Shown here: positions 1 to 38,418 of the stretch, one piece after another
Layout: each line of letters begins with the position of its first letter
Position numbering within the stretch: position 1 is the stretch's first letter
DNA from: Sphingomonadales bacterium
GTDB taxonomy: Bacteria > Pseudomonadota > Alphaproteobacteria > Sphingomonadales > Govanellaceae
DNA: 38,418 nucleotides
NCBI GenBank assembly: GCA_019455285.1
Contig: JACFMS010000026.1
Location: 1 to 38,418 of the forward strand
Direction: 5' to 3'
Made by a program: the position numbers and the translations under genes
The notes under the pieces: model-generated
Database searches by the model: none
What the model saw: the letters and a program-made list of their open reading frames with translations, nothing else
Told to the model about the DNA's origin: nothing

Positions 1-30
1 CCGCCGAAATAGCGCCGATTCTAAGCCAAT

Positions 31-198
31 CTATTTGATCTTGGCTTCCTTGAACTCGACGTGCTTGCGGGCGACCGGGTCGTATTTTTTCATCGTCAGC
101 TTTTCGGTCTGCGTCCGCGGGTTCTTTTTGGTAACGTAGAAGTAGCCCGTGTCGGCAGTGCTGACGAGCTTGATTTTAAGGCTGGTCGGCTTGGCCAT
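31..198 (-). CDS. rpmG: 50S ribosomal protein L33
   Basis: The frame encodes 55 residues starting [18 protein letters not shown] and ending [10 protein letters not shown]. It has the small basic make-up and the [16 protein letters not shown] core of bacterial L33. L33 is a structural protein of the large ribosomal subunit near the E site. This copy has no CXXC pairs, so it is the zinc-independent (C-minus) form. It is too short for most ORF cut-offs but is complete, with an ATG start and a TAG stop. It is divergent from the HPt gene. In several alphaproteobacteria rpmG lies near divK/pleD signalling genes and rnr, which matches this neighbourhood. Confidence 0.97.
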
Positions 199-314
199 GT
201 GTTGTCATCCCTGGAACGCTAAACTCGGAGCGGCACCATAACGGCGGCCACGGGGAAGTCAAGAAATTCCTAACCGATAGGGCCGAAGATAGCGTTGAAC
301 AAGGGTGGAGGAGC

Positions 315-1058
315 ATGTCTGCGGAGGAATTTGAGCGGCTGCGCGCCGAGATGCGCCTGGAGGCAAGGGATGCCATCGCCGACAAGCTGGCGGCCTTGAA
401 TCGGCTGGCGACTGCCGCCGATCCCACTGCGGATGGCGAGTTTCGCCGCGAGGTCCATTCCTTGAAAGGCTTGGCCGCCACCTTCGGCTTTCCTGGCATC
501 GCCATCATTGCCCATCGCCTGGAGGACTTTCTGGCGACGGCGCGCTCGCCTGGCGATGATATCCTGGTTTTTCTGGATCGCGCTCAGGACGCCCTCGACG
601 GCGATGATGCCGCCCCGGATGTCGCCGAGGTGGTGCGTCAGCTGCCGGTAACTCGGGATGCGGCCTTTGATCCGACTGACCTTGAAGTGCGGCAAATCGA
701 GATCATGCTGGTCGCTCCGGCCGTGGTTGCTACCCGCTATGTAGCTGATGAGCTGCGGGCTTGCGGCTATCGCTTAGTGCCGGTGCCTAAGGCCATGGAG
801 GCCATTGATTTTGCCGTTCATTCCCAGCCTGATCTGATCATCGTCAGCGCCGTACTCGACCGCTTCGACGGTATTGATCTTATATGCGCGCTTAAAGCCA
901 TGCCGAGCACGCGCCACATCCCGGTAGCCCTGCTGACGAGCTTTGAGGATGGCAGCCTGCCCTTAATAGACCTGCCGCCGGACGTACCCATTCTCCATAA
1001 ATCCCCGACCTTTGCCGATGATGTCGCCGCGGCACTCAGCAAGGTTGGGATTTTGTAG
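315..1058 (+). CDS. HPt domain protein with a C-terminal pseudo-receiver domain
   Basis: This is a 247-residue soluble protein. The N-terminal half (about 1-110) is a histidine phosphotransfer domain with the motif HSLKGLAATFGF, and the phospho-accepting histidine is about His48. The C-terminal part (about 125-247) has the alternating strand/helix layout of a response-regulator receiver (DLIIVSAVLD, then IPVALLTSF, then ILHKSP). The phospho-acceptor aspartate is replaced by serine in IIVS, and the acidic pair at the end of strand 1 is absent (IMLVAPAV). The switch lysine (HKSP) is retained. The second domain is therefore unlikely to be phosphorylated and may serve as a binding module. GGAGGAGC lies just before the ATG. 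The role is inferred to be a phosphorelay intermediate; the partner kinase and regulator are unknown. Confidence 0.82.
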   Translation: MSAEEFERLRAEMRLEARDAIADKLAALNRLATAADPTADGEFRREVHSLKGLAATFGFPGIAIIAHRLEDFLATARSPGDDILVFLDRAQDALDGDDAAPDVAEVVRQLPVTRDAAFDPTDLEVRQIEIMLVAPAVVATRYVADELRACGYRLVPVPKAMEAIDFAVHSQPDLIIVSAVLDRFDGIDLICALKAMPSTRHIPVALLTSFEDGSLPLIDLPPDVPILHKSPTFADDVAAALSKVGIL

Positions 1059-1063
1059 GGGGC

Positions 1064-1510
1064 TTATTTTGAACGTGGTACAGTACGAAGCTTTTTAGCG
1101 CGGGCGCGACTCAAAATAGATGCCTTGATGCGCTGAAATAGGGAAGCAGGTGATAAACCATAGCTATAAAAAGGGCTGTTGGGGTGCCCGACGGGTCGCA
1201 GGTCAGGACCAGGCCAGACAAAGCGGTTTAATTCGCTAACTAATATCCAGCAGCGACCTTTTTGCAAGCCGAGCCGCCGTCTTGTGGTTTCAGGCAGCTC
1301 GATGCCGTCATGAAGAGTACCTGGCTCTCGGGAGGTTATTGGTACTACTAGTACCTCATCGTCGCCTTCTTCGTGGCGCACGGTCACCACTACGGCGCAA
1401 GGGCGATCTTTGATGCCTTCTTCCTGGCCGTCATCAGCTTCAGTTGCCCACAAATAGGCGTAACGAATTACTTCGCCCGGCAGGGGTGGGGGCAGTTTGC
1501 CGGGGTTCAT
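1064..1510 (-). CDS. PemK/MazF-like type II toxin
   Basis: The protein has 148 residues. The N-terminal segment PLPGEVIRYAYLW followed by GIKDRPCAVVV resembles the strand 1-2 region of PemK/MazF-fold proteins, in which Gly-Asp/Glu-Val and a later R-P-x-(V/C) motif are typical. VLVVPITSREPG fits the conserved (V/I)xPITS segment. Known members are ribosome-dependent or free mRNA endoribonucleases held inactive by a partner antitoxin. The gene overlaps the upstream antitoxin by 4 bp (ATGA), the usual translational coupling in such pairs. The stretch is AT-richer than its neighbours, which suggests recent acquisition. It ends 5 bp from the convergent HPt gene. The toxin fold is well supported; the RNA target cannot be predicted. 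Confidence 0.8.
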   Translation of the reverse strand: MNPGKLPPPLPGEVIRYAYLWATEADDGQEEGIKDRPCAVVVTVRHEEGDDEVLVVPITSREPGTLHDGIELPETTRRRLGLQKGRCWILVSELNRFVWPGPDLRPVGHPNSPFYSYGLSPASLFQRIKASILSRARAKKLRTVPRSK

Positions 1511-1770
1511 ACTTCGCCGTCAAATTGGGCGGCATCGATAGGTGGTTCTGCTTTTTCAATGGCTTTCAGCCACTCATCAGGCAAATCTTCAACTTTCATC
1601 GCTAGGCGATCGCGACGCTTCAAGCGTTGATATTCTTCAACTGAAATCATTACTACCCGTGCCCGGCCATTACGGGTCACGCTAATAGGTTGTCGTAGCG
1701 CTTTGTCTTGATAAAGCCCAAAGTTGCGCTGCACCTCAGCCGCTGGAACGGTCAATATCGGTTCGCTCAT
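1507..1770 (-). CDS. Phd/YefM-family antitoxin
   Basis: This 87-residue protein has the classic prevent-host-death N-terminal fold: VPAAEVQRNFGLYQDKALRQPISVTRNGRARVVMISVEEYQRL. That fold forms the dimeric DNA-binding part, and the acidic C-terminal tail (PDEWLKAIEKAEPPIDAAQFDG) would wrap and neutralise the toxin. Phd/YefM proteins bind operators in their own promoter, and a 32-bp near-perfect palindrome lies just upstream. A Phd-type antitoxin paired with a PemK/MazF-like toxin is a mixed but known combination. The start is ATG, with GGAG 8 nt upstream. Confidence 0.88.
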   Translation of the reverse strand: MSEPILTVPAAEVQRNFGLYQDKALRQPISVTRNGRARVVMISVEEYQRLKRRDRLAMKVEDLPDEWLKAIEKAEPPIDAAQFDGEV

Positions 1771-1782
1771 GGGCCTATCTCC

Positions 1783-1814
1783 ATTTCATGTATTTTATAT
1801 AATATACATGAAAT
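1783..1814 (-). promoter_or_regulatory. Operator palindrome and -10 region of the toxin-antitoxin operon
   Basis: A 32-bp inverted repeat has 11-bp arms ATTTCATGTAT / ATACATGAAAT and an AT-rich centre that is also symmetrical, with one mismatched pair overall. On the minus strand TTGCGA (1829-1824), a 17-bp spacer and TATATT (1806-1801) form a good sigma-70 promoter, so the palindrome covers the -10 box. This is the expected layout for autorepression by an antitoxin or antitoxin-toxin complex. Binding by this Phd-type protein is inferred. Confidence 0.75.
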
Positions 1815-1835
1815 ACGGATTTTTCGCAATACACT

Positions 1836-4046
1836 CTACCGCCGACGTTTAGCGCGGGGATGGCGTTGCGTCTTGATCTTGGCGCGGCGGGATACTTTGA
1901 ACTTTTTATCGGACAGCGGGTCTTCCAGAAGCTCGAGGAGGAGGCCGCCGGAGACCGGATTCGCCTCCCGCACCCGCACGCTGACTGGATCGCCGATGCG
2001 GTAGATGCGGCCGCTGGCTTCCCCTTGCAGGCGATGACGCGCCTCGTCCAGGTGATAATAGTCGCCCCTGAGCGAGGAGAGGGGGACCAAGCCATCGGCG
2101 CCGCTTTCCTCCAGCTTGATGAAGAGTCCGAAGCGGGCGACGCCGGAAATGCGGCCGGCGAATTCCGCCCCCACCTTGTCGGCGAGAAAGGCGGCCAGAT
2201 AGCGGTCGGTGGACTCGCGTTCGGCCAGCATGGCGCGGCGCTCGGTGGCCGAAATGTGCTCGCCGGTCTCGGCAAAACGCTCGCGATCCTCAGGCCCCAG
2301 GCCACCCTCGCCCAGGCGCAGGGCGGAGATCAGCGCCCGGTGCACCAGCACGTCGGCATAGCGCCGGAGCGCCAGCCCGAAATGTCCAAGATTTTCATGG
2401 GAATAGACGGCTTGGCTCTGGGTGCGCAAGACCACTTCGTTGACCACGTGCTCATGGGGACCGCCGCGCACCCGCTCTAGGACGCGGTTGAACACCTGGG
2501 GCTTTAGGACTTGGCCGCGCGCCAGGTGGACATCGAGGCTGGACAGGAAGTCACGCAACGCCTCCACTTTGTCGCCCGCCGGCTCGTCATGCACCCGGTA
2601 CATGCAAAGCTCCCGGCACTCCTCCAAGGTTTCGGCGGCGGCGACGTTGGCGGCGATCATGAAGTTCTCGATCAGGCGATGGGCCTCCAGCCGCTCCCGC
2701 TCGCGAATGTCAAGGACGCGGCCATCCTCGGCCAGCCGGATCTTGCGCTCGGGCATGTCGAGGTCGAGAGGGCCGCGCTCGGCCCGCGCCTTGTCGATGG
2801 CGGCGAAAGCAGCGTAAAGCGGCCGCAGCACCGGGTCGAGGAGGGCGGTTGCCTCGTCTGATCCTCGTCCATCGACGGCCGCCTGGACCGCCTCGTAGGT
2901 GAGGTTGGCGGCCGAGCGCATCATGGCGCGGCTGAAATGGTGGCGGATTTTGCGGCCGTCGGCGGCAAACCATAGGTGCGCGGCCAGCACCGCGCGGTCC
3001 TCGCCGGGCAGCAGGGAACACAGGTCCGCTGACAGCGCCTCGGGCAGCATGGGCACCACGCGGTCGGGAAAGTAGGCGGAGTTGCCGCGCCGCCATGCCT
3101 CGCGGTCAAGGGCGGAGCCAGGGCGTACGTAATGGGCGACGTCGGCGATAGCGATGATGGCATGCCAGCCGCCGGGGTTTTTGGGATCATCGTCGGGCGC
3201 GGCCCACACCGCGTCGTCATGGTCGCGGGCATCCTCGGGGTCGATGGTAATGAGCGGGATCGCCCGCAAATCCTCGCGGCCCTCCAAGGGCGCTGGCTTG
3301 GCGCGTTTCGCCTCCTGTAGCGCCTCGGGATAGAACTCGGTGGGGATGCCGTGGGCGTGAATGGCGATCAGGCTGATGGCCTTGGGCGCGTTCAAGCTGC
3401 CCAACACTTCTTTCACCCGCGCCGGCCGCGCCCCCAGCCGGCCACGGCCGCGGATTTCCTCAGCTACCACCAGGTCGCCCGGCTTGGCACCCCCCACATG
3501 CTCCTCGCTCACCCGGTAGACGATGCGAAGCTTCTTATCCACCGGAAGAATACGTCCTTCGCCCTCGGCCAGGGTGAATTGGCCAAGGAACACCGGCGCG
3601 GCAGTTTCCAGGCGGCGCAGGATGGTGGCGTCGTAAAGGCCGTGGGAGAGTTTTTCGGTGCGCACCAGCGCCCGGTCGCCGATGCCCAACGCCGCCGTCT
3701 TTGCCGTCTCTTTCAAGAGAATGACCGGCGGCTTTTCCTTAAGGGGCCATTTGTCGGGCCGCACGATGGCGTGGCCGTCATGATCGCGACCCACCATCTC
3801 GGCCACCATGACCCGGGGCAGGTCTTCCGCCTGATGCACAGAACGCTTAAAGCCTTTGTTGAGAAGACCCTCATTAGTCATTTCCCGCAAAAGCTTTTTT
3901 AGTTCCAGCCGACGGTCGCCATGGACATGAAAAGCGCGCGCGATTTCGCGCTTGCCGACCAGACCCGGGGTCTCGGCGATGAAGCGCAAAATTTCATCCT
4001 TGCTGGGGAAGGGAGCGTCTTTGGGCGTATGGGGGCGTTTCGCCAA
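1836..4046 (-). CDS. rnr: Ribonuclease R (3'-5' exoribonuclease)
   Basis: The protein has 736 residues. An N-terminal helix-turn-helix-like segment (ILRFIAETPGLVGKREIARAF) and cold-shock/OB domains are followed by the RNB catalytic domain. The metal-binding acidic motif IDPEDARDHDDAVW lies at about residues 268-282. Other family signatures include YFPDRVVPMLPEALS and the C-terminal S1 domain (VGAEFAGRISGVARFGLFIKLEESGADGLV, shown here in two adjoining parts). The lysine/arginine-rich tail is usual for RNase R. The enzyme degrades structured RNA processively. The start is TTG at 4046, two bases after the topA stop, with GGAAAGG about 10 nt upstream, so translation is probably coupled to topA. 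Confidence 0.96.
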   Translation of the reverse strand: MAKRPHTPKDAPFPSKDEILRFIAETPGLVGKREIARAFHVHGDRRLELKKLLREMTNEGLLNKGFKRSVHQAEDLPRVMVAEMVGRDHDGHAIVRPDKWPLKEKPPVILLKETAKTAALGIGDRALVRTEKLSHGLYDATILRRLETAAPVFLGQFTLAEGEGRILPVDKKLRIVYRVSEEHVGGAKPGDLVVAEEIRGRGRLGARPARVKEVLGSLNAPKAISLIAIHAHGIPTEFYPEALQEAKRAKPAPLEGREDLRAIPLITIDPEDARDHDDAVWAAPDDDPKNPGGWHAIIAIADVAHYVRPGSALDREAWRRGNSAYFPDRVVPMLPEALSADLCSLLPGEDRAVLAAHLWFAADGRKIRHHFSRAMMRSAANLTYEAVQAAVDGRGSDEATALLDPVLRPLYAAFAAIDKARAERGPLDLDMPERKIRLAEDGRVLDIRERERLEAHRLIENFMIAANVAAAETLEECRELCMYRVHDEPAGDKVEALRDFLSSLDVHLARGQVLKPQVFNRVLERVRGGPHEHVVNEVVLRTQSQAVYSHENLGHFGLALRRYADVLVHRALISALRLGEGGLGPEDRERFAETGEHISATERRAMLAERESTDRYLAAFLADKVGAEFAGRISGVARFGLFIKLEESGADGLVPLSSLRGDYYHLDEARHRLQGEASGRIYRIGDPVSVRVREANPVSGGLLLELLEDPLSDKKFKVSRRAKIKTQRHPRAKRRR

Positions 4047-4048
4047 AC

Positions 4049-6622
4049 CTATTTGGCCTTTCCGGCGCTCTTCTTTCGCGGAACCGATTTCTTGGTTGGC
4101 TTCTTGGCTGGTTTCTTGGCCGGCCCCTTGGCCGCCCGCGCCGCCAACAGGGCGACCGCTTCGTCAAGGGTCACCGCCTCCGGTTGCAGGTTCTTGGGCA
4201 GCGTGGCGTTGACCTTGCCGTCGGTGACATAGGGGCCGAAGCGCCCCGCCATGACCTTGACCGCAGCGCCGCTTTCCGGGTGAGCGCCCAACTCCTTTAT
4301 AGCCTCGCTTTTGCGGGTCCGGCCCTTTTTATTTTCGGCGAGCACGGTGACGGCGCGGTTGATACCGATGGTGAACACCTCGTCGCTGGACGGCAGGCTG
4401 GCGAAGGCGCCGTCATGGGCGACGTAGGGACCATAGCGGCCGATGGCAGCAGTGATCGGCTTGCCGGTCTCCGGATGCGCGCCCACGGTGCGGGGCAGGG
4501 ATAACAGCTTCAGCGCCCGCTCCAGGTCCACCGTCTCGACCGGTATGTCCTTGGGCAGACCAGCGCGCTTGGGCTTCTTGTCCTCGCCCAACTGCACATA
4601 GGGGCCGAAGCGGCCACTGCGCAGCGTCACCGCCAACCCGCTTTCGGGGTCGTTGCCCAAGACTTTGGGCGCGTCGTTGGCCGGTTCTTCGCCGTTGCCG
4701 CCAGCGTCCTTGATTTGCCGGGTATAGCGGCAGGTGGGATAGTTGGAGCAGCCGATGAAAGCGCCAAACTTGCCGAGCTTCAGGCTCAAGCGCCCGTCGG
4801 CGCAGGTCGGACAGGCGCGGGGGTCGCGGCCATCGCCCAGATCGGGAAAAATATGCGGCCCCAGAAGCTCATTCAGTTTATCGAGAATGTCGGTGACGCG
4901 CAGTTCCTTGGTGGCGTCCACGGCGCCGATGAAATCCTTCCAGAATGCCCTCAAAACCTCTTTCCAACCCACCTTGCCGGCGGAAATATCGTCGAGCCTT
5001 TCTTCCAGATCGGCGGTAAAATCGTATTCCACATAGCGGCTAAAAAAGCTTTCCAAAAAAGCGGTTACCAGCCGACCTTTATCTTCCGGAATAAATCGGC
5101 CGCGCTCCATATGGACGTAATTGCGGTCGCGGAGCACGCCCAAGACCGAGGCGTAGGTCGAGGGCCGGCCGATGCCCAGCTCTTCCATCTTCTTGACCAG
5201 CGACGCTTCGGAGTAGCGCGGCAGCGGTTCGGTGAAGTGCTGCTCAGGCTTGACGTCGACCAAGGTAAGCTGATCGCCCTTGGCCAAGGGCGGCAGCAGA
5301 TTGGCGTCCTCGTCCTCGCCGGCGTCGTCGCGGCCTTCCTGATAGAGCTTCAGAAACCCATCGAAGATTTGCACCGAACCCGTTGCCCGCAAACCAATTT
5401 TTTTGTCAGTTGAGGAAATATCAGCGGTCGTGCGCTCGAACACCGCGGCTTCCATTTGGCTGGCGACCGTGCGCTTCCAAATCAGCTCGTAAAGCGCGCG
5501 CTGGTCGGCATCGAGAGACTTCGCCACCTTGGCTGGCCGCCGGGCGAGGTCGGTGGGACGCACCGCCTCGTGCGCTTCCTGGGCGTTCTTGGCCTTGGTT
5601 TTGTAGATGCGCGGCGCGTTCGGCACATAGCGATCGCCGAAATCCTCGCCGATCACCGCGCGGCAGCCCTGAATCGCCTCGTTGGCGATCTGCACGCCAT
5701 CGGTCCGCATGTAGGTGATCAGACCCACCGTTTCGCCGCCGACGTCAATGCCCTCATAAAGCTTTTGCGCCACCTGCATGGTGCGGGTGGCGCTAAAGCC
5801 CAACTTGCGCGCCGCCTCCTGCTGCAAGGTCGAGGTGGTGAACGGCGGCGGCGGGAAGCGCCGGGCCGGCTTGCTTTCCACCGCGCCCACCGCAAAGGCG
5901 GCGGCGGCGATGCGCTGGCGTGCCGTCTCGGCGGCTCCGGCGTTGCCGAGGCTGAACTTATCCAGCTTGTCGCCATCCAACTCCACCAGCCGGGCGGCAA
6001 AAGGGGCCTTGGCCGGATTGAGGAGATCGACCAGGATGGTCCAGTATTCCTGGCTCTTGAAGGTTTCGATCTCCAGCTCGCGGTCGCAGATGAGGCGCAG
6101 CGCCACCGACTGCACCCGCCCCGCCGAGCGTGCGCCCGGCAATTTCCGCCATAGCACCGGCGACAAGGTAAAGCCCACCAGATAATCCAGGGCGCGGCGG
6201 GCAAGATAGGCTTCCACCAGCTCGCGATCGATCTGGCGCGGCTGCGTCATCGCCTTGAGGATGGCGGCCTTGGTGATTTCGTTGAAGGTGACGCGCTCCA
6301 CCGCCACGTCCTTGAGCGCTTTTTTCTGTTGCAGGACTTCCAGTACGTGCCAGGAAATCGCCTCGCCCTCGCGGTCGGGGTCGGTGGCGAGAATGAGCTT
6401 GTCGGCGTCCTTGACCGCCTTGGCGATGTCGGAAAGCCGTTTGGCGCTGTCGCGATCGACCTCCCAATCCATGGCGAAATCATCGTCGGGCCTGACCGAG
6501 CCGTCCTTGGCCGGCAGGTCGCGGATATGGCCGAAGCTCGCCAGCACCTGATAGGCGTTGCCCAGGTACTTGTTGATGGTCTTCGCTTTGGCGGGCGATT
6601 CAACGATGACGACGTTTTGCAT
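4049..6622 (-). CDS. topA: DNA topoisomerase I (type IA)
   Basis: This 857-residue enzyme relaxes negative supercoils. The TOPRIM domain is at the N terminus (VVIVESPAKAKTI, then ILATDPDREGEAI). The active-site tyrosine is in GLITYMRTD, about Tyr304. A C-terminal CPTC...CSNYPTC zinc ribbon at about residues 608-640 is followed by three repeats of the SG(R/K)FGPYV type. The tail is rich in Ala, Lys and Pro (KKPAKKPTKKSVPRKK), a common feature of alphaproteobacterial TopA that adds basic DNA contact. The gene is followed after 2 bp by rnr and preceded by dprA, a usual order in this class. Confidence 0.98.
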   Translation of the reverse strand: MQNVVIVESPAKAKTINKYLGNAYQVLASFGHIRDLPAKDGSVRPDDDFAMDWEVDRDSAKRLSDIAKAVKDADKLILATDPDREGEAISWHVLEVLQQKKALKDVAVERVTFNEITKAAILKAMTQPRQIDRELVEAYLARRALDYLVGFTLSPVLWRKLPGARSAGRVQSVALRLICDRELEIETFKSQEYWTILVDLLNPAKAPFAARLVELDGDKLDKFSLGNAGAAETARQRIAAAAFAVGAVESKPARRFPPPPFTTSTLQQEAARKLGFSATRTMQVAQKLYEGIDVGGETVGLITYMRTDGVQIANEAIQGCRAVIGEDFGDRYVPNAPRIYKTKAKNAQEAHEAVRPTDLARRPAKVAKSLDADQRALYELIWKRTVASQMEAAVFERTTADISSTDKKIGLRATGSVQIFDGFLKLYQEGRDDAGEDEDANLLPPLAKGDQLTLVDVKPEQHFTEPLPRYSEASLVKKMEELGIGRPSTYASVLGVLRDRNYVHMERGRFIPEDKGRLVTAFLESFFSRYVEYDFTADLEERLDDISAGKVGWKEVLRAFWKDFIGAVDATKELRVTDILDKLNELLGPHIFPDLGDGRDPRACPTCADGRLSLKLGKFGAFIGCSNYPTCRYTRQIKDAGGNGEEPANDAPKVLGNDPESGLAVTLRSGRFGPYVQLGEDKKPKRAGLPKDIPVETVDLERALKLLSLPRTVGAHPETGKPITAAIGRYGPYVAHDGAFASLPSSDEVFTIGINRAVTVLAENKKGRTRKSEAIKELGAHPESGAAVKVMAGRFGPYVTDGKVNATLPKNLQPEAVTLDEAVALLAARAAKGPAKKPAKKPTKKSVPRKKSAGKAK

Positions 6623-6696
6623 GGGGTGCTGTTACATCCTTAGACCGGCGCGTGTAGCACAGAAGCGCGCGCCGTGTCACCGGGGTATGGCGAAAT

Positions 6697-7821
6697 TCAA
6701 GGGAGGAGGGCGACCCGGTTGCCGGGCTGGCGTTCGATGTGGCCGGCCAATTCCAGTTCCAGAAGCACGGTCAGGACCGCGCCGGGAGAAAGACCGGCGG
6801 CGCGGATCAGCTCGTCGATCTGGGTCGGCGTCGGGCTTAACAGATCCTGCAGCGCGGCGCGGGCCAGGGCGATCTCGTCCTCGGCGGCGGCGAGCGCCGG
6901 CGGCGGCAGCCAGGATGGCCCCGGCTCCTTGATCTGGCGTTCTTCCAGGGCCTTCAGGACGTGAAGCACATCCTCGGCGCTCTCAATCAGCGCCGCGCCG
7001 TCCTTGATTAAGCGGTTGGCGCCCTGCGCCCGGGGATCGAGGGGCGAGCCCGGCACCGCCAACACCTCGCGGCCCTGATCGGCGGCGAGCCGGGCGGTGA
7101 TCAGCGAGCCCGAGCGCAAGGAAGCCTCCACCACCACCACGCCCAAAGACAGCCCCGAGATGATACGGTTGCGGCGCGGGAAGTGTCGGGCCTGGGGCTC
7201 GGTGCCGATGGCGGCCTCGGCGACGATCAGGCCGGCTGCCGTCAGCTCGTCATAAAGCGCCTGATGCTCCTTGGGGTAGACCACGTCGATACCGCCGGCG
7301 ACCACCGCCACCGTGCCGGTTTTCATCGCCGCCGCATGAGCAACCCCGTCGATGCCCCGCGCCAGACCGGAAACGATGACATAGCCGGCGGCGCCCAAGT
7401 CGGCGGCCAAGGTCGCCGCCATGCGCCGCCCGGCGGCCGACGCATTGCGCGCGCCCACCACGGCGACCAGGGGTTTTGCCAAAAGATGGGTATGACCCTT
7501 GGCGAACAGCACCGGCGGCGGGTCTTCGATGGCCGACAAGAGGGCCGGGTACTCAGCGTCGCCCCAATATAGCGGGATGGCGCCGGTGCGCTTGGCGGCG
7601 GCAAGTTCCTTCTCGGCGGCCGCTTTGGGACAGATGGCGATGGGCCGTTTCGAACCGCCGGCTCGCGCCAGATCGGGCAGCGCCGCGATGGCGCGGCCGG
7701 CGCTGCCGAAGCGGGCCAGCAAATGGCGGAAGGTAACCGGGGCGACGTTCTCGCTGCGAATGAGGCGCAAGCGAGCCAGGCGTTCATCATCGGTCGTGGT
7801 GGGCGGCGGTGCGTCGGCCAT
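6697..7821 (-). CDS. dprA: DNA-processing protein DprA
   Basis: The protein has 374 residues. A short N-terminal helical domain is followed by the Rossmann-like DprA/Smf core: VAVVGARNASAAG, then IVSGLARGIDGVAH, then FPRRNRIISGLS, and SGSLITARLAADQGREVLAVPG. A C-terminal winged-helix segment (about 310-374, PTQIDELIRAAGLSPGAV) is typical of proteobacterial forms. DprA loads RecA onto incoming single-stranded DNA during transformation and is widely kept even in species not known to be competent. No other competence gene is in the window. It is transcribed in the same direction as topA with a gap of about 75 bp. Confidence 0.97.
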   Translation of the reverse strand: MADAPPPTTTDDERLARLRLIRSENVAPVTFRHLLARFGSAGRAIAALPDLARAGGSKRPIAICPKAAAEKELAAAKRTGAIPLYWGDAEYPALLSAIEDPPPVLFAKGHTHLLAKPLVAVVGARNASAAGRRMAATLAADLGAAGYVIVSGLARGIDGVAHAAAMKTGTVAVVAGGIDVVYPKEHQALYDELTAAGLIVAEAAIGTEPQARHFPRRNRIISGLSLGVVVVEASLRSGSLITARLAADQGREVLAVPGSPLDPRAQGANRLIKDGAALIESAEDVLHVLKALEERQIKEPGPSWLPPPALAAAEDEIALARAALQDLLSPTPTQIDELIRAAGLSPGAVLTVLLELELAGHIERQPGNRVALLP

Positions 7822-7857
7822 GATCCAGCATCATGCCGATCTTGCGATAATCGTCAA

Positions 7858-8487
7858 CTAGGAGTTGCCTTTACCGATTTTTGGTTCCTCGCCTTTGACG
7901 AGCCGGCGGATGTTGTCGCCATGGCGCAGAAAGATCAGCACCGCCATGAAGCCGGCGGTGACCATCAGGGCCTTATTGCCCACCGCCTGGGCGTAGAGCG
8001 GCGTGATGGCCGCCGCCACCAAGGCGGCAAGCGACGAGTAGCGAAAGAAATAAGCGGTGGCGAGCCAGGTCAACATGGCGCCGATGCCTACCGGCCAGGC
8101 GAGCGCCAATAGCGCGCCGAAGAAGGTGGCGACGCCCTTGCCGCCCTTGAACTTCAGCCAAACCGGATAAAGATGGCCGAGAAAGGCGCAGGCGGCGGCC
8201 AGGAACCCCAACGACGGAGCCACTGCCCCGGCAATGAGGGCGGCCGCGGCACCCTTGCCACCGTCCATAATTAATGTCAATAATGCCAATGGCTTATTAC
8301 CAGTTCTTAAGACATTGGTTGCGCCAATGTTGCCGGAGCCGATGGAGCGGATGTCGCCCAATCCCGCCAACTTGGTGAGGATAAGACCGAAGGGAATGGA
8401 GCCCAGCAAATAGCCGCCAACGATGGCAAGATAGGTGGGCAGGATATCGGCCAAGGGACCGACGAAGGGCGGCCAGGTAATATCCAT
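7858..8487 (-). CDS. plsY: Acyl-phosphate:glycerol-3-phosphate acyltransferase PlsY
   Basis: The protein has 209 residues with about five hydrophobic segments. It carries the three PlsY signatures: GYLLGSIPFGLIL, GSGNIGATNVLR and FKGGKGVATFFGALLA. PlsY is the inner-membrane enzyme that transfers an acyl chain from acyl-phosphate to sn-glycerol 3-phosphate, the first step of phosphatidic acid synthesis. An in-frame GTG lies 6 nt upstream. The ATG at 8487 is preferred because GAGGTG sits directly before it at a good distance. The gap to dprA is 36 bp, and both are in the same orientation. Confidence 0.96.
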   Translation of the reverse strand: MDITWPPFVGPLADILPTYLAIVGGYLLGSIPFGLILTKLAGLGDIRSIGSGNIGATNVLRTGNKPLALLTLIMDGGKGAAAALIAGAVAPSLGFLAAACAFLGHLYPVWLKFKGGKGVATFFGALLALAWPVGIGAMLTWLATAYFFRYSSLAALVAAAITPLYAQAVGNKALMVTAGFMAVLIFLRHGDNIRRLVKGEEPKIGKGNS

Positions 8488-8511
8488 TGTCACCTCACCC
8501 TAAACTCTTCG

Positions 8512-8597
8512 CCGTCATCGCGAGGCCATGAAATGGCCGTGGCGATCCACAATGGGCAGGATGGATTGCTTCGCCCCAATGGGGCTCGCAATGATGA
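8512..8597. repeat. Dispersed palindromic intergenic repeat (CGTCATTGCGAG type)
   Basis: The element opens with GTCATCGCGAG and closes with CTCGCAATGATGA, an imperfect terminal inverted repeat. Inside are two perfect hairpins: GGCCAT-GAA-ATGGCC at 8524-8538 and GCCCC-AAT-GGGGC at 8573-8585. This matches a repeat class common between proteobacterial genes. It lies upstream of plsY and downstream of the pyrC-like gene and may act as an RNA-level terminator or stabiliser. Copy number cannot be seen here. Confidence 0.75.
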
Positions 8598-8623
8598 TAC
8601 TTAATGTATCGCAAGAACATCCC

Positions 8624-9922
8624 TCACCCCTCATGAACCACGCGGCCGGCGACCACGGTCATCATCACCCGGCCTTGGGTGGGGTGGCCATCAAAGGGCG
8701 TGTTCTTGGATTTGCTTTTCAGCTTATCGGCATCAATCCGCACCGCCACGTCCGCGTCGAACACCACAAGGTCCGCCGGCGCGTCCACCGCCAGCCGGCC
8801 GCCGGGCAGGCGAAACAGATTGGCCGGACGCCGGGTCAACAGGTCGATCACCTGAAGGAGCGACAAGTGGCCATTGTGGTAAAGCTCCAAGGATACCGGC
8901 AGCAAGGTTTCCAGGCCCACCGCGCCGAACTCGGCCTGGGCGAAGGGCAGGCGCTTGCTTTCCGGGTCTTGCGGGTCGTGGCCGCTGGCGATGACGTCAA
9001 TCAGGCCTTCCTGCAAGGCGGCGACCACGGCCAACCTATCCTGTTCCGCGCGCAACGGCGGCGACAGCTTGGCGAAGGTGCGATAGTCGCTCACCGCCAG
9101 CTCGTTGAGGGCAAAATAGGGCGGGGTGACGCCGCAGGTGATGGGCAGCCCCGCCGCCTTGGCGGCGCGAATGACATCGAGCGATTTTGCGGTGGTGACT
9201 TGCGCGAAGTGCAGCCGGCCGCCGGTAGCCTCGACGATGCGGATGTCGCGCTCGATTTGAATGAGTTCGGCGTAGGGCGAATTGGAGGAGAGCCCGAGCC
9301 GGGTAGCCAGCTCGCCGGCGTTCATGACGCCCTTGGACAGCGATGGTTCTTCCGCATGCTGCACCACCAGGGCGTCGAACATGCGGCCATAGCGCAGGAT
9401 TTTCCATAGCACGTTGGCATCCGAGATGGCGCTGCGGCCATCGCTGAACGCCACCGCGCCGGCGGCGGATAAAAGACCTACTTCGGTCATTTCCTGACCA
9501 TCAAGGCCCTTGGTGGCCGCCGCCATGGGCACGACGTTGACCAGGATGTCATCGCCACGCCGGCGGGCGATGTATTCCACCAGCGACACGCTGTCGACAA
9601 CCGGCTTGGTATTGGGCATGGCGACGATGGTGGTGACGCCGCCGGCGGCCGCCGCCTGGGATGCCGAGGCGAGGGTTTCCTTATGCTCAAAGCCGGGCTC
9701 ACCAATGAACACCCGGCTGTCGATGAGGCCGGGGGCGACCACCTTGCCGGCGCAATCGACGATGCGGGCGGTGGCGGGGAGCGATGCCGCCGTCACCTGC
9801 GGCCCGACGGCGACCATGCGGCCATCGGCGATGAGCACGCCGCCGGGGCCGTCATAGCCCAAGGTCGGGTCGATGAGCCGGGCATTAATCAAGGCAAGAG
9901 GGCGGGCGGGTGCGCTGCTCAT
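8624..9922 (-). CDS. pyrC: Dihydroorotase-like protein, probably inactive (PyrC'/PyrX type)
   Basis: This 432-residue amidohydrolase-fold protein aligns along its length with bacterial type I dihydroorotase (PNTKPVVDS, then [19 protein letters not shown], then [12 protein letters not shown]). Its catalytic metal site is dismantled. The strand-1 D-x-H-x-H motif reads D-S-R-V-F (68-72), the usual AHVST histidine reads AQVTT (Gln241), and the catalytic SDHAPH reads SGHDPQ (Gly314 replaces Asp). The bridging lysine region ATKGL (Lys138) is kept. In Pseudomonas and relatives such a pyrC' next to pyrB is a non-catalytic partner needed for aspartate carbamoyltransferase assembly. The 4-bp overlap with pyrB supports the same role here. 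A separate active dihydroorotase should exist elsewhere in the genome. Confidence 0.9.
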
Positions 9923-10944
9923 GAGGCGCCCCCGTTTTTCAGCTCGGTTTCACGCACCTTCCTGGTCAGCACGTCGAGGCAGGCCATGCGCACCGCGACG
10001 CCCATTTCCACCTGCTCCTGGATGGCGCTTCTGTGGATGTCGTCGGCGACCACGGTATCGATCTCGACGCCGCGGTTCATCGGTCCCGGGTGCATGATCA
10101 GGGCATCGGGCTTGGCCGCCGACAGCTTGGCGTGATCGAGGCCGTAGAAGTGGAAAAACTCCCGCACCGAAGGCAGGTAGCTGCCGCGCATGCGCTCTTG
10201 CTGGAGACGCAGCATCATCACGATGTCGCAGTTCTCCAGCCCCCGCCGCATGTCATGGAAGACCTCGACCCCTAGGCGCTCCACAGCGGCCGGCAATAGG
10301 GTCGGCGGCGCCACCACCCGCACCCGCGCCCCCATGGTGGTCAGGAGGTGGATGTTGGAGCGCGCCACCCGGCTGTGCAGGATGTCGCCGCAGATGGCGA
10401 CCGTCAGCCCCTCAATCCGGCCCTTGCGGCGGCGGATGGTAAGCGCATCCAATAAGGCCTGGGTCGGGTGCTCGTGCCGGCCGTCGCCGGCATTGATGAC
10501 GCAGCCATCGACCTTTTCCGACAACAGCTTGACCGCCCCCGATTCTGAATGCCGCACCACCAGGATGTCGGGGTGCATGGCGTTCAAGGTGATGGCGGTG
10601 TCAAGGAGCGTCTCGCCCTTCTTGATCGACGAGGCGTCGGTCTGCATGTTGATGACGTCGCACCCCAGCCGTTTGCCGGCCAGCTCGAACGAGGTGCGGG
10701 TGCGGGTCGAGGTCTCGAAGAAGAGGTTGATGAGGGTCATGCCCTTCAAGAGCGACTTCTTCTTATTGGCGCGGCGGTTCTGCTCGACGTAAGTATCGGC
10801 GATTTCCAAAAGATAGCCGATTTCCAAGGGGTTGAGCCCTTCGATGCCGAGAAGATGCTTGTGGAAAAATCCGCGCCCGTCGCCGCCGGGCGGCGATGTC
10901 GGGGCCGGGGTGGATGAGCCGTGGGTGGGTGTCATTAAAGGCAT
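9919..10944 (-). CDS. pyrB: Aspartate carbamoyltransferase catalytic subunit
   Basis: This 341-residue enzyme makes N-carbamoyl-L-aspartate from carbamoyl phosphate and aspartate in de novo pyrimidine synthesis. The carbamoyl-phosphate loop [13 protein letters not shown] (Ser79-Thr-Arg-Thr-Arg) and the [12 protein letters not shown] loop are intact, as are [11 protein letters not shown] and [12 protein letters not shown] Pro/Gly/Ser-rich stretch of about 22 residues precedes the first conserved segment, so the true start could be slightly internal. The ATG at 10944 has GGGG about 10 nt upstream. It is the first gene of the pyrB-pyrC' pair. Confidence 0.97.
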
Positions 10945-11004
10945 AGTCTATAGACCCCGGCGGCGCGTGCGGCAACCGGGAAATTCAGCAATGTGATCCC
11001 TTTT

Positions 11005-11278
11005 CCCGTCATCCCAGTCATGAGAGTAGGATGATTTTAGATTGAGACAACATCACCTCCCCCTTGATGGGGGAGGTCGTCCGCCGAGGCTTTATGCGAA
11101 GGCGGACGGGTGGGGGTGTGAAATGCTTGCGGCATCGGCTTTGCTCGTGATGACCATCACCCCCATCCAAACCTTCCCCCATCGACGGGGGAAGGCTTTG
11201 TGGTCAAGCGCTATCGATTCAATGTAAAATCATCTTGCTCTAGGCGAACCCGAAAGCCATAGAGGCTTCCGGGATGAC
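11005..11278. repeat. Nested palindromic repeat element, MITE-like
   Basis: This fills most of the 359-bp space between pyrB and ruvX; no gene was found in it. An outer inverted repeat GTCATCCC (11008-11015) / GGGATGAC (11271-11278) encloses an inner pair of 15-bp terminal repeats with one mismatch, GATGATTTTAGATTG (11030-11044) / CAATGTAAAATCATC (11220-11234). Inside the inner pair are three hairpins. ACCTCCCCC/GGGGGAGGT spans 11055-11077. GTCCGCC/GGCGGAC spans 11079-11107. CCTTCCCCC/GGGGGAAGG spans 11172-11195. The arrangement looks like one repeat inserted into another. No transposase is encoded. Confidence 0.7.
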
Positions 11279-11303
11279 AAGAAGTATTTCTAAGGCGTTG
11301 GTT

Positions 11304-11771
11304 TCACCGCCCGCCGGCTTGTCCCCGCAAATAATCCAACGCCCCTTGCAGGATGTAGGCGGCGGCCATGCGGTCCACCACCTCGGCGCGTTTCTTGCGG
11401 CTGGCGTCCTCCGCGATGAGCTGACGGGTCACCGCCGCCGTCGACCAGCGCTCGTCCCAAAAAGCGATGGGAAGCTGAAGCCGTGCCGCGCAATCCTTGG
11501 CAAACTGCCGCACTGATTGCACCCGCGGACCCATGGTGCCGTCCATGTTGACCGGCAGGCCGATGACGATGCCCGCTACCTGACGCTCGGCGGCCAGGGC
11601 CGCCAGACGGTCAAGGTCAAGGGCGAGCTTTTTGCGCTGCACGGTTTCCAACGGCGTGGCGATGAAGCGGGTGGCGTCGGATACGGCGACACCGATAGTC
11701 TTGGTCCCCACATCGAGCCCCATGAGCCGCCTGGCGGGCGGCAGCATGGTGGCAAAGTCCTGTAATTCCAT
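11304..11771 (-). CDS. ruvX: Putative pre-16S rRNA nuclease / Holliday junction resolvase-like YqgF
   Basis: The protein has 155 residues of the RNase H-like YqgF/RuvX family. The first strand LMGLDVGTKTIGVAVSD carries the first catalytic Asp, GIVIGLPVNMDGTMGPR is the central motif, and DERWSTAAVTRQL and KKRAEVVDRMAAAYIL give the last acidic residues. The E. coli homologue matures the 5' end of 16S rRNA; the resolvase label is historical. The open frame extends 19 codons further upstream. The ATG at 11771 is preferred because AGGG lies 8 nt before it and the length then matches the family. Confidence 0.93.
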   Translation of the reverse strand: MELQDFATMLPPARRLMGLDVGTKTIGVAVSDATRFIATPLETVQRKKLALDLDRLAALAAERQVAGIVIGLPVNMDGTMGPRVQSVRQFAKDCAARLQLPIAFWDERWSTAAVTRQLIAEDASRKKRAEVVDRMAAAYILQGALDYLRGQAGGR

Positions 11772-11867
11772 GATCATAGCCCTGGGCATAGCCGAAGTGG
11801 GGGCGATTTGCAGCAAGGGAATAAACATGGACCAAGAATAAACATGCAGGATGCGGCCAGCAGGAAG

Positions 11868-11884
11868 TGTCGGAAACTTTTACA
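11868..11884. promoter_or_regulatory. Possible upstream activator site for the sigma-54 promoter
   Basis: TGTCGGAAACTTTTACA is a 17-bp element with weak end symmetry (TGT...ACA). It lies about 75-90 bp upstream of the -24/-12 element, at the distance where enhancer-binding proteins usually bind. PEP-CTERM genes in other bacteria are controlled by the PrsK/PrsR pair with sigma-54. No direct evidence links this sequence to PrsR. Confidence 0.25.
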
Positions 11885-11957
11885 ATTCATACCGCCGAGT
11901 TTCTGGGGCCATTGGTGAACCATATGGATAAAAAGGATATTTTTTGAATTTATTTCA

Positions 11958-11973
11958 TGGCATGGCTTTTGCT
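11958..11973 (+). promoter_or_regulatory. Sigma-54-type (-24/-12) promoter of the PEP-CTERM gene
   Basis: TGGCATG-GCTT-TTGCT matches the RpoN consensus TGGCAYG-N4-TTGCW. The GG and GC dinucleotides are spaced exactly as required. Transcription would begin near 11985 and give a leader of about 70 nt before the ATG at 12055. RpoN control is known for PEP-CTERM genes in several Gram-negative bacteria, which raises the prior for this match. Confidence 0.7.
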
Positions 11974-12054
11974 TTATCAACCCTGAAATGTATCTTATTG
12001 TCAGACCGGGCTAGAAGTTCGGTGTTTGTTCCGGTCGACGGAGAGTAAAAAGAG

Positions 12055-12639
12055 ATGGATCTGAAAACGACCATTAAATCGAGTTTAGCTGCCCTGGGAT
12101 TTGTCGCGGGGCTTGGGTTCAGCAGCGCCTCGGCGGCGACGGTGAATTATTCCCCTTGTCTTGATGTTCCTGGCCAGGGCTGGGGCGGCCTGACCTGCAC
12201 CGTGGCGCCGGGCGATTTCGCGTTGCCGCCGCCGCCCACCAACGACAGCGAGACCAACGTCGAAATTGTATTGAATTATATCTTTGGCGTTCCCGTCGAC
12301 ATCACGTCGGTTGCCTACGGCGTTGAGGGTGATGAGCCTGGATTTGATTTTACGCCCGATAGCTTTGGCGGCACCGCAACTACTATCAATGTGGCGCTCA
12401 CCCAATCCTATGACCTGATGACCTTCAAGGCCGGCGATGTGTGGGGCATCGCTGATATCCGCGGCCTGACCAACTTCTCGTTCACCACGGATGACCTCAT
12501 CGAAAACCAGAATGGGCAGCCGCAGGCCTTCTCCCATGTCAGCTTCTGGGTCGTCGAAGAGATTCCGGAGCCGGTGAGCCTTGGGCTTCTGGGCGCGGGA
12601 CTGGTGGGCCTTGGCCTCCTGCGCCGGCGCAAGCCTTAA
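12055..12639 (+). CDS. PEP-CTERM sorting domain-containing surface or secreted protein
   Basis: The protein has 194 residues. The N terminus is a Sec signal peptide: a basic n-region, a hydrophobic core (LAALGFVAGLGF) and cleavage after SASA, near residue 28. The mature part is rich in Gly, Thr, Asp and Phe with no recognised domain. The C terminus PEPVSLGLLGAGLVGLGLLRRRKP, quoted here only as a tail, is a full PEP-CTERM signal: the PEP motif, a transmembrane helix and a basic end. Such proteins are cleaved by exosortase (EpsH/XrtA) and often go to the exopolysaccharide matrix. No exosortase is in the window. The gene has its own sigma-54-type promoter and terminator and sits between ruvX and gatC as a single unit. 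Confidence 0.9.
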   Translation: MDLKTTIKSSLAALGFVAGLGFSSASAATVNYSPCLDVPGQGWGGLTCTVAPGDFALPPPPTNDSETNVEIVLNYIFGVPVDITSVAYGVEGDEPGFDFTPDSFGGTATTINVALTQSYDLMTFKAGDVWGIADIRGLTNFSFTTDDLIENQNGQPQAFSHVSFWVVEEIPEPVSLGLLGAGLVGLGLLRRRKP

Positions 12640-12671
12640 CCCCTGAAATTTCCATAACTCGCAAGTCTTGG

Positions 12672-12698
12672 GCGGCCCCGGGCGGGGCCGCTTTTTTT
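12672..12698 (+). terminator. Rho-independent terminator after the PEP-CTERM gene
   Basis: A perfect 8-bp GC-only stem GCGGCCCC/GGGGCCGC with a 4-nt loop is followed directly by seven T residues. It is 32 bp past the stop codon. It would insulate gatC from the upstream unit. Confidence 0.92.
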
Positions 12699-12783
12699 AG
12701 CCCTCTTGCTTGCATGGCCGGGCGGGGGGTGATACCTTCCCGCGCGCCAAAATTGACCATTCAACATAAAGTCGACCTCCCGC

Positions 12784-13071
12784 ATGTCCATCGACCTTGC
12801 GACCGTCCGCCGCATTGCCCATCTCGCCCGCATCGACATCGATGACGCGGCGCTTGCCCCCATGGCCGGCGAGCTCAATCAGATTCTATCCTGGGTCGAG
12901 CAACTGGCGCAGGTGAACACCGACGGCGTGCCGCCCTTGACCAGCGTGGTTGACGCCGAACTGCCGCGCCGCGCCGATGTGGTCACCGACGGCGGCTATC
13001 CACAGGACGTGCTGGCCAACGCCCCCCGGGCCGAGCACGGCTTTTTCGCCGTGCCTAAGGTGATTGAATAG
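12784..13071 (+). CDS. gatC: Asp/Glu-tRNA amidotransferase subunit C
   Basis: This 95-residue protein has the GatC pattern: [18 protein letters not shown] at the start, [19 protein letters not shown] in the middle, and [12 protein letters not shown] followed by [20 protein letters not shown] at the end. It is the small linker subunit of GatCAB, which converts misacylated Glu-tRNA(Gln) and/or Asp-tRNA(Asn) to the amide form. The stop lies 2 bp before the gatA start, so the subunits are translated together. Confidence 0.96.
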
Positions 13072-13073
13072 TC

Positions 13074-14552
13074 ATGAGCGATTTTCTGGCCCTCACTCTG
13101 GCGGAGGCGCGGGACGGCCTCTACCGTCGCGATTTCACCGCTCGCGAACTGGCGGACGCCTATATCGAAGCCATGGCGGCGGCGCGCGCGCTCAACGCCT
13201 ATTGCGCCGAAACCCCGGAACGGGCGCTGGCGATGGCAGCCGCCGCCGATCAGGCGCTGGCGGCGGGCAACGCTGGGCCACTCGCCGGCATCCCGTTGGG
13301 GATCAAGGATCTGTTTTGCACCAAGGATGTGCTGTCTCAAGCCTCCAGCCGCATTCTGGAGGGCTTTAAACCCCGCTATGAATCCACCGTCACCGCCAAC
13401 TTGTGGCGCGACGGCGCAGTGATGCTGGGCAAGACCGCCATGGATGAGTTCGCCATGGGCTCGTCCACCGAAACCGCGGTGACGGGGCCGGTCACCAATC
13501 CTTGGCGGGGCGAAGGCTCCAACAAGAACCTGGTGCCCGGCGGCTCGTCGGGCGGCTCCTCGGCGGCGGTGGCGGCGAAGATCGCGCTCGGCGCCACCGG
13601 CACCGATACCGGCGGCTCGATCCGCCAGCCGGCGGCGTTTACCGGCACCGTCGGCATCAAGCCGACCTATGGCCGCTGCTCGCGTTGGGGCATCATCGCC
13701 TTCGCCTCGTCCCTCGATCAGGCGGGGCCCATTGCCCGCACCGTGCGCGATGCGGCGATCCTCCTTAAATCCATGGCTGGCCACGACCCCAAGGATTCCA
13801 CCTCCATCAACGCGCCCGTGCCGGATTTCGAGGCGGCGCTGAGCGGCGACATTCGCGGCCTAAAAGTGGGCATCCCCAAGGAATACCATACCACCCAGAT
13901 GCCGGCGGAGATCGAGGCGTTGTGGCAGCAGGGCATCGCCTGGCTGAAAGACGCCGGGGCGAAGATCGTCGACGTCAGCCTGCCCCATACCCAGTATGCG
14001 CTGGCCACCTATTATATCGTCGCGCCGGCGGAAGCCTCCTCCAACCTCGCCCGTTATGACGGCGTGCGCTATGGCCTGCGGGTCAACAACGGCGGCGGAC
14101 TGCATGATATGTACGCCAAGACCCGCGCCGCCGGCTTTGGCAAGGAGGTCAAGCGCCGGATTCTGATCGGCACCTACGTGCTGTCGGCCGGCTACTACGA
14201 CGCCTATTACCTGAAGGCGCAGCAGGTGCGGACCCTGATCGCTCGCGACTTTGCCGAGGCGTTCAAAAAGGTCGACGTGCTTCTCACCCCCACCGCGCCG
14301 TCGTCGGCCTTCGGCATCGGCGAGACCACCGATCCCATCGCCATGTATTTAAACGACGTCTTTACCGTGCCGGCGAGCCTGGCCGGGCTGCCGGCGATGT
14401 CCTTACCGGCGGGGCTTGATAAGGCCGGGCTGCCGCTGGGCTTGCAGCTTATCGGCAAGGTGCTGGATGAGGAGACGGTGATCAAGGTCGGCGGCGTCAT
14501 CGAACGGGCGGCGGGCTTTGCTGCACAGCCTAAGCCCTGGTGGAGGAGCTAG
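13074..14552 (+). CDS. gatA: Asp/Glu-tRNA amidotransferase subunit A
   Basis: This 492-residue amidase-signature protein is the glutaminase subunit that frees ammonia from glutamine for GatB. The Ser-cisSer-Lys triad is visible: Lys78 in GIKDLFC, cis-Ser at about 158 in PGGSSGGSS, and nucleophile Ser182 in [25 protein letters not shown] and ASSLDQAGP are further GatA signatures. The length is normal. A ribosome site for gatB (GGAGG) is embedded in its last codons. Confidence 0.98.
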
Positions 14553-14556
14553 CATC

Positions 14557-16038
14557 ATGGCCAAGCTCATCGAAGGGGCAACCGGCAGGTGGGAAGTGGT
14601 GATCGGCATGGAGGTCCATGCCCAGGTTTCCTCCAACGCCAAGCTGTTTTCCGGCGCCTCCGCCACCTATGGCGCTGAGCCCAATTCCCAGGTCAGCTTT
14701 GTTGATGCCGCCATGCCCGGCATGCTGCCGGTGATCAATGAGGAGTGCATCCGTCAGGCGGTGCGTACCGGCTTGGCCTTGGGCGCCGAGATCAATCTTT
14801 ATTCGGTGTTCGATCGCAAGAACTACTTTTATGCCGACCTGCCCCAGGGCTACCAGATCTCCCAGTTCAAGCACCCCATCGTCGGCCATGGCCGGGTCAC
14901 CATCGAGGTCGAGGGCGAGAGCCGGGAGGTGGGCATCACCCGCCTCCATCTCGAGCAGGATGCCGGCAAAAGCCTGCACGACCAGCACCCGAGCCTGACC
15001 TATGTGGACTTGAACCGCTCCGGCGTGGCGCTGATGGAGATCGTCTCCGAGCCTGATATGCGCTCCTCCGAGGAGGCCGGGGCCTACTTGAAGAAGCTTC
15101 GCACCATTCTGCGCTACATCGGTTCCTGCGACGGCAACATGGAGGAAGGCTCCATGCGCGCCGACGTCAACGTCTCGGTGCGCCGGCCGGGCGAGCCGTT
15201 GGGCACCCGCTGCGAGATCAAGAACGTCAATTCGGTGCGCTTCCTGCAACAGGCCATCGAGTACGAGGCGCGCCGCCAGATCGACATCATCGAGGACGGC
15301 GGCAAGATCGACCAGGAAACCCGGCTGTTTGACGCCGCCAAGGGCGAAACCCGGTCCATGCGCTCCAAGGAGGAGGCGCACGACTACCGCTATTTCCCCG
15401 ATCCCGACCTGTTGCCGCTCAAACTTGCCCAAGCGTGGGTGGACGAGGTGGCCAAAACGCTGCCCGAACTGCCCGACGCCAAGCGCGACCGCTTCGTCGC
15501 CGATCTGGGCCTTACCCCCTATAACGCCTCGGTGCTGGTGGCGGAGAAGGAAAGCGCCGCCTATTTCGAGGCGGTGCTGGCGGAGTTGACCGCCGTTTCG
15601 GGCAAACCGGCGCGCGAGGTGGCGACCCAGGTGGCCAACTGGGTGGCGGGCGACCTGTTCGGGGCCTTGAACAAGGCTGGCAAGAGCATCGAAAACTCCC
15701 CCGTTAGCGCCCATAATTTCGCGCAATTACAAAAGCTTATGGTGGATGGCCAGATATCGGGTCGGATCGCCAAGGAAGTCTTTGAACATATGCTGGCCAC
15801 CGGCGACGAGCCGGCCAAGATCGTCGCCGAGAAGGGCTTGGTCCAGGTTTCCGACAGCGCCGCCATCGCCGCCATCATCGACGAGGTGTTGGCCGAGAAC
15901 GCCGACAAGGTGGCCGAATACCGCTCGGGCAAGGACAAGCTCTTTGGCTTCTTCGTCGGCCAAGTGATGAAAAAGACCCAGGGCAAGGCCAATCCGCAAC
16001 TGGTCAACGAGGCGCTGAAGGCGAAGCTTGCCGGGTGA
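14557..16038 (+). CDS. gatB: Asp/Glu-tRNA amidotransferase subunit B
   Basis: This 493-residue subunit binds tRNA and activates the carboxyl group with ATP. Signatures are [57 protein letters not shown] and the C-terminal YqeY-like helical tail ([13 protein letters not shown]). The open frame begins 13 codons earlier, inside gatA. The ATG at 14557 is chosen because GGAGG precedes it by about 10 nt and MAKLIEG then begins the protein in the usual place. No clear terminator was seen after the stop. Confidence 0.97.
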
Positions 16039-16159
16039 CGGCGCCAATCAAGCTTTTGGGTTAACCACACAAAAGAAATGTTGAAGCAAGAAATCATCAA
16101 TATTTCTAGCCAGTTCCCGACGTCCGCTTGATCCGGCCGGATTATTTCTTAAGCCTGAT

Positions 16160-16174
16160 TTTAGAGAATGTTAA
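16160..16174. promoter_or_regulatory. CtrA-like box upstream of the first DUF2336 gene
   Basis: TTTA-GAGAATG-TTAA matches the CtrA consensus TTAA-N7-TTAA at 7 of 8 positions. It lies 108 bp before the preferred start of the DUF2336 gene. By chance such a match is expected about once per 2.6 kb of random sequence, and more often in AT-rich spacers, so on its own it is weak. Confidence 0.3.
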
Positions 16175-16281
16175 CGGCCGGACGGGTACACCTGTACTGT
16201 CAAGCGGCGGGCGATTGTCACAAAACCATCTCCTCGTTCGTTGAAGGTGAGGACGAAGATCAAGGTCTGATAACACGTGAA

Positions 16282-17412
16282 ATGACCTCCATCGGTCGAG
16301 AACAGATTGCGAGATTGTACGATCTGGCGCGGCAGCGTTCGGACGAAAGCCGGCGCGTGCTGGTGGAGAACATCGCTGATCTGTTCCTGACGCCGCAGGG
16401 ACGCTTGAATGAGCATCAGCGGGTGCTGATGACCGACATCCTGCACAAGCTCATTTCCGACCTGGAGGCCGTCATTCGCAAGGAGCTCGCCGAGCGGCTG
16501 GTGCAGTTCGATAATGTGCCGCCGGAGCTGATGCGTCTTCTCGCCAACGATCAGATCGAGATCGCCCGACCGATCCTGGAGCAATGCGATCTGCTGCGTG
16601 ACGAAGATTTGATCGAAATCGTGCGCAGCCGCAGCGATGAGCATCGGCTGGTGATCGCCATGCGCGCCAAGTTGAGCGAAGCCGTCAGCGACGCCGTGGT
16701 CGACGAAGGCAGCCCGAACGTCATTGAAGTTCTGTTGAAAAACCAGAACGCCGAGATTTCTGAACGGGCCATGGCCTATCTGGTGGCGGAATCGCGGCGC
16801 GTCGATCGTTTTCAGGAGCCGTTGCTGTCGCGTCATGATCTGCCGCCGAAATTGGCACACCAGATGTTCTGGTGGGTATCAGCGGCGCTGCGGCGCAAGA
16901 TTCTCGCCGACTTCAGCGAGCTCAATCTGGCCGACGTCGATACCGCTTTGCAGGAGGCGACGAAAAGCGCGATTGAAGCGCACGACCCGACCACCAATTC
17001 GGAAACGGCGGCGTTGGCGCTGGTGGAGCGCCTGTCGGCGGCGGGCAAGCTCAACGTCGAATTTTTGCTGCAAGCGTTGCGGCAGCAGAAAATTCCGGTG
17101 TTCGTCGCAGGACTGGCGCACCTGGCCGACATCAGCGTCAAGGTGGCGTGGCGGATTTTTCATGACGAGGCGGGCGAGAGCTTTGCCGTGCTTTGTCGCG
17201 CCATCGATTTGAATCGTCAGGACTTCACGTCGCTTTATTTGTACTTAAGCGATGTCCGGGCCGGACGCCGGGTGCGGCCGACCAGTGTGGTCAAGAAAAT
17301 CCTTGATCTTTATGATGCGATCTCGGTGGCGAACGCCAAGGCGGCGCTCGTCTACTGGCAGCGCGACGCGGCCTACCAGGAAGCGCTCGATGACGTCGAA
17401 CATGGTCGGTAA
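16282..17412 (+). CDS. DUF2336 domain-containing protein
   Basis: The preferred product has 376 residues and is soluble and helix-rich. It belongs to the DUF2336 family, found mainly in alphaproteobacteria and without an established function. Recognisable segments are MTDILHKLISDLEAVIRKEL, LMRLLANDQIEIARPILEQ, LLRDEDLIEIVRSRSDEH and SRHDLPPKLAHQMFWWVSAAL. These recur in the paralogue at 21100-22209, for example LLANDQIEVARSVL and RRDLPPELAKRMYRWVSAAL. HEAT-like helical pairs suggest a protein-binding scaffold. The frame is open up to an ATG at 16168, but that start would fall inside the CtrA-like box and add 38 residues absent from the paralogue. The 3' end overlaps the kinase gene by 23 bp. 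Confidence 0.85.
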   Translation: MTSIGREQIARLYDLARQRSDESRRVLVENIADLFLTPQGRLNEHQRVLMTDILHKLISDLEAVIRKELAERLVQFDNVPPELMRLLANDQIEIARPILEQCDLLRDEDLIEIVRSRSDEHRLVIAMRAKLSEAVSDAVVDEGSPNVIEVLLKNQNAEISERAMAYLVAESRRVDRFQEPLLSRHDLPPKLAHQMFWWVSAALRRKILADFSELNLADVDTALQEATKSAIEAHDPTTNSETAALALVERLSAAGKLNVEFLLQALRQQKIPVFVAGLAHLADISVKVAWRIFHDEAGESFAVLCRAIDLNRQDFTSLYLYLSDVRAGRRVRPTSVVKKILDLYDAISVANAKAALVYWQRDAAYQEALDDVEHGR

Positions 17413-19099
17413 GCCGCTCAGCGGCGGCCTTGGCGGACGGCGCGGCAATCCGCCGCTTGAGCCGGTGCGCCGGATCGACTGGGATCATTGCACCATCCTG
17501 CCGAGCGACGCGTTTCCCTCGCAGCCGCCCAAGCCGTCCAACGACGCCAAGGGGATGGCCGTCGAGAATTTCCTCAACTCCATCACCATTGATGATGCGC
17601 TGCCCATATATGTCGCCGCGCCCGATGGCCGGGTGCTGTTCGTCAATGCCGCTTATCGCGAGTTGGCGCAGACGTGCGAAACGCCGGTGGCCAGCGTGCA
17701 GGCTACTGCGCCCGGTCATGCGCCCGAAGCGTTGATGTCGGTGCTCAAGGATGTGGCGGCGCTCTGCGAAGGCTTGACCTTGCAGGAGAAGGTGCGGATC
17801 GGCGGGCGGGTGCGCCATTACCGCTCGCGCCATTTTCCCATTCTCGATCGCGCGGGTCGCATGGCGGCGATCGCCGGTACGTATATGGATTGCACCAAGG
17901 AAGTGGAGGGGCTGGAGCTCGCCCGCGCCGCGCAGCAGCGCTTCCAGGATTTCGCCCGCGCCAGTTCCGATTGGTATTGGGAGACCGACCGCGATGGCCG
18001 TCTGACGCTGCTCTCCGACCGCTTGACGGCGATCATCGGCATTCCGGCGGCGCGTTTCATCGGCCATCGCTTCGACGAGATCGGCGCCTTGGCGGCCGAT
18101 GCGCAGGGACGATTCCCAGCCCGAGACGGCATGATCACCAGCCGCGCGTTCCGCGATCAGCTCTATGCCATGAAATCGGCTGATGGCGAGGACATGCTGT
18201 TTCATTTAAGCGGCGTGCCGATCTTCGATCAGGCGAGCGGCGAGTTCATGGGGTTTCGCGGCGCCGGCATGGACGTCACCGCGCGCATGCAGGCGGAGCA
18301 GCAGACTTTGGAGATCCGCCGCAATCTGGAGAACACGCTGGAGGAATTGACCAACAAGAACATTCAGCTCGACCTTGCCTCGGGCGAGGCGGAACGAGCC
18401 TTGAAGATCAAAAGCGACTTTCTCGCCGCCATGAGCCATGAATTACGCACACCCTTGAACGCCATCATCGGCTTTGCCGAAGCGATGAAGCTTGAGGTGT
18501 TCGGCAAAATCGGCGACCAGTACAAAGGCTATAGCGACGACATCATGAATGCCGGCCGCCATCTTCTCGGCCTGATCAATGATATTTTGGATGTGGCGGT
18601 GATCGAGAGCGATAAAATCAAGCTTGATATCGAAGCGGCGCCGCTGCGCGATATCATTGATGCGGCGCTCAACCTCGTCATCATCCGTGCCAACAAGAAG
18701 GCGCTTGATACCTCTGCCGTTCGCGTTTCCGGAAAATGGCTGCTGGACGTGGATGTGCGCCGCGCCACCCAGGTGTTCGTCAATCTGTTCAGCAACGCCG
18801 TGAAATTTACGCCGGACAAGGGCAGGATCGGCGTTGAGGTCAAAGAAGTCGGCGATGGTTTTCTGGCGATCACAGTGTGGGATAGCGGCATCGGCATCCC
18901 TCCCAGCAAGCATGAGCTGGTGTTTGATAAATTCCAGCAATGCGCCGACAGCATCTATGCCCGGCGCGAGGAAGGAACCGGGCTCGGCCTGCATATCTCC
19001 CGCCATTTGGCCCGCTTGATGGGCGGCGACATTTCGTTGCAAAGCGAAGTCGGCGAGGGCAGCCGCTTTACCGTGACGCTGCCGCTGCATAAAGAGTGA
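17390..19099 (+). CDS. Soluble PAS-PAS sensor histidine kinase
   Basis: The protein has 569 residues and no transmembrane segment. PAS1 spans about 65-170 (LPIYVAAPDGRVLFVNAAYREL) and PAS2 about 182-300 (SSDWYWETDRDGRLTLLSDRL). A short coiled coil leads to HisKA (FLAAMSHELRTPLNAIIGFAE, phospho-His350) and HATPase_c (N-box NLFSNAVKF, G1 DSGIGIP, G2 EGTGLGLHISRHLA). There is no receiver or output domain, and no response regulator is adjacent, so it is an orphan kinase. The start at 17390 has AGGA 8 nt upstream and lies within the DUF2336 gene, which points to translational coupling and a shared job. The longer frame upstream is a shadow of that gene. Confidence 0.92.
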   Translation: MTSNMVGKPLSGGLGGRRGNPPLEPVRRIDWDHCTILPSDAFPSQPPKPSNDAKGMAVENFLNSITIDDALPIYVAAPDGRVLFVNAAYRELAQTCETPVASVQATAPGHAPEALMSVLKDVAALCEGLTLQEKVRIGGRVRHYRSRHFPILDRAGRMAAIAGTYMDCTKEVEGLELARAAQQRFQDFARASSDWYWETDRDGRLTLLSDRLTAIIGIPAARFIGHRFDEIGALAADAQGRFPARDGMITSRAFRDQLYAMKSADGEDMLFHLSGVPIFDQASGEFMGFRGAGMDVTARMQAEQQTLEIRRNLENTLEELTNKNIQLDLASGEAERALKIKSDFLAAMSHELRTPLNAIIGFAEAMKLEVFGKIGDQYKGYSDDIMNAGRHLLGLINDILDVAVIESDKIKLDIEAAPLRDIIDAALNLVIIRANKKALDTSAVRVSGKWLLDVDVRRATQVFVNLFSNAVKFTPDKGRIGVEVKEVGDGFLAITVWDSGIGIPPSKHELVFDKFQQCADSIYARREEGTGLGLHISRHLARLMGGDISLQSEVGEGSRFTVTLPLHKE

Positions 19100-19147
19100 T
19101 GATGGATTGGCACAAACTGCGTTAGGCAGAACCATTAGCACTAAGAT

Positions 19148-19219
19148 GTCATCCCCGCGAAAGCGGGGATCCAGCCTATTTTCGATAAGATACTGGATGC
19201 CCGCCTGCGCGGGCATGAC
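19148..19219. repeat. Dispersed palindromic repeat (GTCATCCCCGCGAAAGCGGGG type)
   Basis: Two hairpins, CCCCGC-GAAA-GCGGGG (19153-19168) and GCCCGC-CTGC-GCGGGC (19199-19214), sit inside a larger inverted repeat (GTCAT...ATGAC and ATCCAG...CTGGAT). This is a very common intergenic element in proteobacteria. It lies between the convergent kinase and nadK genes and could terminate transcription from both sides. Confidence 0.85.
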
Positions 19220-19250
19220 GGCTTATGACTTATTGTGCTCACGGCGCATC

Positions 19251-20021
19251 TCACTCCACGCTGAACTGCTCAGCAAGGATGCGTTCGCTTAGCGAATGGT
19301 CGGTGTCGAACATCAGCATCAGTTTGACGGTGCGGTCTTCCTTGATCAGCACCTCGCGCACGTCGCGTACTTCCACCATGTCGGCGACGGCGCTGACCGG
19401 CCGGCGGTCGCTTTGCAGGATCTCCAGCTTGACCGTCGACTTGTGCGGCAAGAGCGCGCCGCGCCAGCGCCGCGGCCGGAAGGCGCTGATGGGAGTGAGC
19501 GCCAACACGTCGGCGCCCAGAGGAATGATCGGACCATGCGCCGATAAGTTATAGGCGGTGCTGCCGGCGGGCGTGGCGACGATGACGCCATCGCAAATAA
19601 GTTCGTCCAGCCGCACCCGGCCATCGACTTGAATGCGAATGTGCGCGGTCAATCTGGTCTCGCGCAGGACATAAACATCATTGACGGCGAGAGCCTCCAC
19701 AATCTCGCCATTGGTGCGCGTCGCGGTCATGCGCAGGGGATGCAGCGTCAAGGTCTCGGCGCGGGCGATGCGCTCCAACAATCCTTGCTCGTCATAACGG
19801 TTCAAGAGAAACCCGATGGTGCCGCGGTTCATGCCGTAAATGGGAATTTCCCGGCGCATGAACTGATGCAAGGATTGCAGAACGAAGCCGTCGCCGCCCA
19901 GCGCGACGATAACATCGGCCTCCTCCGGCGATACGGTTTCATAGCGCTCGCAAAGCCGCTCGCGGGCGGCCGCCGCTTCCGGCGCATCGCTGGCGATGAT
20001 GGCGATTTTGGTCTGGCTCAT
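19251..20021 (-). CDS. nadK: NAD kinase
   Basis: This 256-residue enzyme phosphorylates NAD to NADP. It has the [13 protein letters not shown] nucleotide motif (Gly42-Gly-Asp-Gly), [10 protein letters not shown] and the [17 protein letters not shown] motif of the NAD-binding domain. The length is typical of short proteobacterial forms. It follows moaA with a 6-bp gap on the same strand, so the two are probably co-transcribed. Confidence 0.97.
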
Positions 20022-20027
20022 GAACGT

Positions 20028-21044
20028 CTAACCGCCGGTCACGCTCATGTGGCGCGCGACCGCCGGCTTGGCGCCTTGGCGATCGATGACGAAGTCGTGG
20101 CCCTTGGGCTTCAGCCACATGGCGCGGTCGATGGCTTGATGCAGCTCCGCATCGGTAGAGCTTGCCCGTAATGGCGCGCGCAGGTCGACGGCGTCTTCCT
20201 GGCCAAGGCACATATAAAGGGTGCCGGTGCAGGTCAGCCGCACCCGATTGCAGGATTCGCAAAAATTGTGGCTCAAGGGCGTGATGAAGCCCAGCCGCCG
20301 GCCGGTTTCTTTCACCGTCACATAACGCGCCGGTCCGCCGGTGCGGTAATCGGTGGGAGTCAAGGTCCACCGTTCGGCCAGGCGTTGACGCACCTCGCTT
20401 AAGGGCAGGTAGTGATCGGTGCGATCCTCGTCCACCTCGCCGAGGGGCATGGTTTCGATCAGGGTGAGGTCGAAGCCTTCCTCGCCGCACCAGGCGACCA
20501 AGCGGTCAAGTTCGTCGTCATTGACGTCCTTGAGCGCCACGGTGTTGATCTTGACGGCGAGCCCGGCGCGCTGCGCCGCCTTCAGCCCGGCCATCACTTG
20601 GCCCAAGTCGCCGCGCCGGGTAATGACACGGAATTTGGCCGGGTCCAGACTGTCGATGGAGACATTGATCCGACGCACGCCCAAGGCCGCCAGGTCGGCG
20701 GCGTAGCGCTCCAACTGGCTGCCGTTGGTGGTCAGAGTCAGTTCATCGAGACGGCTGCTGTCCAGATGCCGGGACAGGCGGCGAAACAGGGTCATGATGT
20801 CGCGCCGGACCAAAGGTTCGCCGCCGGTGATGCGCAGCTTGCGCACGCCGCGGGTGATGAAGGCGGAGGACAGGCGGTCCAGCTCTTCCAGGGTCAGGAT
20901 GTCCGCCTTGGGCAGGAAATGCATTTCCTCCGCCATGCAATAGACGCAGCGGAAATCGCAGCGGTCGGTCACCGATACCCGCAAGTAGGTGATGCGCCGG
21001 GAATAGCGGTCGATCAGCGGCGATGCGTCTGGGCGGATGTCCAT
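20028..21044 (-). CDS. moaA: GTP 3',8-cyclase (radical SAM), molybdenum cofactor synthesis
   Basis: The protein has 338 residues. The radical SAM cluster motif CDFRCVYC (Cys29, Cys33, Cys36) is at the N terminus and the second iron-sulfur site is near the C terminus ([18 protein letters not shown]). The protein ends in Gly-Gly (SVTGG), needed for activity in MoaA. It makes the first intermediate of molybdopterin synthesis from GTP together with MoaC, which is not in the window. It lies between DUF2336 paralogue 2 (55 bp upstream) and nadK, all on the minus strand. Confidence 0.97.
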
Positions 21045-21099
21045 GCCTTACCTATAGCACGAACTGCCGTCAGGGGATCAAGCGGGGCTCGTAAAGAGG

Positions 21100-22209
21100 C
21101 TAGAAAATTGGCGCCTTGCTTTCGTCGGCGGCCCAGCGGTGGAGAGTGATTTCCGCTTGCCGCTGGTCCATTTTGCGAAAGATTTCAAAGGCGTGAGCGG
21201 TTTCAGCATCAGTCAGACTTGGCGCCTGGCGGCGGGCGATGCGGGTCAAGCGGTAGATGGTCAGGAACATGCTGCGGTCGATGCCGATGACCCGGCAAGC
21301 GACGGCGAGGCCGTCGGCGCCGCGGTTATAAAGGATCTTGCGGAAGACCTCGATATTGACCTTGGCCAGCTTGGCGAAGGACTCCTCGAAAAGCTCGGCT
21401 TGGCCCTGATTAAGGCTTTTGATCACATAGGCCGGGGTGAGTTGTCCGGCCTCGTAGAGCTTGTCCACCAGCCGCCGGACGGCCGGGCCGCTGATCTCTT
21501 CCCGCCGATCCTCGCTCGCCAGACCGTCGACGGCGGCGTTGAGGGCCTCGTCGATCTTGTCCGGCGAGATCATGTAGGTTTTCAGTATGATGTCCTTGAG
21601 CGCCGCCGATACCCAGCGATACATGCGCTTGGCCAACTCTGGCGGCAGATCGCGGCGGTTGACGAGAGGCTCGCGCAGCGCCGCCTCCTGTTCCGAGCGG
21701 CTGACCAGTTGAGCGTAGGAATCATGGGGGATGTTGGCGCTGGGGTTGGCGAGGAGCACGGTCAAGACCGGCATGGTGCCGGTTTGCACCAGGGCGGCGG
21801 ATACCTTGGACGACAGATTCTGTCGTGCGGCGATGCTTAGCTGGTGCTGGATCGTCTTATGGCGGACGATATTGATCAGGTCGGAGTCGCGCAGCAGCTT
21901 GCTGTAGAGGAGGACCGAACGGGCAACCTCGATCTGGTCGTTGGCCAGGAGCACGATAAGGTCCGCCGGGGCTTCGTCATCATAGGCGAGCCGTTCCGCC
22001 AGCTGGGTGCGGATCGACATTTCGACGCTCTTGGTCAGGCGGCGCAGGATGTCGCACATCAGCGTCCGCTCGACATCGGCGAAGTCCCGATGGTCGTTGA
22101 TTAAGAGGTCGACGATGCTGGAAAAAAGCTCATTGCGCCCCGCCGCGTCCCGCCGCTGCGCGAGGGCCACCAAATCCTGTACGTCCGGGCGGATTTCAGC
22201 GGTCTGCAT
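21100..22209 (-). CDS. DUF2336 domain-containing protein, second paralogue
   Basis: The protein has 369 residues, is soluble and is predicted to be all-helical. It shares with the protein at 16282-17412 the blocks LMCDILRRLTKSVEMSIR, ADLIVLLANDQIEVARSVL, LLRDSDLINIVRHKTIQHQL and NRRDLPPELAKRMYRWVSAAL, in the same order and spacing. Both are therefore DUF2336 members, but they are diverged (many substitutions outside the blocks), so this is not a recent duplication. Function is unknown. It is the first gene of a possible DUF2336-moaA-nadK transcript, is divergent from marR, and has a CtrA-like box about 70 bp upstream. Confidence 0.85.
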   Translation of the reverse strand: MQTAEIRPDVQDLVALAQRRDAAGRNELFSSIVDLLINDHRDFADVERTLMCDILRRLTKSVEMSIRTQLAERLAYDDEAPADLIVLLANDQIEVARSVLLYSKLLRDSDLINIVRHKTIQHQLSIAARQNLSSKVSAALVQTGTMPVLTVLLANPSANIPHDSYAQLVSRSEQEAALREPLVNRRDLPPELAKRMYRWVSAALKDIILKTYMISPDKIDEALNAAVDGLASEDRREEISGPAVRRLVDKLYEAGQLTPAYVIKSLNQGQAELFEESFAKLAKVNIEVFRKILYNRGADGLAVACRVIGIDRSMFLTIYRLTRIARRQAPSLTDAETAHAFEIFRKMDQRQAEITLHRWAADESKAPIF

Positions 22210-22277
22210 CTACTCTCCCAGTGCCATGAAACCCCAGCGCGCCGCTTTGTTTTGCCAAAACCTTAACGGTTCATTCG

Positions 22278-22292
22278 TAAAGATTTTCTTAA
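22278..22292. promoter_or_regulatory. CtrA-like box upstream of the second DUF2336 gene
   Basis: Read on the minus strand this is TTAA-GAAAATC-TTTA, 7 of 8 matches to TTAA-N7-TTAA, 69 bp before the DUF2336 start. It is the same degree of match as the box before the other DUF2336 gene. The evidence is statistical only and weak for a single site. Confidence 0.3.
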
Positions 22293-22314
22293 ATTCCACC
22301 GGACCGCAGGTAAC

Positions 22315-22343
22315 TTGACAGAAAATATAAGTAAGCTTATATT
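22315..22343 (+). promoter_or_regulatory. Sigma-70 promoter with overlapping operator for marR-emrAB
   Basis: TTGACA (22315-22320), a 17-bp spacer and TATATT (22338-22343) form a near-consensus promoter. An inverted repeat AATATAAG/CTTATATT with a 4-bp centre (22324-22343) covers the spacer and -10 box, where a MarR-type repressor dimer would block RNA polymerase. A second imperfect palindrome, CCTAGAATA...TTCTTAGG, follows at 22351-22371. Autorepression by the MarR protein is inferred from position. Confidence 0.75.
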
Positions 22344-22396
22344 ATCTATGCCTAGAATAAGTATTCTTAGGACTTCTTTACGCTAAGCAGGCCAGG

Positions 22397-22861
22397 ATGG
22401 CGGAAGACTTTGCAACCAATGTCGGCTTTTTGTTGACCGATTCGGCGCGCCTTCTGCGCAAACGTTTCGATCAGCGGGCGCGGGGCATCGGCGTCACCCG
22501 GCCGCAGTGGCGCGTGCTGTTCTCGGTGGCCCGCTTTCCGGGCATCAACCAGGCCCGTCTGGCCGAGATGCTGGAAGTTGAGCCGATCACCTTATGCCGG
22601 CTCATTGACCGCATGGAGCAGGCGGGTATGGTGCGGCGCGACGCCGATCCGGCGGACCGCCGGGCGCGGCAGTTATTCATCACCGAGGCGGGCAAGCCGT
22701 TATTGGACAAACTGAAGAACACGGCATGCAATCTTCACACCGAGATCATGGGTGATTTCAGCCGGGAGGAGCTGCAGTCACTGACCGGAATGTTGACGCG
22801 CATCAGAGATAAGCTGAGCGAGCAGGGGGGCGACATTGACGAGAGGCGGGTCAACGGCTGA
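22397..22861 (+). CDS. MarR-family transcriptional regulator
   Basis: This 154-residue winged-helix regulator has the MarR core. GVTRPQWRVLFSVARFPGINQARLAEML leads into the recognition helix region EPITLCRLIDRMEQAGMVRR, and the wing DPADRRARQLFITEAG follows. Such proteins are dimeric repressors released by small phenolic or drug-like ligands. Being first in a unit with EmrA- and EmrB-like genes, it is a likely equivalent of EmrR. It starts about 50 bp downstream of a strong promoter that carries inverted repeats. Confidence 0.92.
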   Translation: MAEDFATNVGFLLTDSARLLRKRFDQRARGIGVTRPQWRVLFSVARFPGINQARLAEMLEVEPITLCRLIDRMEQAGMVRRDADPADRRARQLFITEAGKPLLDKLKNTACNLHTEIMGDFSREELQSLTGMLTRIRDKLSEQGGDIDERRVNG

Positions 22862-22883
22862 CGCCGAATGAAAGTTACGAACG

Positions 22884-23990
22884 ATGAATATGCACCAACC
22901 CGCGCTCTTTAGACGGTTGCTGTGGTTGCGCCACTCACGGCGCATGAAGCATTTGATCCTGTTGTTTTTCGTGCCGGCGCTGATGCTGGGCGCGGGGATT
23001 TATTATTGGATCGAGGGCACGCGCTATGTCTCCACCGACAACGCCTATGTCAAACGCGACAAGGTATCGGTCAGCGCCGATATCGCCGGCCGCATCATTG
23101 AAGTGGCGGTGGATGAGAACCAAGTGGTGCGCCCGGGAGACTTGCTGTTTCGCCTCGATGATGCGCCGTTCCGGCTGGAACTGGAGAAGGCCGAGGCGGA
23201 ATTGGCGAACGCCCGGCTGACGGTGGAGCAGATGCGGGCGACCTACCGCGAACGCCTTGCCGATCTGGCCGCCGCAGAGCAGGAGGTCGACTATCAGCAG
23301 CGCGAATTCGTCCGCCAGGAAAAGCTGCGCGCCAGCGGCTTTGCCGCCCAGGCGGCCTATGACAAGGCGCGCTATGCCTTGACCGCTGCCGAGCAACGCC
23401 GCGCCACCGAGCGCCAGGCGGTGCAGAGTGCGCTTGCCGCGCTGGGCCATGATCCCGCAATTGAAACCGACCGCCATCCCCTGGTGATGGAAGCCATCGC
23501 CAAGCGCGATCGGGCGCGGCTCAATCTTGGCTACACGGAAGTACGCGCGCCGGTCGGCGGCATCGTCAGCCGCTCGGAGCGGCTGCAGCCCGGCCAATAC
23601 GCCATCATCGGCGCGCCGATGGTCAGCATCGTGCATAACCAGAGCGTGTGGGTCGAGGCGAACTTCAAGGAGACCGACATTACCAACATGGTGCCCGGCC
23701 AGATCGCCGACGTCACCTTCGACGCCTTCCCGGGACAATCCTATAAGGCGCGCATCGATGGCATCGGTGCGGCCACCGGCGCGGAATTTTCACTGCTGCC
23801 GCCGCAGAACGCCACCGGCAACTGGGTCAAGATCGTGCAGCGCGTGCCGGTGCGCCTGAAGTTGGTGGACCCAACCCTTGCCGCGCATCTACAAGCCGGC
23901 TTGAGCGCCGACGTGACTGTCGATACCGGGCGGTCATGGCCGTTCGGCGCGTCGGGTGAGGCGCTGGCATGGCGCACGCAACAACCATAA
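22884..23990 (+). CDS. EmrA/HlyD-type membrane fusion protein of a drug efflux pump
   Basis: The protein has 368 residues. One N-terminal transmembrane helix (about 20-42, LILLFFVPALMLGAGIYYWI) anchors it in the inner membrane. A biotinyl-lipoyl-like half motif (VSADIAGRIIEVAVDENQVVRPGD) follows, then a long helical hairpin (about 90-185) and the second lipoyl half (LGYTEVRAPVGGIVSR). The C-terminal beta domain has the EmrA-type pattern VWVEANFKETDI. It would link the MFS pump to an outer-membrane channel, which is not in the window. The gap to marR is 22 bp, and the 3' end overlaps the MFS gene by 22 bp. Confidence 0.93.
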   Translation: MNMHQPALFRRLLWLRHSRRMKHLILLFFVPALMLGAGIYYWIEGTRYVSTDNAYVKRDKVSVSADIAGRIIEVAVDENQVVRPGDLLFRLDDAPFRLELEKAEAELANARLTVEQMRATYRERLADLAAAEQEVDYQQREFVRQEKLRASGFAAQAAYDKARYALTAAEQRRATERQAVQSALAALGHDPAIETDRHPLVMEAIAKRDRARLNLGYTEVRAPVGGIVSRSERLQPGQYAIIGAPMVSIVHNQSVWVEANFKETDITNMVPGQIADVTFDAFPGQSYKARIDGIGAATGAEFSLLPPQNATGNWVKIVQRVPVRLKLVDPTLAAHLQAGLSADVTVDTGRSWPFGASGEALAWRTQQP

Positions 23991-25510
23991 CTTCATCGGA
24001 ACCGTCCGCGGAACCGAACCGGGCCATGATCGTGGCCTCGGTGATGCTGGCTGCGTTCATGCCGCTTCTTGACACCACCGTCGCCAACGTGGTGCTGCCG
24101 CAGATGCAGGGCTCCCTAAGCGCCACGCGGGAGACCATCAGTTGGGTGTTGACGTCCTACATCGTCGCTTCCGCCGTCATGATGCCAATGGTGGCCTGGG
24201 CAGCCGCCCGCGTTGGCCGCCGTCGGCTGTTTCTTGGCGCCATCGTCATCTTTACCATTGCCTCCATGCTATGCGGCCTTGCGGCGAACCTGGGGCAAAT
24301 GATCGTGTTTCGCCTGCTGCAGGGCGCCAGCGGCGCTATTCTGGTGCCGCTGTCGCAGGCGATCATACTTGACGCCTATCCTAGAGAGCGCCATGGCCAG
24401 ATGATGGCGATCTGGGGCGCCGGCATTATGATCGGCCCGATCCTGGGACCGACCTTGGGCGGCTGGCTTGCCGACGCCGCCGACTGGCGGTGGGTGTTCT
24501 ACATCAATCTGCCGGTGGGCATTCTGGCGTTTCTGAGCACCTCCACTTTTCTGGAAAAGGACAAGCCCAACCCGCGCCGTTTCGATCTGGCGGGCTTCAT
24601 CTATCTCGTTATCGGCATTGGCTCCTTGCAGTTGATGCTGGACCGCGGCGAATTGAAGGACTGGTTCCACTCTTATGAAATCCTGATCGAGGCGGCGGTC
24701 GCCGCCTCGGGCCTGTGGATGTTTGCCGTGCATGCCATGACGATGCGCACCTCGCTCATTGATTTGCGCATCTTTCTTGACCGCAATTACGCCATCGGTT
24801 CGGTGATGGCGTTGGTGCTCGGCCTCGTTCTGGTGGCGGTGGCGGCGCTGTTGCCGACCATGATGCAAACGTTGCTGAATTATCCAACGTTGACATCGGG
24901 CATTTTGATCGCGCCGCGCGGCGTCGGCACCATGCTGGCCATGATCATCGCCGGCCGCACGCTCCACCTCGTCGATGCCCGCTCATACGCTACCTTTGGC
25001 TTGCTGCTGATCAGTCTGTCGCTCTATCAGATGACCAAGTTTGATCTATACATGGATACTTGGCCGCTGATTTATTCCGGGTTTATTCAAGGTATCGGCA
25101 TGGGTCTTAGCTATGCCGCGCTGACCACCATCAGCTTCTCAACCCTGGCGCCTGAAATGCGCGCCGACGGCGCCGCAATTTCCAGCCTGATGAGAAATCT
25201 GGGCTCCAGCATCGGCGTTTCATTGCTGATCGCGCTTCTGTCGCGCAATACCCAGATCAATCACGCGGAAATCGCCGAGAGCATCAGCGCCGGCGTGTTG
25301 CAGAGCGATGCCGGGATGATTGAAAGAAATCTTGCCTTGGGCTTCAGCAGCGCGGCGGAACTTTTGAATGCGGAACTGACGCGCCAAGCGCTGATGATTT
25401 CTTATCTTAATAATTTCAAGCTGATGATGTTCATCACCCTGGCCGCCGCGCCATTGGCTTATTTGATGGACCGGCCGGCGATAGCCAAAGCGGAATTTGC
25501 TGCGGAATAA
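23969..25510 (+). CDS. EmrB/DHA2-family MFS drug transporter (14 TMS)
   Basis: The protein has 513 residues with about 14 hydrophobic helices. It has the DHA2 signature LDTTVANVVLPQMQGSL in helix 1, ISWVLTSYIVASAVMMP in helix 2, and the antiporter motif C GPILGPTLGGWL in helix 5. It is a proton-driven exporter of hydrophobic compounds working with the preceding EmrA-like protein. The substrate cannot be predicted. The start codon lies inside the emrA-like gene, giving a coupled marR-emrA-emrB unit. It ends 3 bp from the convergent flagellar-like gene. Confidence 0.95.
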   Translation: MAHATTITSSEPSAEPNRAMIVASVMLAAFMPLLDTTVANVVLPQMQGSLSATRETISWVLTSYIVASAVMMPMVAWAAARVGRRRLFLGAIVIFTIASMLCGLAANLGQMIVFRLLQGASGAILVPLSQAIILDAYPRERHGQMMAIWGAGIMIGPILGPTLGGWLADAADWRWVFYINLPVGILAFLSTSTFLEKDKPNPRRFDLAGFIYLVIGIGSLQLMLDRGELKDWFHSYEILIEAAVAASGLWMFAVHAMTMRTSLIDLRIFLDRNYAIGSVMALVLGLVLVAVAALLPTMMQTLLNYPTLTSGILIAPRGVGTMLAMIIAGRTLHLVDARSYATFGLLLISLSLYQMTKFDLYMDTWPLIYSGFIQGIGMGLSYAALTTISFSTLAPEMRADGAAISSLMRNLGSSIGVSLLIALLSRNTQINHAEIAESISAGVLQSDAGMIERNLALGFSSAAELLNAELTRQALMISYLNNFKLMMFITLAAAPLAYLMDRPAIAKAEFAAE

Positions 25511-25513
25511 CCC

Positions 25514-25861
25514 TCAGTGATCGGCGTCCACCAGCCGGCCGAGCATGTCGTCGGCGGTTTTAAGGACAGCGATATTGGCCTTATAGGCGTGTTCGGCGAG
25601 CATCAGATCAGCCAAGCCGTAGATCATCTGCGCATCGGGCGAGGGAGCGGCGTAGGCCGACAGCGATGGGGGAGGCGGCATGCCGCCGCTGTTTGTCAGG
25701 GAGTTGGCGTTGCCATAGGAGCGATTGCCGGCGGCCAGCGTCGCCGCCTCCAGTTCCTCGCCGGCCCGGACGCCGGCATTGGCGATCCGCTCGGCGGCGC
25801 GGGAGGCGCGGTCGGTGGCGGCATATAGCCCGGCCAGCGAACTGCTGATGATCGACAGCAT
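25514..25861 (-). CDS. Small flagellar basal-body rod-like protein
   Basis: The protein has 115 residues. The N terminus (SSSLAGLYAATDRASRAAERIANAG) resembles the start of rod and hook proteins (FlgB/FlgC/FlgE), where A-x-x-R...A-x-N-I-A-N-A is typical. The C terminus (DLMLAEHAYKANIAVLKTADDMLGRLVD) matches the C-terminal rod/hook helix (M-x-A-x-x-A-Y-x-A-N...T-A-D-E-M). Only about 45 residues, rich in Gly, Ser and Pro, lie between the two, so it is shorter than FlgC (about 135-140). No other flagellar gene is nearby. It could be an extra rod or adaptor subunit or a decayed copy; both terminal helices look intact. Confidence 0.72.
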   Translation of the reverse strand: MLSIISSSLAGLYAATDRASRAAERIANAGVRAGEELEAATLAAGNRSYGNANSLTNSGGMPPPPSLSAYAAPSPDAQMIYGLADLMLAEHAYKANIAVLKTADDMLGRLVDADH

Positions 25862-25904
25862 CGATAGCGATACCTTTCCAATCGTTAATATTGGCCCCCA
25901 AAGC

Positions 25905-25919
25905 TTATCAATTCGTTAA
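25905..25919. promoter_or_regulatory. CtrA-like box between the flagellar-like and EAL genes
   Basis: TTAT-CAATTCG-TTAA has 7 of 8 matches to TTAA-N7-TTAA. It lies 44 bp upstream of the flagellar-like start and 68 bp upstream of the divergent EAL gene, so it could act on either. CtrA controls motility genes in many Rhodospirillales, which makes the location reasonable. It remains a motif match only. Confidence 0.3.
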
Positions 25920-25986
25920 CGGTTCGAGGCGATGGACAGGAAGCGAAATCAGGCGCAAACTGTCTCCTTGAACTGGGGGTTAGAAG

Positions 25987-27465
25987 TTGAGAAGTAAGGA
26001 TAAATTGCCAAAGTCGCCGCCAGCGGGCGCCGCCATCGTGATTACCGGCGGCGAGACGGACGACCGCCGCAAGGCGGCGGCGGCCCTGCGTCAGGCGGGG
26101 TTTGCCCCGGTCGAAGGCGCGGCCGGCGGGCCGCTGGCCGCGACACTGAGCGGCGACGACCAGTTTCGCGAGGAGGCGCCGGTTTGGCGCGATGACGCCG
26201 CCGCGGAGGTGGCCGCGGCGACGCTGGAGCAGCCGGCGGCGCTGATCCTCTTTAACCTCGATCATTTCAAGCGGGTGCGCGCGGTGGTGGGCAGCGAGAT
26301 CGCCCGCCGCCTGCTGAAGGAGGCATTCGCCCGGGTCGAGGATTGTCTTAAAGCCCATGACGCCTCACGCGGCCGGCGCGGCAAACGCCGCGGCCAGGTG
26401 CGGCACGTGGATGGTGATGAGTTCTGCGTGCTCATGCCGCGGCTCGACCACAGCGAGGAAGCGGCGGAATTCGCCCATGCCGCCCTGGTGGCCATCGGCC
26501 GGCCTTACGAAAAGATCGCGCCGCAGGTGTTCCTCACCGGCCGCGCCGGCATCACCTTAGCGCCTCATCACAGCCGCGATGTGGATACGCTGTTTCGCAT
26601 GGTTGCCTCTATCGTGCATCACGAATCCCGGCAAGGCCGCAATACGGTGCGGGTCTACGCCCCGGGCGCGGTGGCGATCGCCGCCGAGCGTTTCGAGCTG
26701 GAGGCGGAATTATCGCGTGCGGTGCGCGCCGGCGAACTGGAAGTTCATTATCAACCCCAGCTCTGCATCGCCACCAACCGGTTGGTGGGCGCCGAGGCGT
26801 TGGTGCGCTGGCGGCGCGCCGGCATCGGCTCGGTGCCGGCCGAAGTATTTATCGCCGTTGCCGAGGATTTGGGGCTGATCGCCGAATTGGGCTCCTGGGT
26901 GCTGGGCACCGCTGCCCGGCAGATCGAGAGCTGGCGCAAGGCCGGCCTGCCGTCGGTGCGCATCGCCATCAATACCTCCGCCTATCAATTCCGCCGTCTC
27001 GATATGGTTGATGTGGTGGTTGACGCCTTGAAAAAAACTGATGTCGCGGCCGAATTTCTGATGCTCGAAGTCACCGAAAGTCTGGTGCTGTCGGAAGTGG
27101 AGCGTACGCTTGACGCTTTGCGCCGCTTGCAGGAGATGGGGATTAAGATCGCGCTGGATGACTTCGGCACCGGATATTCGTCGCTCAGTTATTTAAAAAG
27201 CTTCGCGCTGGATTGTCTGAAGATCGACCTTTCCTTCGTGCGCGGCCTGCCCCAGGATGCCGGTGATGTGGCGGTCACCGAGGCGATCATCCGTATGGCC
27301 AAGGCGCTCAATCTGGAGGTCATCGCCGAGGGTGTGGAGCGGGAAGAGCAGCGCGCCTGTCTTGCCGCGCTCGGCTGTGACTATTATCAAGGGTTTCTGA
27401 TCGCCCGGCCGATGCCGGCGGATGCCTTCGGCCAACTGCTCGGCCGCGGCTTAATGGTGGAGTAG
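25987..27465 (+). CDS. EAL-domain c-di-GMP phosphodiesterase with degenerate GGDEF domain
   Basis: The protein has 492 residues, is cytoplasmic and has no membrane segment or clear sensor. The GGDEF-like domain (about 75-225) has DGDEF (142-146) in place of GGDEF, so cyclase activity is doubtful; it may bind GTP and regulate. The EAL domain (about 238-485) keeps the catalytic set: EAL at 270-272, N in INTS, LEVTES, ALDDFGTGYSSLSYL, LKIDLSFV, IAEGVE and YYQGF. It should therefore hydrolyse c-di-GMP. An in-frame TAG two codons upstream makes TTG at 25987 the first possible start, with GGGGG before it; a second TTG at 26005 is also possible. The DsbA-like gene follows after 4 bp. Confidence 0.92.
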   Translation: MRSKDKLPKSPPAGAAIVITGGETDDRRKAAAALRQAGFAPVEGAAGGPLAATLSGDDQFREEAPVWRDDAAAEVAAATLEQPAALILFNLDHFKRVRAVVGSEIARRLLKEAFARVEDCLKAHDASRGRRGKRRGQVRHVDGDEFCVLMPRLDHSEEAAEFAHAALVAIGRPYEKIAPQVFLTGRAGITLAPHHSRDVDTLFRMVASIVHHESRQGRNTVRVYAPGAVAIAAERFELEAELSRAVRAGELEVHYQPQLCIATNRLVGAEALVRWRRAGIGSVPAEVFIAVAEDLGLIAELGSWVLGTAARQIESWRKAGLPSVRIAINTSAYQFRRLDMVDVVVDALKKTDVAAEFLMLEVTESLVLSEVERTLDALRRLQEMGIKIALDDFGTGYSSLSYLKSFALDCLKIDLSFVRGLPQDAGDVAVTEAIIRMAKALNLEVIAEGVEREEQRACLAALGCDYYQGFLIARPMPADAFGQLLGRGLMVE

Positions 27466-27469
27466 CCCG

Positions 27470-28105
27470 ATGCGGATCGATATCATTTCCGATACCGTTT
27501 GTCCCTGGTGTTATATCGGCAAGCGGCGCTTGGAGCTGGCGCTCGCCGCCCGCCCCGATATGGTGGCGGAAATCTTCTGGCATCCTTTCGAGCTGCATCC
27601 CGACATGCCCGATGACGGCGTGCCGCGCGATGATTTCTGGTTGGAGAAATTCGGCGACGAGGAACGTTCGGCGAAGGTTGTCGAAAATATTTGCACCGCC
27701 GGCGCCGAAATCGGCATTCATTTTGCTTTTGATCGCATGGCGACCATCCCCAATACCGCACGCTCCCATGCGCTGATGCGCTGGGCGGGAGAAATCGGCG
27801 AACAGACAGCGGCGGCGGAAGCGCTGTTTCGCGCCTATTTTGAGGAAGGACGCGACATCGGCGATCTTGACGTTTTGACCGACATCGCGGAAGGGTTGGG
27901 ATTGCCGGCGGAAGACGCCGAAGAGATGATTGCCAGCAATACGACGCTTTCTTCGGTGCGGCATGCCGCCGCTCAGGCCAGCGCTTTGGGCATCGAAGGC
28001 GTGCCGTGTTATATCATCGGTCAGAAATACGCACTCGTCGGCGCGCAGGATCCCGAAAAGTTTCTGGCGGCCTTCGATCGCATCGCCGCGGAAGAGGGCG
28101 AGTGA
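27470..28105 (+). CDS. FrnE-like DsbA-family oxidoreductase
   Basis: This 211-residue thioredoxin-fold protein begins MRIDIISDTVCPWCYIGK. The CPWC redox pair (Cys11, Cys14) is right at the N terminus and there is no signal peptide, so it acts in the cytoplasm. The helical insertion and the cis-proline segment GVPCYIIGQKYALVGAQ fit the FrnE subgroup of DsbA proteins. FrnE members in other bacteria are disulfide oxidoreductases linked to stress tolerance. It directly follows the EAL gene and is probably co-transcribed, but no functional link is evident. Confidence 0.88.
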   Translation: MRIDIISDTVCPWCYIGKRRLELALAARPDMVAEIFWHPFELHPDMPDDGVPRDDFWLEKFGDEERSAKVVENICTAGAEIGIHFAFDRMATIPNTARSHALMRWAGEIGEQTAAAEALFRAYFEEGRDIGDLDVLTDIAEGLGLPAEDAEEMIASNTTLSSVRHAAAQASALGIEGVPCYIIGQKYALVGAQDPEKFLAAFDRIAAEEGE

Positions 28106-28119
28106 CGGGCGGTATTCTT

Positions 28120-28233
28120 CCTTCTCCTTGAGGAGAAGGTGCGCGAGCGGTAAGCGAAGCGCGGATGAGGTGATTTATTATATTCACCTCACCCGGCCGC
28201 TGAAGCGGCCACCCTCTCCTCAAAGGAGAGGGT
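28120..28233. repeat. Dispersed palindromic intergenic repeat (CCCTCTCC...GGAGAGGG type)
   Basis: The element consists of consecutive hairpins: CCTTCTCC-TTGA-GGAGAAGG (28120-28139), a GAGGTGA/TCACCTC pair, GGCCGC-TGAA-GCGGCC (28195-28210) and ACCCTCTCCT-CAA-AGGAGAGGGT (28211-28233). It lies in the 134-bp space between the convergent DsbA-like gene and mfd and may act as a two-way terminator. No gene is present in it. Confidence 0.8.
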
Positions 28234-28239
28234 GATGAT

Positions 28240-31200
28240 TTAATTTGCCGCGGCGATTTTGCTTAAACTTTGGGCGAGCGCGAGAACGCCTTTTAGCCGT
28301 TCAGCCGGCGTCGGCCAGTGGCGCATCAGCACCAATTTGTGATCAGGCCGAAGCTTGGCCGTGCCGCGCTCGCGGCTGAGCATCTCCACCAAGCCTTGCG
28401 GATTGGCGAATTGATCCTTGCGGAAGCTGATCGTCACGCCCTTTGGTCCCGCTTCCACTTTTTCGATGCCCGCCTTGCGACACCACGCCTTGATCTCGAT
28501 CACCGATAAAAGCTGCTCCACGTCCGCCGGCAACGGACCGAAGCGATCGATGAGTTCGGCGGCGAAGGCATCGATTTCCTCGCGCGTCGTCAACTCGGCA
28601 AGCCGGCGATAAAGCGCCATGCGAACCGAAAGATCACCGACATATCCTTCCGGAATGAGCACGCTGGCGCCGATGTTGATTTGCGGCGACCAGTGGCCGT
28701 CCGCCTCGGCCATGCCGCCGGATTTCGCCTCCGCCACCGCTTCTTCCAGCATCTGCTGGTAAAGCTCCAGGCCCACTTCGTGGATGTGGCCAGATTGTTC
28801 ATCGCCCAAAAGATTGCCGGCGCCGCGAATGTCGAGATCGTGGCTCGCCAACGTGAAGCCCGCGCCCAGGGTATCTAACGTCTGCAACACCTCCAGCCGT
28901 TTTTCGGCGTTGACGGTGAGCGTGCGGTTGGGCGGCAAGGTCAGATAGGCGTAGGCGCGCAGCTTGGAGCGGCCGACGCGGCCGCGCAACTGATAAAGCT
29001 GCGCCAGGCCGAACATATCGGCGCGATGGACGATGAGCGTGTTGGCGGTGGGAATGTCGAGCCCTGATTCGACGATGGAGGTCGACAGCAGCACATCGTA
29101 TTGACCGTCGTAGAAGGCGTTCATCACCCGATCGATCTCGCCGGCGGCCATCTGGCCGTGGGCCATGGTGACCTTCACCTCGGGCACGGTGTCGCGAATG
29201 AAGGCGGCCACGTCGGAAAGATCGGCGATGCGCGGGCAGACATAAAAGCTCTGGCCGCCGCGATAGTGTTCGCGCAACAGCGCCTCGCGCACGATCAGGC
29301 TATCCATGGGCAGCACGAAGGTGCGTACCGCCAGGCGGTCCACCGGCGGCGTGGCGATGATGCTCATGCCCTTCAAGCCGGAGAGCGCCATCTGCAACGT
29401 GCGCGGAATGGGGGTCGCGGTCAGCGTCAGCACATGCACGTTGGCTTTCAGTTGCTTCAAACGCTCCTTATGGGCGACGCCGAAATGCTGTTCCTCGTCG
29501 ATGATGAGGAGCCCCAATGTTCTAAAGGTGATGTTCTTGCCGAGAAGCGCGTGGGTGCCGATGACGATATCGATCTTGCCGGTGGCCAGTTCGTCCCGCG
29601 TCTGTTTCATCTCCTTGTCGGCCACCAGCCGCGATAACTGACCGATGCGCACCGGCAAGCCGCGAAAGCGCTCACAGAAGGTTTTATAATGCTGACGAGC
29701 CAGCAGCGTCGTCGGCGCCACCACCGCCACCTGATGGCCGGACATGGCGGCGATGAAGGCGGCGCGCAACGCCACCTCGGTCTTGCCGAAGCCGACATCG
29801 CCGCAAATCAGCCGATCCATGGGCCGGCCGCTCGATAGATCGTCAAGCACGTCGGCGATGGCGCGCAACTGATCCTCGGTTTCGGCATAAGGGAAGCGGG
29901 CGCAGAACTCGTCATAAAGACCGTGCGGCGGCTCCACCACGTCGGCCTGTTTCAACTCGCGCTCGGCGGCCAGGCGAATGAGCTCGTCGGCCATTTCGCG
30001 GATGCGCTTCTTCAGCCGCGCCTTGCGGTTCTGCCAGGCGACGCCGCCGAGCTTGTCGAGCGTCACTTCCGCTTCATCGGAAGCGTAGCGGCTCAAGACC
30101 TCGATGTTTTCCACCGGCACGTAAAGCTTGTCGCCGCCATCGTAAGTGAGCCTGACGCAATCATGGGGCGCGCCCATGACTTCAATCGCCTGCAAGCCCT
30201 CGAAGCGGCCGATGCCGTGATCCACATGCACCACAAAGTCGCCGACCCCCAATGCCGACGCCTCGGTCAGGTATTGCTCGGCCCGACGCTGGCGGCGCGC
30301 TTTGCGGACCAGCCGATCGCCCAATAAATCCTGTTCGGTGATGACGGCGTGATCGGCGGCTTCAAAGCCGTGCTCCAACGCCAACACCACCAGGCCAAGC
30401 GTGTGCGGCGGCAACGCGCCAACCTCGCTCCAACGCTCAACGGCGCGGACCTCGGTCATGCCATGGTCGGCAAGCACGGCGCTCAAGCGGTCGCGCGCGC
30501 CCTCGCTGTAGGCGGCGACGATCACGCGCTTGCCGCCCTGGCGCAGCGTTTTGACGTGGGCGCGCAAAGCGTCATATACGTTGGCGGCTGGATCGTTGCG
30601 CTCGGGGGCGAAATCGTGACCCGGACGCGCCGCCAGATCCACCGCTCGCGCTTCTTCCGGTCCGTGAAAGACGGCAAACTGGCGGACGTCGCGGCAGGCG
30701 ATCACCGATCGCCACTCCTCGGCGGTCAGATAGAGCGCCTCGGGCGGCAACGGCTTATAGGGCGTAACGCCAGCCTTGGCATCGATGCCAGCCTGCTCCA
30801 GGCGGGCGCGGTAATGGTCGGCGATGGTGGCAAGCCGCTCCGCCAGCGCGTCCTCAGCCAGCGGATCAAGGGAGATAAGCGCCTGCGGGACATAGTCGAA
30901 GACGCTGGCCAGCCGTTCATGAAACAACGGCAGCCAATGCTCCATGCCGGCGTGCTTGCGGCCTTGGCTGACCGCCTCATAGAGGGGATCGGCGGTGGTG
31001 ACGGGGCCGAAGGTGGCCACATAGCCGCTGCGGAAGCGACGAATCGCCTCCGCGGTCATCGGCGCTTCGCCCGCCGGCACCAGCACGATCTCGCGCAGGT
31101 GATCGCCGCTCCGCTGGCTTAACGGATCGAAGCGGCGGATGGCGTCGATCTCGTCGCCGAACAGGTCAAGCCGCACCGGTTCGCGGCTGCCGGCGGGAAA

Positions 31201-31722
31201 GATATCGATGATGCCGCCACGAACCGCGAACTCGCCGGGCTCCATCACCGTGCCGGCGCGGCTGTAGCCATTGTCCACCAGGAAGCGCTGCAACGCTTCG
31301 GCGTCCAGGCTCGCCCGCTTCTTCAAGGTCATGGCGGTGGCGGCCATGACGCCGGGCAGCGGCACTCGCTGCGCCACGGCGTTGACGGTGGTCAGCACGA
31401 TGCGCGGCCGGGCCGATGTCGGCTCGGCGGCGAGGCGCGACAACGTGCGGGCGCGCAAAGCGGCGATGTCAGCATGCGGCGATACCCGGTCATAGGGTAG
31501 GCAGTCCCATGCCGGCAGCCGCAACAGCTCGATATCGGGCGCAAAAAAGCGCACCAGCGCGGCAAGCGCCGCCAGCCGGCCGTCGTCGCGGGCGACGTGC
31601 AGCACCGGCGCTTGCGGCCGAGAGCGGGCAAGATCAGCCAAGACCTCGGCATCGAAGCCTTCAGGCACGCCGCCGAGCGTCAGCCGCCCCGCCGCGGCGG
31701 CGATGTCGACGGTTTGCGTCAC
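28240..31722 (-). CDS. mfd: Transcription-repair coupling factor
   Basis: This 1160-residue protein removes RNA polymerase stalled at lesions and recruits UvrA. The N terminus is the UvrB-like module (about 1-350). The polymerase-interacting CarD-like domain is near 490-550 (GDFVVHVDHGIGRFEGLQAI). The RecG-like translocase has Walker A GDVGFGKTEVALRA (about 640) and DEEQHFGV (about 743), plus the TRG-type segment GAGNLLGDEQSGH. The length is normal (E. coli about 1150). The start is GTG at 31722 and overlaps the sdhE stop by 4 bp (GTGA), so the two are coupled. Confidence 0.98.
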   Translation of the reverse strand: MTQTVDIAAAAGRLTLGGVPEGFDAEVLADLARSRPQAPVLHVARDDGRLAALAALVRFFAPDIELLRLPAWDCLPYDRVSPHADIAALRARTLSRLAAEPTSARPRIVLTTVNAVAQRVPLPGVMAATAMTLKKRASLDAEALQRFLVDNGYSRAGTVMEPGEFAVRGGIIDIFPAGSREPVRLDLFGDEIDAIRRFDPLSQRSGDHLREIVLVPAGEAPMTAEAIRRFRSGYVATFGPVTTADPLYEAVSQGRKHAGMEHWLPLFHERLASVFDYVPQALISLDPLAEDALAERLATIADHYRARLEQAGIDAKAGVTPYKPLPPEALYLTAEEWRSVIACRDVRQFAVFHGPEEARAVDLAARPGHDFAPERNDPAANVYDALRAHVKTLRQGGKRVIVAAYSEGARDRLSAVLADHGMTEVRAVERWSEVGALPPHTLGLVVLALEHGFEAADHAVITEQDLLGDRLVRKARRQRRAEQYLTEASALGVGDFVVHVDHGIGRFEGLQAIEVMGAPHDCVRLTYDGGDKLYVPVENIEVLSRYASDEAEVTLDKLGGVAWQNRKARLKKRIREMADELIRLAAERELKQADVVEPPHGLYDEFCARFPYAETEDQLRAIADVLDDLSSGRPMDRLICGDVGFGKTEVALRAAFIAAMSGHQVAVVAPTTLLARQHYKTFCERFRGLPVRIGQLSRLVADKEMKQTRDELATGKIDIVIGTHALLGKNITFRTLGLLIIDEEQHFGVAHKERLKQLKANVHVLTLTATPIPRTLQMALSGLKGMSIIATPPVDRLAVRTFVLPMDSLIVREALLREHYRGGQSFYVCPRIADLSDVAAFIRDTVPEVKVTMAHGQMAAGEIDRVMNAFYDGQYDVLLSTSIVESGLDIPTANTLIVHRADMFGLAQLYQLRGRVGRSKLRAYAYLTLPPNRTLTVNAEKRLEVLQTLDTLGAGFTLASHDLDIRGAGNLLGDEQSGHIHEVGLELYQQMLEEAVAEAKSGGMAEADGHWSPQINIGASVLIPEGYVGDLSVRMALYRRLAELTTREEIDAFAAELIDRFGPLPADVEQLLSVIEIKAWCRKAGIEKVEAGPKGVTISFRKDQFANPQGLVEMLSRERGTAKLRPDHKLVLMRHWPTPAERLKGVLALAQSLSKIAAAN

Positions 31723-31991
31723 GTGGTGACGTCCACGTAATCCAGGCGTTGCAGCATCGCCATCACGTCGTGATCGAAGGCGGCTGGCACGGCACGGTTG
31801 CCAGTGATCCAGCTTACCAAATCGATATCCTGTTCGGCGATCAGGGCTTCATAGCGGTCGATCTGCTCCGCCGTCAGGGCATCAAGGTACTTATCGGCGA
31901 AGTTGCCTAAAAGGATATCTGCTTCCTTGCTGCCGCGGTGCCAGCTGCGGAAGCGCAGACGCTTGCGGCGAATGTCTAGAGGTTCAGTCAT
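31719..31991 (-). CDS. sdhE: FAD assembly factor SdhE
   Basis: The protein has 90 residues of the SdhE/YgfY (DUF339) family, which helps attach FAD covalently to the succinate dehydrogenase flavoprotein. The RSWHRGSKEADILLG segment holds the conserved RGxxE motif, and LVSWITGNRAVP is a second family block. The frame is open for 21 more codons upstream to 32054, but that part runs into a dispersed repeat. The ATG at 31991 gives the usual size, though its ribosome site is weak. sdhE-mfd divergent from recG is a common alphaproteobacterial arrangement. Confidence 0.92.
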   Translation of the reverse strand: MTEPLDIRRKRLRFRSWHRGSKEADILLGNFADKYLDALTAEQIDRYEALIAEQDIDLVSWITGNRAVPAAFDHDVMAMLQRLDYVDVTT

Positions 31992-32037
31992 CCCGGCTTG
32001 GTTCGCGCTAAGGGTTGGGCTAACGTGCCGTGCATGG

Positions 32038-32093
32038 TTCGACAAGCTTCCCATGAACGGCCTATTCCCAACCGTTCACCCTGAGCTGTCGAA
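32038..32093. repeat. Dispersed inverted repeat (TTCGACAAGCT...GCTGTCGAA type)
   Basis: The left arm at 32038-32060 (TTCGACAAGCTTCCCATGAACGG, quoted only as the arm ends TTCGACA and GAACGG) and the right arm at 32072-32093 (CCGTTC...TGTCGAA) form a long imperfect hairpin with an 11-bp loop. This is a widespread intergenic repeat in proteobacterial genomes. It lies between divergent sdhE and recG and could influence both leaders. Confidence 0.8.
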
Positions 32094-32132
32094 GGCCGAA
32101 CGATTGAGACGATAGCGTTTTTTACGGGTGGG

Positions 32133-34226
32133 GTGGCGGTGCGTCCAGAGATTTTATACCCGCTGTTCGGCTCGCTGACCGCTTTGAAGGGCATCGGCGG
32201 GCGCACCGCGGCGCACCTGGCGCGGCTGGGGCTTAGCCGGGTGGTCGATCTCCTCTGGCATCTGCCCACGGGGGTGATTGATCGCAGCTACCGGCCAAAC
32301 GTGGCGGTGGCGGCGGACGGCGCCATCGCCACCCTGACCGTGCGCATCCTGGAACACCTCCCCGCGCCGCCCGGCGGGCGACGGCCCTATCGGGTGCGCG
32401 CCAGCGATGACAGCGGCGAAATCGATCTGGTGTTCTTCTCCACCCACCGCGGCTATATCGCGGAAATGCTGCCGGTGGGCGCGACCCGGATCATCAGCGG
32501 CAAAGTGGAATACTTCCAGGGCCGGCCGCAGATGAGCCATCCCGACTACATCCTGTCGCCGGAGGCCGCCGCCAGCCTGCCGACGGTGGAGCCGGTCTAC
32601 GGCCTGACCGCGGGGTTGAGCGGGCGCGTCATGCGCCGCGCCGTGGAGGGTGCGTTGCACCACCTGCCGGCGCTGCCGGAATGGCTCGATCCGGCGCTGC
32701 TGCAGCGTCAGGGCTGGCCCGGCTGGCAGACGGCGGTCAAGGCCGCCCATGCGCCGATAAGCGAGGCCGATACCGAGCCGCTGGGCCCGGCCCGGGCGCG
32801 GCTGGCCTATGACGAGCTATTGGCCAACCAACTGGCGCTGGCGCTGGTGCGCGAGCGCATGAAGCGGCGCAAAGGCCGGGCCATCGTCGGCGCCGGCGCG
32901 CTTCGTGCCAAAGTGATGGCCGCGCTGCCCTTCGCCTTGACCGGGGCGCAAGTTCGCGCCTTGGCCGAGATCGACGCCGATATGAAGAGTGATGACGCCA
33001 TGCTGCGTCTCTTGCAGGGAGATGTTGGCAGCGGCAAGACGGTGGTGGCGCTCCTCGCCATGCTCAGCGCGGTGGAGGCGGGAGGGCAGGCGGCGATGCT
33101 GGCGCCTACCGAAATCCTCGCCCGGCAGCATTACGACACGCTCAAGCCGTTGGCGGAAGCAGCCGGGGTGCGTCTCGCGCTACTCACCGGGCGCAGCAAG
33201 GGCAAGGCGCGGGAGCTGGCGCTCGCCGCCCTGGCGGCGGGCGAGATCGACCTTCTGGTGGGCACCCATGCCCTGTTTGAGGCCGATGTGGCGTTCGCCG
33301 ATCTGGTGCTGGCGGTGATCGACGAGCAGCACCGGTTCGGCGTTCATCAGCGCTTACGCCTGGCTGGCAAGGGACAGGGTCCGGTGGACATGCTGGTGAT
33401 GACGGCTACCCCCATCCCGCGCACCCTGGCCTTGACCGCCTATGGCGACATGGACGTCTCGCGGCTTGACGAAAAGCCGTCGGGACGCGCCCCCATCGAC
33501 ACCCGCGCCGTGCCCCAGGCGCGACTCGAGGAGGTGGTGGCGGGGGTCGGGCGGGCGCTTGCAAGCGGCGCGCGGGTCTATTGGGTCTGTCCCTTGATTG
33601 AGGATTCGGCGGCCGTCGATCTGGCGGCGGCGGAGGCGCGCGCGGCGGCGCTGCGCGACGTGTTCGGCGCGGCCGTGGGGCTCATCCATGGCCGCCTGAA
33701 GGGAGCGGAAAAAGAGGCAGTGATGGCGGACTTCGTTGCCGGCAGGATCAGCATCCTGGTCGCCACCACGGTGATCGAGGTCGGCGTGGATGTGCCGCAG
33801 GCCACCGTCATGGTGATCGAGCACGCCGAGCGCTTCGGCCTGGCGCAGCTCCATCAGTTGCGGGGCCGGGTCGGGCGCGGCGTGGATAAATCCACCTGCA
33901 TTCTGCTTTATGGCTCGCCCTTGGGCGAGACGGCGCGGGCTCGGCTGAAAGTAATCCGCGAAACCGAGGACGGCTTTCGCATCGCCGAGGAGGATTTAAA
34001 GCTCAGAGGCGCGGGCGAGGTGCTCGGCACCCGGCAATCGGGGCTGCCGGAATTTCGCTTGGCCGATATCGCCGTCCACGGCGATCTTCTCGCCATGGCG
34101 CGGGATGACGCCCGGCTCATTATCGCCAAAGATCCCGAGCTGGCACAGGCGCGCGGCCAAGCCTTGCGTGTCTTGCTTTATCTGTTCGAGCGGGACGCGG
34201 CAGTCAAGACGCTGCGCTCGGGGTGA
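32133..34226 (+). CDS. recG: ATP-dependent DNA helicase RecG
   Basis: This 697-residue helicase remodels stalled replication forks and Holliday junctions. The N-terminal wedge/OB region (LKGIGGRTAAHLARLGLSRVVDLL, then PYRVRASDDSGEIDLVFF) precedes Walker A GDVGSGKTVVALLA (about 297-310), DEQHRFGVHQRL (DExH at 397) and motif VI QLRGRVGRG. The TRG segment GAGEVLGTRQSGLPEFRLAD is near the C terminus. The start is GTG at 32133, with another GTG two codons later; no ATG fits. The last 23 bp overlap the convergent DUF502 gene. Confidence 0.97.
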   Translation: MAVRPEILYPLFGSLTALKGIGGRTAAHLARLGLSRVVDLLWHLPTGVIDRSYRPNVAVAADGAIATLTVRILEHLPAPPGGRRPYRVRASDDSGEIDLVFFSTHRGYIAEMLPVGATRIISGKVEYFQGRPQMSHPDYILSPEAAASLPTVEPVYGLTAGLSGRVMRRAVEGALHHLPALPEWLDPALLQRQGWPGWQTAVKAAHAPISEADTEPLGPARARLAYDELLANQLALALVRERMKRRKGRAIVGAGALRAKVMAALPFALTGAQVRALAEIDADMKSDDAMLRLLQGDVGSGKTVVALLAMLSAVEAGGQAAMLAPTEILARQHYDTLKPLAEAAGVRLALLTGRSKGKARELALAALAAGEIDLLVGTHALFEADVAFADLVLAVIDEQHRFGVHQRLRLAGKGQGPVDMLVMTATPIPRTLALTAYGDMDVSRLDEKPSGRAPIDTRAVPQARLEEVVAGVGRALASGARVYWVCPLIEDSAAVDLAAAEARAAALRDVFGAAVGLIHGRLKGAEKEAVMADFVAGRISILVATTVIEVGVDVPQATVMVIEHAERFGLAQLHQLRGRVGRGVDKSTCILLYGSPLGETARARLKVIRETEDGFRIAEEDLKLRGAGEVLGTRQSGLPEFRLADIAVHGDLLAMARDDARLIIAKDPELAQARGQALRVLLYLFERDAAVKTLRSG

Positions 34227-34899
34227 CCGGCGGCGGGATCGGCACACCCTTCGGCGGCCGGCGCGGCGGCACGACGAGGCCGGCGGAGATGATGTATTTC
34301 ATGCCGTCATCCACCGTCATATTGAGATAGATGAGGTCTTTTTTCGGCACAAACAGCAGAAAGCCCGAGGTGGGATTGGGCGTTGTCGGCAGGAACACGT
34401 TGACCACATCCTCTATGGTGCGATCTTGAATTTCCCCCTTGGTTTCACTGGTGACGAAGGCGATGGCCCAGATGTCTTTGCGTGGGTATTCCACCAGCAC
34501 CACATCCTTGAAGGAGCCGGAGTTGGTTGACACCACCGTCTCGAAGATTTGCTTTAAGGTGCTGTAAATGGAGCGGATGATCGGCATGCGATCGAGGAGG
34601 GATTCGCCAAAGGACAGCAGCGCGCGGCCGAAGAAGTTGGCAGTCAGCGCGCCCAAGAGCATCAAAAACACGACGACGATAACGACGCCTAATCCCGGTA
34701 AGCCAAAGGGCAGGTAGGATTCCGGATTATAGCGTTCGGGAATGAGTGGCGTTACCATGCCGTCGATGGAATTAATGAACGCCACCGCAAGATAAATGGT
34801 AATGCCGATGGGAGCGGCCACCACCAGGCCGGTGAGGAAATAATTTCTCAGGCGATGCAGCAGGCTTTTATGTTTATGAGCGTTCTTAGAAGTAGGCAT
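34204..34899 (-). CDS. DUF502 family inner-membrane protein
   Basis: The protein has 231 residues. Two transmembrane helices (about 19-42, YFLTGLVVAAPIGITIYLAVAF, shown only as a segment; and about 68-92, GLGVVIVVVFLMLLGALTANF) are followed by a soluble domain with the family blocks RMPIIRSIYSTLKQIFETV, VVLVEYPRKDIWAIAFVT, VFLPTTPNPTSGFLLFVP and a Pro-rich tail. DUF502 proteins are widespread in bacteria and in plant Golgi-associated COV proteins; the bacterial function is not established. It ends a minus-strand run behind the nucleotidyltransferase (3-bp gap). Confidence 0.9.
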   Translation of the reverse strand: MPTSKNAHKHKSLLHRLRNYFLTGLVVAAPIGITIYLAVAFINSIDGMVTPLIPERYNPESYLPFGLPGLGVVIVVVFLMLLGALTANFFGRALLSFGESLLDRMPIIRSIYSTLKQIFETVVSTNSGSFKDVVLVEYPRKDIWAIAFVTSETKGEIQDRTIEDVVNVFLPTTPNPTSGFLLFVPKKDLIYLNMTVDDGMKYIISAGLVVPPRRPPKGVPIPPPVTPSAAS

Positions 34900-34902
34900 G
34901 AC

Positions 34903-35712
34903 TCAGATTCCTTTGCGGCGCGCCAGAATGTCTTCAACGATGACCACATCGCTGACTTTATCAACGTCAATGGACGCTTCGGCCCACGGCATTTTGATCA
35001 CCACGGGGCGGGCGCCGACGATGCGGCCGGCGCGCGCCAGCATGTCGTCGATGGTGTGAAGGCGGAGCACGTAGCGGATGAGATTGCCGAACCCAAAAGC
35101 GCGCACCAAGTCCAAGGGCTTCTTGCGCTTGCTTTCAACCTCGCGCCAGAAATGAAGGATTTTCAGCGATTTGGCGGTCAGGAAGCCGTACATATTGCAG
35201 CCGGAATAGCCGTCGTCGCGAAATTCAAGATAAGTTCGTTTGGTATCCGGGTAGGCGGCCCTGATGATGTGGCGCGGCACGAACGCCAGGGCGAAATCGG
35301 CGCCTTGCTTGGTCATTGCCTGCTGCGCCACGCGCCAGAAATGTTCGATCATGTCGGCGGTCAGCAAGGCATGATCAGCGGTGACGACAAAGAATGGCGG
35401 CTTGACATCGCCGCGCGCCACGGCGCGTTGCACGCTTTCGCAGATCGAGCCGGCCGCCTCGGTGATGTGGGTGGCGGGCGCATAGGCGACGATATCGGAT
35501 CGGGCGCGGAACGCCTCGACATCCTCCGTCGAGATGAAGATATCGCCGATCCAAGCACTTTCCGCCAAGGCTTCCAGCACGTGCGCGATCATCGGCCGGC
35601 CGCCAATGATGGCGATGGCTTTATGCGAGACGCCCTTGTACTTGGCGACAGGATCATCTTCGCGCCGTTTGCCGGCGAGCACCAGGGCGGGAAATCGGAC
35701 TGGAGCATCCAT
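34903..35712 (-). CDS. MobA-like nucleotidyltransferase family protein
   Basis: The protein has 269 residues and an NTP-transferase Rossmann fold. The N terminus FPALVLAGKRREDDPVAKYKGVSHKAIAIIGGRPMIAHVL holds a nucleotide-binding LAG-x-R motif and the GxPM element. VVTADHALLT matches the metal-binding TaDhPl-type loop, and the end WAEASIDVDKVSDVVIVEDIL fits the W-x-(x)3-D-x-D-x-x-x-D closure of this superfamily. It would join a nucleotide to a small phospho-molecule, making a CDP- or GDP-activated head group or cofactor. The substrate is not evident. It overlaps the upstream GNAT gene by one base (TGATG), so the two are tightly coupled and probably act together. Confidence 0.8.
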   Translation of the reverse strand: MDAPVRFPALVLAGKRREDDPVAKYKGVSHKAIAIIGGRPMIAHVLEALAESAWIGDIFISTEDVEAFRARSDIVAYAPATHITEAAGSICESVQRAVARGDVKPPFFVVTADHALLTADMIEHFWRVAQQAMTKQGADFALAFVPRHIIRAAYPDTKRTYLEFRDDGYSGCNMYGFLTAKSLKILHFWREVESKRKKPLDLVRAFGFGNLIRYVLRLHTIDDMLARAGRIVGARPVVIKMPWAEASIDVDKVSDVVIVEDILARRKGI

Positions 35713-36857
35713 CAGCCAAGAGCCTTGCCGTAAACGCGATAGGTTTTATAGCGCCTCGAGCCAATCTTATCGAGAATGCCGATCATGCGCGGGTTGTCCT
35801 CAAGGATCCACGACAATTCCGCATATGCCGCGCCGCCCGCCACGCCGTTCTGCCGGATCTGTTCAATGAGCGCGAAAGCTGCGGCGCCGCCGAGCGGGCT
35901 GTTCTGGAACTCCTTCAGCACGCCCATCAGCGGCACGCGGGTGGTTTTCGCTTTTTTGGCCTTGAGCCACCATAGCAGCTTGAAAATGCCGAACGGCAGC
36001 AATTTGCCGTCGATGGCTTTGACGATTTCATTGAGGTTGGGCAGCGTCACCATCATGCCGATAGGGCGGCCTTCCGCCTCGGCGATATAGGCCAAATCCT
36101 CGCGGATGAGCATCTTCAGGCCGTCCGCGGTGTGTTTTAGTTCGGCGTCGGTCATCGGCAGATAGCCCCAATTTTCCGACCAGGCGTCGTTGAAGATATC
36201 GAGCACGATTTTCAAGTCCGCGGCATAATTCTTCATCCGCACTTGGCGGAGCTTCAGCTTGCCGTCGCGCATAAAACGATCGCACAGCTTCTTGATCGTC
36301 GGCGGCAGGATTTCATTACGGATGTCGAGATAATAGGCGTACAGATCCTTCGCCTTTTCATAGCCGGAGGTTTCGATCAGGTTGGCGTAATAGGGCCGGC
36401 CATGCGCCATCAGCATCATCGGCGGCATATCAAAGCCATCGATCAGAATGCCTGGTTCCTCGTTGATGGTGGGCGAGAAGGGACCAAGAATGCGAGTTAT
36501 CTCGTGGCGTTTCAGCCACGTCTCAGCGGTTTCCAGGAGCGCGTGGGAAGCGCCGATATCATTCTCGCATTCAAAAAAACCGAAATGGCCGATGGCTTCG
36601 CCGTGATACTGCGGCACCAGGCGGTCGATTTGGGCGCTGATGCGCCCCACCGCCTCGGAACCGCGATAGACGAGCCACATCCGCATCCGCGCATGCTGGA
36701 AATAAGGGTTTTTGGTGTGGCTCAGACGGTCGTTGAGTTCCAACAAAAATGGCGGCACCCAGTTGGGATCATCGCCATATATGCGGCGCGGCAATGCATG
36801 AAAAGTCGCCATGCGCTTTTTGTCGTCGACCGGAACGACCCGGATTTCCCCCGCCAT
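35712..36857 (-). CDS. GNAT-fold acyltransferase-like protein
   Basis: This 381-residue protein belongs to a large family often labelled dATP pyrophosphohydrolase or GNAT. Typical blocks are YGDDPNWVPPFLLEL near the start, VGRISAQIDRL, GHFGFFECENDIG, GPFSPTINEEPGILIDGFD, YAYYLDIRNE and NDAWSENWGYLPMTDAEL. A C-terminal RVPLMGVLKEFQNSPLGGAAAFALIEQI is placed like the CoA-binding loop. The Caulobacter bacterial ceramide synthase (bCerS) is, as I recall, a member of this kind of GNAT family, so N-acylation of a lipid base is a possible role. This is by resemblance only. It is tightly coupled to a nucleotidyltransferase and lies 21 bp downstream of a lipid hydroxylase gene. Confidence 0.72.
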   Translation of the reverse strand: MAGEIRVVPVDDKKRMATFHALPRRIYGDDPNWVPPFLLELNDRLSHTKNPYFQHARMRMWLVYRGSEAVGRISAQIDRLVPQYHGEAIGHFGFFECENDIGASHALLETAETWLKRHEITRILGPFSPTINEEPGILIDGFDMPPMMLMAHGRPYYANLIETSGYEKAKDLYAYYLDIRNEILPPTIKKLCDRFMRDGKLKLRQVRMKNYAADLKIVLDIFNDAWSENWGYLPMTDAELKHTADGLKMLIREDLAYIAEAEGRPIGMMVTLPNLNEIVKAIDGKLLPFGIFKLLWWLKAKKAKTTRVPLMGVLKEFQNSPLGGAAAFALIEQIRQNGVAGGAAYAELSWILEDNPRMIGILDKIGSRRYKTYRVYGKALG

Positions 36858-36878
36858 ATGGATATTCGCTTTCTGTTG

Positions 36879-37658
36879 TCAGTCGCTTATGCGCCGCTCG
36901 CGCGGCGTTGCCGGGCCTAAACCTCCCGAGACGCGGGCAACCCAGGGATATTTCACCGCCTCTTCCTCGGTATAGCCGAGGTTGAACACAGTGGGACTTT
37001 TCGCCAGCACCGTATTCTCCGGATCGAAGGTGCCGAACGCGCGGTCCCAGACGTAGTTGGTGATGCCGAAGTTGCCGTTCTCGTTATGGAAGTGATGCGA
37101 CATGTGCCACTTCTTGATGCGCTTCAAAAACTCGCTTTTCGGCTTATAGGCGAGGTGCTGGATACAGTGGCAGAATTCATAAAAGCAGGTGACGAATACG
37201 CCGGTGGCGAGCCCGGCGAATGCGCCGCCGATGCCGCCAATGAGCCAGCCCATGGGCATGGTGACGATGGCGACGGTGGGCAGCGTGGTGTAAAGCGCGC
37301 CGAACAGCACTTCCAGATCATAGGGATCCTGGTGATGATCATAGTGAATGCGCTTCCACACGGGCGCGGTCAGCGGCATGCGGTAAAGAAACTGCCCGTG
37401 CAGGATATAACGGTGCAGCAGATACCAGGCCAAGGGATAGGCCAGGCTCGACAGGCCGACCACGATCAGTGTCGGCACGACGCCCGGGAAGTTCATGGCC
37501 AATACGACAAGACTGACCGTACCGATGGCGAGGTAGGCCTGGATCGCATAGTACTGGAAGTAGGCAACGATGAGCTCACGCAGCGTCATCTTGTTTAAGT
37601 AGTGCTTGCGGCTCTTCCAGAAGCCGAAGCGGGCAAAAAGCGAATCTTTCTCCGCCAT
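36879..37658 (-). CDS. Fatty acid hydroxylase / sterol desaturase family membrane protein
   Basis: The protein has 259 residues and about four membrane helices. It has the full set of di-iron histidine boxes: HRYILH (82-87), HYDHH (105-109), HCIQH (164-168) and HMSHHFH (185-191). Family members hydroxylate or desaturate fatty acyl chains, sphingoid bases or sterols using O2. The open frame runs 43 codons further upstream, but GGAGA sits 6-7 nt before the ATG at 37658 and MAEKDSLF then starts the protein naturally. It sits 21 bp upstream of the GNAT gene on the same strand, which suggests a shared lipid pathway. Confidence 0.9.
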   Translation of the reverse strand: MAEKDSLFARFGFWKSRKHYLNKMTLRELIVAYFQYYAIQAYLAIGTVSLVVLAMNFPGVVPTLIVVGLSSLAYPLAWYLLHRYILHGQFLYRMPLTAPVWKRIHYDHHQDPYDLEVLFGALYTTLPTVAIVTMPMGWLIGGIGGAFAGLATGVFVTCFYEFCHCIQHLAYKPKSEFLKRIKKWHMSHHFHNENGNFGITNYVWDRAFGTFDPENTVLAKSPTVFNLGYTEEEAVKYPWVARVSGGLGPATPRERRISD

Positions 37659-37787
37659 GCGCCGTCTCCATTCATTCTTGTTCCGCACCATACAGGGGCA
37701 GGTCGCCAAAACCAAGGCCGATCCACGGGATGGATCGAGCGTGGCAGGATATTTGGGCAATTTTACGACCCAATGCCCTGCGTTCAA

Positions 37788-38418
37788 TCAGTTTCTCAGC
37801 CAGCGGGCGAACTTGCCGAAGGCGGCGGCGTCCCGGTTGCTGTAGCCGAAGCGCAGCAGGAAATAAAAGGCAATGAGAAGCCCGATGGCGGCGGCGGCGA
37901 TGCGCGGGGCCATGCCGTAGGGTTCAGCGATCTTGACCAAGGCGATGATCACCCCGCCGCCCAAAAGGGCCGTGCCTAAGGGGCGGAAAATGCGGCGGTC
38001 ATAAGGCTTTAGACCATAAAGCATCCAGGCCTCGCCAAGCGCCATCAACGCCGTCACCGAGAGGCCTATGGCGCTGGATATGGCAGCCCCCATGGCGCCC
38101 AAGCCGGGCACCAGGAGGAGCATTAAGAGCGCGGTTACGGCAAACCCGGTGGCGTTATTGATCAGCGGCAGGCGATAGCGGGCGAGCATTTCCACCAGCG
38201 AGGCGGAAGGGCCGACCGCCGCTTCCACGGCGCGGCCCAGGGCCAGGGCGACGAGAAGGCCGCTCGCCGCCGCAAACTCCGAGCCGACGACCATCAGGAT
38301 ATCGCGGCTCAAGATCAGCATCACCGCGGTGGCGGGGATGAAAATCGACACCATCAGCCGGGTGGTGAAGGTGAACATGTCCTGCAGGGCGTCGCGCTCG
38401 CTTAAAGGGTTTTTCGAG
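37788..38418 (-). CDS. Flippase-like polysaccharide/lipid export protein (5' end beyond window)
   Basis: The frame is open through the window edge; SERDALQDMFTFTTRL continues upstream of the first in-window ATG, so only about 210 C-terminal residues are visible. They form six or so hydrophobic helices with the pattern of MOP-superfamily exporters (Wzx/RfbX, oligosaccharide flippase). FIPATAVMLILSRDILMVVGSEF is typical of helices 8-9, followed by LLMLLLVPGLGAMGAAISSAIGL. These proteins flip lipid-linked glycans across the inner membrane. It is on the same strand as the hydroxylase gene, 129 bp upstream of it. Confidence 0.82.
   Translation of the reverse strand, partial: SKNPLSERDALQDMFTFTTRLMVSIFIPATAVMLILSRDILMVVGSEFAAASGLLVALALGRAVEAAVGPSASLVEMLARYRLPLINNATGFAVTALLMLLLVPGLGAMGAAISSAIGLSVTALMALGEAWMLYGLKPYDRRIFRPLGTALLGGGVIIALVKIAEPYGMAPRIAAAAIGLLIAFYFLLRFGYSNRDAAAFGKFARWLRN

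Follow-up and report, generated by a model that had tools for sequence, protein, structure and literature searches.

A candidate ceramide-phosphoglycerate locus with a cerS-linked SCS7-like hydroxylase in a Sphingomonadales bacterium without detectable LpxC and LpxB

Organization of the locus

To which pathway do the four close-set minus-strand genes at the end of this contig belong? The window, meaning the whole stretch of 38,418 nucleotides that was analysed, is an entire contig (C55), and an earlier note made from its letters proposed that the four genes are the visible part of a sphingolipid-like or glycolipid pathway. We re-measured the spacing by ORF finding over 34903-38417, and the layout was as described before: four adjacent genes on the minus strand, with base 35712 common to the nucleotidyltransferase and GNAT genes and the hydroxylase upstream, its frame ending 21 bp from the GNAT start. 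A further gene, encoding a DUF502 membrane protein, lies 3 bp downstream of the nucleotidyltransferase and had been omitted from the set. The genes are as follows.

34204..34899, minus strand: DUF502 membrane protein (PF04367, 1.2e-38)
34903..35712, minus strand: nucleotidyltransferase, 269 aa, MobA/CofC-like; candidate CC_1153 counterpart, not CpgD
35712..36857, minus strand: GNAT-type N-acyltransferase, 381 aa, candidate bacterial ceramide synthase (CerS)
36879..37658, minus strand: SCS7/FA2H-like di-metal lipid hydroxylase, 259 aa, with the frame open up to TTG 37787
37788..38417, minus strand: putative MOP-superfamily lipid flippase, C-terminal 209 aa; the 5' part is on contig C56, 1-904

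The hydroxylase frame is open from the TTG (36879-37787, 302 aa). The start is most likely ATG 37658, giving 259 aa; this ATG is preceded by GGAGA, and the conserved region of the relatives begins there. With this start, the distance between the hydroxylase and flippase genes is 129 bp. The flippase frame is open at the contig end, so that 209 of about 510 aa are present.

The four genes are likely to form the distal end of a phosphosphingolipid locus of the Caulobacter type (ceramide-phosphoglycerate, CPG2), and we give the whole explanation, including the hydroxylase, export and replacement of LPS, this same weight. The gene set, linkage and homologies were read from sequence and the chemistry was carried over from work on Caulobacter; from these we infer the head group, the hydroxylation site and the export route.

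The GNAT protein and the rest of the pathway

Alignment of the GNAT protein with E. coli BL21 YghO covered 376 aa at 41% identity (2.9e-105; profile 1.7e-162). In BL21(DE3) the YghO gene lies beside genes for an acyl-AMP ligase, an epimerase and an ACP, and next to spt. A BL21 N-acyltransferase, ECD_02850, has been proposed as a ceramide synthase (PMC9386255), and from the gene order we take it to be YghO. A search of Pfam gave a weak match to Acetyltransf_1 (4.3e-05), and a sequence search of the PDB with the GNAT protein gave no match. Of the 60 order genomes searched, 59 have a relative of it, and in many loci such relatives are clustered with SPT, ACP, CerR and AasR. These data support the idea, raised in the earlier note, that this 381-aa protein belongs to the ceramide synthase family, and we regard it as a candidate bacterial CerS of the CC_1154/YghO family.

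Use of the GNAT protein as a query recovered a locus (L011) from a sibling species with 95% identity, the contig of which runs past the end of the window. Mapping of this DNA onto the organism's own genome showed that contig C56 begins one base after C55 ends, within the flippase gene. C56 continues with the rest of the flippase followed by LptG2, LptF2, DUF2141, CpgB, CpgC, SPT, ACP, CerR and AasR. The earlier note had pointed to a serine palmitoyltransferase, a dedicated acyl carrier protein and an NAD-dependent ketoreductase as genes that should lie elsewhere in the genome, and had held that a genome with no SPT-like gene would speak against its proposal. All three are on C56, the ketoreductase being CerR, and an acyl-ACP synthetase (AasR, an AMP-ligase) is there as well. 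The CDP-alcohol transferase that it also named is of the CpgA type and is on another contig, C39, where CpgA, a HAD hydrolase and a CpgD homologue are side by side. Thus, the genes missing from the partly visible pathway are on C56 and C39.

The complete ceramide core set (AasR, CerR, ACP, SPT and CerS, five of five) is therefore in this genome, on C55 and C56. Identities to the sphingolipid genes of E. coli BL21 range from 30 to 51% (SPT 51%, AasR 43%, CerS 41%, CerR 40%). Orthology to the Caulobacter set is proposed from BL21, synteny and domain matches. CpgB, a diacylglycerol-kinase-like putative ceramide kinase, matched DAGK_cat (1.2e-10). CpgC matched no Pfam family and was named from its position beside CpgB and SPT, its conservation and the published gene order. 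The LptF and LptG genes of the cluster matched PF03739 (6.9e-68 and 2.1e-68) and are a putative second pair (LptF2/LptG2). When compared with the proteins of another locus, L024, identity was 37% for CpgA and 62% for CpgD.

The full-length relative of the flippase in the sibling species (L011:7376-8908) has 510 aa. The cut flippase itself had no Pfam match, and its profile matched neither the PDB nor the YghQ-type flippase of BL21. A homologue in locus L016 passes PF01943 (Polysacc_synt, 9.2e-13), and it is on the basis of PF01943 in relatives that we place the flippase, provisionally, in the MOP superfamily.

The hydroxylase

The hydroxylase matched FA_hydroxylase (PF04116) at 8.9e-20, and at 5.6e-20 in a search that also took in 17 homologues, all of which matched the same family. 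Its profile matched yeast SCS7 (4zr1, 3.4e-15) with four His clusters in register; these His columns are invariant among the homologues, and the C-terminal HH..FG(I/V)T..WD.VFGT motif also aligns with SCS7. The structure model is of moderate confidence (pLDDT 74.5), and its top three fold matches are all SCS7, with TM about 0.5. The 259-aa protein contains PF04116 only and has no N-terminal cytochrome b5 domain. Because of this we call it SCS7-like rather than a full SCS7/FA2H member.

Homologues in the order are either strong (E < 1e-106) or absent at E 1e-25 and occur in 23 of 60 genomes. Where a genome of the order has both genes, the hydroxylase is almost always on the same strand and just upstream of the GNAT gene (21 of 22). 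The same arrangement was seen in 13 of 80 further, wider loci, counting among the 13 the sibling-species locus that had already been counted. These include Pelagibius, Kiloniellales, Euryhalocaulis and one Nitrospirae bin, and none of the loci among the 80 that are titled Nitrosomonas or Nitrosospira. The published Caulobacter cluster is without an SCS7-like gene, and ceramide hydroxylation there has been assigned to a DesA-family protein, CC_0202, encoded elsewhere (PMC11324152). In the literature searched, we found no description of a cerS arrangement that bears a hydroxylase.

The substrate position is where another explanation competes most seriously. Sphinganine C4 oxidases and sterol oxidases also fall within PF04116, and SCS7 was the only PF04116 structure matched in the PDB, a match that is compatible with hydroxylation of a long-chain base at C4. 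It is thus conceivable, at perhaps one chance in several, that the enzyme acts on the sphingoid base to give phytoceramide, or on some other lipid, and not on the N-acyl chain. However, the alignment of the four His clusters and the C-terminal motif with SCS7 argues against this, as does the linkage of the gene to cerS, the N-acylation step, and not to spt. We favour hydroxylation of the ceramide N-acyl chain, most likely at C-2. This cerS-linked family is a direct, testable candidate for a ceramide hydroxylase in addition to Caulobacter CC_0202 and the Sphingomonas P450.

The nucleotidyltransferase and the head group

The nucleotidyltransferase matched NTP_transf_3 (PF12804) at 1.1e-10, and its profile matched 2dpw (6.7e-37), IspD/KdsB and the 3-phospho-D-glycerate guanylyltransferase 7p97 (5e-4). 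An AF2 model (pLDDT 90.5) had a MobA/IspD-type fold with 2dpw as the top match (TMt 0.88). Assignment as MobA or KdsB was rejected, with scores far under the NCBIfam cut-offs. Assignment as CpgD was also rejected: there was no significant match to the L024 CpgD homologue (E 0.27), and a separate CpgD is present on C39. In most loci the gene directly follows cerS. In Caulobacter, a CofC-like protein that is needed for CPG2, CC_1153, is numbered next to cerS (CC_1154; PMC11324152). The position and CofC/MobA-type fold of our protein fit the description of CC_1153 in that work, and this makes it a candidate counterpart.

The gene set thus keeps the sphingolipid part of the earlier proposal of a "sphingolipid-like or glycolipid" product and narrows it to the ceramide-phosphoglycerate type, which we infer to be the kind of lipid made. 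It is improbable, and a little more so than a C4 hydroxylase, that the same ceramide core carries mainly a sugar head group, as in the glycosphingolipids of Sphingomonas, with the phosphoglycerate branch minor or vestigial. The organism does belong to the Sphingomonadales, an order with members known for glycosphingolipids, and a CpgD homologue (as at L134:10702-11436) was detected in no more than 13 of the 60 order genomes, so that the second phosphoglycerate step, as judged from these homologues, is patchy in an order that lacks LpxC. By contrast, this genome holds homologues of CpgA, CpgB, CpgC and CpgD, and among the examined genes of the locus none was recognised as a glycosyltransferase. 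These data favour a ceramide phosphoglycerate as the product.

In locus L134 a gene for a HAD-family hydrolase (L134:9933-10652) lies between the CpgA and CpgD homologues; an extra step in head-group synthesis is possible for it. Near this pair, the translation of L134:3429-4262 resembles, as judged by eye, a sterol-desaturase-type protein.

An accidental neighbourhood of four unrelated genes, with the pathway a coincidence, has next to no probability: taken alone, the GNAT and flippase proteins have weak library matches, but SPT, ACP, CerR, AasR and CpgB lie directly past the window end, and chance grouping is excluded by the recurrence of this gene group in dozens of independent genomes.

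Comparison with known systems

The closest likeness is to the ceramide diphosphoglycerate locus of Caulobacter crescentus (CC_1168-CC_1152, CCNA_01210-01226), which comprises five ceramide genes, six CPG/CPG2 genes, LptC2/F2/G2 and a flippase (PMC11324152, PMC12275187). AasR, CerR, ACP, SPT, CerS, CpgB, CpgC and a flippase are common to the two, as is an LptF/LptG pair, the second one in Caulobacter and putatively so here. Going by the published description of CC_1153, both also have a CofC/MobA-like nucleotidyltransferase as the neighbour of cerS. The present locus differs in having the SCS7-like hydroxylase directly upstream of cerS and in having CpgA and CpgD on a separate contig; LpxC, which Caulobacter has, is absent in this lineage. 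The yghO-spt region of E. coli BL21(DE3) (NC_012971) also groups a GNAT protein, acyl-AMP ligase, CerR, ACP, SPT, LptF/LptG and a MOP-type flippase, whereas in the set compared none of CpgB, CpgC, the nucleotidyltransferase and the hydroxylase was matched there. Yeast SCS7 and eukaryotic FA2H (PDB 4zr0, 4zr1) share with the hydroxylase the PF04116 fold and aligned His clusters and are its top fold matches, whereas the enzyme here is bacterial, has 259 aa in all with no cytochrome b5 domain, and is fixed beside cerS. The locus is therefore of a known kind, with an added cerS-linked hydroxylase, in a lineage without the LPS genes tested.

On the order of enzymatic steps worked out for Caulobacter (PMC11324152, PMC12275187, PMC13228409), AasR would load the dedicated ACP with a fatty acid and SPT would condense this with serine. 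The GNAT protein (CerS) and CerR would then make dihydroceramide, which CpgB would phosphorylate, and CpgC would act in addition of the first phosphoglycerate unit. CpgA probably adds the second, using CDP-glycerate from CpgD, and the nucleotidyltransferase of the window would act in this second phase, like CC_1153. The N-acyl chain would be hydroxylated by the SCS7-like enzyme, and the flippase together with LptF2/LptG2 would carry the anionic end product in the direction of the outer membrane, probably to replace LPS there.

LPS genes

Two lipid A genes, LpxC and LpxB, were tested for absence; both families were detected in the E. coli and Caulobacter controls. For LpxC, this genome (listed completeness 100%) gave no match, and across 60 genomes of the order nothing reached the family cut-off, although there was one sub-threshold match (G048). 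LpxB was matched neither in those 60 nor in this genome. Because both are absent from the genome and its relatives, sphingolipids probably replace LPS in this lineage. A literature search for LPS loss in Sphingomonadales found nothing specific. A published parallel is Rhodothalassium salexigens, an alphaproteobacterium that lacks LPS and has SPT, dihydroceramides and an annotated sphingolipid/fatty acid hydroxylase; unlike the lipid proposed here, its sphingolipids were reported to carry neither phosphate nor sugar (PMC11762602).

More tentatively, and at somewhat less than even chances, this may be a naturally LPS-less lineage in which hydroxylated ceramide phosphoglycerates, with the hydroxyl from the cerS-tied enzyme, are exported by LptF2/LptG2 to serve as the outer-leaflet lipid. 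If so, the replacement that LPS-depleted Caulobacter shows in experiments would be the normal way of life here, and the organism would be a natural test case both for a Gram-negative outer membrane without LPS and for LptF2/LptG2 as sphingolipid exporters.

Additional features of the region

The order recG-DUF502-cerS is kept in many relatives within the order. Co-transcription of the DUF502 gene with the nucleotidyltransferase is possible, and a role for it in the sphingolipid pathway is doubtful. Between the flippase and hydroxylase genes, 37659-37787 contains a terminator-like stem or palindrome of a kind that is no commoner than in shuffled sequences. The corresponding stretch of the sibling-species locus has short matches at two further sites in the genome (on C31 and C52), and this gap may therefore hold an interspersed palindromic repeat.
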